From Sulfurimonas sp. (lineage in GTDB: Bacteria; Campylobacterota; Campylobacteria; Campylobacterales; Sulfurimonadaceae): 58,941 nucleotides of DNA. The notes under the pieces were generated by a model. That model ran no database searches. It saw nothing but the letters and a program-made list of their open reading frames with translations, and was not told the origin of the DNA. The stretch spans positions 1-58,941 of the forward strand of contig JAQTWZ010000008.1 in assembly GCA_028689055.1 (NCBI GenBank), written 5' to 3'. The translations under genes were made by a program, and so were the position numbers. This document shows positions 1 to 58,941 of the stretch, piece after piece; positions within the stretch are counted from its first letter, which is position 1; each line of letters starts with the position of its first letter.

Positions 1-104
1 AGTGTCCCTACGGGCATAAATACCGGTGTTTTGATGGTTGAATGTGCTGTTTTTAGAGTACCTGCGCGGGCTTTGCCGCTTGTAGCTTCGAGTGTAAATT
101 CCAT
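1..104 (-). CDS. tgt: Queuine tRNA-ribosyltransferase, N-terminal fragment
   Basis: Only the first 34 codons are inside the window; the gene runs off the left edge. The reverse strand from 104 reads [18 protein letters not shown], then [16 protein letters not shown], the typical start of bacterial Tgt, which exchanges guanine for preQ1 at position 34 of GUN-anticodon tRNAs. A TATAAT-like -10 box (139-144, reverse strand) and an AGGA ribosome site precede the ATG. It is divergent from efp. QueC, an enzyme of preQ1 synthesis, is at 27560-28240, so the queuosine route is represented twice here. Identity rests on a short but characteristic N-terminus. Confidence 0.8.
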
Positions 105-138
105 AGAAGATTTTCCTAAAATGTATAATGTTGGCGCA

Positions 139-144
139 ATTATA
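139..144 (-). promoter_or_regulatory. -10 box for tgt
   Basis: TATAAT on the reverse strand, 35 bases upstream of the tgt ATG, inside the 156-base tgt/efp divergent gap. No clear -35 is seen, which is usual for Campylobacterota sigma-70 promoters. Inferred from sequence alone. Confidence 0.45.
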
Positions 145-260
145 GCTTAATAAGTAAGAGACCCTCAGCGGTTTGGAGAAATTTACAATCAAAGCAAACT
201 TCTTAATTTAAGTCCTTTTACTGTAAAATTGCGAAATTATTTTTAAATCAAGGTGTGTTT

Positions 261-827
261 ATGGCAACTATCGGAATGAGCGATATCAAAAAAAATGTTC
301 GTCTAATCGTAGGCGAAGTACCATACAAAGTGGTGGAGTTTCAACATGTTAAACCAGGCAAAGGCGCTGCGTTTGTGCGTATGAAAATGAAAAGTTTTTT
401 AAACGGCAAAGTAGTTGAAAAAACTGTTCATGCGGGCGATAAATTTGAAGTACCTGAGATCACATTTACGACGATGCAGTTTTTGTATGACGATGGTGAA
501 ATGTACCAGTTTATGGACAACGAAAGTTATGAGCAGCTTGGTCTTTCTTATGAGCAGTGTGATGATGCATCTAAATGGTTCAAAGACGGTATCAATGTAG
601 ATATCATCTTCTTCAAAGGAAACGCTATCTCAGTAAGCGCGCCAGAAACTATGGAGCTTATCATCACTGACACACCGCCAAACTTCAAAGGTGATACTTC
701 AAGCGGCAGTAGAAAACCTGCGACTTTAGAAACAGGTGCTGTTGTACAAGTTCCTTACCATGTTCTTGAAGGCGATCTTATCAGAGTCAACACTGTTGAT
801 TGTGAATATTTGGAAAAAGTAAAATAG
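261..827 (+). CDS. efp: Elongation factor P
   Basis: EF-P enters the E site of ribosomes stalled at consecutive prolines and speeds peptide bond formation. The 188-residue length is standard: N-terminal KOW-like domain (about 1-65) then two OB-fold domains. The tip loop reads HVKPGKGAAFVR with the modifiable lysine at position 34, so this is the lysine-type factor (EpmA/EpmB style) and not the arginine type. An in-frame GTG exists at 255, but ATG 261 has an AAGG site at proper distance and gives the classic MATIGMSD start. It is a single-gene unit; a GC-rich palindrome follows at 831-863. Confidence 0.95.
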   Translation: MATIGMSDIKKNVRLIVGEVPYKVVEFQHVKPGKGAAFVRMKMKSFLNGKVVEKTVHAGDKFEVPEITFTTMQFLYDDGEMYQFMDNESYEQLGLSYEQCDDASKWFKDGINVDIIFFKGNAISVSAPETMELIITDTPPNFKGDTSSGSRKPATLETGAVVQVPYHVLEGDLIRVNTVDCEYLEKVK

Positions 828-830
828 ACT

Positions 831-863
831 TCTCACATTGCCGCGCTGCGCTCGCAGTGACGG
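831..863. repeat. GC-rich palindromic interspersed-type repeat
   Basis: Just after efp. The reverse strand reads GTCACTGCGAGCGCAGCGCG then GCAATG. This is very like the GTCATTGCGAGCGAAGCGAAGC-type dispersed palindromes found between genes in many bacterial genomes. CATTGC and GCAGTG arms can pair (one G-T). It is far more GC-rich than its surroundings and might also end efp transcription. Only this copy was noticed in the window. Confidence 0.55.
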
Positions 864-902
864 TACCTCATCCTCAATCAAATATTCATCATCGTAAATT
901 TT

Positions 903-1070
903 TCAGTATCCTAGTGTTGTAAGCAGTCTATTGAAATTGTCGAGTTCCCGTTCTTTGGTATGAATTTTAAAAATGGCAACTCTAAAAACCTCCATGTCAC
1001 CATTTTTTGGGTGTGTAAGCAGTTTAATTTTGCCGTTGACGTTGTAAAGCAAGAAATTGTTTATCAACAT
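903..1070 (-). CDS. Possible 55-residue hypothetical protein or gene remnant
   Basis: A reverse-strand ORF starting MLINNFLLYNVNGKIKLL and ending DNFNRLLTTLGY. Its composition (HPKNGDMEVFRVAIF, then FKIHTKERELDNF) looks like real protein and not random AT-rich translation. No good ribosome site precedes the ATG, and a second open frame overlaps it upstream, so it may be the 3' end of a frameshifted or decayed gene. I recognise no family. It occupies most of the otherwise empty 475-base gap between efp and the PAS gene; the rest of that gap (1071-1302) shows only AT-rich probable promoter sequence. Confidence 0.3.
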   Translation of the reverse strand: MLINNFLLYNVNGKIKLLTHPKNGDMEVFRVAIFKIHTKERELDNFNRLLTTLGY

Positions 1071-1302
1071 TAGCAATAACTAATTTGACAAAAGAAATAG
1101 CTACAAAAAATGAGTAAAGAATTGATTCATGATGGATGTTGTGATTAAACGAGGTAATAAAGTACGTAAAATTAATTAAAAAACTTGTTTTACTGGTCTT
1201 GAAAAAATGGAGCACTATACTAAAACATCAACATCATTTAAGTTTTATGTGTATAAGATTGTTATAAGCTTGTGATTGTATTAGAAAAGGAGATTATGTT
1301 AC

Positions 1303-1812
1303 ATGAGCAGATTAAATCCGACGCACAATGAAAAAACATTAAAAAGTGATGATTTTATTGTTTCAAAAACAGATACGCAAGGGAGGATTATTTACGGAAA
1401 TAAGATATTTATTAAAATATCAGGATATGATGAAAAAGAACTGCTTGGTGCGCCTCACTCAATTCTTCGTCATCCCGAAATGCCAAAAGTCATATTTGAT
1501 CTTTTGTGGAAACGTCTGAAAAATAAACAAGAGATATTTGCTTATGTAAAAAACCTCTGTAAAGATGGTTCTTTTTATTGGGTATTTGCCAATGCAACTA
1601 CAACCTTCGATGAAAATGGCTCTGTACGTGATTTTCACTCCGTCAGAAGAAAACCGAGCTTAAAATCAATGACTATCATTCCAAATCTTTATCATCAATT
1701 ATTATCTTCTGAAAAATTAGGCGGATTGGAAGCTTCTGAAGCCCTTTTACAAAAATATTTAGATGAAAAAGGAGTTGATTATGATTCATTTATCCTCAGT
1801 CTTCAGCAATAG
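1303..1812 (+). CDS. PAS-domain energy-taxis sensor, CetB/Aer-N-like
   Basis: A 169-residue soluble protein made of one PAS domain (about residues 20-125), with the Aer-type run [20 protein letters not shown] and the core [13 protein letters not shown]. In Aer and Campylobacter CetB this fold binds FAD and reports redox state. It has no membrane or signalling segment, so it must act through a partner, almost certainly the chemoreceptor whose gene overlaps its 3' end by 32 bases. AAAGGAG lies 10 bases before ATG 1303; an out-of-frame ATG at 1296 lies too close to it. FAD binding is inferred from the family. Confidence 0.85.
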
Positions 1813-3244
1813 ACACGCACTACTGTATCTTTTGCTCAGTGGTGGAGTTGCTCTTTTTTTATTGATATCTGGATTTATTATGCCGGCTATTGTAGTATTT
1901 GTGCTCATGATTGTTCTTTTGTTTATTCCTGAGTCATCAGAGAGTGGATGTGAAAAGATTTTTAATGATGAGCTTATTAAGCAGGTTCGGGATGTCCTCA
2001 TCAAAGCTGGAAACGGCAATCTATCGTATAGAATAACAAATATCCCAGAAACTCATGTTATGCAGGGTGTTGCTTGGGGTATTAATGATATGCTTGATCA
2101 AACAGAACAGATTATTCGTGATATAGAGGGCTCGATTCTTGCAGCCAATGAAGGTAATAATCTTCGAATCGTTTTTCAGGAGGGTTATAAGGGAGATTTC
2201 TTGAAAGTTTGTCCTGAGATAAATAGTGCTGTTGGTTCTATCTCAGGTGCTTTTAAAGGCAAGATGCGTTCGGAACTCTCAGCAGAGTTTGAACGAGTAA
2301 GTGGAGGTATCTCCAAAGGGCTTGAAGTTATTCAAGTAAATATCCTCAAAAACAGCGAATTTTCAAACTCTATCAATGATATAGCTTGCCAAACAAGTGA
2401 AAAAGTTATCAAAAGCCAACATAGTGTCAATACGATTATGATGAGTTTAGAAGAACTTCTTGAACTTATTAACGGCTCTCATACGGCAATCTCTTCCCTC
2501 AATAATAGAACAAATGATATCAGTGATATCGCAAATCTTATCAAAGATATTGCTGAACAAACAAATCTATTGGCTCTAAACGCAGCCATAGAAGCAGCAA
2601 GAGCAGGTGAGCATGGACGTGGTTTTGCTGTAGTTGCGGATGAAGTAAGAAAACTTGCAGAAAGAACACATAAGGCCACCACAGAGATATCAATGACTCT
2701 ACAAACACTCAAACAAGAGGCTGTAGATGTCCTTACAAGCTCTGATACTATGACAAAAATAGCTTCAAATGCACAAGAAAACATTCATGATTTTGAAATG
2801 GTTCTTCGTGATTTTGCTACAACTGCTTCAAATTCTGCTGATATGTCAAAAGTTATTAACGCGTCTCTTTATGCAACGCTGGTCAAAGTTGATCATATTA
2901 TTTTAAAACACAATGCTTATTCGGCCATTATCAATGAAGATGCCCAAAAAGCTTCTAAACTGACCGATCATTATGGATGTAGAATGGGTCAATGGTATTA
3001 TGAAGGAGAAGGTAAAGCACTCTTTGGACACACGGCTTCATACAAACGTATGGAAGCTCCTCATGCTGCTGTGCATCATGAAGTGCTAAATACAGTGAAA
3101 TGTGCTGAGCGTTGTGATTGTCTGTTTCACACAAACAAAGAAAAAATCGTACAAAGTATGTCAAATATGGAAAAATCTTCGCAAGAACTTTTTACTCTTC
3201 TTGACAACATGGTTGTAGAAGCAAATCCAAATGTAAGTTTTTAG
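1781..3244 (+). CDS. Methyl-accepting chemotaxis protein with C-terminal CZB domain, CetA-like
   Basis: A 487-residue chemoreceptor. A membrane hairpin (about 9-45) with almost no periplasmic loop is followed by a cytoplasmic coiled coil. The conserved signalling tip is around 255-300 ([20 protein letters not shown]). A C-terminal chemoreceptor zinc-binding domain (about 370-440) shows [12 protein letters not shown] and later [12 protein letters not shown] domains bind zinc through His/Cys and can sense zinc or hypochlorous acid. The lack of a sensor domain and the overlap with the PAS gene suggest a CetA/CetB-type redox-taxis pair. The start was chosen at 1781, just after AAAAGGAG, and not at the in-frame ATG 1763. 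Confidence 0.88.
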
Positions 3245-3319
3245 ACTTGCATTTGGTATTTTCATAGCAATCTTTTTCAGGTAAATTCTCTCTTTATAAA
3301 ACTCCAATCTCATTTTAGT

Positions 3320-3325
3320 TATAAT
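3320..3325 (+). promoter_or_regulatory. -10 box for leuDB operon
   Basis: TATAAT 38 bases before the leuD ATG, within the 119-base gap after the chemoreceptor gene. A GAGGG ribosome site follows at about 3353. No convincing -35. Confidence 0.45.
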
Positions 3326-3363
3326 CGCGGCATTAATTTAAAAATTACTATGAGGGATTTTGT

Positions 3364-3867
3364 ATGCAAAAAGCAAATATTGACGGCAAAGTTTGGACAT
3401 TTGGCAAAGATGTAGATACGGATTTGATTATAGCAGCACGCTATCTCAACACTTCTGTACCTGAAAAATTGGCACTTCATGTTATGGAAGATGCTGATCC
3501 TGAATTTGTCAAAAAAATGACTCCGGGAGATATCATCGTTGCCGGTGAGAACTTCGGTTGCGGTAGCTCACGAGAGCACGCGCCTATCGCCTTAAAAGCT
3601 GCCGGTGTGGCTGCCGTAATCGCACCGACTTTTGCAAGAATTTTTTATCGCAATGCGTTTAATATGGGACTTCCTATATTTGAACTTGATGAAAGTGCAG
3701 AGATTAGTGAAGGCGATGCTGTGAGTATCGATATGAACGCAGGTACAATTACAAATAAAACAACTTCAAAAACATACAAATTTATACCGATTCCTGCGTT
3801 TATGCAAGAGCTTATAGATGCAGGCGGGCTCATGAATTTTGCAAGTAAAGAGATAGAGGAAAACTAA
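3364..3867 (+). CDS. leuD: 3-isopropylmalate dehydratase small subunit
   Basis: The small (swivel) subunit of isopropylmalate isomerase in leucine synthesis; it needs LeuC, which is not in this window. At 167 residues it is the short archaeal/epsilon-type form. The signature [20 protein letters not shown] sits at about residues 60-80 and covers the substrate-recognition loop. It opens the leuD-leuB operon; its stop codon overlaps the leuB start (TAATG), implying translational coupling. The small subunit of homoaconitase is related, but the adjoining leuB makes the leucine assignment firm. Confidence 0.93.
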
Positions 3868-4943
3868 TGAAAAAATATAATATAGCACTTATAAAAGGCG
3901 ATGGAATAGGTCCTGAGATAATTGATGAAGCGGTCAAGGTTTTAGATGCAGTTGCATCTTGCTGTGATATGGAGTTTTCTTACCAAGAAGCGCTCATGGG
4001 CGGATGTGCGTATGACATTACAGGTGATCCCCTGCCTCAGGAGACTATTCAAATAGCACTTGCGAGTGATGCAGTACTTTTTGGAGCTATCGGCGGTGAA
4101 AAATGGGACAATCTTCCTCGTGAGAAGCGTCCTGAGAGTGGACTTTTGAGATTTCGTAAAGAACTTGGAGTGTATGCAAACCTTCGTCCTGCTGTTGTCT
4201 ATGACGAACTCGTCAACGCATCTTCACTTAAAGCCGAAGTAGTCAAAGGTGTTGACTTAATGGTTGTGCGTGAGCTTATCGGTGGTATCTACTTTGGTGA
4301 GCCTAAGGGCCGTGATGAGAACAAAGGTTGGAACACTATGGTTTACACACGTATGGAGATTGAACGCATCGCTCGTGTTGCGTTTGATATTGCGATGGAG
4401 AGAGATAAAAAAGTATGTTCTATCGACAAAGCCAATGTTCTTGATGTTTCTCAACTTTGGAGAGAAGTTGTAGAAGAAATTGCAAAAGAGTATCCGGAAG
4501 TGAAACTCTCACATATGTATGTGGACAACGCAGCGATGCAACTTATCCGTGATCCAAAACAGTTTGACGTTATGCTCACAGGAAATATTTTTGGAGATAT
4601 CTTAAGTGATGAAGCAAGTATGCTCTCCGGCTCTATCGGTCTTTTACCGTCGGCTTCTGTGGGTGCGAAAATAGGTGTTTATGAGCCTATTCACGGTTCT
4701 GCTCCAGATATCGCAGGTCAAGGTATCGCTAACCCGATAGCGACTATTTCATCTGCTTCTATGATGCTTCGTTACGCACTTGGAGAAATCGCAGCTGCAA
4801 ATAAAATAGATGAAGCGATTAAAAGAGCACTGAGTGAAGGTTATAGAACACAAGACCTTGCACAATACGATGCAAAAGAAGTTTGCTCAACTAGCGAAAT
4901 GGGTTCTATCATCGCAAATTATGTTGCAAAATGCAAACACTAA
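3867..4943 (+). CDS. leuB: 3-isopropylmalate dehydrogenase
   Basis: NAD-dependent oxidative decarboxylation of 3-isopropylmalate, the third leucine-specific step. At 358 residues it is normal length. It begins with the family KGDGIGPEI and carries the metal and NAD-binding stretch VDNAAMQLI and [20 protein letters not shown], then [12 protein letters not shown]. Its start overlaps the leuD stop by one base, and its 3' end overlaps the next small gene by 13 bases. Confidence 0.96.
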
Positions 4944-5179
4944 CACTCGCAAATATTTATGAACTACAAGGTCTCAAAGAAGAGGCCTTGGAAATTTACA
5001 AAGAAATCTTGAAAAAAAACCCACAAAATAGCGAAGCTAAAATTGCGATACGCAGACTCTCCGGTATGCGAAAAAAATATCTCAATGTCAATACGCAGAT
5101 GAAAGAGTTTTTTTTGAAAATGGATACGGATGTCGAGTTTAAAGAGTTTGAAAGGTGGTTGTTAAAATTATGGAATTAA
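4931..5179 (+). CDS. Small TPR-like protein
   Basis: An 82-residue protein whose first half ([20 protein letters not shown], then [17 protein letters not shown]) is a clear tetratricopeptide-type helix pair. The basic C-terminal half has no recognised motif. It starts inside the end of leuB and overlaps the following gene. In C. jejuni the gene just before ciaD (Cj0787, as I recall) is also a small uncharacterised protein, so it may be the counterpart. A protein-protein adaptor is the only role that can be proposed. Confidence 0.75.
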
Positions 5180-5526
5180 AAGATGTAATACTCTCTACGC
5201 TTGCAGAGATGGAAGATGACCATATCATCGAGAAACAGACGGCAGGTTTTTTAGAAAAAAAAGAAGTTTCTTCTCCAAAACTTACACAAAAAAGTGTAGA
5301 AGAAAACTATGATGATGACGAAGAGGAAGAGCACTCTTCTACGGATAGTGAAGTAAAATATTTGAGTTCTATCCGTGAGCGTCTTTTGGTTCTTTTTGAA
5401 GGTTTTCAAGCACCAAACAATGCAAATATCGAAGCAAAAGTAGATATGACACTTAACTTTTTAGAATATGTGTTAGCAACCATAGACTCTCGTGTAGAGA
5501 TGTTAGAAAAAGGAAATAAAAAGTGA
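5170..5526 (+). CDS. CiaD-like conserved protein
   Basis: A 118-residue acidic protein. An N-terminal helix ([17 protein letters not shown]) leads into a low-complexity Asp/Glu/Ser stretch (about 40-60), then a conserved helical C-terminal domain, SIRERLLVLFEGFQAPN and later LTLNFLEYVLATIDSRVE-like sequence. That C-terminal pattern and the purU neighbour match C. jejuni Cj0788 (CiaD), known there as a secreted invasion effector. A free-living relative is unlikely to use it that way, so the ancestral role is unknown. ATG 5170 is preferred over GTG 5155. The stop overlaps the purU GTG (GTGA). Confidence 0.7.
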   Translation: MELKDVILSTLAEMEDDHIIEKQTAGFLEKKEVSSPKLTQKSVEENYDDDEEEEHSSTDSEVKYLSSIRERLLVLFEGFQAPNNANIEAKVDMTLNFLEYVLATIDSRVEMLEKGNKK

Positions 5527-6359
5527 GTCAATTTAGAGTTCTAATAGATACAAATGATGAGAAAGGCTTGGTAAACAAAGTCTCTTCTGTTTTTTATAAA
5601 CTTGATTTAAATATTCTTACAAACAGTGAATTTGTTGATAAAGAAAATAATAAATTTTTTATGCGAAGTGTCGTTGATGGTGATGTGAATTTAGAAGATA
5701 TTAGCAGTGCGCTTGAGGATATTTTACCTCAAGGCACAAATATTGATGTTATCGAGCCAAGCAAAAAAAATATCATCATTATGGCTACAAAAGAGATGCA
5801 TGCCTTGGGTGATATACTTATCCGTCATGAAGCAGGCGAACTTGAAGCCAATATCCTTGCGGTTGTCTCAAACTATGACACACTTCAGTCTTTGGTTGAG
5901 AAGTTTGATATTCCATTTATAACTATCTCTCATGAAGGTCTCGATCGCGAAGAACATGAAACAAAGATACTTGAATGTTTGGCTACTTTTAAAGATGTCG
6001 ATTATATCGTTCTTGCAAAATATATGCGTATTCTTACACCGCGTTTTGTGGAAGCATATGAAGATAAGATTATCAATATTCATCACTCTTTCTTACCTGC
6101 GTTTATAGGTGCGAATCCTTATAAGCAGGCTTATGACAGAGGAGTGAAGATTATCGGGGCTACTTCGCATTTTGTCAATAATAATCTTGATGAAGGGCCG
6201 ATTATCGCGCAGGAAGTCATTCATGTTGACCATGCCTATGGCTGGAAAGATATGCAAAGAAAAGGTAAAGACGTTGAAAAGATAGTCCTCTCCCGTGCAC
6301 TCAAGCTTGCACTTGAAGACAGAATTTTTGTTTATGCAAACAAAACAGTTATATTTTAG
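5523..6359 (+). CDS. purU: Formyltetrahydrofolate deformylase
   Basis: Hydrolyses 10-formyl-THF to formate and THF, balancing one-carbon pools. At 278 residues it has an N-terminal ACT regulatory domain (about 1-80), then the formyl-transferase-like catalytic domain. INIHHSFLPAFIGANPY holds the catalytic Asn-His, and LDEGPIIAQ supplies the catalytic Asp. The ACT domain and lack of a PurN-type N-terminus separate it from PurN. It uses a GTG start coupled to the upstream stop. Formate released here could feed respiration. Confidence 0.92.
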   Translation: MSQFRVLIDTNDEKGLVNKVSSVFYKLDLNILTNSEFVDKENNKFFMRSVVDGDVNLEDISSALEDILPQGTNIDVIEPSKKNIIIMATKEMHALGDILIRHEAGELEANILAVVSNYDTLQSLVEKFDIPFITISHEGLDREEHETKILECLATFKDVDYIVLAKYMRILTPRFVEAYEDKIINIHHSFLPAFIGANPYKQAYDRGVKIIGATSHFVNNNLDEGPIIAQEVIHVDHAYGWKDMQRKGKDVEKIVLSRALKLALEDRIFVYANKTVIF

Positions 6360-6382
6360 TCATTTGATTTATTGGAGAAGAT

Positions 6383-6847
6383 GTGTTTAATTTAGTGCTT
6401 GTTCATCCACAAATACCAAATAATACCGGAGCCATAGGACGACTATGTGTAAACGCAGGAGCATCACTGCATCTTATAAAACCTATAGGATTTGATATTG
6501 ATGAGAAAGCTGTTAGACGTGCAGGATTGGATTATTGGCATAAGCTTGATCTTCATGTTTGGGAGAGTTTGGAAGATTTTTTTGCTAACAATATTATCAC
6601 TGATAATGCCTATTTTGCTACAACAAAAACTGACAAGCCTTACTTTAATGCTGCATTTAAAGAGGGTGATTTTATATTTTTTGGAAGCGAAACAGCTGGT
6701 ATTCCTGAGGATATTTTGCATAAATATAAAGAGCAAAACATAACGATTCCGATGACAAAAGAGGGCAGAAGCTTAAATCTTGCGATAAGTACAGGTATAG
6801 TTCTCTATGATGCTATCAGACAAAATTTTGCCACATTTTCAAAATAA
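6383..6847 (+). CDS. trmL: tRNA (cytidine/uridine-34-2'-O)-methyltransferase
   Basis: A SPOUT-fold methyltransferase that 2'-O-methylates the wobble base of tRNA-Leu. It shows all three family blocks: PNNTGAIGRLCVNAG near residue 12, FFGSETAGIPEDIL in the middle, and the knot-forming MTKEGRSLNLAISTGIVLYD near the end. Its 154 residues match TrmL (YibK), which lacks the extra RNA-binding domain of TrmH. The start is GTG 6383, six bases after GGAG. It lies 23 bases after purU. Confidence 0.93.
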   Translation: MFNLVLVHPQIPNNTGAIGRLCVNAGASLHLIKPIGFDIDEKAVRRAGLDYWHKLDLHVWESLEDFFANNIITDNAYFATTKTDKPYFNAAFKEGDFIFFGSETAGIPEDILHKYKEQNITIPMTKEGRSLNLAISTGIVLYDAIRQNFATFSK

Positions 6848-6871
6848 ATAAAAGATAGAAGGAAGCTTTAC

Positions 6872-7015
6872 ATGAGCACATTTGTGGATATCATTATGAT
6901 TGTTTTGTTTATATTGTTTATGGTCTTTATATTTGGTGGTTATCATAAAACAAAATCTGCAAAACGTGAAGCGGATGCAAAAAAAATTCAAGACGAACTT
7001 GAGGCACAGGTCTAA
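6872..7015 (+). CDS. Small single-span membrane protein (47 residues)
   Basis: An ORF starting MSTFVDIIMIVLFILFMVFI, followed by a highly charged tail (HKTKSAKREADAKKIQDEL). The layout is one transmembrane helix (about 5-24) and a cytosolic amphipathic or coiled-coil tail. An AGAAGGA ribosome site sits nine bases upstream. It follows trmL by 24 bases and probably ends the leuD operon. C. jejuni has a small hydrophobic protein gene (Cj0786, as I recall) in the same neighbourhood. Function unknown. Confidence 0.65.
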   Translation: MSTFVDIIMIVLFILFMVFIFGGYHKTKSAKREADAKKIQDELEAQV

Positions 7016-7174
7016 AAAATTTTACTTGCCCATAGCTCCATTTTATTTTCAAATTTCTCAAATATACTTTCTGCATTTTTTATAATAATTGACATTTTCA
7101 ATCCTTTTATTTTTTATTATAATATGTATTTTTGACACTTTAATTAAATTTAATGGCAAATTGTCATAATTATT

Positions 7175-7203
7175 TTGACTTTATTGCAAATATGCACTAT
7201 AAT
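7175..7203 (+). promoter_or_regulatory. Consensus sigma-70 promoter for the S24 repressor operon
   Basis: TTGACT (7175-7180), 17-base spacer, TATAAT (7198-7203), 34 bases before ATG 7238. A -35 this good is rare in Campylobacterota. The region also has TGACA (7133) and TTGTCA (7161) in opposite orientation, and GTCA/TGAC arms flanking TAATTATTT immediately before the -35. These inverted repeats could be the repressor's own operators (inference). Confidence 0.55.
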
Positions 7204-7237
7204 TATCTTAATAAATAGAAAAATCAAGGAGTGTCTT

Positions 7238-7897
7238 ATGAATAGTTTTTCGGAAATAGTGGAAGAGATAAAAAGTATCGTCTCTAATGATTTTGGATCG
7301 AGAAAGATTTTTGATAAAGATGTTGCAGATGTTTTAGGTATCAGCCAGATGAATTTTGCGACAATGAAGAAAAGAAACAAAGTTCCTTTTGCGGAACTTT
7401 TGGATTTTTGTGCAACAAAATCCATCTCTATAAACTGGATGTTATATGGGCAATCTCCAGAGAGTCTTATAGAATCTACAAATAAATTTTATATAGTAAA
7501 ATATTTTAATGATATAAACGCAAGTGCAGGCGGAGGAGCGGATGTCGCGTGCGAAGCATTGGAAGAACTTGAGATACCCGAAGCTTTTGTGCCGATACTA
7601 GGTGGTGAAAGAGAACTCAAAAACATAGAAGCTATCAATGTCTCCGGTGATTCTATGGAACCGACATTTTCTTACAATGACATCGTCTTTATCAATAGAA
7701 CTAAAACGGATCTTGGACGCGGAGGTATCTTTACTATACGAACTGAAGCGGGGCTTTTTATCAAAAGAGTGGTACGCCGAATCGATGGAAAAATAGATAT
7801 AATATCTGACAATAAAGTCTATGATACACAAACACTTCACCCAAATGAATTGGAGGTTGTAGGGCGTGTTGTGGGCAGATTTGGAAATGTTGACTAA
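7238..7897 (+). CDS. CI/LexA-like transcriptional repressor, S24 family
   Basis: A 219-residue protein with a phage-CI-type helix-turn-helix N-terminus (KDVADVLGISQMNFATMKKR, about residues 25-50). The C-terminal S24 self-cleaving domain has NVSGDSMEPTFSYND with the nucleophilic Ser near 138 and FIKRVVRR with the general-base Lys near 174. The linker NASAGGGADV offers an Ala-Gly cleavage bond. S24 repressors inactivate themselves when RecA filaments form, so DNA-damage control is plausible. ATG 7238 follows AAGGAG. The gene overlaps the downstream NlpC/P60 gene by 11 bases. There are no phage genes nearby. Confidence 0.88.
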   Translation: MNSFSEIVEEIKSIVSNDFGSRKIFDKDVADVLGISQMNFATMKKRNKVPFAELLDFCATKSISINWMLYGQSPESLIESTNKFYIVKYFNDINASAGGGADVACEALEELEIPEAFVPILGGERELKNIEAINVSGDSMEPTFSYNDIVFINRTKTDLGRGGIFTIRTEAGLFIKRVVRRIDGKIDIISDNKVYDTQTLHPNELEVVGRVVGRFGNVD

Positions 7898-9224
7898 AAG
7901 GTTTTTTTTGTTGCAGCTTGTTTATATATTTGTCGTTGCGTTTTTGTTTTTTGGATGTTCTAGTAAAAATATAGAGCCAAAAGTAGAACAAAGGACTCCG
8001 ATTTATGATTTGGTACATCTTCCTCAAAATCCTGAAGCGTACACAAAAGATATAAATTTTACTGCTTCTACTTCAGATATACAAAAAAAATTTGAACGTT
8101 CTTATTTTAAAGTTTGGAATATTGAAAAACATAGCACATTACTTGAAGAAATAAAGTGGCCATTTCGCTCCTATACTCTCAATAATAGTTACGGAGAAAA
8201 CCTTCAGCCGCATACACAAAGTTTTTTTGATACGATGTATGAAAACTCAAATTTTGATGCATTTTCTACTCTCAACAAAAGGGCTATAACTTTATGTCGT
8301 GTTGATATGAGACTTTTTCCCACAAATACACCACTTTTACATAATCCTTCTCTAGCGGGAGAAGGTTTCCCTTTTGATTATCTTCAAAACAGTGCTGTTC
8401 ATGCAAATAAGCCAGTTTTTGTTTCGCATTATTCAAAAGACAAAGAATGGGTCTATATATTTAGCAGTTTTGCATCCGGATGGGTCAAAACAAAAGAGAT
8501 AGCATTTTTAGAAAAAACATATACTGATTTGTGGCAAAACGCAGAGCAAGTTTTTTTTACACAGGATAATATCGCACTTCATGATGAAGAAGAAAATTTC
8601 CTTTTTAAATCTAAAATTGGAATGATGTTACCGTTGATTGAAGAAGACGAGGAAAGTTATACGCTTCTAGCTGTATCTTCTTATAAGACATCTGAGCCTC
8701 TTTTTGTAACAACAAAAATATCCAAAGCTTTTGCACATAAAGAAAAACTTGATTTTACAAGTGAAAATCTCAATAATATTGTGGGTCAACTTTCTATGTC
8801 GCATTATGGCTGGGGCGGGATGTATGATCAGAGAGATTGTTCATCCATGCTCAGAGACTTGTTCGCACCTTTTGGTATTTGGCTTCCAAGAAACTCCTAT
8901 AGCCAAAGCAAAGTAGGTCAGGTTATCAGCTTTGAGGGTATGAGTGATGAAGAAAAAATAAAAATTATCAAAGAAAAAGGCGTCCCATTTAAAACGCTTT
9001 TGTATAGAAAAGGACATATAGTTTTATATGTAGGAACAGTTGAAAATGAAATTGTAATTTTTCACGATACCTGGGGTATCCGAACTTTAAAAGATGGAGT
9101 AGAGGGAAGAATAATTATCGGTAAAGCAGTATTTAGCTCTCTCTATTTGGGCAAAGAACAAAAAAATTACGATAAAAATACAGCAATGTTACAAAGCCTT
9201 AAAAGTATGAATATACTTTTTTAA
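7887..9224 (+). CDS. NlpC/P60 lipoprotein with SH3-like domains
   Basis: A 445-residue predicted outer-membrane or periplasm-facing lipoprotein. The hydrophobic leader ends in FLFFGC with Cys24 as the lipidation site. The middle region (about 140-280) looks like the SH3 and stabilising segments of this family. The C-terminal NlpC/P60 papain-like domain has WGGMYDQRDCSSMLRDLF (Cys near 317) and GHIVLYVG (His near 375). Such enzymes cut peptide cross-links of peptidoglycan. The start at 7887 overlaps the repressor stop. Its TAA stop overlaps the stop of the opposite-strand gene in the shared tetramer TTAA (9221-9224). Confidence 0.85.
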   Translation: MLTKRFFLLQLVYIFVVAFLFFGCSSKNIEPKVEQRTPIYDLVHLPQNPEAYTKDINFTASTSDIQKKFERSYFKVWNIEKHSTLLEEIKWPFRSYTLNNSYGENLQPHTQSFFDTMYENSNFDAFSTLNKRAITLCRVDMRLFPTNTPLLHNPSLAGEGFPFDYLQNSAVHANKPVFVSHYSKDKEWVYIFSSFASGWVKTKEIAFLEKTYTDLWQNAEQVFFTQDNIALHDEEENFLFKSKIGMMLPLIEEDEESYTLLAVSSYKTSEPLFVTTKISKAFAHKEKLDFTSENLNNIVGQLSMSHYGWGGMYDQRDCSSMLRDLFAPFGIWLPRNSYSQSKVGQVISFEGMSDEEKIKIIKEKGVPFKTLLYRKGHIVLYVGTVENEIVIFHDTWGIRTLKDGVEGRIIIGKAVFSSLYLGKEQKNYDKNTAMLQSLKSMNILF

Positions 9225-9526
9225 GCTTTGATATCGAGCATAGAACCTAAAATATCATCTTGAGCTTTGATAGCTGTTACATTTACAGCATTGCCTTTGC
9301 TTGCGATGATTTGGTCTGTAATCTCTTTGGAAAGGTCTGTCTGGCTTTTTGCCGATCCAGTGCTATTTGCCATGCGAGTATCTGCTTTTAGCCCGTTAGC
9401 AGTTTCGGAAATCTTTGTGTCCTTTGGAACATAACCATCCGTATTTGCGTCGGCTATATTACTAGCACTTGCGTTTAGCATAGTTTGATGCGCTTGCATA
9501 GACGAAATGTTACTTGATATATTCAT
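9221..9526 (-). CDS. Small flagellar basal-body rod-like protein
   Basis: A 101-residue protein with the N-terminal rod motif NISSNISSMQAHQTMLNASA, then SNIADANTDGYVPKDT, and a C-terminal helix typical of FlgB/FlgC/FlgE ends (KGNAVNVTAIKAQDDILGSM, then LDIKA). It has both terminal helices but almost none of the middle domain, so it is a minimal rod/hook-family relative and not FlgB or FlgC themselves. ATG 9526 follows AAGGAGT. No other flagellar genes are nearby and no sigma-54 or sigma-28 promoter is obvious. A role as rod/hook accessory is inference. Confidence 0.75.
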   Translation of the reverse strand: MNISSNISSMQAHQTMLNASASNIADANTDGYVPKDTKISETANGLKADTRMANSTGSAKSQTDLSKEITDQIIASKGNAVNVTAIKAQDDILGSMLDIKA

Positions 9527-9552
9527 AATATACTCCTTAGTCTGCACTATTG

Positions 9553-9593
9553 TAATACGAAGAGCATAAAAATATCTTTATACTTTCGTATTA
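9553..9593. repeat. Inverted repeat in front of the rod-like gene
   Basis: Nine-base arms TAATACGAA (9553-9561) and TTCGTATTA (9585-9593) separated by 23 bases, between the dapD stop and the rod-like gene start. They could be a transcription-factor site or a weak dapD terminator. No U-tract is seen. Confidence 0.35.
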
Positions 9594-9602
9594 GCAACAA
9601 TT

Positions 9603-10802
9603 CTAATGTAAATCAGAATTGAGTTTGATCTCTCTTTTTGAGCGAGATACTGTGATTTCTCCGTTTGTAGAGTTTTGTCTAAAATGAAGCCCGTTGAGTC
9701 CGGCTAATTCTTTGCCTTTAAAGATAGAACCTTCAAATACCGTATCATTATTTACTTCTTTTATTTTTGCAAGTTCTGCATCTTTGATACTTACTTTTGT
9801 TCCCTCAAGAATAGCAAGACCTGCATCGATAATACATCCATCACCCAGAGGAATACCACATGTTGAGTTTGCTCCAAGAAGGGTGTTTTTTCCTATTGAG
9901 ATAGGATTGCCATCTGTACCGCTGAGTACGCCAAGGATAGAAGCACCTCCGCCAACATCACTGCCTGCACCAACGATAGCAGAAGAAGAGATACGACCCT
10001 CAACCATAACTGGACCTGTTGTTCCTGCGTTGAAGTTGATGTATGAAGCACCAGGCATTACAGTCGTTCCAGCTGCGAGTTGCGCACCAAATCTTACCTT
10101 TGAAGTATCTAAAATTCTTGTATTGTCTGCCGGAATGATGTGCTGTAAAAAGCGAGGGAATTTATCTACAAAATCAATGTGAGGATATTCATTTGCTAGT
10201 TTGAGCTCTATTTCAAACTCTCTGAGGTAATCAAGTTCTATCGGTTGTCCGCTTGACCATGCAACATTTGGAAGTGCTCCAAACGCACCATTGAGGTTGA
10301 CACCTCTTAGAGATACTTTAGCCTGAGACATAGCGTAAAGTTTAAGATATGTTGCTTCTACGCTCATGAGTGGTTTATCCTCAAAGATAAAAGTCACTTT
10401 AAACTCTCCTTCAAGGCTACCGTTGTTGATGATTTGAGAATAGAGTGAAGAGACGACTTGGATGTTTTTGTGCGCATCTCCGTGAGCTTCATCGGCATAA
10501 GGAGTAAACGCATTGAGTGCACTTTTCAAAAACGCAAGGTTGATAGTACAAACAACTTCACTTTGAGTGAAATCTACATTTATTCCTTGTTCCGCAAGCG
10601 CTTTGATAAAGATGGCTGCACTTCCAAAGTTTTCATTCCAGTTGATAAAAGGATAGGTTGCCTGAAGTGTTTTATCAACATTTAGTTGCCCTAAGTCAAC
10701 TCTACAGATACCAAACGCCAAAGGATCTTTATAGTTTGGAGTTGTAGATTTTATCTCTTGTATCAGTGCTTTAAACGCATCTGTTGTTTGAATGATTTCC
10801 AT
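9603..10802 (-). CDS. dapD: Tetrahydrodipicolinate N-succinyltransferase
   Basis: Succinylates tetrahydrodipicolinate in the succinylase branch of lysine and meso-diaminopimelate synthesis. At 399 residues it is the long form common in Campylobacterota: an extra N-terminal domain, then a left-handed beta-helix built of hexapeptide turns (TTVMPGASYINFNAGTTGPV, then GGASILGVLSG and IGKNTLLGANSTCGIPLGDG). ATG 10802 (MEIIQTTDAF) is preferred; an upstream in-frame ATG at 10835 would add 11 unlikely residues. Transcribed alone. Confidence 0.93.
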   Translation of the reverse strand: MEIIQTTDAFKALIQEIKSTTPNYKDPLAFGICRVDLGQLNVDKTLQATYPFINWNENFGSAAIFIKALAEQGINVDFTQSEVVCTINLAFLKSALNAFTPYADEAHGDAHKNIQVVSSLYSQIINNGSLEGEFKVTFIFEDKPLMSVEATYLKLYAMSQAKVSLRGVNLNGAFGALPNVAWSSGQPIELDYLREFEIELKLANEYPHIDFVDKFPRFLQHIIPADNTRILDTSKVRFGAQLAAGTTVMPGASYINFNAGTTGPVMVEGRISSSAIVGAGSDVGGGASILGVLSGTDGNPISIGKNTLLGANSTCGIPLGDGCIIDAGLAILEGTKVSIKDAELAKIKEVNNDTVFEGSIFKGKELAGLNGLHFRQNSTNGEITVSRSKREIKLNSDLH

Positions 10803-10898
10803 TGAATTCTCGCTTAAATAATTTATTTGCGGCATTATACTTAAAGAATGCTAATGACTTTTTGTATATACTAAAAAATCAATTTGAGGACACAGACA

Positions 10899-11402
10899 AT
10901 GGATAAATGGCTCGAACTTTTAAGAAAAAATGATTATATGGGTGTCAAACAGTATCTCAAAAATGGGGCAGATTTGAGTGCTACAAATGAGAGTGGTGAG
11001 TCTGTTTTGGCTTGTGCTCTACGAAGTAGATGCGATTTTGATTTGTTAAAACTTCTTATCGAAAGTGGTGCAGATATTTTTGATTTTGATGATGAGGGTG
11101 TAAGTATCTTTGATATGGCCATCACTTATGACAATGTAGAAATGGTTCAGTACCTTATTGACAAAGAAATTGATGTGAGTAAAACAAGTAGAAGAAGCGG
11201 TTTCACTCCACTCATGGCAGCTGCGTGTTATGGACGAGTAGAAATTGCAAAGATTTTGATTGCGCAGGGCGTAGATCAAAACGCTTTGGATTCAAAGGGT
11301 TTTTGTGCAGCAGATTTTGCGAGAAAAATGAATAAAAAAAGTATCCTTGCCCTTTTGGAATATGATCCAAATAGTCCAAAAAATACAACCTACGCGAGAT
11401 AA
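10899..11402 (+). CDS. Ankyrin-repeat protein
   Basis: A 167-residue protein consisting of about four ankyrin repeats. NESGESVLACALRSR, DDEGVSIFDMAITYDNVEMV and SGFTPLMAAACYGRVEIAKI show the spaced Leu/Ala helix pattern with Gly/Asp turns. No signal peptide, so probably cytosolic. Such proteins bind other proteins; in Campylobacter an ankyrin protein is linked to catalase, but no catalase is near here. ATG 10899 follows GAGGA. It stands alone and converges on the small gene at 11419. Confidence 0.82.
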   Translation: MDKWLELLRKNDYMGVKQYLKNGADLSATNESGESVLACALRSRCDFDLLKLLIESGADIFDFDDEGVSIFDMAITYDNVEMVQYLIDKEIDVSKTSRRSGFTPLMAAACYGRVEIAKILIAQGVDQNALDSKGFCAADFARKMNKKSILALLEYDPNSPKNTTYAR

Positions 11403-11418
11403 GGTCAAAGCCTAAGTG

Positions 11419-11610
11419 TTAGTCGAAAAACTTTCCTTGTTTTGTGTTGTCAAGGGGTTTTCTTTTTTCTTTTTCAAGCCATTCCTGAAGAAGAGACTCG
11501 ATAACTTTACTCAAACTCATTTTATATCTATCCCTTGAATATTTCATCGAATCTTCCCAGGTTTTTTTGTCTATTAGCAAACTTCTTGTGACTTCATCTT
11601 TTGGTTTCAT
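11419..11610 (-). CDS. Small ribbon-helix-helix-like protein
   Basis: A 63-residue basic protein. The N-terminal strand-like VTRSLLIDKKTWEDSMKYS followed by KMSLSKVIESLLQEWLEKEK fits the strand-helix-helix layout of CopG/Arc DNA-binding proteins. AAGGT precedes ATG 11610. No partner toxin lies next to it, though a 41-residue membrane peptide ORF (11656-11781) is directly upstream on the same strand. A DNA-binding role is likely but not proven. Confidence 0.6.
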   Translation of the reverse strand: MKPKDEVTRSLLIDKKTWEDSMKYSRDRYKMSLSKVIESLLQEWLEKEKRKPLDNTKQGKFFD

Positions 11611-11655
11611 ATTGTACCTTGTGTGTTTTATTGATTGGATGTATAAGCAGTTATT

Positions 11656-11781
11656 TTATATTTTAAAAGTGTAGTGGTGTTTCTCTTCTTTTGATTCTTT
11701 TTTGGACGGAAGCAGAAAACTTCTATAAATAACATATATGAAAAGTATGAGCAATAAAAGTACCAATAAGCCAATCAACAT
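11656..11781 (-). CDS. Small single-span membrane peptide (41 residues)
   Basis: An ORF starting MLIGLLVLLLLILFIYVIYR, then a charged tail PSKKESKEEKHHYTFKI. An AGAGGGG ribosome site lies seven bases upstream. It has one transmembrane helix and a short cytosolic tail. It lies 45 bases upstream of the RHH-like gene on the same strand and could be co-transcribed with it; the pair has the size of a type I/II toxin-antitoxin unit, but nothing else supports that. Confidence 0.5.
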   Translation of the reverse strand: MLIGLLVLLLLILFIYVIYRSFLLPSKKESKEEKHHYTFKI

Positions 11782-11834
11782 GCCAAACCCCTCTAAAAAT
11801 GATTTTATAGAGTAGTATCGACATAGTTCATCTA

Positions 11835-12566
11835 TTACATTAATTTATATTCAATATTTTTATTTTGTAGCTCATGACAAAAAAGCCGGAACTGTTTTTC
11901 TACACTGCGTTTATCTGTTCCGCTAAGTGAAAGTTCTACAGATGCTTTGTTGTCACTAAATATAGGAAGAGAGGAAAGCTCTATATCATCTGGAATTTGC
12001 AACATGAGCGAGATAAGTGTATTTTCACTTGTCTGTGCGAGTAGGGTACATCTAAATTTCTCTTTTGCATCACTAAACGCAGTCTTAATAACGCTACTTA
12101 TCATCGGATGTGCCATCTGTGGAAATCCTGGTACAAAAAAGAAACGATTTTCCAGTGAAAAACCGGACATATTATTGACTGGATTAAAAAGTAGTTGTGC
12201 ACCTTGTGGAAGTTCTGCCATATGGATACGATGTGGATAAGCTTCATCGCCGAAGCGATCAAGTATATCTTGTGTAAATTTCTCATGTGCATGGAGTGGT
12301 TTTGCGGTGAAAATCTCAGCAGCTATTTCACGTGTCAAATCATCAGGAGTAGAACCAATGCCTCCAAAAGAGAACATCACTGCGTTTTGATCTGCTTGGA
12401 TAAGTCTGTAGCAGTTTTGTATAAGCTTTTTGTCGTCTTTGATGATAAAAGAAGCAAAGAGCTCATGTCCATATTTGGCGAGTTCATTTTGAAGAAACTC
12501 AAAATGCTTGTCAGTGCGTCTTGCGTTTAAAATTTCTGTCCCGATAATCATTGCATAAAAGTTCAT
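11835..12566 (-). CDS. CinA N-terminal-type molybdopterin-binding-fold protein
   Basis: A 243-residue protein with the MoaB/Mog-like domain of CinA (about 1-165): IIGTEILNARRTDKHFEFLQ at the start, then FSFGGIGSTPDDLTREIAAE, then FVPGFPQMAHPM. It lacks the C-terminal NMN deamidase (PncC) domain of full CinA, so it is the short form. CinA N-domains have ADP-ribose or CoA pyrophosphatase activity in some bacteria, which may be the role here. Divergent from the acidic gene at 12626. Confidence 0.78.
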   Translation of the reverse strand: MNFYAMIIGTEILNARRTDKHFEFLQNELAKYGHELFASFIIKDDKKLIQNCYRLIQADQNAVMFSFGGIGSTPDDLTREIAAEIFTAKPLHAHEKFTQDILDRFGDEAYPHRIHMAELPQGAQLLFNPVNNMSGFSLENRFFFVPGFPQMAHPMISSVIKTAFSDAKEKFRCTLLAQTSENTLISLMLQIPDDIELSSLPIFSDNKASVELSLSGTDKRSVEKQFRLFCHELQNKNIEYKLM

Positions 12567-12625
12567 CTGTTCTACTTTTTTGCAAATTATAGTATTATTT
12601 CATAAATAATAAACGAGGGTAAAAT

Positions 12626-12934
12626 ATGTCTTATGCACAAAAACTAGAAGAATTGATAACTAAAACGGTTATCCCTGATATCGACGAGAGATTGGATGAA
12701 ATCTTTGAAGAGATTGCTGGAAGTAAAGAAGCAACAGAAGATGCTAAAGAAGAGATAGAAGAACTTCAAGAGTTTAAAGCTGACCTTCAAGATGTCCTCA
12801 CAGATATCAAAAACAATGAAATAGATGAAGAAGAGTGTCAAGAGCTTATCGAAGATATTCTTGAAGCTCAAGAGCACAATGGCGATGATGATGAAGACGA
12901 AGATTTCGGCTTTAAAGACGAAGACGAAAAATAA
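12626..12934 (+). CDS. Acidic coiled-coil hypothetical protein
   Basis: A 102-residue, strongly acidic, helical protein: KVIPDIDERLDEIFEEI-like helices with heptad spacing (residues 10-85), then a tail GDDDEDEDFGFKDEDEK of almost only acidic residues. GAGGG precedes the ATG. It sits 63 bases before the long-type adenylate kinase gene but has its own upstream region. No family is recognised. Ionic buffering, a histone-mimic tail or a chaperone role are all unsupported guesses. Confidence 0.7.
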   Translation: MSYAQKLEELITKTVIPDIDERLDEIFEEIAGSKEATEDAKEEIEELQEFKADLQDVLTDIKNNEIDEEECQELIEDILEAQEHNGDDDEDEDFGFKDEDEK

Positions 12935-12963
12935 GCTTACAGTTAGTTTTAACCTCGTTTGAA

Positions 12964-12969
12964 TATAAT
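12964..12969 (+). promoter_or_regulatory. -10 box for the first adenylate kinase
   Basis: TATAAT 29 bases before ATG 12998, in the 63-base gap after the acidic protein gene, suggesting a separate promoter for this kinase. Confidence 0.45.
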
Positions 12970-12985
12970 TTCATCAACAAAATAG

Positions 12986-13642
<657 letters not shown>

Positions 13643-13645
<3 letters not shown>

Positions 13646-13666
13646 TTGAACCTTTTGGTTCAATTA
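13643..13666. terminator. Bidirectional hairpin spanning both adenylate kinase stop codons
   Basis: TAATTGAACC (13643-13652), loop TTTT, GGTTCAATTA (13657-13666): a perfect 10-base-pair stem. Its first three bases are the TAA of the long kinase and its last three are the TAA (reverse strand) of the short kinase. A short T-rich stretch follows on the plus side only. Compact convergent terminator. Confidence 0.75.
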
Positions 13667-14233
13667 TATTTTAGAAGATATATAACTTCCCATCTCAGCA
13701 ACTATCGCCTCGATAGTTCCTTCACCCGAAATTACTTTTAGAAGATCTTTCGCACTGTAAAAAGCTTGTATTTCAGAGAGAGGTTCTGTGTAAACTTTCA
13801 TACGATTATCAAAGACTTCCGTATTGTCATCAGCACCGCGAGCACGACCGAGAACCCTGTCTCTTGCAGTCTCTTCACTTACATGCACCTCTATAACGCT
13901 GCAAAGTTTTAAAGATGCATCACTGCTCATGTAGCTATCAAGTGCATTTAATTGCTCCATACTTCTTGGGTAACCATCAATAATTATGATGTCCGTAGGA
14001 GCATTTTTGATTGCGTTTACGATAGTCTCTATCGCTATTTTGATGGGGACGATGAGACCTTTGGAGATGTAGTTGTTGATCTCAAGTCCGAGCGCACTAC
14101 CGCTTGCAACTTCCCCACGGAGCATATCACCGGTAGAGTAGTGTGTTATCGCTGCGTTTTGTGCTGCGATGAGTTCCGCATCTGTTGTTTTACCGGAGCC
14201 TGGTGCTCCGATAATCAAAAAGAGTTTCTTCAT
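13664..14233 (-). CDS. adk: Adenylate kinase, short (Campylobacter/Helicobacter-type) form
   Basis: A 189-residue enzyme starting MKKLFLIIGAPGSGKTTDAE (P-loop), with HYSTGDMLRGEVASGS, IIIDGYPRSMEQLNALD and the short LID LGRARGADDNTEVFDNRMKV. It closely matches the short adenylate kinase of Campylobacter and, as there, lies directly downstream of aspS (9 bases). So it is likely the ancestral adk of the lineage, with the facing long-form gene an added copy. Function: adenine nucleotide balance in the cytosol. Confidence 0.93.
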   Translation of the reverse strand: MKKLFLIIGAPGSGKTTDAELIAAQNAAITHYSTGDMLRGEVASGSALGLEINNYISKGLIVPIKIAIETIVNAIKNAPTDIIIIDGYPRSMEQLNALDSYMSSDASLKLCSVIEVHVSEETARDRVLGRARGADDNTEVFDNRMKVYTEPLSEIQAFYSAKDLLKVISGEGTIEAIVAEMGSYISSKI

Positions 14234-14241
14234 AAGAAAAA

Positions 14242-15999
14242 TTACGCTTTTGCTTTATCGCGCAAACGAATATGTAGGTCTCTGAGTTGTGTCGCATCTA
14301 CTTCACTTGGAGCTTTTGTAAGGATACAAGAAGCTTTTTGTGTTTTAGGGAATGCGATAACGTCACGGATACTTGATTTTTTGGAAAGAAGCATCATAAG
14401 TCTGTCAAACCCTATAGCAAAACCACCGTGTGGAGGTGCACCAAACTTGAGTGCATCAAGTAAGAAACCAAATTTTTCTTGCGCTTCTTCTTCGCCGATA
14501 CCTAAAAGTTTGAAGATCTCTTCTTGCATCGCTTGTTTATGGATACGGATAGATCCGCCGCCAAGCTCCGTACCGTTGAGTACGATGTCATAAGCGATAG
14601 ATTCTATCTCTTCTATGTCATCTTTGTCTGTATCTTTTGGTTGTGTAAATGGATGATGCAGTGCTTTTACGCGTCCGTCTTCTACTTCAAACATAGGAAA
14701 ATCAACTACCCACACGAACTCATAAGCGTCTTTGTCAGCAAGGTTCATTCGCTCATGCTCTGCGAGGAAAATTCTCAGTCGTCCCATATAATCCCATACA
14801 GTTTTTTTATCACCTGCACCAAAAAATACAACATCACCAAGTTCCATACCAAGTCTCTCAACTAAAAGAGCGATATCTTCTTCAGTGAAAAATTTGATAA
14901 GTGGACCTTTGAGACCATCTTCTTTCATCTGAAAATAGCCAAGACCCTGCGCACCGAATTTACGTACAAAATCTTCAAAGCTTTTCATCTCGCGTTTTGA
15001 AAATATCAAATCAGCTCCAGGGACTTTGAGGGCTTTGATACGGTTTTTGTGTGGTTGTTTTGCGATATTTGTAAAGATTTCATTGTCACATCTTTCAAAT
15101 ATATCAATAACGTCAACCATTTTAAGGTCATATCTGAGGTCAGGCTTATCAGAACCATACCATTCCATTGCGTTTTTATAAGTGATACGATTAAAAGGAG
15201 GTTTGATCTCTACGCCACATGCGCCAAACATCGCTACAAGGAGCTCTTCGGCGATCTTGATAACATCTTCTTGGTCACAAAAACTCATCTCAACATCTAT
15301 TTGCGTAAACTCAGGTTGTCTGTCCGCACGTAAATCTTCATCACGGAAACATTTTGCTATCTGGAAATATCTATCAAATCCGCCAACCATCAAAAGCTGT
15401 TTGAAAAGCTGTGGAGACTGAGGCAGTGCATAAAATTCACCGCTATGAACACGAGAGGGTACAAGATAATCTCTCGCACCCTCTGGCGTAGATTTTGTGA
15501 GTATCGGAGTTTCAACTTCCAAAAAGCCGTTTGCATCCAAAATATTTCTCGCAGCAATCGCCGCTTTTGAACGAAGACGGAAAGTCTCATACATATCAGG
15601 ATCTCTCAGCTCAAGATAACGGTATCTGAGTCTCGTCTCTTCTCCTACGTTTTTATCACCAATCACAAAAGGAACCGGAGCACTTCTATTTTCGATGATA
15701 AGTTCAGTTACCATAATTTCAATAGTGCCTGTTTTAAGGCGAGGGTTTACCAAACCTTCTCCACGATGACGTACTACACCTTTTGCGATAAGAACAAACT
15801 CATCACGAACTTCATTGGCAACTTTGTGTGCGGCTGCGTTGTGCTCAGGGTCACAAGTTAGTTGCACCAAACCTGTTTTGTCGCGTAAATCGATGAAGAC
15901 GATACCGCCATGATCACGGCTATTATTAGCCCAACCAGTCAGAACGACGCTCTCTCCTACATTTACTTCACTTACATCTGTACAATAATGGCTTCTCAT
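14242..15999 (-). CDS. aspS: Aspartyl-tRNA synthetase, probably non-discriminating
   Basis: 585 residues, bacterial type with an N-terminal OB anticodon-binding domain (1-110), class II catalytic core ([56 protein letters not shown]), the bacterial GAD insertion, and motif 3 [13 protein letters not shown]. In Helicobacter, which lacks AsnRS and GlnRS, AspRS also charges tRNA-Asn for GatCAB amidation; the same is expected here but cannot be read from this window. A reverse -10 (TATAAT at 16030-16035) lies upstream; adk follows in the same operon. Confidence 0.96.
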
Positions 16000-16029
16000 A
16001 AATAGTGAGTCCTAAAAATAATTTTCGCG

Positions 16030-16035
16030 ATTATA
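16030..16035 (-). promoter_or_regulatory. -10 box for aspS-adk
   Basis: TATAAT on the reverse strand, 31 bases before the aspS ATG, in the 180-base divergent gap with nadK. No clear -35. Confidence 0.4.
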
Positions 16036-16126
16036 ACCAAACTAGCCTTACATAAATATGAGTAGCACTCTTATGAAATTTCACATGACAATTTGCAATA
16101 TTTTTTATTTTTTACTCCCAAAAGTG

Positions 16127-16132
16127 TATAAT
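16127..16132 (+). promoter_or_regulatory. -10 box for nadK-recN-tatD
   Basis: TATAAT 48 bases before the nadK GTG in the aspS/nadK divergent gap. AAAGGAT (about 16168-16174) is the ribosome site. Confidence 0.4.
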
Positions 16133-16179
16133 CAAGGAAAATATTTAGATTTTTTACTTGTGTTTATAAAGGATAGTGT

Positions 16180-17034
16180 GTGCAAAAAAAAGAGATTAAA
16201 AAAGTTGGTGTCATTTTACGACCTTCAACGCCTGAACTTAAGAGTACTTTTTTTAAACTGGAAAAAATTTTTAATAAATATGAAATTGAAGTTTATATTG
16301 ACAGTAACAGCGGCGGTATGATTGATGTTATGGGTATGAATTTTGAACTTCTCTGCAAGCAGTGTGATGCACTCGTAACTGTAGGCGGTGATGGAACACT
16401 TATCTCCACTGTGCGTCGCAGTTTCAATTACGATATTCCCGTGTTTGGTGTTTATGCAGGAAAACTAGGCTTTTTAGCAGATGTAAGCGTAGATGAATTA
16501 GATGCATTCGTAGGTAATCTAGTCCGTAGAAAGTACCGTATTGATGAGCGTTCCGTCTTAGAAGCGAATTTTGTAAAAAATGGCGAAGAGATTAAGATGT
16601 TTGCGTTTAATGATATCGTTTTAACCCGTCCTTCGATATCCAATATGATAACTATTCAAACACTCGTAGATGGTAAAGCCTTTAACACTTATTATGGAGA
16701 TGGTGTGATCGTCTCAACACCGACAGGCTCGACTGCGTACAATCTCTCAGCCGGGGGACCTGTTTTGTTTCCTTTAACACAGGTTTTTACACTTACACCT
16801 ATCTGTCCGCATTCTCTCACCCAAAGACCGGTTGTGCTTCCCGGGACATATTCGATAGAGATGCGTACACCGACAAATCCAGCACTTATGATCGTTGATG
16901 GGCAGGATATGCTTGAAATCGAGATGGATCAAAGTGTTTCTATCAAACTTGCGACAAAAACTGCCAAACTTATACACAGGGAAGAGTTTAACTATTTTGA
17001 TGTTTTGAAACAAAAGTTAAATTGGGGAGAATAG
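16180..17034 (+). CDS. nadK: NAD kinase
   Basis: Phosphorylates NAD to NADP, the sole route to NADP. At 284 residues it has the VGGDGTLISTVRR ATP/NAD motif near residue 69 and the second conserved block STPTGSTAYNLSAGGPVLF near residue 180. The GTG start is set by AAAGGAT upstream; a larger overlapping plus-strand frame starting at 16058 is a shadow. It leads the operon nadK-recN-small membrane protein-tatD, the order found in C. jejuni as I recall. Confidence 0.95.
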   Translation: MQKKEIKKVGVILRPSTPELKSTFFKLEKIFNKYEIEVYIDSNSGGMIDVMGMNFELLCKQCDALVTVGGDGTLISTVRRSFNYDIPVFGVYAGKLGFLADVSVDELDAFVGNLVRRKYRIDERSVLEANFVKNGEEIKMFAFNDIVLTRPSISNMITIQTLVDGKAFNTYYGDGVIVSTPTGSTAYNLSAGGPVLFPLTQVFTLTPICPHSLTQRPVVLPGTYSIEMRTPTNPALMIVDGQDMLEIEMDQSVSIKLATKTAKLIHREEFNYFDVLKQKLNWGE

Positions 17035-17037
17035 AAA

Positions 17038-18582
17038 ATGATTGAGAGGTTTTATCTCAAAGATTATCTGAGTTTTAAGGAAGTCGATCTTGAACTTTCG
17101 TCGGGTTTAGTAGTATTTACAGGACCAAGCGGAAGTGGTAAATCTATTCTAGTAAACTCCATTCTTTCTTCTTTGGGCGCAAGCAGCTGCGAAGCGGCGC
17201 TATGCGAATCAAGTGTCACTTGGGATATCAACTTGAACGATATCGGCATAGAAAGTGATGAAATAAATGTTTTTAAACAGACAAAAAAAGAGAAAACACG
17301 CTATTTTGTCAACAATCAAAGTGTTTCAAAAAAGTCGATGAATGAACTCGCTTCTGGATATTTACGACATTTGAGCCTTAAAGACTACAGCGACTTTGAA
17401 AATGAAAACCTGCTTGCCATACTTGATGAGAGACTCGATACTAAAAAAACAAAATTACGAGAAATACAAGCGCGATATAAAAGCTGTTTCGTAGAGCATA
17501 AAGAGGCAAAGTCAGCACTTCAAAAGATAGAAGATGAAGAAAAACGTATTGTAGAACTCAAAGAGTTTGTTTCTTTTGAGATACAAAAGATAGAGGATAT
17601 AAATCCTCAAGTATCTGAAGATGAAGACCTTTTGCTTATAAAAAAAGAGCTTTCCAAAAAAGAAAAAGTTTTACAGAGTATTTCACAGGCAAATAAAATC
17701 TTTGAAAGCGAACATCATGCGATAGCAGCACTTGATGCTTTGGATATAAACAGCTCTTTTTTTAGCGATGCGCTCAATGAGCTAAGAGCTACACTTGACA
17801 GTGCTCAGGAAAAATTTTCTGCACTTGATGAAATCGATGTAGAAGAAGTTCTCAATCGTATTGAAGAACTTAGCGCGTTAAAACGACGTTATGGTACGAT
17901 AGAAGATGCGCTCATGTACAAAGAGAAGAAAAAACTTGAACTTGCAAAATATGAAAATATAGAGATAGAGAAAAAAGATTTAGAACAGAAATATATATTT
18001 TTGGACAAAGAGCTGCGTTTACTAGCACAGGAGATGACAGAGCTTAGAACAAAAGAACTTCAGTTTTTTACAGTTGATCTGAACAAATATCTCAAAGAAC
18101 TCTATCTTCGAGAAGCGCAAGTTAGTATAGAAGAGATGCCATACTCGGAGTTTGGTAAAGATATGGTGGAGATAAATCTCAATAATGTTGCACTGCAAAA
18201 AATAAGTACGGGAGAGTTTAACAGACTCAGACTCGCTGTTTTGGCCTTAAAATCAGAATTTATGAAACAAAACGGCGGCGTATTGATGCTTGATGAGATC
18301 GATGCAAACCTTAGCGGAGAGGAGTCCATGAGCGTAGCAAAAGTTTTGAGACAGCTCTCTAAATATTTTCAGATTTTTGTAGTCTCACATCAGCCGCAAC
18401 TCACATCCATGGGAGATCAACACTTTCTTATTTATAAAAAAGGAGAGGTTTCTTTTACAAAAGAGCTCGATTTTGAAGAGAAGATTGATGAGATTGCACG
18501 CATAATAAGTGGGGAAAAAATTTCAGATGAGGCAAAAGTATTTGCCAAAGAACTTTTGGAGGCTGCAAAATGTGTTTCATAA
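17038..18582 (+). CDS. recN: DNA repair ATPase RecN
   Basis: An SMC-like ATPase that holds broken DNA ends during recombinational repair. The N-terminal Walker A is FTGPSGSGKSILVNSIL (about 28-44). Long coiled-coil arms (about 135-360) surround a hinge, and the C-terminal signature and Walker B are KISTGEFNRLRLAVLALKSE and GVLMLDEIDANLSGEES. Its 514 residues are slightly shorter than E. coli RecN (553), as is normal in Campylobacterota. It starts 3 bases after nadK and overlaps the next small ORF. Confidence 0.93.
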   Translation: MIERFYLKDYLSFKEVDLELSSGLVVFTGPSGSGKSILVNSILSSLGASSCEAALCESSVTWDINLNDIGIESDEINVFKQTKKEKTRYFVNNQSVSKKSMNELASGYLRHLSLKDYSDFENENLLAILDERLDTKKTKLREIQARYKSCFVEHKEAKSALQKIEDEEKRIVELKEFVSFEIQKIEDINPQVSEDEDLLLIKKELSKKEKVLQSISQANKIFESEHHAIAALDALDINSSFFSDALNELRATLDSAQEKFSALDEIDVEEVLNRIEELSALKRRYGTIEDALMYKEKKKLELAKYENIEIEKKDLEQKYIFLDKELRLLAQEMTELRTKELQFFTVDLNKYLKELYLREAQVSIEEMPYSEFGKDMVEINLNNVALQKISTGEFNRLRLAVLALKSEFMKQNGGVLMLDEIDANLSGEESMSVAKVLRQLSKYFQIFVVSHQPQLTSMGDQHFLIYKKGEVSFTKELDFEEKIDEIARIISGEKISDEAKVFAKELLEAAKCVS

Positions 18583-18740
18583 TCTCCATAATCTCTGCCA
18601 TTCTCGCGTATAACTTTTTTATAGCGGGCAACTTACTTTTAGCTGGTGGTTCGGCTTTAGTTTGCTGCTTTTTTATCTACTTAATGGTGAAAAATATATT
18701 ATACGTTAAAAAATTAAAAGAGAAAAAAAGTGATAATTGA
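18570..18740 (+). CDS. Small two-span membrane protein (56 residues)
   Basis: An ORF starting MCFIISIISAILAYNFFIAG, then LLLAGGSALVCCFFIYLMV, then a basic tail KNILYVKKLKEKKSDN. It has two hydrophobic helices with a short turn. It starts within the last codons of recN (13-base overlap) and ends 11 bases inside tatD, so it links the two in one translational chain. The lack of any gap argues that it is expressed. Function unknown. Confidence 0.6.
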   Translation: MCFIISIISAILAYNFFIAGNLLLAGGSALVCCFFIYLMVKNILYVKKLKEKKSDN

Positions 18741-19506
18741 TACACATATACATCTGGACGATAAAAGATATGAAGAAGACTTAGATGCGGTGCTCGTGCG
18801 CGCACGAGATGGCGGAGTTAAACGCTTTATCATTCCCGGCGCAGATCCTTCGACACTTCCTAGAGCCGTAGAAATCGCAGAGAAATACGATGATGTTTAT
18901 TTTGCTATAGGTGTCCATCCTTATGATATGGCTGCGTTTGAAGCGCTTGATTTTGAGCTTTATGTGCATCACAAAAAGTGTGTAGCTATCGGAGAATGTG
19001 GACTTGACTATTTTAGGCTTGAAGGATGCGATGAGGAAAAAGAGCTTGAAAAACGCAGACAAAAAGAAGTTTTTGCAGCTCAGATAGAAATCGCTAAAAA
19101 GTACAAAAAACCTTTGATTGTACATATTAGAGACGCTTCAAGAGATTCTAAAGAGTTATTACTTGCTCATGATGCAAAAGAAGTAGGTGGCGTTTTGCAC
19201 TGTTATAATGCGGATGATGAGCTACTTAGTCTAGCAAAAGAGGGGTTTTATTTTGGAATCGGCGGTGTTCTCACTTTTAGTAATGCCAAAAAACTTGTAA
19301 ATGTTTTGCCAAAAATTCCTCAAGATAAACTTCTCATAGAAACAGACGGTCCATATCTTACTCCTATGCCACATCGTGGAGAGAGAAACGAACCATTATA
19401 TACAACTTTTGTCGCTCAAAAGATTTCTGAACTATTGGAAATAAGCTTAAAAGATATAAAAAATACGACAACACAAAATGCCCTAAAACTCTTTAATATT
19501 TTTTAA
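18730..19506 (+). CDS. tatD: TatD-family metal-dependent DNase/hydrolase
   Basis: A 258-residue TIM-barrel hydrolase. Metal ligands are visible as IDTHIHLDD (His6, His8), IGECGLDYFR (Glu), PLIVHIRDAS (His), GVLHCYNAD (His) and ETDGPYLTP (Asp). TatD proteins are Mg-dependent 3'-5' exonucleases or RNA/DNA quality-control nucleases. The GTG start lies inside the upstream small membrane ORF. In C. jejuni tatD is likewise between recN and the mltD-rlpA group. Confidence 0.92.
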   Translation: MIIDTHIHLDDKRYEEDLDAVLVRARDGGVKRFIIPGADPSTLPRAVEIAEKYDDVYFAIGVHPYDMAAFEALDFELYVHHKKCVAIGECGLDYFRLEGCDEEKELEKRRQKEVFAAQIEIAKKYKKPLIVHIRDASRDSKELLLAHDAKEVGGVLHCYNADDELLSLAKEGFYFGIGGVLTFSNAKKLVNVLPKIPQDKLLIETDGPYLTPMPHRGERNEPLYTTFVAQKISELLEISLKDIKNTTTQNALKLFNIF

Positions 19507-19608
19507 TATGCAAGAGTGATACAACCTCCGAAACTCTCACTACAGCTCAATGTTAATTAAATTTCGCTAGAATATTAGCTTTAAACTACTATATGTGAGC
19601 TGCATAAA

Positions 19609-20835
19609 ATGAGATATTTTTTTATATTATTATTACCTATTTTTCTCTATGCAAATTTAGCTTATGGGTCCAACTATAACAAAGAGTTGGCGATTTTAGA
19701 ATCTTTAAACATAGACCCTTCTTTTATTTACGATCCTATTATGAATGAAATGAGAGAGACAAAAAGTGAAGTAGGTGCGGATCAATATTTTATCAAAAGA
19801 ATGGATGATGCTTCTCCTTTTGTTCCAACCATAAAAAATATTTTGGCTAAAAACAATGTACCGCAAGAGTTTTTATATCTTGCTATGGCGGAATCAAATT
19901 TTGCAAATGAATCATCTTCTGCAAAACGTGCTTCCGGAATTTGGCAGTTTATGCCGGCGACCGCGAAAAAGTTTAATCTCAAGATTGATGAGTATGTAGA
20001 TGAAAGACAAGATTTTGTAAAATCTACGGAGGCGGCTTCAAAATATCTCACAAAACTTTACGGTCAGTTTGGAAAATGGTATTTGGCTGCTATCGCGTAT
20101 AATTGTGGAAGCGGCAGATTAAGTAAAGCTATAGAAAAAGCAGGAACGGACGATTTGGCTGTTTTACTTGACAAAGATGAAAAATATATTCCAAAAGAGA
20201 GCAGAATATATATACGCAAGATTGTGGCTCTTTCGTTGATAGGAAATGATGAAGAATTTTTGCTTAAAAATGAGTGTGAATATCTTTTAAATAGCTCATG
20301 TGCGTTTCCTGTTTCAACGATAAAAGTTTCCCGCGGGGAATCTTTACAGAGATTATCTGAGGTAATTGATGTACCTTTGGCAGATTTGCAAAAATTAAAT
20401 AGGCATCTTAAGCATGATTTCGTTCCACCAAGTATAAATAACTATACCATTCATATTCCGTATGAAAAACTTGCTGAGTTTAATCAAAACTATACACAGA
20501 AGCCTATTGAAAATACCTATAAACATCATGTTGTTGGGAAAGGAGACAGTTTGTTGTATCTAAGTAAAATGTATGGTGTTTCTACAAAAGAGATTATGGA
20601 GTTTAATCATCTCAAAACAAGCGCACTTAAAATTAAGCAAACGCTTATTATGCCTGTGCCAAACACGCAAGCTTTTAAAAAGGTTCCAAAAAAACTTTTT
20701 CATACAGTACAGAAGGGTGATTCTTTAGTTTCCATAGCAAAGGCACACAAAGTGAGTGTTCAAGATATCAAAGCAAAAAATAATCTGCGAGGTGATATGC
20801 TTAAAATAGGTGATAAATTGGAGATTTATGAATAA
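19609..20835 (+). CDS. mltD: Membrane-bound lytic murein transglycosylase with LysM repeats
   Basis: A 408-residue periplasmic enzyme. Signal peptide (1-20), then an SLT domain (about 60-195) with the catalytic Glu in LAMAESNFANESSSAKRASG followed by IWQFMPATAKKFNL. LysM peptidoglycan-binding modules follow at about 305-350 (HHVVGKGDSLLYLSKMYGVS) and 362-408 (HTVQKGDSLVSIAKAHKVSV), plus a more divergent one near 235-285. It cleaves glycan strands to 1,6-anhydroMurNAc. Its 3' end overlaps rlpA. First gene of the envelope operon running to mrdA. Confidence 0.93.
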   Translation: MRYFFILLLPIFLYANLAYGSNYNKELAILESLNIDPSFIYDPIMNEMRETKSEVGADQYFIKRMDDASPFVPTIKNILAKNNVPQEFLYLAMAESNFANESSSAKRASGIWQFMPATAKKFNLKIDEYVDERQDFVKSTEAASKYLTKLYGQFGKWYLAAIAYNCGSGRLSKAIEKAGTDDLAVLLDKDEKYIPKESRIYIRKIVALSLIGNDEEFLLKNECEYLLNSSCAFPVSTIKVSRGESLQRLSEVIDVPLADLQKLNRHLKHDFVPPSINNYTIHIPYEKLAEFNQNYTQKPIENTYKHHVVGKGDSLLYLSKMYGVSTKEIMEFNHLKTSALKIKQTLIMPVPNTQAFKKVPKKLFHTVQKGDSLVSIAKAHKVSVQDIKAKNNLRGDMLKIGDKLEIYE

Positions 20836-21712
20836 GTTAGGTGTATTATTTTTGACTGCAACGGTATTGTTTATCAGTGGGTGTAGTACGCGTGGCGTTG
20901 GGACTCATGGTGGTTCTGTTGCTCCTGATACATCCGCAACACCGACGGTATATTCGGCAGATACAAACGAATATCGTACAGGTTTGGATCAAAAAGATTT
21001 TGCTCATCCTACGATGCGATCCTATGTTGTTTACGGTATTGAGTATCAGCCGACTCCGGTTTGTGTTGGAGATGAGTTTAGCGGAAGTGCAAGCTGGTAT
21101 GGACCTGATTTTCACGGGAAATTAACATCAAATGGTGAAACATACAACATGTATGACATGACAGCGGCACATAAAACAATGCCAATGAATACAATCGTTA
21201 AAGTCACAAATCTTAATAATAATTTGAGTACGGTTGTGCGTATAAATGACAGAGGTCCATTTGTAGGAACTCGTATCATCGATCTCTCCAATACTGCAGC
21301 CAATAAGCTTGATATGGTAAAAAATGGCACAGCTCCGGTCAAAGTTGAAGTTTTAGGATATTATAAATACGACTTAAATGATCGCAATGATATCGGTTCG
21401 CCTATGAATAAAAATAAAAAAATTGATCTTGCCGAACCAACAATTCATCCTCGTCCAATTGCTCCAAAAGTAGTGCCACCTGGGACTTCGTATGCTTTAC
21501 AGATAGCATCTTTTAGTAAAATAGAAAGTGCTATCAAAACGCAGGAGACTTTCAAGGATGATAATGGATACAAAGCAGAAATCAAAGACGTAGAAAATGA
21601 AAACGGAAGAATTTTTAAAGTTTGGATTAAAGGTTTTAAGAATGAACAGGAAGTGCAAGATTACAAAGCACTCGGCTATTTTAAAAATGCATTTATCGTA
21701 AGAGAGGATTGA
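20828..21712 (+). CDS. rlpA: RlpA septal-ring lytic transglycosylase lipoprotein
   Basis: A 294-residue lipoprotein with the lipobox FISGC, lipidation on Cys19. A double-psi beta-barrel (about 85-175) carries the RlpA signature ASWYGPDFHGKLTSNGE, the catalytic-type His in AAHKTMPMNT and NDRGPF. A SPOR domain at the C-terminus (about 220-294, YALQIASFSKIESAIKTQ) targets denuded glycans at division sites. The start at 20828, after GGAG, overlaps the mltD stop. RlpA cuts stem-peptide-free glycan strands in some species. Confidence 0.92.
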   Translation: MNKLGVLFLTATVLFISGCSTRGVGTHGGSVAPDTSATPTVYSADTNEYRTGLDQKDFAHPTMRSYVVYGIEYQPTPVCVGDEFSGSASWYGPDFHGKLTSNGETYNMYDMTAAHKTMPMNTIVKVTNLNNNLSTVVRINDRGPFVGTRIIDLSNTAANKLDMVKNGTAPVKVEVLGYYKYDLNDRNDIGSPMNKNKKIDLAEPTIHPRPIAPKVVPPGTSYALQIASFSKIESAIKTQETFKDDNGYKAEIKDVENENGRIFKVWIKGFKNEQEVQDYKALGYFKNAFIVRED

Positions 21713-21718
21713 TAAAAG

Positions 21719-22291
21719 ATGATAACGAAAACAAGAAAAACAAAAGAGACTGATATTACTATTTCCCTTGAGATTATGGGGAGTGGTGAAAGTAATATAA
21801 ATACGGGTGTCGGTTTTTTAGATCATATGCTTGAGAGCTTTTCAAAGCACTCACTTATGGATATTACAATCAACTGTCAAGGTGACACACATATAGATGA
21901 TCACCATAGCGTAGAAGATATTGGCATAGTTCTAGGCTCTTTAGTAGCAGAAGCGCTTTACCCTATCGTAGCAATGGAGCGTTTCGGAAGTGCAAATATT
22001 GTTATGGATGAAGCATGTGTGGGATGTGATTTGGATTTAAGTAATAGACCATTTTTAGTCTATGAGCTTGATGTTCATGGCAAAGTAGGGCATTTTGACA
22101 CGGAACTTGTAGAAGAATTTTTTAGAGCTTTTGTCCTAAATGCAAGAATAAGTGCGCATATAGTTGCACAGAGAGGAAAAAATAGACACCATCTTATTGA
22201 GGCTGCGTTTAAGTCTTTGGCTGTGGCACTTCGTAGAGCAATAGCTAAAAATGAGAGAGTGGGTATCCCAAGTACAAAAGATGTTTTATGA
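21719..22291 (+). CDS. hisB: Imidazoleglycerol-phosphate dehydratase
   Basis: The sixth step of histidine synthesis. At 190 residues it is the single-function form without the HisB phosphatase. Paired metal-binding motifs are visible: VGFLDHMLESFSKHSLMD and DDHHSVEDIGIVLG, later RPFLVYELD and HHLIEAAFKSLAVALRRA. It is embedded in an envelope-biogenesis operon and not in a his operon; its stop overlaps kdsC (ATGA). In C. jejuni this locus lacks hisB, as I recall, so its placement is lineage-specific. Confidence 0.95.
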   Translation: MITKTRKTKETDITISLEIMGSGESNINTGVGFLDHMLESFSKHSLMDITINCQGDTHIDDHHSVEDIGIVLGSLVAEALYPIVAMERFGSANIVMDEACVGCDLDLSNRPFLVYELDVHGKVGHFDTELVEEFFRAFVLNARISAHIVAQRGKNRHHLIEAAFKSLAVALRRAIAKNERVGIPSTKDVL

Positions 22292-22782
22292 TTAAGCTTT
22301 TAGTATTGGATGTGGACGGATGTTTGACGGATGGGGGTATCATTTATTCGGAAAATGGCGATGAGATTAAAAAGTTTCATGTAAAAGACGGTTTTGGAAT
22401 ACGTGCATGGTTAGAACTTGGAAATGAAGTCGCAATTATCACAGGAAGAAAATCAGGTATTGTCGCTAAACGCGCGAAAGAACTTGGTATCAAACATCTG
22501 TTTCAAGATGTGAAAAACAAAAAACTTGTATTGCAAGAACTCTTACAATCTTTATCTCTTGATCCAAGTGAAGTTGCTGCTATTGGAGATGATATCAACG
22601 ACTTTACAATGTTGCAATATGTTGCCAAAAGTTTTACTCCTAAAGATGGCGTACCAGAAGTACAAGAGATCGTAGATACTGTTTTGAGTAAAAATGGTGG
22701 TGATGCTGCTGTTAGAGAGATGATAGATATTCTCATCGCTGCTAATGGACAAAAAAAAGAATTTTTGGCTTTGTGGATATGA
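22288..22782 (+). CDS. kdsC: KDO-8-phosphate phosphatase
   Basis: A HAD-superfamily C0 tetrameric phosphatase that makes KDO for the LPS inner core. At 164 residues it has nucleophile motif LVLDVDGCLTDGGIIYSENG, motif II ITGRKS, and motif III/IV IGDDINDFTMLQYV. It is joined by ATGA overlaps to hisB upstream and lptC downstream, matching the common kdsC-lptC-lptA order. Confidence 0.93.
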   Translation: MIKLLVLDVDGCLTDGGIIYSENGDEIKKFHVKDGFGIRAWLELGNEVAIITGRKSGIVAKRAKELGIKHLFQDVKNKKLVLQELLQSLSLDPSEVAAIGDDINDFTMLQYVAKSFTPKDGVPEVQEIVDTVLSKNGGDAAVREMIDILIAANGQKKEFLALWI

Positions 22783-23300
22783 ATATAAACGGTTTCTTTA
22801 TCGTTGTTTTGATTGGTTTAACTATGATTTTTACACTGTTTAAACCTCTCAATCTAAAAACGCAGGACTTTGCTGAGACGCCTTCTCTTGATATTAAAAC
22901 ATTTACGCTTTATGAACTTGATAGAGTTGGAATCACTACGTTGATGCACGGTGAGAGTGCTCTGCGGTATGATGATCGTTATGTTGTAGAAAAAATTGAC
23001 TATACAGACAATGCAAAAAAATATAGAACTACAATGCTCGCAGAGAATGGAATATACAAAGATAATATTGTCAATTTGAGCGGAAATATCATCTATAATA
23101 GAGAAGATGGTCTTGTCTTTAAGACGCAAAAAGCGGATTACGACAGAATCGCTAAAATCGTCTCTTCTACGACTGATTACACAGCGTATATGGGCAAAAG
23201 CAGCGTAAAAGGTTCTTCCTTAAAATATAACGCTCAAGAGAAAAAGTTAGAATCAACAAGAGTACAAATAGTATATCAACTTAAAGAGGAAAAATTATAA
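22779..23300 (+). CDS. lptC: LPS export protein LptC
   Basis: A 173-residue bitopic inner-membrane protein. One N-terminal transmembrane helix (about 6-24), then a periplasmic beta-jellyroll that passes LPS from LptBFG to LptA. Sequence similarity within this family is weak; the call rests on length, topology, the ENGIYKDNIVNLSGNIIYNR jellyroll pattern and position between kdsC and lptA. ATG 22779 overlaps the kdsC stop; a GTG at 22773 is possible but less likely. Confidence 0.85.
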   Translation: MNINGFFIVVLIGLTMIFTLFKPLNLKTQDFAETPSLDIKTFTLYELDRVGITTLMHGESALRYDDRYVVEKIDYTDNAKKYRTTMLAENGIYKDNIVNLSGNIIYNREDGLVFKTQKADYDRIAKIVSSTTDYTAYMGKSSVKGSSLKYNAQEKKLESTRVQIVYQLKEEKL

Positions 23301-23776
23301 TGCGTAGTATCTATTTAATATTTTTTTTAGCGCTATCACTTTATTCACAAGAATTAAAAATAAAAGCAGATTCATTCTCTGCAGATGAAAAATCCGGCAT
23401 TTCCGTCTTTACAGGCAGTGTCAATATTCTCAGAAACAATGATGAGCTAAACGCAACAGAAGTTACGGTTCATACGGATAGTAACCATAAACCTCTTAAG
23501 TTTGTTGCAGTTGGTAATGTTTCTTTTTATATTGAGACAAAAAGTGGTTCAATATACAATGGAGTTGCACAAAAAGTGCTTTATATTCCGGAAAAGAAAG
23601 AGTATTATTTTTATAACAACGTTCATTTGAAACAACTTGATGAAAACAAAGAGATTATCGGTGATGAAGTCGTGCTGAAAGCGACAGAAGGAAAAGCGCA
23701 CGCAAAAGGCAAAAAAGATGGTCCTGTAGTTATGATATTTAATATGCAAAATCAAGAAGAAGAAAAAGGAGAATAA
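23300..23776 (+). CDS. lptA: LPS periplasmic bridge protein LptA
   Basis: A 158-residue protein with signal peptide (MRSIYLIFFLALSLYSQ) followed by the OstA-like jellyroll: IKADSFSADEKSGISVFTGS, then later GDEVVLKATEGKAHAKG. It forms the periplasmic bridge of the LPS transport machine. It starts at the lptC stop (TAATG) and ends 2 bases before engB. Confidence 0.88.
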   Translation: MRSIYLIFFLALSLYSQELKIKADSFSADEKSGISVFTGSVNILRNNDELNATEVTVHTDSNHKPLKFVAVGNVSFYIETKSGSIYNGVAQKVLYIPEKKEYYFYNNVHLKQLDENKEIIGDEVVLKATEGKAHAKGKKDGPVVMIFNMQNQEEEKGE

Positions 23777-23778
23777 TT

Positions 23779-24396
23779 ATGGTAGAAATCGTTGAGTCAA
23801 CCTTTATCACTTCAGCCCCCAATGTTCAGAGTGCTCCTGAGTCTCTTGAACAAAATGAGGTTGTTTTTATGGCTCGTTCAAATGTGGGTAAAAGCTCACT
23901 TTTAAATGCGTTTACAAATCATAAAGGTTTGGCAAAAGTTTCGTCAACACCAGGAAAAACACGTCTAATAAATTATTTTGATGTGACATTTATCAATAGA
24001 GAAACGGAAGAAAAAAGTTATGCAAAATTTGTGGATTTACCGGGTTTTGGTTATGCAAAAGTTTCAAAATCTATCAAAAGTGACTGGGAAAAAAATCTAA
24101 CAGATTATATTTCGCAGCGTGAACAGATAAAACTTTTTATCCATCTTATCGACTCAAGACATCCTGATTTAGATATTGATAGATCGGTAACGGAATTTTT
24201 GTTGGATAATTGTCGAGAAAATCAGTATATCTTGCAGATATTTACTAAAATAGATAAGTTAAACCAAAAAGAGCAAAGCGCCCTGCGTAGAGAATTTCCT
24301 CATGCACTGATGGTTTCAAGTTCTAAAAAACGCGGTCTTTCCAAAGCTATACAAACCGTTTATGATATGCTCAATGGTGAAATAAATGAAAATTGA
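23779..24396 (+). CDS. engB: Ribosome biogenesis GTPase EngB/YsxC
   Basis: A 205-residue Era-family GTPase for assembly of the 50S subunit. G1 is MARSNVGKSSLLNAFTNHKG, G2 lies in SSTPGKTRLINYF, G3 is DLPGFGYAKVS, G4 is FTKIDK and G5 SSSKKRG. Length is standard. AGGAG precedes its ATG. The neighbouring LPS and PBP2 genes are the usual Campylobacterota context (Cj0650 in C. jejuni, as I recall). Confidence 0.94.
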   Translation: MVEIVESTFITSAPNVQSAPESLEQNEVVFMARSNVGKSSLLNAFTNHKGLAKVSSTPGKTRLINYFDVTFINRETEEKSYAKFVDLPGFGYAKVSKSIKSDWEKNLTDYISQREQIKLFIHLIDSRHPDLDIDRSVTEFLLDNCRENQYILQIFTKIDKLNQKEQSALRREFPHALMVSSSKKRGLSKAIQTVYDMLNGEINEN

Positions 24397-24847
24397 ACTC
24401 AAAAAAGCCAGTCTCAGCAATATTGAGATGATGCAAAAACTTGTCGTCCCTGAAGTGGAATCAGGCATTATACTTGCCAGAAGCGAAGATGAGATTGCTA
24501 CAAATATCAGATCATACACTTTGGCCTATTTTGAAGGTGAAATCGTCGGTTTTTGTGCGCTTCATATACATACGGCTGCACTTGCGGAAGTACGTTCTTT
24601 GATAGTAAAAGAGAGCCTTAGAGGTCAAAAAATAGGTGAACAACTTGTCAATAGATGTATTGAAGAAGCAAGTGCTCTTGGACTGCAAAGAGTGTTGACT
24701 CTCACATACCGTCAGGGATTTTTTGAGCGTTTAGGATTTGTCGAGATACCAAAAGAGTCTCTTCCAGAACATAAAATTTGGGCTGACTGTATCAAATGTA
24801 AACACTTTCCTGTATGCAACGAAGTATCATTAATCAAAAACCTATAA
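24386..24847 (+). CDS. GNAT acetyltransferase, ArgA-like short form
   Basis: A 153-residue Gcn5-type N-acetyltransferase. The acetyl-CoA site is VRSLIVKESLRGQKIGEQLV and the fold closes with GFFERLGFVEI. It ends with a Cys motif, WADCIKCKHFPVC. The overall sequence is like the acetyltransferase half of N-acetylglutamate synthase, so arginine synthesis is a reasonable guess; the kinase-like half of ArgA is missing, as in known short NAGS enzymes. It overlaps engB by 11 bases and the next membrane gene by 34. Confidence 0.75.
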   Translation: MKIELKKASLSNIEMMQKLVVPEVESGIILARSEDEIATNIRSYTLAYFEGEIVGFCALHIHTAALAEVRSLIVKESLRGQKIGEQLVNRCIEEASALGLQRVLTLTYRQGFFERLGFVEIPKESLPEHKIWADCIKCKHFPVCNEVSLIKNL

Positions 24848-25266
24848 CGCTTGCTTTGTATATAATATTTTTTATTATATACGAAAGCATTAGCAATATA
24901 TATCTTATTTTACCTCCATTATTTGGTGTTTTATTTGTTCTTTTTATGAGAAAAGTCAAACAAGATGATGCTCTTTTTGTTTTTAGCATAGCGTTTTGTT
25001 TGATGGTTTATGAAGCGGATAAGGGTTATCTTGCGTTTAGTTCCATTGTCTATTTTGCGCTTCTTTATAAGTTTGTTATACCTAAAATTGTGAAAAATTT
25101 CGGATGTGAATCTTGCATCCGTTTTACTTATATTCTACTTGCCTATGTAGGTTTTTATCTTTTTTCTTCACTGATTGCAACTGCTTTTGACCTAGAGGAA
25201 CCTTTACTGAGTAACTATATACTATACTATATAGTGATTGAATTTTTTATAGTGAGTATATTATGA
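24814..25266 (+). CDS. Integral membrane protein upstream of PBP2, MreD-like position
   Basis: A 150-residue protein with about five hydrophobic helices (for example ITLALYIIFFIIYESI and LLAYVGFYLFSSLIATAF). It begins inside the end of the acetyltransferase gene and its stop overlaps the mrdA start (ATGA), so the three are translationally chained. MreD, a membrane protein of similar size, often precedes mrdA in other bacteria, and C. jejuni has an uncharacterised membrane protein (Cj0651, as I recall) here. MreD function is an inference from place and topology only. Confidence 0.7.
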   Translation: MQRSIINQKPITLALYIIFFIIYESISNIYLILPPLFGVLFVLFMRKVKQDDALFVFSIAFCLMVYEADKGYLAFSSIVYFALLYKFVIPKIVKNFGCESCIRFTYILLAYVGFYLFSSLIATAFDLEEPLLSNYILYYIVIEFFIVSIL

Positions 25267-27071
25267 AAATAAAATTTATCATTTTTCTTTTTTCTATATT
25301 TTGGCTTGCTCTTATTGGGCGTGTTTTTTATCTGGCAGTCGAGTCAAATACCTATTATGACAAGCTTTCCCAAAGCAATACTATCAAGATTGAAAAAATT
25401 GCTCCTGTGCGTGGTGAGATTTTAGATAGAAATAATCTCCCGATTGCAATCAATAAGCTTGGCTTCAAAATCGAATTGCAACCACATTTGATGTCTGATG
25501 AGAAGAAAGATACTTTTAATGAAGAACTTGATTTTTTAATCAAACTTCTACCACAACTTGATCGTGAAGCAATCATCAAAAATTATAAAAAAGGAGATTC
25601 ATACTACAACCATTCTTTTATAGAAGTCGTGAATTTTATAGCGTATGAGGATATTATTCCTGTATATGCTATTTTAAATCTACGCGATTCTATCAATATT
25701 GTTCCTTCTCCAAAAAGATTTTATCCCTACAATGAAATTGCTTCGCATATCATAGGTTATGTAGCCCGCGCAAACCAGAAAGACATCGATGAAGATAATA
25801 CTCTGGAGTTGATAGGATACACGGGTAAAAACGGCTTAGAAAAATATTACAATGCTTATCTGCAAGGCGAAGAAGGTCGTAGAGAGATAAAAGTAAATGC
25901 TAAAAACAAAGAGATAGAAGAACTCTCCTACAAAAGTGCTGTTGAAGATAAAAAGCTCACGCTCAATATAGATATTGAATTACAAAAATATATCTCAGAA
26001 CTTTTTACAGATAAGTCCGGAGCTGTAGTTGTTATGGATGTCAATGGCTCTATACTCTCTGCAAGTAGTTATCCGGAATATAATCTAAATATATTTGTAT
26101 CGGGAATGTCTCAAGAGATGTATTCTGAACTCTCTTCAAGTTTAGAACATCCATTTACAAATAAACTTGTCAATGGTTTGTATCCTCCCGGTTCTACTAT
26201 CAAAACAGGTTTAGGACTGCTTTATATCACAACGGAACTGGATGAGAAATGGAGTGTCAATTGTGAATCAAATCTTCCTTTGGGCGGTCGCGTTTTTAGA
26301 TGCTGGAAAACGCATGGACATGGGAAAACAGAAATCAATAAAGCTATTCGTGAGAGTTGTGATGATTTTTTTTATAAAGGAAGTCTGATCGTTGGCAATG
26401 AAAAGATGGCCGAAGGTCTTATGCGATATGGTCTAGGAAAAAAAACAGGGGTCGATCTTCCAAATGAGTTTATTGGGGTCGTGCCTTCACGTGAATGGAA
26501 AAGAAACAAATATAAGCGCTCATGGAATATAGGTGAGACAATTAATACTTCAATAGGTCAAGGAGATTTTCTCACTACACCTATGCAAATAGCGCAATAT
26601 ACGGCGCTCATGGCAACAGGAAAACTTCCGGTTCCACATTTTGCAAAGATGATAGGAGATGAAGTATATGCGCCACAGCCTCAAGAAGTTTTGAGTGAAG
26701 AAGAGCTCAAAAAACTTCCAAAAATACAAAAAGCGATGTTTGAAGTTTGCAACACCTCAGGCGGAACAGCTGTGAACTATGTAAAAAAATCTAAAGTTAT
26801 TCTTGCCGGAAAAACTGGAACAGCGCAGGTTATAGCCATCAAGCAGGACATCAAAAAAAGAGAACTTGAACACGAGATGGATTATTATAACCGGTCTCAT
26901 GCATGGTTTACAACCTACGGACCTTATAAAGATCCTCAATATGTCGTTTCAGTTCTTGTAGAACATGGGGGACATGGAGGTGCTGCGGCAGGGGATATGG
27001 TCTCTAGCATATATAACAAGCTGTTGGAACTTGATTATATAAAGCAGGAAAGTCCTAAGTCCAAGCGCTAA
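25263..27071 (+). CDS. mrdA: Penicillin-binding protein 2 (cell elongation transpeptidase)
   Basis: A 602-residue class B PBP. N-terminal membrane anchor (about 3-22), pedestal domain (about 45-215) with IAPVRGEILDRNNLPIAINK, and transpeptidase domain with PPGSTIKTG (nucleophilic Ser near 311), the SxN-type variant ESCDDF near 363, and AGKTGTAQ near 515. It cross-links peptidoglycan in lateral growth with RodA and MreBCD. Last gene of the envelope operon; its end is 9 bases from the convergent ybeY stop. Confidence 0.94.
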   Translation: MKIKFIIFLFSIFWLALIGRVFYLAVESNTYYDKLSQSNTIKIEKIAPVRGEILDRNNLPIAINKLGFKIELQPHLMSDEKKDTFNEELDFLIKLLPQLDREAIIKNYKKGDSYYNHSFIEVVNFIAYEDIIPVYAILNLRDSINIVPSPKRFYPYNEIASHIIGYVARANQKDIDEDNTLELIGYTGKNGLEKYYNAYLQGEEGRREIKVNAKNKEIEELSYKSAVEDKKLTLNIDIELQKYISELFTDKSGAVVVMDVNGSILSASSYPEYNLNIFVSGMSQEMYSELSSSLEHPFTNKLVNGLYPPGSTIKTGLGLLYITTELDEKWSVNCESNLPLGGRVFRCWKTHGHGKTEINKAIRESCDDFFYKGSLIVGNEKMAEGLMRYGLGKKTGVDLPNEFIGVVPSREWKRNKYKRSWNIGETINTSIGQGDFLTTPMQIAQYTALMATGKLPVPHFAKMIGDEVYAPQPQEVLSEEELKKLPKIQKAMFEVCNTSGGTAVNYVKKSKVILAGKTGTAQVIAIKQDIKKRELEHEMDYYNRSHAWFTTYGPYKDPQYVVSVLVEHGGHGGAAAGDMVSSIYNKLLELDYIKQESPKSKR

Positions 27072-27080
27072 GCGATTTTT

Positions 27081-27503
27081 TTATCCTTGTGTTCGAATGA
27101 TAAGACTTTGCGGTAGAGCAAATTTATTGATAAGAGATGCCTCTTTTTCCCGCATTTCACCTTTGTCACTCTCATGGTCAAAACCAAGCAGATGCAGTAA
27201 TCCATGGATAAAAAGTAAGGCGAGTTCGTCATCACAGCTATGCCCTAACTCTTTGGATTTTTCTTCTACATGAGCGGAAGAAATCACGATACTTCCGGCC
27301 AAAGAGGACATAGGCATCTCCACAAAAGGAAAACTGAGCACATCCGTATCTTTGTCAATAGCTCTAAATTCTTTATTTATCTCCCGTATCTCTTCATTTG
27401 AGGTGATGATAAGCTCAATATCTTTTTTTGTAAGAGACTCTGCGATACGTTTTAAAAGGGGTTCATTGACTTCAAGTGAAGTTCTGTTATCTAATTCAAT
27501 CAT
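27081..27503 (-). CDS. ybeY: Endoribonuclease YbeY
   Basis: A 140-residue zinc-dependent endoribonuclease for 16S rRNA 3' maturation and 70S quality control. The zinc motif is HGLLHLLGFDH (His100, His104, His110), preceded by the family DVLSFPF block near 54-60. Convergent with mrdA and divergent from queC. Confidence 0.94.
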   Translation of the reverse strand: MIELDNRTSLEVNEPLLKRIAESLTKKDIELIITSNEEIREINKEFRAIDKDTDVLSFPFVEMPMSSLAGSIVISSAHVEEKSKELGHSCDDELALLFIHGLLHLLGFDHESDKGEMREKEASLINKFALPQSLIIRTQG

Positions 27504-27559
27504 AAAAGTGATTATAGCAAAGCAGAGCTATATTTTTGAAAATATGCTAAAATCCACTT

Positions 27560-28240
27560 ATGAATTTACATGAAAAAAAGAAAAAAGCGCTCTGTATCAT
27601 GAGCGGTGGTATGGACTCAACTTTGGCTGCGTATATGATGCGAGAGGCCGGTTATGAGATATTGGCTGTGCATTTCAATTATGATCAAAGAACTCAGGCG
27701 AAAGAATTGGTCTGTTTTGAAGCAATATGCAAAGAGTTAGAGATAAAAACGCAATATGTTTTGGATTTGAGTTTTTTCAAACAACTCGGTGCTTCTGCAC
27801 TTACGGATACCAATATCGATGTGCCTCTTGGTGGTGTTGGAGAGGGTGTGCCTGTTACATACGTACCTTTTCGTAACGGCATATTTTTGAGTATGGCAGC
27901 AGCCATTGCTGAAAAAGAGGGTGCTTGTGTTATCTCTATCGGTGTAGTTGAAGAGGATAGTAGCGGTTATCCCGACTGCAGAGAAGCATATATAAAAAGT
28001 ATGGAACAAAGCATCAATCTTGGCACAAAAGATGAAACGCAGATTGAGATTAGGATGCCGCTTGTGCATCTAAAAAAATCACAGATAGTACAAAAAGCGC
28101 TTGAACTTCATGTGCCCCTTGAGCTCACTTGGAGTTGTTATAAAAATGAGGAGAAAGCTTGCGGTCTTTGTGATAGTTGCAGACTTAGATTAAACGGCTT
28201 TGCTTTAGCAAATATGCAAGACCCTATAGAGTATGAATGA
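27560..28240 (+). CDS. queC: 7-cyano-7-deazaguanine synthase
   Basis: Converts 7-carboxy-7-deazaguanine to preQ0 with ATP and ammonia in queuosine synthesis. At 226 residues it has the PP-loop SGGMDSTLAAYM at residues 14-25 and the zinc-binding cysteine set CYKNEEKACGLCDSCRLR near the C-terminus. Pairs functionally with tgt at the left edge of the window. Overlaps the next gene by 8 bases. Confidence 0.94.
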   Translation: MNLHEKKKKALCIMSGGMDSTLAAYMMREAGYEILAVHFNYDQRTQAKELVCFEAICKELEIKTQYVLDLSFFKQLGASALTDTNIDVPLGGVGEGVPVTYVPFRNGIFLSMAAAIAEKEGACVISIGVVEEDSSGYPDCREAYIKSMEQSINLGTKDETQIEIRMPLVHLKKSQIVQKALELHVPLELTWSCYKNEEKACGLCDSCRLRLNGFALANMQDPIEYE

Positions 28241-28910
28241 GATTTTTTTTAAAGAGCTTCGGATCGAACATATCTCCAATCCGAAACTCAAACATAGCTA
28301 TATAAGTATCAAACCAAACTATAACCCAAACGCAGCTCAAGTTGCAAAAATAGTGCTTAAAACTCCCAAAGTCTCACAAGATTTTATACATGAGCTACTT
28401 CTCCAGCGAGAGCAGTGGATGCGTAAACAGATTTTAAAATTTCAAAAAACAAAACCAAAAGAGATAAATCTTGAAGACGAAGTGCTACTTTTTGGAGAAA
28501 TATACAGTCTTGATAGTCAAGAGGCAAAACCTTTACGAGAAAAACTTGCAAAAATACCTATAAACGCAGTCTTAAAAATAGAGAACTCTTATAATCTCTT
28601 TTATCTCGAACTCTCACAAGAATATCTTCCAAAAAGAGTGGAATATTTTGCACAGATAATGAGGCTAGAGTATCGTGGAGTTGTTTTTAAAAAGTTCAAA
28701 AGTAAATGGGGAAGTTGTGACTCAAAAAAAATAATTACACTCAATACGCAGCTCATGAAGGTTCAAAAAGAGCTTATAGACTATGTGATCGTTCATGAGC
28801 TAGCGCATTTGGTGCATATGAATCACTCCAAAGCTTTTCATGCTCATGTAGAAAAATATCTTCCTTTTTCGCAAAAGTTACGAAGCGCTTTAAAAAATAC
28901 CCATCTTTAA
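28233..28910 (+). CDS. YgjP-type M48-like metallopeptidase
   Basis: A 225-residue protein of the YgjP/DUF45 (SprT-like gluzincin) family. The zinc motif VIVHELAHLVHMNHSKAFHA (HELAH near residue 189, third ligand His or Glu downstream) and the preceding KSKWGSCDSKKIITLN block are family hallmarks. Found widely next to restriction or housekeeping genes; substrate unknown. Translationally coupled to queC. Confidence 0.85.
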   Translation: MNEIFFKELRIEHISNPKLKHSYISIKPNYNPNAAQVAKIVLKTPKVSQDFIHELLLQREQWMRKQILKFQKTKPKEINLEDEVLLFGEIYSLDSQEAKPLREKLAKIPINAVLKIENSYNLFYLELSQEYLPKRVEYFAQIMRLEYRGVVFKKFKSKWGSCDSKKIITLNTQLMKVQKELIDYVIVHELAHLVHMNHSKAFHAHVEKYLPFSQKLRSALKNTHL

Positions 28911-28926
28911 AATAAGGTCTCTAAAA

Positions 28927-30060
28927 CTATCTTGCGTTTAAGAAGTAGCGCAGACTTGTATCGCTCCACTCTTTGGAGAGTTGGAGGTGCTTGTTTATAG
29001 AAGTATATACTTTTGTAAAATCTTCATTTTGTGCACTTAACTCAGATATAACTTCTTTGAGTGCGACTTTACCTGCGTTAATGACATCCTCGGGAAACTG
29101 CAAAATTGCCACATTTAATGCACGAAGTTGTTGTAGAGCTAGAATATTTTCTGCATGAAATTCGTAAGTCATGTTTGAGTTTAACTCAGAAGAAGCAACC
29201 TCAATAATTGCTTGATGTTCAAAAGAGAGTTTTTCAAAAGCGTGTTTGTTAAATGTAAGCTCCAAAATAGAACCCGGCTCATGCCAGCCTGAATAGTAAT
29301 ATGGAGCGACTTTATAAAATCCCATTTTCAGATCAAGTGCAGGTCCCACCCATTCAGTTGCGTCAATAACACCGCGCTCAAGTGAAGTGTATATTTCCCC
29401 TGCAGGTAAAAGCACAGGATTGACACCAAATTTTGCAAATACTTCACCGCCCAAACCGGGGATACGCATCTTTAGACCTTGCATATCAGCGAGTGATGTT
29501 ATAGGTTTTCGGAACCAACCACCCATCTGTATATTGGTATTGCCGCCCATAAACGGATGAAGATTGTATTTTGCGTACTGTTCTCTCCAAAGATCAAGTC
29601 CCCCGCCAAAAAGCATCCAAGAGTTTATCTCTTCTGAGGTAAAACCAAAAGGGATACCGCTATAAAGAGAAAACGCAGAGTTTTTGCCTTTCCAATAGTA
29701 CGGCCCTGAGTGAAACGCATCTATCTGTCCGCTTGAGCACGCATCAAAAACGGCGAGGGCAGGGACAAGGGTATTTTTTGGATAAAGTTTTATCTCTAAA
29801 GAACCGCCACTGATATCTTTGACTCTTTGCGCAAACTTCTCAACATTGGTCCCCATAATAGGAAAATGTGCCGGCCAACTTGTTGCAAGTTTGATGATGG
29901 TCTTTTTGTTTTTATTGACATGAACTTTTTTTGTCTCATCTGCTTTTGCCGATGGATGTTTTGAATAGTCTATCGCTTGACGATTGGCGTCGTTACAAGC
30001 ACCAAGCGCTAAAGCACCTGAAGCAAGAGTCGCTGTGGTTAAAAAATCTCTGCGGTTCAT
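28927..30060 (-). CDS. TRAP transporter solute-binding protein, DctP family, orphan
   Basis: A 377-residue periplasmic binding protein. The N-terminus combines a twin-arginine signal (MNRRDFLTTATLASGALALG) with a lipobox ending at Cys22, so it is probably exported folded and lipid-anchored. The DctP fold shows KLATSWPAHFPIMGTNVEKF, FAQRVKDISGG, and the conserved GLKMRIPGLGGEVF, with VIDATEWVGPALDLKMGFYK. These last features resemble the TakP/keto-acid and mannitol-type binders. No DctQ or DctM gene adjoins it. AGGAGG precedes the ATG; 9 bases separate it from the gene upstream. Confidence 0.87.
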   Translation of the reverse strand: MNRRDFLTTATLASGALALGACNDANRQAIDYSKHPSAKADETKKVHVNKNKKTIIKLATSWPAHFPIMGTNVEKFAQRVKDISGGSLEIKLYPKNTLVPALAVFDACSSGQIDAFHSGPYYWKGKNSAFSLYSGIPFGFTSEEINSWMLFGGGLDLWREQYAKYNLHPFMGGNTNIQMGGWFRKPITSLADMQGLKMRIPGLGGEVFAKFGVNPVLLPAGEIYTSLERGVIDATEWVGPALDLKMGFYKVAPYYYSGWHEPGSILELTFNKHAFEKLSFEHQAIIEVASSELNSNMTYEFHAENILALQQLRALNVAILQFPEDVINAGKVALKEVISELSAQNEDFTKVYTSINKHLQLSKEWSDTSLRYFLNAR

Positions 30061-30068
30061 AGAACCTC

Positions 30069-31070
30069 CTAAAAATCTAAAGTAAGCTGCTTATGTGCTA
30101 CATGAGCATGGGATAAGATGGATTTGTCTGCACCTGCGATAAACGCAAAGTGAAATTTTTTTTGATCCAATATCCTAAATATATCTTTTTCATTGGTGTA
30201 TGTGTAGATGTTTGAGCTTTTTTCAAATGCTTCGTACATACTATTTGGGATGAGGCAGATGATTTTTGCCCATGTTGCGTTTTCTTGCAAAAAAATGATT
30301 TCAGAAGTAGCTAAGTCTGCATTTTGCTCGAAAATGAGTACTTTGTCACTTGTTCCAAACTCTTTTATTTCAAAGTTTTTATTTGTAAAAACTGCCTGAA
30401 AATGGTCAATCTGCGTAAATTTTCTCAGTCGATAATTTACTTGAAGTGTTTGAAAAAGAGCTAAAAGCTCTTCAAGATAGGGAATAAAAAAAGGCGATAA
30501 AAGCTGTCTTTCGTAAAAGATGTCATCATAGATAAAAGAGGTCTCAAAAAGTGTCTGCTCAACTATACTTATCTTACGCAAAGAATTTGTGGGCATCTGT
30601 TGGATATCTGTAAAAATATCACTAGAACAAAGAGTGGGGCAATAGAGAAGGGTACTTTTTTGTTCACAATTCCAAAGTATTTTGGATAAAGTTCGCAAAT
30701 CAGAGTTTAGGACAATAAAGTTTGGCTCAGTAATGACTTGAAGTGCAAGTTTGAGAATAATTTCATTACACGCATAGCTTGTGACCTCTTTTTCTATCAG
30801 TCTAAAACGCAAGAGGCGCTTGAGTGCATCTTCAATACTTTGAACTTGTATCCAGGCAATCTCACTATCACTCATCTGCACAGGCTTAGAAAATATGATG
30901 CCATAGGCACCGTTAAAAATTGCACTCTCTATTTCATTCTCATCAAACGCAAGAAAAAGGTCACCGCGTTTGACTAATTTTGCTTCAAAGATTATATTTT
31001 CAAAACTCTTTACAAAAGGATTGTTGATGAGTTTTGCATTTGTGAGTGCGAGTACATTTTCAAGTCTCAT
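30069..31070 (-). CDS. Hypothetical protein with Mur-ligase-like N-terminus
   Basis: 333 residues, overlapping metG by ATGA. The first 100 residues (KLVKRGDLFLAFDENEIESA, then IFNGAYGIIF, then a linker ending EDALKRLLRFRL) follow the pattern of the UDP-MurNAc-binding domain of MurF/MurE. No P-loop (GxxGKT) or ligase lysine is found, so it is not an active Mur ligase. The remainder matches nothing I recognise. C. jejuni has an uncharacterised gene in the same place after metG (Cj0837c, as I recall), so it is conserved in the phylum. Confidence 0.6.
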   Translation of the reverse strand: MRLENVLALTNAKLINNPFVKSFENIIFEAKLVKRGDLFLAFDENEIESAIFNGAYGIIFSKPVQMSDSEIAWIQVQSIEDALKRLLRFRLIEKEVTSYACNEIILKLALQVITEPNFIVLNSDLRTLSKILWNCEQKSTLLYCPTLCSSDIFTDIQQMPTNSLRKISIVEQTLFETSFIYDDIFYERQLLSPFFIPYLEELLALFQTLQVNYRLRKFTQIDHFQAVFTNKNFEIKEFGTSDKVLIFEQNADLATSEIIFLQENATWAKIICLIPNSMYEAFEKSSNIYTYTNEKDIFRILDQKKFHFAFIAGADKSILSHAHVAHKQLTLDF

Positions 31071-33016
31071 CCAATAGGCGTGCCCGCTTTTTTAGGTTTT
31101 TCAGGTCTGATAAGAGAGAGTCCGTCTTCATCTTTTGCAGCCAAAAGCATACCCTCTGAGAGCATTCCCATCAGTTTGGCAGGTTTGAGGTTTGTAACAA
31201 CACAAACTTGTGTGCCAACAAGATCCTCAGGAGCATAAAACTCACGTATTCCCGCTACAACCTGTCTTGGTTTCTCGTCACCTACATCAACTTGTAGCTT
31301 GAGTAGTTTTTTACTTTTAGGAACTTCCTCTGCTTCTACAACAGTACCTATTTTGAGAGATGTTTGGAAAAATTGTCCTATCTCGATAAGGTTGTCTTCA
31401 TTTGTGTTTGAGGTAGTTTTTGGAGTCTCTTTGACCTCTTTGTTCTCTATTTCAGGCTCATTTGGATGCGCCGCAGGAGCTTCAGCCATCAATGGCTCAT
31501 CAATACGAGGGAAAAGAGGCGGCACTACTTTGATATTAAATAGTTTTAAGAGTTTTTTATCTAAAACAAGCTCTCTATAGCTTGCGTTATTGATCTCAAA
31601 TCCGAGTGCATCTGCTATGGTATTTGTGATTTTTGGCATAATTGGATGCAGCATGATAGATGCTTTGGCTAGGATGTTTGCCACAAGCGCTACAGTTGCA
31701 AGCGCCTCATCTTTTTTATCTTCTTTCATTTTCACCCAAGGTGCATGCTCTTCGATAGCTTTGTTGCCGATAGCAAAAAGTTTCCAAAGTTCTTCAAGGT
31801 ATCTGTGTGTTTGAAGATTTTCCATATAAGTATCAAGTGAAGCAAGGATATCGTGCATCGCTGTAAGCTCTTTTGTATGGTATTTTTCTACATCTACGCT
31901 GTCGATTTCAAAATTAGAATATTTGCCGCTCATGCCGATGATACGATTGAGAAGATTTCCCAAGTCGTTGCTGAGTTCAGAGTTGATTCTGTCTATAAAT
32001 GCACGTTGGGAAAAGTCTCCGTCTTGACCAAACGGTACTTCTCTAAGCATAAAATAACGAAGATTTTCAGCACCATAAGCATCAGCAACTTCTTTAGGAG
32101 CGATAACATTGCCTTTTGATTTTGACATCTTTTCGCCGTCTCTTGTCCACCATCCGTGTGCACCGATATGCTGTGGAAGAGGTAGGTCAAGACTCATCAA
32201 AAACGCAGGCCAGTAGATTGCGTGAAAACGCAGAATATCTTTACCGACAAACTGTACAGAAGCAGGCCAGTAGTTCATATTTGCATCATCTTTACCATAC
32301 CCGAGTGCTGTGATATAGTTGAGGAGTGCATCGAGCCAAACATACATAACGTGCTTGTCATCTTGCAATGAAGCCGGCATCTTCACACCCCAAGTAAAAG
32401 ATGTTCTTGTTACGGAAAGATCACGAAGTCCGCCTTTTACGAAGTTTATAACCTCATTTGCGCGAGAACGAGGAAGGATAAAATCAGGGTTGTTTGTATA
32501 ATGCTCTAAAAGTCTGTTTTCGTATTTTGAAAGTCTAAAAAAGTAGCTCTCTTCTTTTACGATACTTGTACTTCTTCCACAATCGGGGCAAAATTCACCA
32601 TCTATGAGTTGTGTTTCAGGAAAGAAGGTCTCACAGCTTACGCAGTAGTGACCCTCATAAAAATCTTTGTAAATATCACCCTTGGCATACATAGTCTCAA
32701 ATGCTTTTTGTACACCTATCTTATGGTCTTCATCTGTTGTACGGATAAATTTATCATAACAGATACCAAACTCATCCCATAAGTTTTTGAAAGTAGCGCT
32801 GATTTCATCTGCAAACTGAGCTGTCGGTTTGCCATTTTTCTGCGCTGACTCTTCTATCTTTTGACCATGTTCGTCTGTTCCCGTTAAGAAGTAGGTATCT
32901 TCACCCTTTAATTTTTCATAGCGTGCCATAGAGTCTGCGATAAATGTTGTGTATGCATGACCGATATGCGCCTCGCCGTTTACATAATATATAGGGGTTG
33001 TGATATATTTACTCAA
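31067..33016 (-). CDS. metG: Methionyl-tRNA synthetase
   Basis: 649 residues. Class I signature HIGHAYTT near residue 18 and KMSKSKGN near 297; a zinc knuckle CVSCETFFPETQLIDGEFC, then PDCG, near 145-166. The C-terminal 105 residues form a Trbp111-like tRNA-binding/dimerisation domain (LKIGTVVEAEEVPKSKKLLK), joined by a Pro/Glu-rich linker (about 510-540). The start is TTG at 33016 after AAGGAAAC; no in-frame ATG lies closer. Leads the Cj0837-like gene. Confidence 0.95.
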   Translation of the reverse strand: MSKYITTPIYYVNGEAHIGHAYTTFIADSMARYEKLKGEDTYFLTGTDEHGQKIEESAQKNGKPTAQFADEISATFKNLWDEFGICYDKFIRTTDEDHKIGVQKAFETMYAKGDIYKDFYEGHYCVSCETFFPETQLIDGEFCPDCGRSTSIVKEESYFFRLSKYENRLLEHYTNNPDFILPRSRANEVINFVKGGLRDLSVTRTSFTWGVKMPASLQDDKHVMYVWLDALLNYITALGYGKDDANMNYWPASVQFVGKDILRFHAIYWPAFLMSLDLPLPQHIGAHGWWTRDGEKMSKSKGNVIAPKEVADAYGAENLRYFMLREVPFGQDGDFSQRAFIDRINSELSNDLGNLLNRIIGMSGKYSNFEIDSVDVEKYHTKELTAMHDILASLDTYMENLQTHRYLEELWKLFAIGNKAIEEHAPWVKMKEDKKDEALATVALVANILAKASIMLHPIMPKITNTIADALGFEINNASYRELVLDKKLLKLFNIKVVPPLFPRIDEPLMAEAPAAHPNEPEIENKEVKETPKTTSNTNEDNLIEIGQFFQTSLKIGTVVEAEEVPKSKKLLKLQVDVGDEKPRQVVAGIREFYAPEDLVGTQVCVVTNLKPAKLMGMLSEGMLLAAKDEDGLSLIRPEKPKKAGTPIG

Positions 33017-33047
33017 TTTGTTTCCTTAGTATAAATCTTGCATAATT

Positions 33048-33239
33048 TTAAAATTCAAAGCCACCGGTTTCTCCCTTGGACATACTGTTGTAGACGGCTT
33101 TTACGTAGTCTAAACGCAGCTCGCAAGAGAAAAAATGCTCACAATCACTACATGATTTCAGCTCTTTTTCTTTTTGACAAAGTTCTATTTTGATGATCAT
33201 CTCATCAAGATAGAGCTCAAATTTATCTTTGTTTTGCAT
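33048..33239 (-). CDS. Small conserved cysteine-motif protein
   Basis: A 63-residue protein. N-terminal amphipathic helix ([19 protein letters not shown]) followed by a Cys cluster [16 protein letters not shown] (C-x2-C-x-H-F-x2-C) and a short tail. Overlaps fbp by 17 bases and lies 31 bases before metG. C. jejuni keeps a small gene here (Cj0839c, as I recall). The cysteines and histidine could bind zinc; function is unknown. Confidence 0.75.
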
Positions 33240-34065
33240 ACACTTCTTTTACTCTTGCGATTTCATATTTTGAACCAAAAAAGCATACAGCCGTATCATG
33301 AATATGCTCATGATTTAAGCTCATGAGATCATTGTATCCATCAATTGCGTCTCCGCCTGATTTTTGGTAGATGTAGGCAAACGGAAAGACTTCAAAAAGT
33401 TTACGGAGTTTGCCTTCTGGTTTATCTGATGTGCCAGGATAACTAAAAAGTCCGCCGCCTTTGAGAAGTATCTGATGCAAATCCGGAACCATACCGCCAG
33501 AGTATCTCAAGCGATACCCTTCAGCAAAGAAACTATCTACAAGTTCTTTATGGTATGGTGCCCAGTTTTGCTGTGTCCCGCCAGGAGCGTTTAGTTTGCC
33601 TTTTTCAGATAAACGAATCTCTTTTACAAATTCAAATTCACCCGCTTGAAGCAGATAAAGTTTTGTTTTGTTTTGGGCAAAAACCATCTCAACACGAGGA
33701 CCATACACAACGTAGCATGATGCAACCATATTTTGCGCACCAAAAGCATTTTCATAAATACCAAAAATAGAACCGACACTGAGATTGACATCTACCAAAG
33801 AAGAGCCATCGAGTGGATCATAAGCGATAAAGTATTTTCCACCTGCATTCATCGGCATCGGAAGCTCTTTTTCTTCACTGGCAATAGTATGTATGGAAGC
33901 AACTCTTGAGAATTCCTCTTCAATAATCATATCACACTGGATATCAAGCTGTAGCTGCGTTTCCCCCGAAGAGTTTTCTTGTTGAGAATAACCTATATCT
34001 TTTACATCTATCGCTGTCTTAATTCTTTTTGCACATCTTTGAATGGCATCAAATATATCTCGCAT
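33223..34065 (-). CDS. fbp: Fructose-1,6-bisphosphatase, class I
   Basis: A 280-residue gluconeogenic phosphatase. The metal and phosphate site is [20 protein letters not shown], with upstream [11 protein letters not shown]. It makes hexose phosphate from C3 units produced by the reductive TCA cycle in this organism. ATG 34065 after AAAGGAAG is preferred over an in-frame ATG at 34098 that lies within the mobB 3' end. Part of the mobB-fbp-small-metG run. Confidence 0.94.
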
Positions 34066-34067
34066 TT

Positions 34068-34571
34068 TTATACTTCCTTTGCATTTTTTAAAATCCAAGA
34101 TATTACATCATCTGGATTGTTGAGATCAAGTATGTCAATACCTTCCGGCAGTGCATACATCTTTGTATCTATACTTTCATCTATCGCCAAAGCATCCATA
34201 TAAGGAAAATAATCCTCATCAAGTGCGTTTCTAAAGACACTAATACGCGGAAGAGGGAGGTTTTTGAGACCTTCTACTAACAGTATATCAAAAGTGTTAA
34301 AAAGCCGTATCATCTCATCTAACTCTTTATTCTTTTGTGAAAAGTATGTTGTCCTTGTCGGAGAAGTGACGATAACTTCAGCACCGGTATCGGAAAATTT
34401 ATAACTATCTTTACCTTCGACATCAAAACGCGCTTTGTCTTTTGGGTCATGCTTAATAATAGCGACTTCTAGTTTATGTTCATGGATAAGTTTACGCGCT
34501 ACTTTTAAAATAAGCGTGGTTTTACCACTATTAGAAGGACCTGTAAATGCAACTGCTACTCTTTTATTCAA
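34068..34571 (-). CDS. mobB: Molybdopterin-guanine dinucleotide biosynthesis adaptor MobB
   Basis: A 167-residue GTP-binding P-loop protein ([20 protein letters not shown]) with the family KHDPKD block and a [16 protein letters not shown] motif. It helps MobA attach GMP to molybdopterin for bis-MGD enzymes such as periplasmic nitrate reductase or formate dehydrogenase. First gene of a 5-gene reverse-strand operon; 2 bases before fbp. Divergent from the lipoprotein gene at 34660. Confidence 0.92.
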
Positions 34572-34659
34572 AATAAACTCGATGTTTTTAAATTTAGGCG
34601 ATTATACAAAAAGGTAGTTTAATAAGATATAATTCATGATAATTTTTTTGGGATGTGTT

Positions 34660-35124
34660 ATGAATTTTTTACCTGTTTTGGCTTTTTTTTTGATTTTTTT
34701 GGGTGGATGTTCGCAAAAAAGCGCTTTCTCAAACTTCGAACTTACCAGAGCACAAGAATTTTCTATCTCCAATACTCAAAGAGCCAAAATAGTTTCTTCA
34801 GATAAGGTTGAAGGTGCTTTTACTGCAGTTTACCTCAATAATATTTATCCTGAAATATACACGCAAAATGATGCTTTTCTCATTTGCCTTTATACAAAAG
34901 ATACAATAGACCTGAAAGATTTACAATTTAAAGTAAATAACAAAGAAGCCATTGTAATTGAAAAATTAGAAGATGAGTGTGAATTTAAAGATCTCGTTGT
35001 AATGCAAAATAGTTGGAATAGCTGTTATTTACTAGAGTTTGAAAGTAATGAAGAGAGAGAAATAAAGTTTCAAGTTAAAGGTGATATTTACCATTCTATA
35101 TTGCTTAGATACAAAAAGCGATAA
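34660..35124 (+). CDS. Small lipoprotein, Cj0842-like
   Basis: 154 residues. Signal peptide with lipobox FLGGC (Cys17) followed by a beta-rich body; no domain recognised. A second pair of cysteines and LLEFESNEEREIKFQVKGDI suggest an extracytoplasmic beta-sandwich. It faces the yggT gene. C. jejuni has a small exported protein between mobB and yggT (Cj0842, as I recall). ATG 34660 gives a proper leader; an ATG at 34636 would add eight residues before it. Confidence 0.75.
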   Translation: MNFLPVLAFFLIFLGGCSQKSAFSNFELTRAQEFSISNTQRAKIVSSDKVEGAFTAVYLNNIYPEIYTQNDAFLICLYTKDTIDLKDLQFKVNNKEAIVIEKLEDECEFKDLVVMQNSWNSCYLLEFESNEEREIKFQVKGDIYHSILLRYKKR

Positions 35125-35142
35125 ACCCCTCGTAAGAAGGAT

Positions 35143-35439
35143 TTAGATGCTTTTCGCTAAAACATTAAAGAGATAACTTAATAAAATCACCAGAACTTGA
35201 AGTGCTATAACTATAACCAAAGGTGCTAAATCCATTCCATTGATATTTGTAGAAATATAGCGACGAACAAGTTTGTAAGCAGGATCTGTCACTCTTCTTA
35301 AAAACTGCACTATAGGATTATATGGATCTGGATTTACAAAACTAAGCAGGGCGGCTATGATAACTACCCAAATATAAATGTTGATAAGACCGGTAAAAAG
35401 CCCGCCAAGCTGTAAAATCACTAAACCTAAATCACTCAT
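35143..35439 (-). CDS. YggT-family membrane protein
   Basis: 98 residues with two transmembrane helices (about 15-35 and 70-92) and the YggT signature between them: [20 protein letters not shown], then [10 protein letters not shown]. The family is linked to osmotic stress, cytochrome or division functions but is not well defined. Its ATG overlaps the gltX stop, so the two are coupled. Confidence 0.85.
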
Positions 35440-36734
35440 TTTACGATTTCTCCTAGATAGTTTTTAAGATATTGATAGATCTCTGCAACATCTGGACCAT
35501 GTTCTGCACCTGTAAGCAGCAAACGCAGTGGTTTGAAGAAGTTTTTGCCTTTGAGAGCTGTCTCTTGCATGATATGATTTTTAAACTCTTCATATGAGTC
35601 AAAGTAAGGTGCGTTTTGTATGCAGTTACGCATAAGGTTAGCCTGCTCTTCAAACTCTACGGGAATAATCTTTGGTGCAAAAATAGGCTGAATCTTCTCG
35701 CGCAACTCTTTAGTAGTCTGTGCTTCTTCAAGATAAACCTTCGCAAGTGCACCAATCTCCTCATCTGCAAAGCCGAGATAGCGTGAAAGCTCTTTATTAT
35801 CCAAACCTTTAAGATGTTCACGATTGATGTGACGCAACATATCCATATCAAAACGAACAGGGGATTTTGATATATTGTTTATATTAAACCATTCAATAGC
35901 TTCACTCATTTGAAATATCTCTTTAGGAGGTTTATTTCCTATTAATATTAAATAATTTGATATTGCTTCAGGAAGAAAACCTTCTTCTAAAAGCCATTTT
36001 ACACTCGAAGCATCATCACGCTTACTCATTTTTTTACCACTATCATTCAAGATAATAGGTAAATGTGCATATTCTATTTTTTTGTCATAATTGAGTGAGG
36101 CACGGATATGATCCTGTTTGGGTGTGTTGCTCATGTGGTCCTCACCACGAATAATGATAGAGATATCCGCTAACATATCATCTACAGCACAGGCAAAGTT
36201 GTATGTAGGAGTTTTGTCTTGGCGCATAATAATAAAGCTATCAACTTCAGCAGGCTCAAAACTCACTTCACCTTTGATATGGTCTTTGATTATGATGGTT
36301 GCATCTGGTTTTTTGATACGTATCGTAAAAGGGTTCATATTATCTATAACAAGTTCCGCAGGCAAATTTTCACATGCGTCATCATATCTATACGCTTTTT
36401 TTGCTTCTTTTGCTTCTTCACGTTTTTTTTCAAGCCACTCAGGAGAACAAAAGCAGCTAAAAGCTTTTTTATCGTGAAGAAGTTGTAATGCCATAGCAGA
36501 ATGAAAACGCAGGTTAGCGCTTTGATAGATAAGTTGGGAGTAGGTGATACCAAAAAGATCCAGGATGTCTAAAATCTCTTTGTCTTTACCTTCGATATTT
36601 CTTTCTTTATCAGTATCTTCGATTCTTATTATAAGATCTTCATTTCTTTGTTTAGAGACGATGTAATTAAAGAGGGCGACACGTAAGTTTCCTATATGCA
36701 TATCGCCTGTTGGACTTGGTGCAAATCGTAGCAT
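35436..36734 (-). CDS. gltX: Glutamyl-tRNA synthetase, GltX2-like
   Basis: A 432-residue class I synthetase with [20 protein letters not shown] (HIGN in place of HIGH) and [12 protein letters not shown]. The start closely resembles H. pylori GltX2, the GluRS that mischarges tRNA-Gln before GatCAB amidation, and differs from GltX1 (which has a longer start and GYLHIGGLR). So tRNA-Gln specificity is likely but inferred. A tRNA-Glu gene lies 86 bases upstream on the same strand. Confidence 0.93.
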
Positions 36735-36820
36735 TCATTTTCCTAAAAATAATTTTTTGAAATTTTATCGAATGTTTGTTAAAAGTAAGGTTTATTTTTT
36801 TGATTGTTTGTGAGTGAAAG

Positions 36821-36895
36821 TGGTGACCCCGAGGAGAATCGAACTCCTGTAACATGGATGAAAACCATGGATCCTGACCGCTAGACGACGGGGCC
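36821..36895 (-). tRNA. tRNA-Glu (anticodon TTC)
   Basis: 75 bases with encoded CCA. Acceptor stem GGCCCCG pairs with CGGGGTC (one G-U), the D arm contains TCTAGCGGTCAGGA, the anticodon stem-loop is CATGGTTTTCATCCATG with TTC, and the T arm is GGAGTTCGATTCTCC. Discriminator A. It is directly upstream of a glutamyl-tRNA synthetase gene and may share its transcript. Confidence 0.95.
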
Positions 36896-36986
36896 ACTTC
36901 AGTTGTCTTGTTAACTGAGCCGAAATTATATAGATAATATTCTTAAAAAAAAATAAAATCTATATAAAATTCGTAATTTTTCTTGA

Positions 36987-37532
36987 TTATTCGTAAAAAC
37001 TTCTAAGTGCTCTAATAATTACAGCGTTTTTAGAAATACTTTCAGCTTTTGCATTGTCATTTACGGACTCATAAAGATCAAGAGGAAGAGAGATAGAAAA
37101 GGTTTTTGTTTCTATTTTTTTCTTCTTAGCAATAATACCTACAATATTAGTTAAAAGTTCAATGATTTTTTTAGTATCGATTGGTTTTTGAATGAAACTA
37201 TTTACGCCAACTTCTATCGACTCAGAGATCTTTTCAATATCATTACTTGCAGATATTACTATAATAATTTGACCAGGGTTCTCTGCACGGATTCTTCGAG
37301 AGAGTTCAATACCATCCATTCCCGGCATGATAATATCAACAAAAACAACATCAGGTTTTGTTCTATTGAAAACTTTGATAACCTCATCACCATTAAAACA
37401 TGAATGCACATCGGCAAAAAAGTTTTTAAATGTTGAACTTAAAAGCTCATTTGTAACTTTTTCATCCTCAACGATCATTGCGGTGAGTTTTTTTGTCTCT
37501 TGGGTTAATTGTACTAAATCTACATTTGCCAT
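36987..37532 (-). CDS. Response regulator with C-terminal ribbon-helix-helix domain
   Basis: 181 residues. Receiver domain (17-135) is complete: acidic pocket Glu22/Asp23, phospho-acceptor Asp66 in DVVFVDIIMPGMDG, Ser94/Ser96 in the switch, Lys116 in FIQKP. After a basic linker (KKKKIETK) the last 40 residues (TFSISLPLDLYESVNDNAKA, then ESISKNAVIIRALRSFYE) fit a strand-helix-helix of the Arc/CopG type in place of the usual winged helix or LuxR HTH. So it probably binds DNA as a phosphorylation-controlled RHH dimer. No histidine kinase gene is nearby. Confidence 0.85.
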   Translation of the reverse strand: MANVDLVQLTQETKKLTAMIVEDEKVTNELLSSTFKNFFADVHSCFNGDEVIKVFNRTKPDVVFVDIIMPGMDGIELSRRIRAENPGQIIIVISASNDIEKISESIEVGVNSFIQKPIDTKKIIELLTNIVGIIAKKKKIETKTFSISLPLDLYESVNDNAKAESISKNAVIIRALRSFYE

Positions 37533-37679
37533 AATTTTTTCCTGTTTTTTAATTTACAAAATTATACATCAAATTTATTAATATAGATAACAAGAAGAAA
37601 CAAAACTATTAATAACATTCTTGAAAAAGCTTATTAGTGGGGAGCAAGTGATAAAAGGAAAGGGCGTTAAATTATATAA

Positions 37680-37886
37680 TTATTGTTGTTTTTTAAATCT
37701 TTCAAGCCACTCTTTATTTGATTCAACTGAATTCTCTTTTTGTGTGAGTAGTGAATCTATAATACTGAGTAATGTATCTTCATCCATAAATTCCAATAAA
37801 GCAGGATTAATATATGTTGCGGTAATTCCTGAATATGAATTGAGAAGTTTTTCTATGTCATCTATCAGTCGTTCTTTTCTTGTCAT
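37680..37886 (-). CDS. Small hypothetical protein (68 residues)
   Basis: A helical protein starting MTRKERLIDDIEKLLNSYSG, with EFMDEDTLLSIIDSLL and a C-terminal KEWLERFKKQQ. AGGA lies about nine bases upstream of the ATG. It lies between the REC-RHH regulator and rnpB, 87 bases from the end of rnpB. No family recognised; its small helical layout could suit a regulator partner, but nothing specific supports this. Confidence 0.6.
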   Translation of the reverse strand: MTRKERLIDDIEKLLNSYSGITATYINPALLEFMDEDTLLSIIDSLLTQKENSVESNKEWLERFKKQQ

Positions 37887-37972
37887 AAATGAGTATTCCT
37901 ATGAGATTTTTGTATATTTAACTATTGGTTAACATAATGTAAATTCTATTGAAAATACATATATGTTATTTT

Positions 37973-38295
37973 GGTACAACTATAAGCCGAGTTTTGTCTA
38001 AATAGCATTAATCTACTGTACTATTTACATAGTACCTCTAGCGAAACAATAGCAATGTAAGACGCTAACCATCTGTTTCTTGCTGCCATGTTGGGTTTTC
38101 AAGCTCTCTATATCGCTATAGAAACTGGTGGTCTCTTACACCACCTTTTCACCTTTACTGCCATATAGCAGAAGTCTAATTCTCTGTTGCACTTTCCCTC
38201 GTATTGCTACGGCCATTCGTTAAATGGAACACTGTCTTACAGCAGCTCGGACTTTCCTCTTGAATATAAAAATTCAAGTCACTATCTGTTGTACC
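37973..38295 (-). ncRNA. rnpB: RNase P RNA
   Basis: About 323 bases of reverse-strand RNA. The ends pair as P1: GGTACAAC (5', 38295-38288) with GTTGTACC (3', 37980-37973). Conserved blocks are GAGGAAAGTCCGAGC near the 5' end, GAGGGAAAGTGCAACAGAGA, GGTAAAGGTGAAA-like P11-P12 sequence and the 3' terminal ACAAAACTCGGCTTATAG. It is the catalytic RNA that makes tRNA 5' ends. A -10 TATTAT (38302-38307, reverse) lies just upstream. Exact ends are estimated from P1 pairing. Confidence 0.93.
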
Positions 38296-38344
38296 TTTGA
38301 AATAATACAAAAAAAATACTTTATATAGCTTTTCTGAAAAATAG

Positions 38345-38454
38345 GAACAATTGTTCATATAGTAGATATATTTCAAGAACATTTGTTCATAATGTCATAA
38401 GCTTTAATTAACAGCTGTTCTTATATACTTTTATTAATAGAAACAACTGTTCAT
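38345..38454. promoter_or_regulatory. Four regularly spaced palindromic operators, consensus GAACANNTGTTC
   Basis: Sites: GAACAATTGTTC (38345-38356), GAACATTTGTTC (38377-38388), TAACAGCTGTTC (38409-38420) and AAACAACTGTTC (38443-38454). Centres are 32, 32 and 34 bases apart, about three helical turns, so all face one side of the DNA. The third site sits just upstream of a TATACT -10 (38424-38429) and the fourth just before the ribosome site of the TetR gene, so autoregulation is expected. The first site is about 50 bases upstream of the rnpB start. Confidence 0.8.
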
Positions 38455-38468
38455 AAAAAGGTTTATAA

Positions 38469-39086
38469 ATGCAAGCAAATGGAACTTCAGAAAACATAAT
38501 AAGCACAAAGGAAAAGATACTTCTATCTTCAAGAAGACTTTTTTCAGAAAATGGGTATAAAGCAACGAGCGTAAGAAAGATAGCTACAGATGTGGGAATA
38601 AGAGAGAGTGCTTTGTATAATCATTTTAAGAATAAAGAGGAGATTTTTCTTACAGTAGCTAAAGATATATTCTCATCACCCTTCTCTTTTACACATGATG
38701 AGATAAGGGATGCAGCACTCAAAGGTAAAGTATTTTTAAATAAATATGCTACACAGTATAAGTTGCTCACTTTTGATAAAAACAATGAAAGTATGTTTAG
38801 AATACTGCTGATAGAGTTATTGCAAAATAAAGAGCTTAGAGAGCAGTTTATGAGTGAATTTCATGACAAAAATATAAAAACGCTCTCGGAAGGTTTTTTT
38901 ATTATGATGCAAAATAATCTCATACGTTCATCAGATCCGATGATGTTATCCTATGAGTTCTTGTCCACCCTATTCTACATTAGATTACAAATTACGCTCA
39001 TGCGATATGATTCTATTTCAACTACAAATTTATCTACGCAGTTTGAAAAACATGTGGAGTTCTTTTGGGAAAGTATTAGAAGTTAA
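38469..39086 (+). CDS. TetR-family transcriptional regulator
   Basis: 205 residues. N-terminal TetR DNA-binding domain (about 12-60): TKEKILLSSRRLFSENGYKA, then TSVRKIATDVGIRESALYNH, then FKNKEEIF. The C-terminal ligand domain is not conserved enough to name a ligand. It stands alone, with no efflux or enzyme gene beside it. Four palindromes precede it, implying self-control. AAAGG lies seven bases upstream of the ATG. The gene and its surroundings lack the AAACGCA heptamer common elsewhere in the window. Confidence 0.9.
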   Translation: MQANGTSENIISTKEKILLSSRRLFSENGYKATSVRKIATDVGIRESALYNHFKNKEEIFLTVAKDIFSSPFSFTHDEIRDAALKGKVFLNKYATQYKLLTFDKNNESMFRILLIELLQNKELREQFMSEFHDKNIKTLSEGFFIMMQNNLIRSSDPMMLSYEFLSTLFYIRLQITLMRYDSISTTNLSTQFEKHVEFFWESIRS

Positions 39087-39137
39087 AAATATTATATAAT
39101 ATTTAGATACTATTTAATATTAATTTGAGTGTTAAAA

Positions 39138-39166
39138 AAAAGACAACCCACAGGGAGTTGTCTTTT
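39138..39166. terminator. Bidirectional terminator between tetR-like gene and oorC
   Basis: AAAAGACAAC (39138-39147), loop CCACAGGGA, GTTGTCTTTT (39157-39166). A ten-pair stem with A-tract and T-tract on both sides, so it can end transcription in both directions: the TetR gene and the long reductive-TCA operon. Confidence 0.85.
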
Positions 39167-39172
39167 GAGTTA

Positions 39173-39730
39173 CTATTTTGCCAAAGCTTCTTTAGCGTAT
39201 TTTTCGCCAAGTTCATAAGCTTTTAAATTTGCAGCATGAACTTTTGCCGGTACTTTTGAGAGCATAGTATCTACTAGTACTTGTCTATCGATTGCGTTTT
39301 GCATTGTATTTGCAATTGCAAGTGCAACAACAGACTGAGTAATAACATTACCAACCTCTTCTTTTGCGATAGTAATAATAGGAATCTCATGGATTTTCCA
39401 TGTTTTTCTATCTTCATCTGTTGGATGTACAAGATTTGGATCAACAACGATTGTTCCACCTGGTGTTACACCACTTTTAAAAGAGTTGTAACTTACTTGT
39501 GCAACAGAAAGCATAAAATCAATCTCACCATCATTTGCATACGGATAGAAGATTTCTTCATCATCCAATGTAATATCAACAACAGTTGGCCCACCACGAA
39601 CTTGCGATGTATATGTAGCAGTTTTTAGACCTTCTCCGCCACTTTTAATTTTTGCAGCTGCAAAAATTTCACCAGCAAGAAGAACACCTTGACCACCAAC
39701 ACCGGTAAATCTCATTAAGTTTCTAGCCAT
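39173..39730 (-). CDS. oorC: 2-oxoglutarate:ferredoxin oxidoreductase, gamma subunit
   Basis: 185 residues, gamma-domain fold of 2-oxoacid:acceptor oxidoreductases: RFTGVGGQGVLLAGEIFAAA at the start and GGPTVVDITLDDEEIFYP. With OorA, OorB and OorD it forms the four-subunit enzyme that links succinyl-CoA, CO2 and reduced ferredoxin to 2-oxoglutarate; in autotrophic Campylobacterota it runs in the reductive direction. Last gene of the operon, before the terminator at 39138-39166. Confidence 0.94.
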   Translation of the reverse strand: MARNLMRFTGVGGQGVLLAGEIFAAAKIKSGGEGLKTATYTSQVRGGPTVVDITLDDEEIFYPYANDGEIDFMLSVAQVSYNSFKSGVTPGGTIVVDPNLVHPTDEDRKTWKIHEIPIITIAKEEVGNVITQSVVALAIANTMQNAIDRQVLVDTMLSKVPAKVHAANLKAYELGEKYAKEALAK

Positions 39731-39739
39731 TATGTCCCC

Positions 39740-40597
39740 TTATATTTTTTTAGCAAAGTCATCTTGAGAAATTGTTTTTCTCTGACCTTGGTGTACTTTG
39801 ATGATCTCAGCATACATATCACAATACTCATCTGCTTCTGTATCTTCTTTTAAAATACCTGTAGGAAGTAAGTTGATGCGTTCTTCCGGAGTCATAGCAT
39901 CGTATTTTTTCTTAGGTGTAGTAATACTATCAATCCACTCAAGATTTTCCATAGCCGAAGCCATTTTATTTTTTCTACCAAGGTTGATGTGGCAGTTTGA
40001 AAGGATATCAAGACACGCAAAACCTCTGTGTTCTAACGCTTTTACAAAAACTTTTTCAAGTTTTTTAGGATCAAGCATTGATTCGCGAGCAACAAAAGAA
40101 GCTCCTGCAGCAATAGCTAAATTACAAGTATCAAATGTTGGATCGATATTACCGGCTTTTTGAGAAACTGTCCACATACCTTTTGGTGTAGTTGGAGAAG
40201 TTTGAGAGTTTGTTAAACCATAAATAAAGTTGTTGATGATAATCATCGTAATATCTATGTTTCTTCTACAACCATGAATAGTGTGGTTACCACCGATTGC
40301 AAGTGCATCACCATCGCCTGCTACACAAATAACATATTTGTCTGGGTGGACAAGTTTAATACCTGTTGCAAATGCAACTGTACGACCGTGTGTTGTGTGT
40401 ACTGTATTGAAATCAACATATGATGAAAATCTTCCTGAACAACCAATTCCAGAAACTACACATACATTATCTCTATCGATTCCTAGCTTGTCGATAGCTC
40501 TAACAAAAGCCTTAAGGATAACACCATCACCACAACCCCAACACCATAGTGTTGGCATTTTTTCTAATCTTAAATATTTATCGTAATTAAATGCCAT
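39740..40597 (-). CDS. oorB: 2-oxoglutarate:ferredoxin oxidoreductase, beta subunit
   Basis: 285 residues. Thiamine-diphosphate-binding subunit: CVAGDGDALAIGGNHTIHGC with Mg-binding Asp and Asn, then NIDITMIIINNFIYGLT. The N-terminal CWGCGDG Cys motif and a later Cys (SNCHINLGRKN region) fit the [4Fe-4S] ligands of the KGOR/OOR beta family. One base from oorA; 9 bases before oorC. Confidence 0.95.
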   Translation of the reverse strand: MAFNYDKYLRLEKMPTLWCWGCGDGVILKAFVRAIDKLGIDRDNVCVVSGIGCSGRFSSYVDFNTVHTTHGRTVAFATGIKLVHPDKYVICVAGDGDALAIGGNHTIHGCRRNIDITMIIINNFIYGLTNSQTSPTTPKGMWTVSQKAGNIDPTFDTCNLAIAAGASFVARESMLDPKKLEKVFVKALEHRGFACLDILSNCHINLGRKNKMASAMENLEWIDSITTPKKKYDAMTPEERINLLPTGILKEDTEADEYCDMYAEIIKVHQGQRKTISQDDFAKKI

Positions 40598-40598
40598 T

Positions 40599-41732
40599 TT
40601 ATAGCTCCTTTACTTTATTTACAATCTCATAAGGAGATATTGGTCTGCCGTTTACTTTAAACAAACCATCTATATCAAGTCTTCCAGTTGAACGTTGTAC
40701 TTCATCTCTGTATTGACCGATATTTAGTTCAACTACTAAGACTTTAGGGATTTTAGCACCAAGTTCTCTCATTCTATCTTGTGGACTTGGCCATAAAGTA
40801 ATCGGTCTAAACAAGCCGGCTTTGATACCTTCAGCTCTTAAGTGACGGATGGCTTCTTTTGCTGCAAGTGATACAGAACCGTATGCAATAATCAAAATCT
40901 CAGCATCATCCACAAAAAATTCTTCATTTAATTCGATTTCATCTTTATGTAGTTCAACTTTGTCTTCAAGACGTTGAATGAGTTTACGACAAGTTTCAAT
41001 CTCTTCAGTTGGAAACCCTTTTGCATCATGGTGTAGTCCAGTAAAATGGTATCTATATCCTTTAAACATCGGGTTAAGAACTGCAGGTTGGTCATGTTCA
41101 CACGCATAAGGACGGTAATCTTCTGGTGCTCCATCGAAAGATTTACGAGGAACAATACCGTTAGCAACTTCTTCTTCTGTAGGAAGCATCGCTTTTCCGT
41201 GCATGTGACCTATCGTCTCATCCAAAAGAACAAATACAGGTTGCATAAATCTATCAGCAAGATTAAACGCTCTTACTGTTTCTGTGTAACACTCAGCTAA
41301 AGAGCCTGCGCATAAGGTGATTGATTTGTAGTCACCATGAGATGGGTTTTTTGCTTGAGCAACGTCACCTTGAGATACACGAGTAGGAAGACCTGTTGAT
41401 GGACCGCCACGCATAACGTTTACAACTACTAAAGGAACTTCAGCCATTTGAGCTAAGCCAAGATTTTCCGCTTTAAGTGAAATACCAGGACCTGAAGTAG
41501 CAGTCATTGTTCTAACACCTGCCATTCCGGCACCGATAGCTGCAGCAACACCGGCAATTTCATCTTCCATCTGAATACATGTACCACCAACTTCTGGCAT
41601 TAAGTCAGACATTTCGTGCATTACTTCACTTGACGGCGTGATAGGATATCCGCCGAAAAATCTACATCCTGCATCTCTTGCAGCTAATGCTGATAATTCA
41701 TTACCAGTTGAAATTACTTCTCTTGTCGCCAT
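40599..41732 (-). CDS. oorA: 2-oxoglutarate:ferredoxin oxidoreductase, alpha subunit
   Basis: 377 residues, covering the pyrimidine-binding domain and the transketolase C-terminal-like domain. It starts with STGNELSALAARDAGCRFFG, then GYPITPSSEVMHEM, EDEIAGVAAAIGAGMAGVRT and TATSGPGISLKAENLGLAQM. These are hallmark blocks of KorA/OorA proteins. Its ATG overlaps the oorD stop (TAATG). Confidence 0.95.
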   Translation of the reverse strand: MATREVISTGNELSALAARDAGCRFFGGYPITPSSEVMHEMSDLMPEVGGTCIQMEDEIAGVAAAIGAGMAGVRTMTATSGPGISLKAENLGLAQMAEVPLVVVNVMRGGPSTGLPTRVSQGDVAQAKNPSHGDYKSITLCAGSLAECYTETVRAFNLADRFMQPVFVLLDETIGHMHGKAMLPTEEEVANGIVPRKSFDGAPEDYRPYACEHDQPAVLNPMFKGYRYHFTGLHHDAKGFPTEEIETCRKLIQRLEDKVELHKDEIELNEEFFVDDAEILIIAYGSVSLAAKEAIRHLRAEGIKAGLFRPITLWPSPQDRMRELGAKIPKVLVVELNIGQYRDEVQRSTGRLDIDGLFKVNGRPISPYEIVNKVKEL

Positions 41733-42067
41733 TATTTAACTCCTTGTAAATCAAGTGACATATAGTTATTCGCTTTAATTGCCACTTGACGTGCTTTAGC
41801 TTCATCTGTTAATTTAGCAAATTTATAATCTTTCTTATCTGCTACATAAATAGCAAAATCAGGACATGAAAGCTCACACTCATTACATCCAATACACGAT
41901 TCTGGATGATCTATTGAAATCATTGCACCTAGTGTAGATGTATGATCATACTTCATTCCAAGCACACCAGACGGACATACAGACACACATATATCACACG
42001 CTTTACAGTTACTAGTATTTACCCAAACAGGTGCATTGTTTACGTTTTCAGTCATTGCAGTTCCCAT
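41732..42067 (-). CDS. oorD: 2-oxoglutarate:ferredoxin oxidoreductase, delta (ferredoxin) subunit
   Basis: 111 residues with two [4Fe-4S] motifs: CKACDICVSVCPSGVLGMKY and CIGCNECELSCPDFAIYV. It relays electrons between ferredoxin and the OorAB core. The start at 42067 has AGGAG five bases upstream, inside the end of the HMA gene; ATG 42055 is an alternative. Order D-A-B-C as in C. jejuni and H. pylori. Confidence 0.94.
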   Translation of the reverse strand: MGTAMTENVNNAPVWVNTSNCKACDICVSVCPSGVLGMKYDHTSTLGAMISIDHPESCIGCNECELSCPDFAIYVADKKDYKFAKLTDEAKARQVAIKANNYMSLDLQGVK

Positions 42068-42394
42068 TTACTCTCCTATTTTATTATTTGCAGATTCATC
42101 CGCATTATCATTGATACTAAATTTTCCGATAGCACACGAAACAAAACTTTTAGCTTTGAGGCCAATTGTATTTCCGAAGCTATTTTCCTCGTCACAAAGA
42201 GGATAACCTAATTTTCTTAAAATAGGTCCAAGTTGTGCTAATGACGCCTCATTTTTCGCATTTACTGTTACTTTGCGAGGCTCGCACGAGAGGTCAACTA
42301 TTACATCTTCAAAACCCTCTTTTTCAAGAGTTTTTATGATTGTATTTGCGCAGCCCGAACATCGGACATTGTTGACTTCAACTGTACTTAGCAT
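42068..42394 (-). CDS. Heavy-metal-associated (HMA) domain protein inside the reductive-TCA operon
   Basis: 108 residues. The first 70 form a CopZ/Atx1-like ferredoxin fold, with VRCSGCANTIIKTLEKEGFE carrying the metal pair Cys12/Cys15 and a partner loop near LRKLGYPLCDE. A tail (about 75-108) with one more Cys (KAKSFVSCAIGKFS) has no known match. The ATG directly follows the sucD TAG, and its TAA directly precedes the oorD ATG, so it is translated in chain with them. It may supply or remove metal for the Fe-S enzyme OOR; this is inference. Confidence 0.85.
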   Translation of the reverse strand: MLSTVEVNNVRCSGCANTIIKTLEKEGFEDVIVDLSCEPRKVTVNAKNEASLAQLGPILRKLGYPLCDEENSFGNTIGLKAKSFVSCAIGKFSINDNADESANNKIGE

Positions 42395-43270
42395 CTATTT
42401 TTTGGCTAGAACTTCAGCGATAGCTTTTCCGATTTCAGCAGGAGAAACTACAACTCTAACACCAGCTGCAGTAAGTGCTGCCATTTTTTCAGCTGCAGTT
42501 CCTGCACCACCAGAGACGATTGCTCCAGCATGACCCATACGTTTTCCAGCAGGTGCTGTTTGACCGGCAATAAACGCAACCACAGGCTTTGTGATATGTT
42601 CTTTGATATATGCCGCTGCTTGAATCTCAAGGTCTCCGCCGATTTCACCAATCATTACGATTGCTTCAGTCTCTGGATCTGCTTCAAACATTGGAAGAAG
42701 TTGTTTGTATGAAAGACCGATAATCGGATCTCCGCCAATACCAACGGCCGTTGTAATACCAAAACCCTCTTTACATACTTGGTTCGCACCTTCATATGTC
42801 AATGTACCAGACTTCGATATAAGACCAACATTACCTTTTTTGAAAATCATACCAGGCATGATACCGATTTTGCACTCTTCAGCGGTGATAATTCCCGGAC
42901 AGTTTGGCCCGATTGTCATCATTCCGTGTTTTACAGCAAATGCTTTAGCCGCTTGCATATCGCGAACAGGAGCACCTTCAGTAATGATAACGGCAAGTTC
43001 GATACCTGCATCGGCAGCTTCCATAACTGCATCAGCAACAAACGCAGGTGGAACAAAAATCATTGATACTGTAGCACCGGTTTGTGCAACCGCTTCTCTT
43101 ACAGTGTTAAATACAGGTTGACCTAAATGCTCAGTACCGCCCTTGTTTGGTGTAACCCCACCTACAATTTTTGTACCATATGCCATACATTGTTCTGCGT
43201 GAAAAGAACCCTCTTTTCCTGTAAAACCTTGAACGATAACTTTTGTGTCTTTGTTAACTAAAATACTCAT
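42395..43270 (-). CDS. sucD: Succinyl-CoA synthetase, alpha subunit
   Basis: 291 residues. CoA-binding Rossmann N-domain ([20 protein letters not shown]) and the phospho-histidine loop [18 protein letters not shown] in the C-domain. With SucC it interconverts succinate + CoA + ATP and succinyl-CoA; in the reductive cycle it makes succinyl-CoA for OOR. Five bases after sucC. Confidence 0.96.
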
Positions 43271-43275
43271 ATAAA

Positions 43276-44445
43276 TTATTCTCCTTTCGCTGCGCGCACT
43301 GCTTTTGCTGCGCCATCTGCTAAATCTGATGCGACAATTACATTTGCAATATTTGCATTTTTAAGAATTTCTGCTGCTTCGGGTGCGTTTGTACCATCAA
43401 GTCTTACGATAACCGGAACATGGACATCCACAAGTTTTGTAGCTTCAAGGATACCGTTCGCGATACGGTCACATCTAACGATACCACCAAAAATATTTAC
43501 AAAGATTGCTTTTACATTTGGATTTTTAAGAATAATTTGGAAACCTTTTGCAACTGTTTCTGCGTTTGCAGAACCACCAACATCAAGGAAATTTGCAGGT
43601 GTTCCACCCATATAGTTAATCGTATCCATAGTACCCATTGCAAGACCGGCACCGTTTACCATACAACCGATTTCGCCATCAAGAGAGATATAAGAAAGAC
43701 CATAACGGCTTGCCTCACGCTCATCTGCGTCTTCTTCAGAAATATCACGCATATCTTCGATCTCTGGATGACGTCCAAGTGCTGAATCATCAAAACTCAT
43801 CTTGCCATCAAGTGCCAAAAAGTCACCGCTTCCAGTTTTGATAAGAGGATTGATTTCTATCATCTCTGCATCGTTTTCCATATAAACTTTATAAAGTGCC
43901 GCAGCAAATTTTATAAATTTACCCTGCTCTTCTTTTGCAAGACCAAGACCAAACGCAAGTTCACGTCCGTGAAATGCTTGAAAACCGATAGCAGGATCAA
44001 CAGCTACTTTGATGATTTTTTCAGGAGTATTATGCGCAACATCTTCGATTGCCATACCACCTTCAGTAGAAGCCATGATAACCGGCATCTCTTTAGCACG
44101 ATCAAGAACTACGCCCAAATAAAGCTCATCTTTAATATCAGCGCCCTCTTCTATATATACTTTTTGTACGAGTTTACCCTCAGGTCCTGTTTGGTGTGTT
44201 ACCAAAGTCATACCTAAAATTTCAGAAGCAAGTGTTTTTACTTCATCTAATGAACGAGCAAGTTTAACACCGCCACCAAGTCCACGGCCTCCAGCATGTA
44301 TTTGTGCTTTGACAACCCAAACTTTTCCACCCAACTCTTGCGCATTTGTCATCGCTTGAGAAGGCGTGTTAGCTATAATTCCTCTTGGTGTCGGAACACC
44401 ATACTTAGCAAAAATTTGCTTTGCCTGATACTCATGTATATTCAT
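43276..44445 (-). CDS. sucC: Succinyl-CoA synthetase, beta subunit
   Basis: 389 residues. ATP-grasp N-terminal region ([40 protein letters not shown]) and a C-terminal ligase domain ([19 protein letters not shown]). Standard length. A hairpin separates it from fumC (44472-44490), otherwise the genes are contiguous. Confidence 0.96.
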
Positions 44446-44471
44446 TTATTCTCCTTGTTTTAAGTTGGAAA

Positions 44472-44490
44472 TTACGCTTTTACAGCGTAA
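44472..44490 (-). promoter_or_regulatory. Hairpin between fumC and sucC
   Basis: TTACGCT (44472-44478) and AGCGTAA (44484-44490) with a five-base loop; flanking AAA/TTT can extend it. No long U-tract follows, so it is more likely an mRNA processing or stability element, or an attenuator, than a full terminator. Confidence 0.4.
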
Positions 44491-44516
44491 AATTTAGTTT
44501 TACCCTGCACTGGCTT

Positions 44517-45911
44517 TTAAGCCTTTGGCGCAATCATCTCTTCTGGTTTAACATATTCATCAAATTGTTCTGCAGTTAAAAGTCCCAGTTCGATTGCCGT
44601 TGCTTTTAATGTAGAGTTATTTTTGTGTGCCGTTTTTGCTATTTTTGCTGCGTTTTCATACCCGATATATGGATTTAACGCAGTAACAAGCATCAATGAA
44701 TCATGTAAATAATGATCTATTTTTGCTTCTACAGGCATAATTCCAACAGCTGCGTTATCGTTAAATGAAATGATAGAATCAGCTAAAAGTCTTGCTGATT
44801 GCAAAAAATTATAAGCGATGACAGGCTTGAATACATTGAGTTCAAAGTTACCTTGAGAAGCTGCAAAACCGATAGTTGCATCATTACCCATAACCTGACA
44901 TGCGACCATAGTTACAGCTTCACTTTGTGTAGGATTAACTTTCCCTGGCATAATAGAAGAACCCGGCTCATTTTCAGGAATCGTAATCTCACCAAGACCA
45001 CATCTTGGACCTGATGCTAACCAACGAACATCGTTTGCTATTTTCATCATATCTGCAGCAAGAGCTTTGAGTGCACCATGAGCAAATACTAAGGCATCAT
45101 GAGACGTTAAAGCATGAAACTTATTTGGAGCAGTGATAAAATCATGTCCTGTAAGTTCTGAGAGTTTTTTTGCAACTCTTTCACCTAATTCAGGATGTGC
45201 ATTGAGACCTGTTCCAACTGCAGTACCGCCAAGTGCAAGTTCACGTACCGCTTCTAAAGATAAAGCTGCCATTCTCTCAGATTTGTTCAGCATCTCTACC
45301 CAACCGCTGATCTCTTGACCCAAAGTCAAAGGTGTAGCATCTTGTAAGTGCGTACGACCAATTTTTACGATATGATCAAAAGCTTCACTTTTTGCTTGAA
45401 GGGTTGCTTTTAGCTTGGCAATTGCTGGTAAAAGTTGCTCTTCTACAGCGATTACGGCAGCAACATGGAGTGCTGTAGGATAAGTGTCATTTGAACTTTG
45501 TGATTTATTTACATCGTCATTCGGATGTACTATCTTTTCAACGCGGAAATCTCCGCCAAGAATCTCTGTAGCACGGTTTGCGAGTACTTCATTGTTGTTC
45601 ATATTTGACTGTGTGCCCGAACCTGTCTGCCACACAACTAAAGGGTAACTTCCATCAAGTTTGCCGGCAAGCATATCATCGGCAGCTTGTGCAATTGCAT
45701 CTGCTTTTCTTGCATCAAGTTTTCCAAGATCTTTATTGACTAAAGCAACTGCTTTTTTTAAGTAAGAAAAAGCACGAGTAATCTCATAAGGCATCTTCTC
45801 TTCACCAATTTTAAAGTTCTCAATTGAACGCTGCGTTTGTGCACCCCAATAAGCATCAAGTGGAACTTCGATTGAACCCATTGTGTCTTTTTCTAAACGA
45901 ATAGTAGCCAT
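44517..45911 (-). CDS. fumC: Fumarate hydratase, class II
   Basis: 464 residues. The aspartase/fumarase signature [17 protein letters not shown] is near residue 315; [10 protein letters not shown]-type substrate motif ([20 protein letters not shown]) is near residue 97 and [16 protein letters not shown] near residue 185. Interconverts malate and fumarate without an Fe-S cluster. Its ATG overlaps the mdh stop. C. jejuni does not carry fumC in this cluster, as I recall, so its placement fits an autotrophic operon. Confidence 0.96.
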
Positions 45912-46867
45912 TAGTTGTCTCCAAAGAAATTATTTTTATTTAAAGTATCGATAAGTGTTTGCACTGAATTACATGAGTTTGCAAACATCTCTTTTTCTGC
46001 ATCATCAAGAGTAACTTCGATGATTTTTTCCGCTCCATTTGCTCCTAACATAACAGGAACACCTGAGACGACATTATCATGACCATACTCACCTTCAAGA
46101 AAAACAGCACAAGGATGGATCTGTTTTGTGTCTTTTAGGATAGCCTCAACCATGATTGCAGCTGATTTTGCAGGTGCATAATATGCAGATCCTGTTTTGA
46201 GGTATCCTACGATTTCAGCACCGCCGTGACGGGTACGTACAACGATTTCGTCTATCTCTTCTTTTGTTAACACATCAGAGAGCGGCACGCCTGCAACTGT
46301 AGAGTAGCGAGGAAGTGGAACCATATCGTCACCATGACCACCCATAACCGAAGCACGAATCTGTCCACCACCGTAGCCAAGTTTTTCTTGTATAAACGCA
46401 GCCATTCTTGAGCTATCCAATATACCGGCCATACCGATAACACGGCTTCGCTCAAATCCACTCTCTCTAAGTGCAACATATGTCATTGCATCAAGAGGAT
46501 TTGAAACCATAATGATAATAGCTTCCGGAGAGTATTTTGCTATACCTTTGATAACATCTTTTGTGATATTTGCATTTATCATAAGAAGATCATCACGGCT
46601 CATGCCTGGAAGTCGTGGACTTCCTGCCGTTACAACAACTACATCACAGTTTGTCAAATCAGATATATCTTCAGCAACGGTAACCACTGTATGACTTCGT
46701 ACAGCGGAAGCTGCTTGAGACATGTCAAGTGCCTTTCCTTTTGCTACGTCAATTTTATTGTCACGAAGAATAATTTCATGGCAAGAACCGAGCATTGCCA
46801 AAGAATAAGCTACCGTAGCACCAACGTTGCCGGCACCGACTATCCCTACTCTCTTTCCTTGTTTCAT
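45911..46867 (-). CDS. mdh: Malate dehydrogenase (LDH-like type)
   Basis: 318 residues. NAD-binding [18 protein letters not shown] at the N-terminus, catalytic His in [14 protein letters not shown], and Asp/Arg partner in [15 protein letters not shown]. The sequence is of the lactate-dehydrogenase-like MDH family. ATG 46867 after AAGGGG is preferred over in-frame 46906. It heads the mdh-fumC-sucC-sucD-HMA-oorDABC run; a long palindrome and the icd terminator lie upstream. Confidence 0.95.
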
Positions 46868-46940
46868 ATAAGCCCCTTGATATTTAGTATTTGATATTTT
46901 AAACATAGATACTTAAAATTCATCCAAAGACTTTCGCCTT

Positions 46941-46970
46941 TTATATAAATCATTTAAATGATTCATATAA
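46941..46970. repeat. 30-base near-perfect palindrome upstream of mdh
   Basis: TTATATAAATCATTT (46941-46955) and AAATGATTCATATAA (46956-46970): fifteen-base arms with one mismatched pair and no loop; the inner 16 bases AATCATTTAAATGATT are perfect. It lies between the icd terminator and the mdh ATG, where a promoter for the mdh-oor run would be. Candidate dimeric regulator site. Confidence 0.55.
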
Positions 46971-46980
46971 AAAGAGAAAA

Positions 46981-47007
46981 TTTAGAGAGACAGAAGGTCT
47001 CTCTAAA
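46981..47007 (-). terminator. Intrinsic terminator of icd
   Basis: TTTAGAGAGAC (46981-46991), loop AGAAG, GTCTCTCTAAA (46997-47007): a perfect 11-pair stem, followed on the reverse strand by a U-rich TTTTCTCTTTTT. It sits 4 bases after the icd stop and separates icd from mdh. Confidence 0.8.
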
Positions 47008-47010
47008 GAT

Positions 47011-49185
47011 TTAGATATTGTTTATGATGTTATTTAAAGTCGCAGATGGTCTCATCGCAGCTTCAGCTTTTGCATCATTTGGATGGTAATAACCACCGAT
47101 ATCTTGTGCTTTACCTTCAACAGCTAGTAGCTCCTCAATGATTTTAGCTTCATTTTCTTTGAGTTCTTTCGCTATAGGAGCAAATTTAGCAGCTAACTCT
47201 GCGTTTTCACCTTTTGCAAGTGCTTCTGCCCAGAACTGAGCTACGAAGAAGTGAGATGCTTTGTTATCCGGCTCACCACATTTACGTGATGGTTCTTTGT
47301 TGTTATCAAGGTATGCGTCATTTGCAACGTCTAGCGCGGCAGTTAATGCAGCAATTTTTGCGTCGTTATTTTTTTGACCGATAAATCTCAAAGACTCAGC
47401 AAGTGCTAAAAACTCACCAAGTGAATCCCATCTTAAGTGACCTTCAGCTAAAAATTGATCAACGTGTTTTGGAGCAGATCCGCCTGCACCCGTTTCATAC
47501 AAACCGCCACCAGCTAATAATGGCACGATTGAGAGCATTTTTGCAGATGTTCCAAGCTCTAAGATTGGGTACATATCTGTTAAATAATCACGTAAAACAT
47601 TACCGGTTACAGAGATAGTATCTTCACCTTTTCTTACTCTTGCGTTTGTATATCTTGTAGCCGCTGCAATGTCCATAATCTGAATATCAAGTCCAGATGT
47701 ATCATGATCTTTCAAATATGTATTTACTTTGTTTATCATTTGTGCATCATGAGCTCTGTTTGCATCTAACCAAAAAATAGCCGGAGAACCTGTAAGACGA
47801 GCACGTTCTACTGCAAGTCTAACCCAGTCTTTGATTGGGATATCTTTAACTCTTGACATTCTCCAGATATCACCTGCTTCTACATCGTGGCTCATGAGAA
47901 CATTTCCAGATGCGTCTTTTACTTCAACTTTTCCAGCCTCAGCAATTTCAAATGTCGTAGGGTGAGAACCGTACTCTTCAGCTTTTTGTGCCATAAGACC
48001 AACATTCGCAACGTTCCCCATTGTAGTAACGTCGTACTGACCATTTTTAACACAATCAGCTACCATCTCTTCATAAAACATTCCATAAGTGCTATCAGGA
48101 ATTACAGAAACACACTCGCATGCATCACCGTTTCTATTCCATTGTTTACCACCCTCTCTTACCACGACCGGCATAGAAGCATCGATGATTACATCATTTG
48201 AAGCGTTGAAGTTTGTTGTTCCTTTATCAGAATCGACCATTGCGATTTGAGGAGCATCAGAGTCAACAACAGCTTTAAACGCAGCCTTGATTTCAGCTTC
48301 TTTCGCGTGACCTTTGATTTTTTTGTCGATATCAGAAATACCAAGATTTGGGTTTACTTTTAATTCTTTGAATTCTGCTGCATATTTAGCAAATACAGGT
48401 GCAAAGAAGACTTCAAGAGCATGACCGAACATAATAGGGTCAGAGATTTTCATCATCGTAGCTTTAAGGTGGATAGACCATAAAACGCCATTTGTTTTTG
48501 CATCATCAATCGTTTTTTGGATGAATGCTCTGAGTGCTTTAACAGACATAAAAGTACCATCTAAGATCTCTTTTTCTACTGCGTTTATAGTGGCAAGTTC
48601 TTTACCGTTGATAGTAATAGTAACTTTTTGTCCTTTATCTACAACTACAGATTGCTCATTTCCGTAAAAATCGCCTTTTCCTTCCATGTGAGCAACATAT
48701 GCTTTAGAGTTTTCAGAGTATGCTCTAAGTTTATGAGGATTTTTTTGTGCGAACTTTTTAACAGCTGCAGCAGCACGTCTGTCTGAGTTCCCTTCACGAA
48801 GAACAGGATTTACAGCAGAACCAAGACAAACATTGTATTTTGCTCTGATTGCTTCTTCTTCTGCGTTTGCAGGATTTTCAGGAAAGTTTGGAATATCATA
48901 ACCTTGCCCTTGAAGTTCAGCAATACAATCTTTAAGTTGACCAACAGAAGCAGATACATTTGGAAGTTTGATAATGTTTGCATCTTCTTGCATAACAACT
49001 TCACCTAGTTTTGACAATTCGTCTTGTGCTAAACCCATCGCAGCTAAAACTCTACCCGCAAGTGAAATATCGCTAGTGACCACTTCTACGCCTGCCGCTT
49101 TTGTGAAAGCATTAACTATAGGTAACAGTGAGTAAGTTGCTAAAGCCGGTGCTTCATCAATTTTTGACCAAATAATTTTTGACAT
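47011..49185 (-). CDS. icd: Isocitrate dehydrogenase, monomeric, NADP-type
   Basis: 724 residues, the length and sequence type of the monomeric enzyme (SKIIWSKIDEAPALATYSLL; VVREGGKQWNRNGDACECVS; FWLDANRAHDAQMINKVNTY). Converts 2-oxoglutarate + CO2 to isocitrate in the reductive cycle, or the reverse. It has its own promoter region with a leader hairpin (49216-49238) and own terminator, so it can be regulated apart from mdh-oor. GAGGAC precedes the ATG. Confidence 0.96.
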   Translation of the reverse strand: MSKIIWSKIDEAPALATYSLLPIVNAFTKAAGVEVVTSDISLAGRVLAAMGLAQDELSKLGEVVMQEDANIIKLPNVSASVGQLKDCIAELQGQGYDIPNFPENPANAEEEAIRAKYNVCLGSAVNPVLREGNSDRRAAAAVKKFAQKNPHKLRAYSENSKAYVAHMEGKGDFYGNEQSVVVDKGQKVTITINGKELATINAVEKEILDGTFMSVKALRAFIQKTIDDAKTNGVLWSIHLKATMMKISDPIMFGHALEVFFAPVFAKYAAEFKELKVNPNLGISDIDKKIKGHAKEAEIKAAFKAVVDSDAPQIAMVDSDKGTTNFNASNDVIIDASMPVVVREGGKQWNRNGDACECVSVIPDSTYGMFYEEMVADCVKNGQYDVTTMGNVANVGLMAQKAEEYGSHPTTFEIAEAGKVEVKDASGNVLMSHDVEAGDIWRMSRVKDIPIKDWVRLAVERARLTGSPAIFWLDANRAHDAQMINKVNTYLKDHDTSGLDIQIMDIAAATRYTNARVRKGEDTISVTGNVLRDYLTDMYPILELGTSAKMLSIVPLLAGGGLYETGAGGSAPKHVDQFLAEGHLRWDSLGEFLALAESLRFIGQKNNDAKIAALTAALDVANDAYLDNNKEPSRKCGEPDNKASHFFVAQFWAEALAKGENAELAAKFAPIAKELKENEAKIIEELLAVEGKAQDIGGYYHPNDAKAEAAMRPSATLNNIINNI

Positions 49186-49215
49186 GTTATGTCCTCATCG
49201 TGATTTTTTTGTTTT

Positions 49216-49260
49216 CTAGTGGTTTTTAACCCTACTAGGAAACTTTCAGGATAAATCATA
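49216..49260 (-). promoter_or_regulatory. icd promoter and leader hairpin
   Basis: A reverse-strand -10-like TATGAT (49255-49260) and, downstream of it in the leader, a stem-loop with plus-strand arms CTAGTGGTT (49216-49224) and AACC..ACTAG (49228-49238), a nine-pair stem with a two-base bulge and TTT loop. It ends about 30 bases before the icd ATG. Possible translation or attenuation control. Confidence 0.4.
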
Positions 49261-49322
49261 ACACTAAGATGGGAAATTTAGGCAAAGCTTTGAGAAACAT
49301 GCAGATATATTTCTATTATGTT

Positions 49323-50267
49323 TCATTTTGTAGCATGCTTTATGTTGACTAAATGTGTAGAATAGTTACATGAAAAATCGTGTGTACCATTTTTGGATTT
49401 CATAAAATAAAGATAGTTTGTTTTAGCAGGAAATACAGCTGCGCGTATCGCATCAAAGCTGACATTACACACAGGTGCGCTAGGAACGCCGCTGTATTTA
49501 TATGTATTGTAGATAGAAGTGTCTTCTTGAATGCGTTTAGGCGTAATTTTAATGTGTGAAAACTTTCCATAATTAAGAGTTCCATCCATTTGTAGCTTCA
49601 TGCCTTTTTTGATTCTATTATAAATCACAGAACTTACAAGCGGCATTTCTTGAATATTTGCAGATTCCTTTTGTATAACTGATGCAATTGCTACATAATG
49701 AAACCATTTAGTTTCATTGTAACTTCCAAAAATTTTCATCGATAAAGCTTCCATCTGTCTTCTTGAGCGATCAAGTAAAATTCTTATAAGTTCTTTCTCT
49801 GCAATGCCTTTAGGAAATTTGTAAGTATTTGGAACAAATGCCCCTTCTATTACCTTTGACTGAAGATTGTACTCTTCTTCAAGCTTTGATCTCTCAAGAT
49901 CCAAAGAGAGGGAAAGTTCATCCAAAAAGATATATGTTGTTTCTCCAGGAATCAAAGTGATATCTATAAGCGGGGCTTTTGCTGTTGTGAGTTTGTAAAG
50001 AAAATCTGCCCTTGTACTCTGCGTAACTCCTATATCAATCCATCCGCTTTGCGGAGAGCCGATAAGTCTGAGTAAGAAGGAGTCAAGCTTCGTTACATTG
50101 AACTTTTTCTCCTGCAAATGTGCTATAATCTGATTAATCGAGCCTTGAGGAATGTGAATGACTTTTTTACTTTCTATAGGCATATTTAGGTAATACATGA
50201 CTGACAAAATAATTATCAATACTATTTCAAAAACACATTTTATACTTGTTAGTTTTATATCTTTCAT
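49323..50267 (-). CDS. mltG: Endolytic murein transglycosylase MltG
   Basis: 314 residues. N-terminal membrane helix (about 9-28), LysM-like periplasmic region, then the YceG catalytic domain with IASVIQKESANIQEMPLVSS (catalytic Glu), VIYNRIKKGMKLQMDGTL and AVFPAKTNYLYFMKSKNGTH. MltG cuts nascent glycan strands near their synthesis. ATG 50267 is needed to keep the membrane helix; starting at 50198 would lose it. The coding 5' end overlaps the divergent AsmA-like gene by 71 bases. Confidence 0.9.
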   Translation of the reverse strand: MKDIKLTSIKCVFEIVLIIILSVMYYLNMPIESKKVIHIPQGSINQIIAHLQEKKFNVTKLDSFLLRLIGSPQSGWIDIGVTQSTRADFLYKLTTAKAPLIDITLIPGETTYIFLDELSLSLDLERSKLEEEYNLQSKVIEGAFVPNTYKFPKGIAEKELIRILLDRSRRQMEALSMKIFGSYNETKWFHYVAIASVIQKESANIQEMPLVSSVIYNRIKKGMKLQMDGTLNYGKFSHIKITPKRIQEDTSIYNTYKYSGVPSAPVCNVSFDAIRAAVFPAKTNYLYFMKSKNGTHDFSCNYSTHLVNIKHATK

Positions 50268-53200
50268 TTTTCTTGTACTTTTATCTTTGTTTATTATTTT
50301 ACAAAACGGCTTGTATATAGAAAAGATTTCTATTGCAAATGTAACGGCGAAACAATTATACATAAAATGGAATGAAAAACTTGACCTTTCTCTTAAGGAA
50401 CTGGAGATTACAAAAACTCAAAATAGTGCAACTAGACTTGAGTATAAAAAAATTCACGGTTATTTTTCAAAACTTCCTTTATTCAACAATGCATTTGAAA
50501 ATATTATTATCAATAAGATTACGATTGGCGATGTAGGTGGTTCATTTAGTTACATAAAGCATCAAAATGGTTTTCTTAAACTCTCTTCTTCAGAATTTCT
50601 ATTGGAGAGTTGTTTTTATTTTGAGCCAAACACATTTAATATTGAGATCCAAAAATTCCATGATATACATAGAAAAATCGATATAAACGGTACCCTTGTT
50701 CTTGATTTGAGTGTCATTGATATAAACGCAGTGATGAATATAGATATCAATCACGATATAAACGCAAAAGTTTTTATAAATGCCAATGATGAAAAACTTT
50801 ATTATAAAATAGATTCAAATCAAATGATAAAAAATACGGCATATACGATCAAGCTACTGCAAATGCCTCCAGAAGTTCACTACTGGGTGCTTGATGCCAT
50901 CAAGATGGATGGAGCTTATCTCAATGAAGCTTTTGGATGGATAGCCTATGATAAGCTTGAAGACGCTTATAAAAGCATCTATGCAAACGCAACATTGGAA
51001 AAACTCGACTACCGTTACCATCCAGAACTTGAAGCAGTACATTCCAAAAGAACTGTACTAGAATTTAAAGATGGCGTTTTATACATAGTGCCGCAAAACC
51101 CGAGTTCTTATGCACAGGACTTGGGCACAAGTCATCTCAAAATAGACTTCACACAGCAAGATGAGCTTCTTTCTCTCTCTTTGGTTTTTGACGGAATCTT
51201 AAACAGCGATATGTTGAAGATTTTAAATACATACAAAATCAAACTTCCTTTGGTGCAAAAAAATGGTTTTGTATCCACTAACCTTCAGATTGATGTCAAT
51301 CTAAGAACTATAGATACAAACGCAGCCGGAGATTTTTATACTAAAGGGTCGAATTTTGATTATCTTGGATTAAATATAGATGTGGATGATGCCTATGTGA
51401 AGCTAGACAATTATAATGTAGTGATAAAAAATATGAGTGCGCACTATAAAAATCATGCAAAAGCACAGGTCACAATGGAGTATGATGCCAATCTCAGTGT
51501 CGGTATGATCAATATGGATTTTACTGAAGTTATATTTGATGATCTCAACCTTACTTTGAATCAGCAAAAACCTCTGAATGTTCAATATCATATTGCGCCG
51601 GAAAGTGATTTTATCGAGATAAATAAATCTTCTTGGAAACAAGCTCTGCAAAATATCACAATAGATGCTATCCATCTTCCTTTTGATTTAGTAACAATGC
51701 AGGCAAACTTACCGACAACTCAAGTTGTTTTGAAAGATATGGCTTCAATGTATCTTGATGGCTTGATAGATATCAAAAATGAAAGTGCAGCGTTAAATAT
51801 CGACCTGCTCTCTTTATCATATAAAGATATCAAACTTGCACAATCGAGTGCACAGTTACAATTTAAGTATCTCCAAAATGCGCAACTTACTTCTCATGAT
51901 AAGATTTTACTTGCGGTAAATAATACAGATGTCCTGCTCCATAATTTTGATATAGAACTCAACACAGAAAAAGCAAAAATAAATAGTGCTTTGATTGCGT
52001 TTGATGATATGTTGGAGGTAAACCTTCGCGGGCAGTACCGTTTTAATGATCAAAAATCGAGTTTAGTAGTAGAAAATATTCATTTCTTAGATGAAAAGAT
52101 GCAAGAGATGTTGCATCTGGATGAGAAATTTCAATTTACGCTTGATATAGATAATGAAAAGAATTTGAAAGTCAACTCAAAAGAGTTACAAAGTACTTTT
52201 GCTCTGAGTGATGCAAAATGGGTACTGCAAATAGATTCCATTCTAAATATAAAACCTTATTCGTCTCTTTTGCAAAAATATGAGATAATAGACGCAAACG
52301 CAACAATCAGTAAAGAAGCCGATAGTGATTTAATCTTTTTTGATACAAATATCACCCAACCACATGCTATTTTATTAAAGGATGGTATTCCAACACAAGA
52401 GTATTTTGTTGCAGGAACATACAATATAAATAATCAAAAAACGCAGCTCAATATCAATAAAGATGTGGATGTCTTTGTAGGAAACCGTATAAAGATAAAA
52501 ATGAATAATTGCGGTATCAATGTAGATGCCATTGTTGATATGATGGATAATAATGACTCTTCAAATGAGACAAAAGACAATATCAATCTTGTACTAAACG
52601 CAAAAAACAGTTATCTTTATCTGAGTGAAAATAGACGTATTATTTCAGATACGATTGATCTGCAATATTTGGGAAATATCACCACCGCACAACTTATACA
52701 TGACAAAGGAAGTGCAGGATTTCGTTTAAGTGATGATGCTTTTCACCTTTATGGACATGATTTTGGAAGCGTATTTATGGAAAATCTTTTTGCTCTTTCA
52801 AAGTTCAAAGAAGGCACACTTGACTTTTCCATGAGCGGATCACTCGAAGATTACGACGGTATTTTTTATGTCAAAGATACTACGATTTTAGAGTACAAAA
52901 TACTCAATAATGTTCTTGCGTTTATCAACACTATCCCTTCCTTTATCACTTTCTCTATGCCTTCTTATAGTACAAATGGCTTGTATGCAAAAACAGCCTA
53001 TATGGGGTTCAAAGCAAAAGATGATGTTTTTTATATCAATGATTTGTATTTGGATTCACATGAGCTGGATATTTTTGGACGAGGTGTTGCGAGCATCAAA
53101 ACAAATAGTATAGATTTGAAACTCAATCTTAAAACAGATTTGGGAAGCAGTGCTTCAAAGATACCTATAGTTGGTTATCTACTTTTTGATGAAGGTTCCG

Positions 53201-53379
53201 TCTCCACTTCACTCAATGTAACGGGCGAACTGAGTGATCCGGATGTTGATTCTCTGTTGCCTTCTGAGATTATTGTAGCACCTCTGAACATCATAAAAAG
53301 AACCTTTTTATTGCCACAGCATCTTTGGGAAGATGATGAACAAAATAGAAGTGAAGAACAAAATACGAGTGAGGAGTAA
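50197..53379 (+). CDS. AsmA/YhdP-like inner-membrane-anchored protein (1060 residues)
   Basis: One N-terminal transmembrane helix (about 14-36) and a very long beta-rich periplasmic body ending in an AsmA-like C-terminal domain: ILNNVLAFINTIPSFITFSM, DIFGRGVASIKTNSIDLKLN and the phase DLGSSASKIPIVGYLLFDEG. YhdP/AsmA family proteins form hydrophobic bridges that carry phospholipids to the outer membrane. It follows icd/mltG in the order found in C. jejuni (Cj0529-0531 region, as I recall). The gene is unusually rich in the AAACGCA heptamer (at least nine copies). Confidence 0.85.
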   Translation: MTDKIIINTISKTHFILVSFISFIFLVLLSLFIILQNGLYIEKISIANVTAKQLYIKWNEKLDLSLKELEITKTQNSATRLEYKKIHGYFSKLPLFNNAFENIIINKITIGDVGGSFSYIKHQNGFLKLSSSEFLLESCFYFEPNTFNIEIQKFHDIHRKIDINGTLVLDLSVIDINAVMNIDINHDINAKVFINANDEKLYYKIDSNQMIKNTAYTIKLLQMPPEVHYWVLDAIKMDGAYLNEAFGWIAYDKLEDAYKSIYANATLEKLDYRYHPELEAVHSKRTVLEFKDGVLYIVPQNPSSYAQDLGTSHLKIDFTQQDELLSLSLVFDGILNSDMLKILNTYKIKLPLVQKNGFVSTNLQIDVNLRTIDTNAAGDFYTKGSNFDYLGLNIDVDDAYVKLDNYNVVIKNMSAHYKNHAKAQVTMEYDANLSVGMINMDFTEVIFDDLNLTLNQQKPLNVQYHIAPESDFIEINKSSWKQALQNITIDAIHLPFDLVTMQANLPTTQVVLKDMASMYLDGLIDIKNESAALNIDLLSLSYKDIKLAQSSAQLQFKYLQNAQLTSHDKILLAVNNTDVLLHNFDIELNTEKAKINSALIAFDDMLEVNLRGQYRFNDQKSSLVVENIHFLDEKMQEMLHLDEKFQFTLDIDNEKNLKVNSKELQSTFALSDAKWVLQIDSILNIKPYSSLLQKYEIIDANATISKEADSDLIFFDTNITQPHAILLKDGIPTQEYFVAGTYNINNQKTQLNINKDVDVFVGNRIKIKMNNCGINVDAIVDMMDNNDSSNETKDNINLVLNAKNSYLYLSENRRIISDTIDLQYLGNITTAQLIHDKGSAGFRLSDDAFHLYGHDFGSVFMENLFALSKFKEGTLDFSMSGSLEDYDGIFYVKDTTILEYKILNNVLAFINTIPSFITFSMPSYSTNGLYAKTAYMGFKAKDDVFYINDLYLDSHELDIFGRGVASIKTNSIDLKLNLKTDLGSSASKIPIVGYLLFDEGSVSTSLNVTGELSDPDVDSLLPSEIIVAPLNIIKRTFLLPQHLWEDDEQNRSEEQNTSEE

Positions 53380-53396
53380 AACGAATAGAAGTGCTT

Positions 53397-54599
53397 CTAT
53401 TCGTTTCTTAAAACTGTCAATATATCGACTTCACTTGCTTTTTTCGCAGGATAATAAGCAGAAAGAACAACGATAACAAATGCACCGCTAACGATAAGTA
53501 AAAAATCCATAAGACTCAAATCCAAAGGAAGTGTAGAAGTCGGATAGACATCTTTTGGCAAAGATACGATATCAAAGTTTCCTAAGACCCAAAGTCCGCT
53601 CATACCCAAGATAACTCCCGCCAAAATGCCACCTACTCCGATAACGACACCTAGATACAAAAATACTTTTTTTATCTCCGTCGTAGTTGCTCCAAGCGAG
53701 AGAAGGAGCGCTATTTCACCTCTTCTATTCATAACTGTCATCAAAAGAGAAGAGATGATATTGATCGATGCGATGAGGATAATAAGCATGAGCACGATAA
53801 AAAGTGAAGTCTTTTCTAATTCAAGTGCGGCAAAAAAATTCTGGTTGTCTTCCCACCATCCTTTTATTGATACGGTATCGGGCAAAAATTCTTTTATACG
53901 TAAGATATCCGCTTCTGGCTGCGTGGAAAAAACATGTACGCCGTCATATTGATTTGAAGGAATGCCCAGCACTGCCTGAAGCGAAGATAATGTTGTATAG
54001 CTATAAGCTTTATCGTACGCAGAAAGACCGGAATCAAAGACACTTTGTACTGCAAAACGCTTGATTTTTGGAGTCACAGCCAAACCACCCGGCTCAAGAT
54101 GTGTAAAGAGATACATGAGCTTATCGCCAACTTCTATCTCAAACTCATTTTTAAGAGACTTACCTATCAAAACATCAAATTTATCCATTTGTATATCTTT
54201 AAGGCCTTCTTTTACAACACTGTTGACTTTAGCTTCATCTTCAAAATTGACACCAAAAATATAACCGCCTTCAAGTTTGGAACCATTACGGGACATGATA
54301 GCGGTTTGGATATAAGGGCTAAAAGAGAGCTCCGGGAATTTTAACTGAAGGTCAAGAAGTAAACTCTCATTTACTGAACCATAAAACTTTGGCATTATCG
54401 TGAGGGGATAGTTCATGATAGTAAGTTTTTTCTTAAACTCTTTATCAAAACCGTTCATGAGCGCCATGGCGATAAGGAGCACCATCACACCAAGCGTAAT
54501 CCCTAAAAACGCAAGTAACGCGGACAAGAATATAAATGGCTGCTCTTTATCAAAACGCAAGAAACGTTTCACAAGATACGTTACGATTGAATTTTTCAA
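53397..54599 (-). CDS. Lipoprotein-releasing ABC transporter permease, LolC/E family
   Basis: 400 residues. One N-terminal transmembrane helix (about 22-48: [20 protein letters not shown]), a large periplasmic MacB-like domain, and three C-terminal helices with FtsX-type [20 protein letters not shown]. It works with LolD to release lipoproteins to LolA, whose gene is at 57358, beyond secA. The start is TTG 54599, overlapping the secA stop (TTGA). LolD is not in this window. Confidence 0.88.
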
Positions 54600-57175
54600 G
54601 AAGCAAATGCACCTTTTTTAGGACCGCTTTTACCGCAGCATTGTTTATATTTTAAGCCGCTGCCACATGGACAAGAGTCATTTCTTGCGATTTTTTTCTC
54701 AGAAGATTCATTGTTTTCTTCTTCGCTTAAAAGATTGAGCTGTATATGTTCATTCTTTTTCTGATTCTCTTGAGCAAGTTTTGCAGCCAGTTTATGGGCT
54801 TCATCTTCAGCCGAATCTACTCTAAACTGAATGATATGCAGTGTTTTTATGGTGTTGAATTTTATCTCATTGATCAAATCTCCAAAGAGAGCAAAACTCT
54901 CTTTTTTGTATTCGACTAATGGATCTTTTTGATTGTATGCACGGAGTCTTATCCCTGTTTTCATATTATCCATCGCGTAGAGATGTTCTCTCCATGCGCT
55001 ATCAAGCTCTTTAAGATAAAGCTCTTTTTCTATTTCGTGACGAATATCCTCATTGAGTATGCTCATTTTCAAATCGTATGAGTTTTTAAGTGTCTCACAA
55101 AGTGTTTCAAGAAGTTCTTCATACTCAAGTGTTTGTAACTCTTCACTTTGAATTTTGAAGTTGACTTGTTCTTGCAGCAGTTCGGATACTTTTTTGAGGT
55201 TGAAATCCTCACGTGAACCACCGTCAAAAACATCTGCTAAAAGGAGTATATTTTGAACATAATCAGCTCTAATATCATTGATTTTTGAAGCAATATCAAA
55301 CTCTTTGCTCAGAAGTTGGTTTCTGAATTTATATACGATTTTTCTCTGCTCGTTTGCGACATCATCATACTCTACGATATGTTTTCTGCCCTCATAGTGC
55401 ATATTTTCAACTTTTTTCTGAGCTTTTTCAACCGCACGTGTCACCATTTTGGACTCTATATATTCTCCGTCTTCAACACCGAGTCTCTCCATGATGGACT
55501 TGATTTTGTCTGAGCCGAATATACGCAATAAAGTATCTTCAAGTGAGAGGTAAAACTGCGTTGTTCCCGCATCACCCTGTCTGCCTGAACGACCGCGAAG
55601 CTGATTATCTATACGACGGTTTTCGTGGCGTTCAGTTCCGATGATATATAGACCGCCAAGTGCTTTGACTTCATCACTAACCTTGATGTCAACCCCACGC
55701 CCTGCCATATTGGTAGCTATAGTTACAGCACCTTTGACACCTGCGTTTTTGATGATTTCACCCTCTTGCTCATGGTTTTTTGCGTTAAGAACTGTATGGG
55801 CAATTTTCTCTTTTTTAAGATGTGAGTGAAGCAGTTCTGATTTTTCTATTGATGCTGTACCGATAAGTACCGGTTGTCCTGTTTGTGAAAGTTTTTTGAT
55901 TGTTTCGATGACGGCAGTAAATTTTTCTAGTTCTGTTTTATAGATCAAGTCATTTAAATCAACACGCGTGATAGGAATATTTGTAGGAATAGAAACAACA
56001 TCAAGGTTGTATATTTGTGCGAACTCCGTTGCTTCAGTTTCAGCCGTTCCTGTCATACCTGCAAGTTTGTCGTACATTCTAAAATAGTTTTGAAATGTGA
56101 TGTCGGCAAGTGTTTGTGTCTCTTCTTTGATTGAGACCCCTTCTTTTGCTTCGAGCGCCTGATGGAGACCTTCTGAGAAACGTCTTCCTTCACTAAGTCT
56201 GCCTGTAAACTCATCTACAATGACGACTTCGCCGTTTTTTACAACATAATCCACATCATTGGTGAAAAGATAGTTTGCTTTGAGTGCTTGATCGAGTATG
56301 TGTGAAAGTGACGCATTTTCTGCACTGTAAAGATTTTCAACTTTAAAAAGCTCTTCCGCTTTTGTGATACCATCTTCTGTGATGAGAACGACTTTGTCTT
56401 TTTCATCTACGGTAAAATGTGTATCTTTGACCAACTGCAAGGCTATTTTGTTGGCATCTGCAAAGTCTTGCATAGCTCTGTTCGTAGGTCCTGAGATGAT
56501 AAGCGGCGTTCTCGCTTCATCAATCAAGATAGAATCCACTTCATCTACAATAACAAAGTGGTGTTCTCTTTGTGCCATATTATCACGAGAATAGCTCATG
56601 TTGTCTCTGAGATAATCAAAACCAAATTCGTTATTTGTTCCATACGTAATATCGCAAGCGTACGCTTCACGCTTTTGAGCTGCATCATGCATCTCTTCAA
56701 GGATAGTACCTACGCTGAAGCCTAGAAAGTTGTAAAGTTGCCCCATATCTCTTGCATCGCGTGAAGCAAGATAGTCATTTACCGTAACAAGATGCACACC
56801 TTTGCCCTGCATCGCGTTTAGCACTATTGGCAAAGTTGCAACAAGGGTTTTCCCCTCACCTGTTTTCATCTCTGCAATTCGACCCTCATGAAGCACCATA
56901 CCACCGACAAGCTGTACATCAAAGTGTCGCATTCCAAGGACTCTTTTTCCTGCTTCTCTAGTGATGGCGAAAGAATCTTCCAAAACATCATCTAATGTTT
57001 TTGCTTGAGTTATAACTTGCTCTTTTAGCACTAAAAACGCAGCTTGCAGCTCTTCATCACTTAAAGAAGCGTATCGGCTCTCAAGTGCATTGATGTTTTT
57101 CACTCTTTTAAAATATTTTTTTAGCTCACGGTCATTTGATGTTCCAAAGACCTTACCCATTAATGCTTGTAGCAT
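54596..57175 (-). CDS. secA: Protein translocase ATPase SecA
   Basis: 859 residues. Motor motifs: Walker [25 protein letters not shown]-like [20 protein letters not shown], helicase motif [12 protein letters not shown], and [11 protein letters not shown]-terminal zinc tail [16 protein letters not shown] binds SecB or phospholipid. Drives Sec-dependent export. ATG 57175 is preferred over an in-frame TTG at 57181. A perfect 11-pair palindrome lies in its leader (57193-57220). Confidence 0.96.
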
Positions 57176-57192
57176 TCGCAACCTTATATGCG

Positions 57193-57220
57193 GTTACTAT
57201 ATAGTTTAGTATATAGTAAC
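57193..57220. promoter_or_regulatory. Perfect inverted repeat in the secA leader
   Basis: GTTACTATATA (57193-57203), loop GTTTAG, TATATAGTAAC (57210-57220): 11 pairs without mismatch, ending 18 bases before the secA ATG. It may be an operator or an RNA hairpin controlling secA translation. No such element is known to me in the Campylobacterota secA leader. Confidence 0.55.
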
Positions 57221-57327
57221 ACTTGAAATTGGTGTTATTTTAGCACAGTAAAAATAATAATAGACATAAATAGCGCAATGCTTCTATTTAAAAATCATAT
57301 TAAACAATATGTAAACAGTCACTTTGA

Positions 57328-57333
57328 TATAAT
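57328..57333 (+). promoter_or_regulatory. -10 box for lolA
   Basis: TATAAT 24 bases before ATG 57358, in the 182-base secA/lolA divergent gap, with an AAGG ribosome site after it. Confidence 0.45.
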
Positions 57334-57357
57334 TTTTTTTAAAATATAAGGAAATAC

Positions 57358-57873
57358 ATGCGCTATATTTTACTCCCTTTTGCCCTCTTCTCACTTAGTT
57401 TTGCATCTATAGAAAATATCAATTCTTTTCAAGCTGATTTTGTCCAAAGCGTGACGGATGAGAAAAATAAAGTTCTCAACTACAGCGGCAATATAATCGC
57501 ACTCAAACCGCAAAATGCACTTTGGAAATATACAAAACCTGTCAATAAAGATGTCTATATGTCACCGCAAAGCATAGTTATTGTTGAACCGGAAATCGAA
57601 CAGGTGATTGTCCGAAAAGTGGATACAAATTTTGATTTTTTTCATATGATTAATAAAGCAAAAAAAATAAATGAAAACAAATATCAAACTTCTTATCAAG
57701 ACACCCTTTTTGAGATAATAACCAAAGGGAATATTATCGAGTCAATCTCCTATAAAGATGAATTTGAAAATAAAATAAAGATAGTTTTTACAAAGCAGAT
57801 ACAAAACGCAGTCGTCGATAAAGCGACTTTCGAGCCTGTTATGCCGATGGATTATGATGTTATAAAAGAATAA
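57358..57873 (+). CDS. lolA: Outer-membrane lipoprotein carrier protein LolA
   Basis: 171 residues with a signal peptide (1-16: RYILLPFALFSLSFA), then the LolA fold: INSFQADFVQSVTDEKNKVL, YSGNIIALKPQNALWKYTKP and NKDVYMSPQSIVIVEPEIEQ. It ferries lipoproteins across the periplasm from LolCDE to the outer membrane. Divergent from secA; convergent with acnB. The secA-lolA arrangement with the LolC/E gene two genes away matches C. jejuni (Cj0941-0943, as I recall). Confidence 0.92.
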   Translation: MRYILLPFALFSLSFASIENINSFQADFVQSVTDEKNKVLNYSGNIIALKPQNALWKYTKPVNKDVYMSPQSIVIVEPEIEQVIVRKVDTNFDFFHMINKAKKINENKYQTSYQDTLFEIITKGNIIESISYKDEFENKIKIVFTKQIQNAVVDKATFEPVMPMDYDVIKE

Positions 57874-57889
57874 TTGAGAGGTGTTTTGT

Positions 57890-57917
57890 TTGCTTGCCGG
57901 AGAGTTCCGGCTTGCAA
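57890..57917. terminator. Possible terminator hairpin between lolA and acnB
   Basis: GCCGGA (57896-57901), loop GAGT, TCCGGC (57906-57911), with flanking TTGC/GCAA pairs. Strong GC stem but no clear U-tract on either side, so only a possible convergent terminator. Confidence 0.4.
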
Positions 57918-57924
57918 GAGGCAA

Positions 57925-58941
57925 CTATACGGCTTTGATAGTTACACCATATTTTTCTTCAGCCACAGTACGTGCTTGAAGGTTGTAATCAGCAATTTCA
58001 TTGAAGTTTAGGTATTTATAAACATCGGCTTCTTTACCCGCTAGTTTTTCTGGAACAATGCTCATGTACTCAGCAACCGTAGGAATACGTCCAAGTTTTG
58101 AACATACCGCGGCAAGTTCTGCAGAACCTAAAAATACTTGTGTATCTTTACCAAGACGGTTGTCAAAGTTACGAGTAGATGTTGAGAATACCGTAGCACC
58201 TACGCGTGAACTTGCTTGATTACCCATACAAAGTGAACATCCTGGAACTTCAGTTTGTGCTTGGATTGCTTTGAATACTTCATAATAACCTTCGTTGATA
58301 AGTTGTTGCTCATCCATACGAGTCGGTGGAACTATCCAGAATTTTTCAACCGCAACCTTACCTTCACCACGCATAACTTCACCGGCTGCACGGTAGTGAC
58401 CGATATTCGTCATACAAGAACCGAGGAATACTTCATCGATTTTTTCACCCGCAACTTCACTTAAAAGTTTTACGTTATCCGGATCATTTGGACAAGCAAG
58501 AATTGGCTCTTTTACATCATTAAGGTCGATTTCGATAACTGCTGCATACTCTGCATCAGCATCTGGCTGCATAAGCGACGGAGATGCTACCCATTCTTTC
58601 ATTCTATCTGCACGACGCTGTAGAGTGCGAGCATCAGAATAACCGTCTTTAATCATTGCTTCGATAAGCGTAATGTTTGATTTTAGGTATTCAACTACCG
58701 GTGCTTCATTTAAAAGTACTGTACACGCAGCTGCAGAACGCTCAGCAGAAGCATCTGAAAGTTCAAATGCTTGTTCCGCTTTAAGATTTGGTAAACCTTC
58801 AATCTCTAAAATACGTCCGTTAAAAATATTTTTCTTACCTTTTTTCTCAACAGTCAATAATCCTTGCTGAATTGCATAATAAGGGATAGCGTTTACAAGG
58901 TCACGCAGCGTGATACCCGGTTGTAATTCACCTTTGAAACG
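57925..58941 (-). CDS. acnB: Aconitate hydratase B, C-terminal part
   Basis: The last 338 codons of a gene that continues past the right edge. From the edge it reads [20 protein letters not shown], then [20 protein letters not shown]. The Fe-S ligand cysteines appear in [18 protein letters not shown] and [17 protein letters not shown], and the substrate Arg in [16 protein letters not shown]. It interconverts citrate and isocitrate and so joins icd in the TCA cycle. The internal ATG at 58857 is not the true start. Confidence 0.96.

Follow-up and report, generated by a model that had tools for sequence, protein, structure and literature searches.

Copper chaperones, regulatory RNAs and the oor operon

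Copper chaperones of the CopZ/Atx1 type (PF00403) are cytosolic proteins of about 65-72 residues with no extension beyond the HMA fold, in which an MxCxxC motif occupies the first loop and a Tyr the GY loop. In C. jejuni and R. capsulatus, copZ mutants have lower cbb3 activity, and CopZ supports the assembly of the cbb3 oxidase (PMC8267372, PMC8475189). Structured cis-regulatory RNAs near TCA genes are small conserved hairpins with covarying stems that keep a constant position ahead of an enzyme operon, and coding sequences that double as regulatory sequences are constrained at synonymous sites by their second function. In the vent and sediment bacteria considered here, 2-oxoglutarate:acceptor oxidoreductase (OOR) is one of the points at which the reductive TCA cycle fixes CO2.

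In the Sulfurimonas sp. contig JAQTWZ010000008.1, the whole 58,941 nucleotides of which were analyzed and are referred to as the window, the genes for succinyl-CoA synthetase (SCS) and OOR are separated by an ORF, hma. Its product resembles CopZ/Atx1 proteins in its HMA fold, its first-loop CxxC, the Tyr of its GY loop and its cytosolic nature, and its relatives also occur in copper-resistance neighbourhoods. Unlike CopZ/Atx1 proteins, Hma has Val or Ile in place of the motif Met (N-[VI]-[RK]-C-x-G-C), carries an additional tail of about 30 residues with an invariant SC, and in the window is encoded in a TCA gene row. The ORF overlaps an element that is constrained at the nucleotide level, occurs in single copy at a fixed position, is retained after the ORF is lost, and has covarying stems. 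With structured cis-regulatory RNAs near TCA genes this element shares the small covarying hairpin and the constant position ahead of an enzyme operon, but it has no Rfam match, lies inside an ORF in part of the Sulfurimonadaceae and persists after loss of that ORF. The synonymous-site constraint on hma is likewise that of overlapping dual-use sequence, with the difference that here the element repeatedly outlives its host gene. We favour, with moderate confidence, the reading that the junction holds a structured mRNA element acting in cis on oorDABC, with a copper-chaperone-like ORF lying across it.

The sucD-oorD junction

The TCA row lies on the minus strand in the order monomeric idh, mdh, fumC, sucC, sucD, hma, oorD, oorA, oorB and oorC. 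The ORFs for fumC, mdh and monomeric isocitrate dehydrogenase span 44517-49185, and the idh homologue of one relative (L060) matches TIGR00178; sucC (43276-44445), encoding the succinyl-CoA synthetase beta subunit, was assigned as an ORF and by its position, the order being conserved in relatives. The alpha subunit gene sucD lies at 42395-43270 (NF004230, 440 bits), oorD for the OOR delta subunit at 41732-42067 (NF007205, 171 bits), oorA at 40599-41732 (NF007206, 667 bits), and oorB and oorC together at 39173-40597 (NF007207 and NF006275). A strong terminator-like hairpin (46981-47007, minus strand) is situated between mdh and the idh ORF upstream of it, so that the row from mdh to oorC is probably transcribed separately from idh.

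The original prediction of an HMA-type ORF between sucD and oorD holds: hma (42068-42394, minus strand) encodes 108 amino acids and abuts both genes, with its ATG directly 3′ of the sucD stop codon and its TAA directly 5′ of the oorD ATG (42067). The zero spacing, to which weight had been given, is true of this DNA, but what relatives share is only the gene order and a tight junction of sucD with hma (-4 to +11 nt, as in coupling), the distance from hma to oorD ranging from 0 to 42 nt. A ribosome-binding site of its own, AGGAG, is available to oorD; in the window it is the AGGAGAG at 42071-42077 (minus strand), within the 3′-end of hma, and AGGAG is found upstream of oorD among the relatives listed. 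All 30 relatives compared have their genes arranged as sucC-sucD-hma-oorD-oorA, contig ends excepted, and the dN/dS of hma is 0.13-0.21, so that the observation is more than a chance one.

A tailed HMA subfamily

Hma matches PF00403 at the cut-off (24.8 bits, E 2.9e-5), and the curated CopZ and CopP NCBIfam models score it far below theirs (13.9 bits for NF033795, whose cut-off is 91). The Cys12-Ser-Gly-Cys15 motif that had been noted in the protein was confirmed from the ORF translation, and further Cys residues are at positions 37, 67 and 87. In the AlphaFold2 model the HMA fold has high confidence as far as residue 66 or so and is followed by a low-confidence tail that is predicted to be disordered; the best Foldseek matches are CopZ, Atox1 and MerP, and sequence searches agree on the fold. 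An alignment of relatives displays the CxxC, an LGYP, and KSFVSCAxGK in the tail. The conserved C-terminal tail of the window protein (KAKSFVSCAIGK, residues 80-91, 42122-42157, minus strand) includes S83, S86 and C87, which are invariant in 129 sequences. Far from being unique to this protein, as had been supposed, the Cys-containing tail is conserved more strongly across the subfamily than any other segment, with a mean pairwise identity of 0.81 versus 0.52 for the HMA domain. That the most conserved segment is also predicted to be disordered suggests a docking motif, by which Hma probably binds a partner. When GTDB genomes were scanned with the tail peptide, 557 of the 589 stretches recovered came from relatives of Hma, and the tail is therefore nearly exclusive to these proteins. 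Judged by its sequence, Hma is a member of a tailed HMA subfamily, defined by the CxxC and the near-invariant KSFVSCAxGK, that is widespread in Campylobacterota. The subfamily would represent a testable new type of chaperone, with an unannotated motif common to Campylobacterota, Bacteroidota plasmids and phage contigs.

The occurrences outside chromosomes include a Riemerella anatipestifer plasmid (NZ_CP081938.1, L164:5974-6258), on which a tailed HMA gene (KKAKSFVSCAIGRM) adjoins genes for a TonB-dependent receptor and DUF6132; from its presence on Bacteroidota plasmids, the tail motif spans phyla. Tailed HMA proteins with KAKSFVSCAIG are also encoded on T4-like phage contigs (L165:4995-5267, IMGVR_UViG_3300006077_000024; L166:4977-5258; L167; L168), where the neighbours are a UvsW-type helicase, an SbcC-like endonuclease subunit and PhoH. 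The hma of the T4-like contigs is a phage-borne copper-chaperone-like gene; the named phages of the INPHARED collection gave no match.

Distribution of hma and the relationship to OOR

Hma was found in 114 of the 151 Sulfurimonadaceae genomes searched. An oorA match was present in 127 genomes of this family, of which 105 also have an hma match and 22 have no copy, and hma adjoins oorA in 71 of the 105 genomes that have both. In other families, identified here through the named loci with which they group, full-length hma is next to oorA in 10/10 cases in the family that groups with Nitratiruptor, 4/4 in that with Hydrogenimonas, 13/20 in that with Sulfurovum, and 3/3 and 1/1 in families f10 and f13. 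In the Arcobacteraceae (the family grouping with Arcobacter) only 1/24 copies is next to oorA, and the remaining 23 are elsewhere, mostly after mdh in an idh-mdh arrangement. Most genomes of the Helicobacter- and Campylobacter-type families (f2 and f3) have either no hma or an ordinary short CopZ-type HMA gene, while OorD is nearly universal in them. Other sites of hma are gatA-guaB, nuoA and yedF.

The association of Hma with SCS and OOR that was originally proposed thus stands in part: linkage to SCS/OOR genes is conserved in at least six families, and the protein has an HMA fold with a Cys-containing tail, but a role as subunit or obligatory factor does not agree with its distribution. The co-occurrence check on hma and oor went against such a role, the gene being absent or replaced by the short CopZ type in most f2 and f3 genomes and sited elsewhere in 23/24 Arcobacteraceae copies. 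Hma is not present wherever oorDABC is, and with 22/127 oorA-bearing Sulfurimonadaceae genomes lacking any copy, many more OOR genomes without hma, and relocated copies, the data do not support an OOR subunit. The broader form of the same proposal, that Hma is a dedicated OOR/TCA accessory protein acting in Fe-S protection, in assembly or as a loose subunit, draws on its conserved placement beside sucD/oorD across several families and beside mdh in Arcobacteraceae, and on the lability of the OOR Fe-S centres, for which other protectors are known, Campylobacter hemerythrins among them (PMC4257069). We consider it improbable, given that many genomes with OOR do without hma, that the gene relocates to gatA-guaB, nuoA, yedF and copper-resistance contexts, and that the sucD-hma-oorD adjacency is partly explained by the nucleotide element. 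No publication that describes an HMA gene within an oor operon came up in the literature search.

The copper context

The only HMA proteins of the window's own genome are Hma and one CcoI/FixI-type Cu ATPase. Neighbours of hma in relatives include cusA (TIGR00914), copB, genes for a multicopper oxidase and a Cu P-type ATPase, and two-component genes. The variety of TCA and copper contexts, together with the presence of only two HMA proteins, agrees with a chaperone for copper handling that is frequently, though not invariably, housed in TCA operons, and a copper-chaperone-like role, suggested by family and context, is the likeliest one for Hma, which would work in the cytosol as a copper chaperone or buffer. 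By analogy with CopZ, it might also support the cbb3 oxidase. None of the 15 genomes without PF12156 (that is, without CcoI) has a full-length hma, nine of the 15 being from one family. Tailed HMA and CopZ proteins do not strictly replace one another, as some Sulfurimonas genomes encode neither of the two, and the idea that their distributions are complementary was set aside.

From this context it could be argued that hma merely hitchhikes: a constitutively needed copper chaperone, feeding CcoI for example, would be kept in housekeeping operons for steady expression only. The housekeeping contexts do vary by lineage (sucD-oorD, mdh, gatA-guaB), the genome's complement of Hma plus a CcoI-type ATPase agrees with it, and so does the reduced cbb3 activity of the copZ mutants described above. 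This is a serious possibility to which we give somewhat less than an even chance, as some CcoI-bearing genomes lack hma altogether and steady expression leaves the retained nucleotide element unexplained.

Codon constraint within hma

The element extends over about 97 nt (42196-42293, minus strand), corresponding to hma codons ~33-66, and is matched by covariance model R1 with 69.2 bits and an E-value, rough as all those of this model are, of 6.0e-11; it is the only copy in its genome. Codon choice within it was assessed in 52 oor-linked hma genes of Sulfurimonadaceae. S36 is TCG in 43/43 (background 8%), A50 is GCG in 47/48 (12%), A53 is GCA in 50/50 (32%) and L59 is TTA in 47/52 (14%); R60 is AGA in 47/51, whereas R40 is CGN in nearly all. 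At V42-T43, which encode a conserved GUAACA in the apical part of the predicted hairpin (42266-42271, minus strand), GTA is used in 46/51 and ACA in 45-47/51 genes against backgrounds of 27% and 36%. Where two of these genes share an amino acid, they also share its codon with a probability of 0.68-0.79 over codons 35-65, versus 0.43-0.54 in the rest of the gene. Paralogues of hma at other sites and the mdh-linked copies do not have these codons frozen, and Cys37 and the SCEPRKVT/EASxA signature are typical of the oor-linked Sulfurimonadaceae copies. The frozen codons imply that Cys37 and the EASxA signature follow from the nucleotides, and a conserved protein motif such as Cys37 may thus not mean protein function, which calls for caution in the reading of motifs.

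The element in junctions without hma

Empty sites were defined as sucD-oorD junctions of Sulfurimonadaceae members in which hma is absent or elsewhere. These gaps are mostly 130-220 nt long and contain a conserved stretch that on inspection is homologous to hma codons 36-65, which in the window read TCG TGC GAG CCT CGC AAA GTA ACA ... GAG GCG TCA TTA GCA CAA ... TTA AGA AAA TTA GGT TAT CCT; a typical gap copy reads TTGTGCGAGCCTCATTAGGTAACA...GAGGCGTTATTAGCACAATT...TTAATTAAACTTAGTTAATCT. The element is present in 38/42 clean gaps without hma. The gap copies are non-coding, with a stop in the hma frame in 38/40, and the lengths between their blocks differ by non-multiples of three. A search with R1 yielded exactly one copy per genome in 120/151 Sulfurimonadaceae genomes, of which 117 lie no more than 2.2 kb from oorA and three at the end of a contig; among the 127 oorA-bearing genomes, 119 have the element and eight have no match. 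In a 220-genome sample of the phylum, strong R1 matches were seen in 17 of the 18 Sulfurimonadaceae genomes among those listed and only marginal ones in other families, which makes the element a feature of Sulfurimonadaceae. The element is kept when the ORF is lost or relocated, and its position is therefore probably of importance to the adjacent enzyme as well as to Hma.

A SucD+OorD tree shows at least 9 gains or losses of hma at this site on well-supported branches, and 14 by parsimony. Six broken or 5′-truncated hma genes still in place (G016, G007, G130, G026, G105 and G024) keep the element with 55-75 bits. In two of these genomes, G007 and G105, a further hma match is found elsewhere, and this second copy may have assumed the role of the protein while the element had to stay. 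The gap sequences could be viewed as decaying, functionless hma pseudogenes, being homologous to hma and in some cases recognisable as broken genes. We hold this to be very unlikely: the same codons are synonymously frozen in intact genes, the same stretch is kept through at least 9 independent gains or losses while its flanks decay, and the stems covary. The preferred reading, a structured mRNA element, provides a clear case of a regulatory element that is hosted inside a gene and survives the gene's repeated loss. A series of hma pseudogenes is seen at the sucD-oorD junctions of L244 (from G016) and L245-L249, among them two 5′ truncations with loss of the metal-binding CxxC.

Predicted RNA structure and possible mode of action

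The element is predicted to form a hairpin of two helices (P1, GUGY/RCAC; P2, GCYUC.../...GRRGC) with the GUAACA, followed by a 3′ box. In the window, P1 is formed by GUGC (42284-42287) and GCAC (42235-42238) and P2 by GCCUC (42277-42281) and GAGGC (42246-42250), all on the minus strand; the 3′ box, TTAAGAAAATTAGGTTATCCT (42200-42220, minus strand; codons L59-P65), has no other exact match in the window. RNAalifold recovers P1 (GUGY with RCAC) and P2 (GCYU with ARGC). P1 is paired in 98.7% of cells over 76 distinct rows, and P2 undergoes compensatory changes in gap copies, such as GCYUC/GRRGC and GCUUACC/GGUGAGC. The 38 gap copies have 43 double-change cells versus 20.3 +/- 3.3 in shuffles, which keep no account of relatedness, and a covariation score of 0.299 versus 0.187 +/- 0.015, again with relatedness not removed; the 76 distinct rows that include ORF copies have 60 double-change cells versus 22.7 +/- 3.2, with the same qualification. 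Sliding the stem partners by 1-3 columns destroys the covariation, and the mRNA strand has 70 G-U wobbles as opposed to 29 A/C mismatches. The window copy folds only moderately better than shuffles (z -1.3), although several gap copies reach z values of about -4 to -6.5; L244 is left out of these values. The element thus has a conserved secondary structure with covariation, as structured RNAs do, relatedness being incompletely controlled. No Rfam family matched the gap loci at E<=1, and in the window the matches stayed weak and below threshold, and were to families from eukaryotes and viruses. A column-coupling scan for a pseudoknot was left unused, as it was confounded by the split between coding and non-coding copies.

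The main rival, which we consider rather unlikely, is that the element acts in DNA, as an internal promoter or operator of oorDABC inside hma, with the 3′ box TTAnnAAAACTwrGnTAnnCT as a promoter-like part and GTAAC/GTTAC as an operator. The 3′ box is conserved both in the Sulfurimonadaceae gaps and, in a related form, in Sulfurovaceae gaps that lack the hairpin, so that a promoter, or a site in the DNA to which a protein binds, could account for some of the element; the box ends in TAnnCT, which is loosely similar to a -10 box, and V42 GTA, T43 ACA, L59 TTA and P65 CCT are also biased in the oor-linked hma genes of other families. Compensatory change in stems, loops of variable length and mRNA-strand wobbles are unlike an operator, however, no well-spaced -35 was found on inspection, and promoter-like scans of the region remained at chance level.

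For these reasons we infer action at the RNA level, with oorDABC as the probable target. The middle third of the hma ORF would double as a cis-acting element of the sucCD-oorDABC transcript, one that most likely sets oorDABC expression separately from sucCD and that may act through folding of the mRNA on processing, stability or elongation. The predicted folding did not show the 3′ box sequestering the ribosome-binding site of oorD, and none of the terminator-like sites listed for the mRNA strand of the window lies between the element and oorD. A more speculative and, in our view, rather unlikely extension is that an undescribed riboswitch-like RNA inside a metallochaperone ORF senses a metabolite, redox state or metal and controls 2-oxoglutarate oxidoreductase in sulfur-oxidising Campylobacterota, the Cys37/SCEPRKVT signature being a by-product of the RNA; the literature search found no report of a 2-oxoglutarate riboswitch in Campylobacterota. 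A single-copy element tied to the oor operon offers a direct handle on the regulation of carbon flow.

Related sequences and variation at the locus

Six Sulfurovaceae sucD-oorD gaps without hma (L225-L230, 228-281 nt) have in common a GGTAACA and a box TTAnnAAAAsTARGCTATnCT, and the occurrence of a related 3′ box with GGTAACA there indicates that part of the element may be older. They contain a further conserved stretch (TAGTGAATA...ATCTCAC), and their conserved stretches are possibly a separate regulatory element.

Within Sulfurimonadaceae, the identity of OorA to the window copy is bimodal, at about 63-68% or 78-99%. In one locus (L012), identity is 63% for oorA, 90% for sucD and 86% for oorD, so that oorA diverges while the rest of the operon is similar, and loci of this kind suggest in-place replacement of the OorA subunit.
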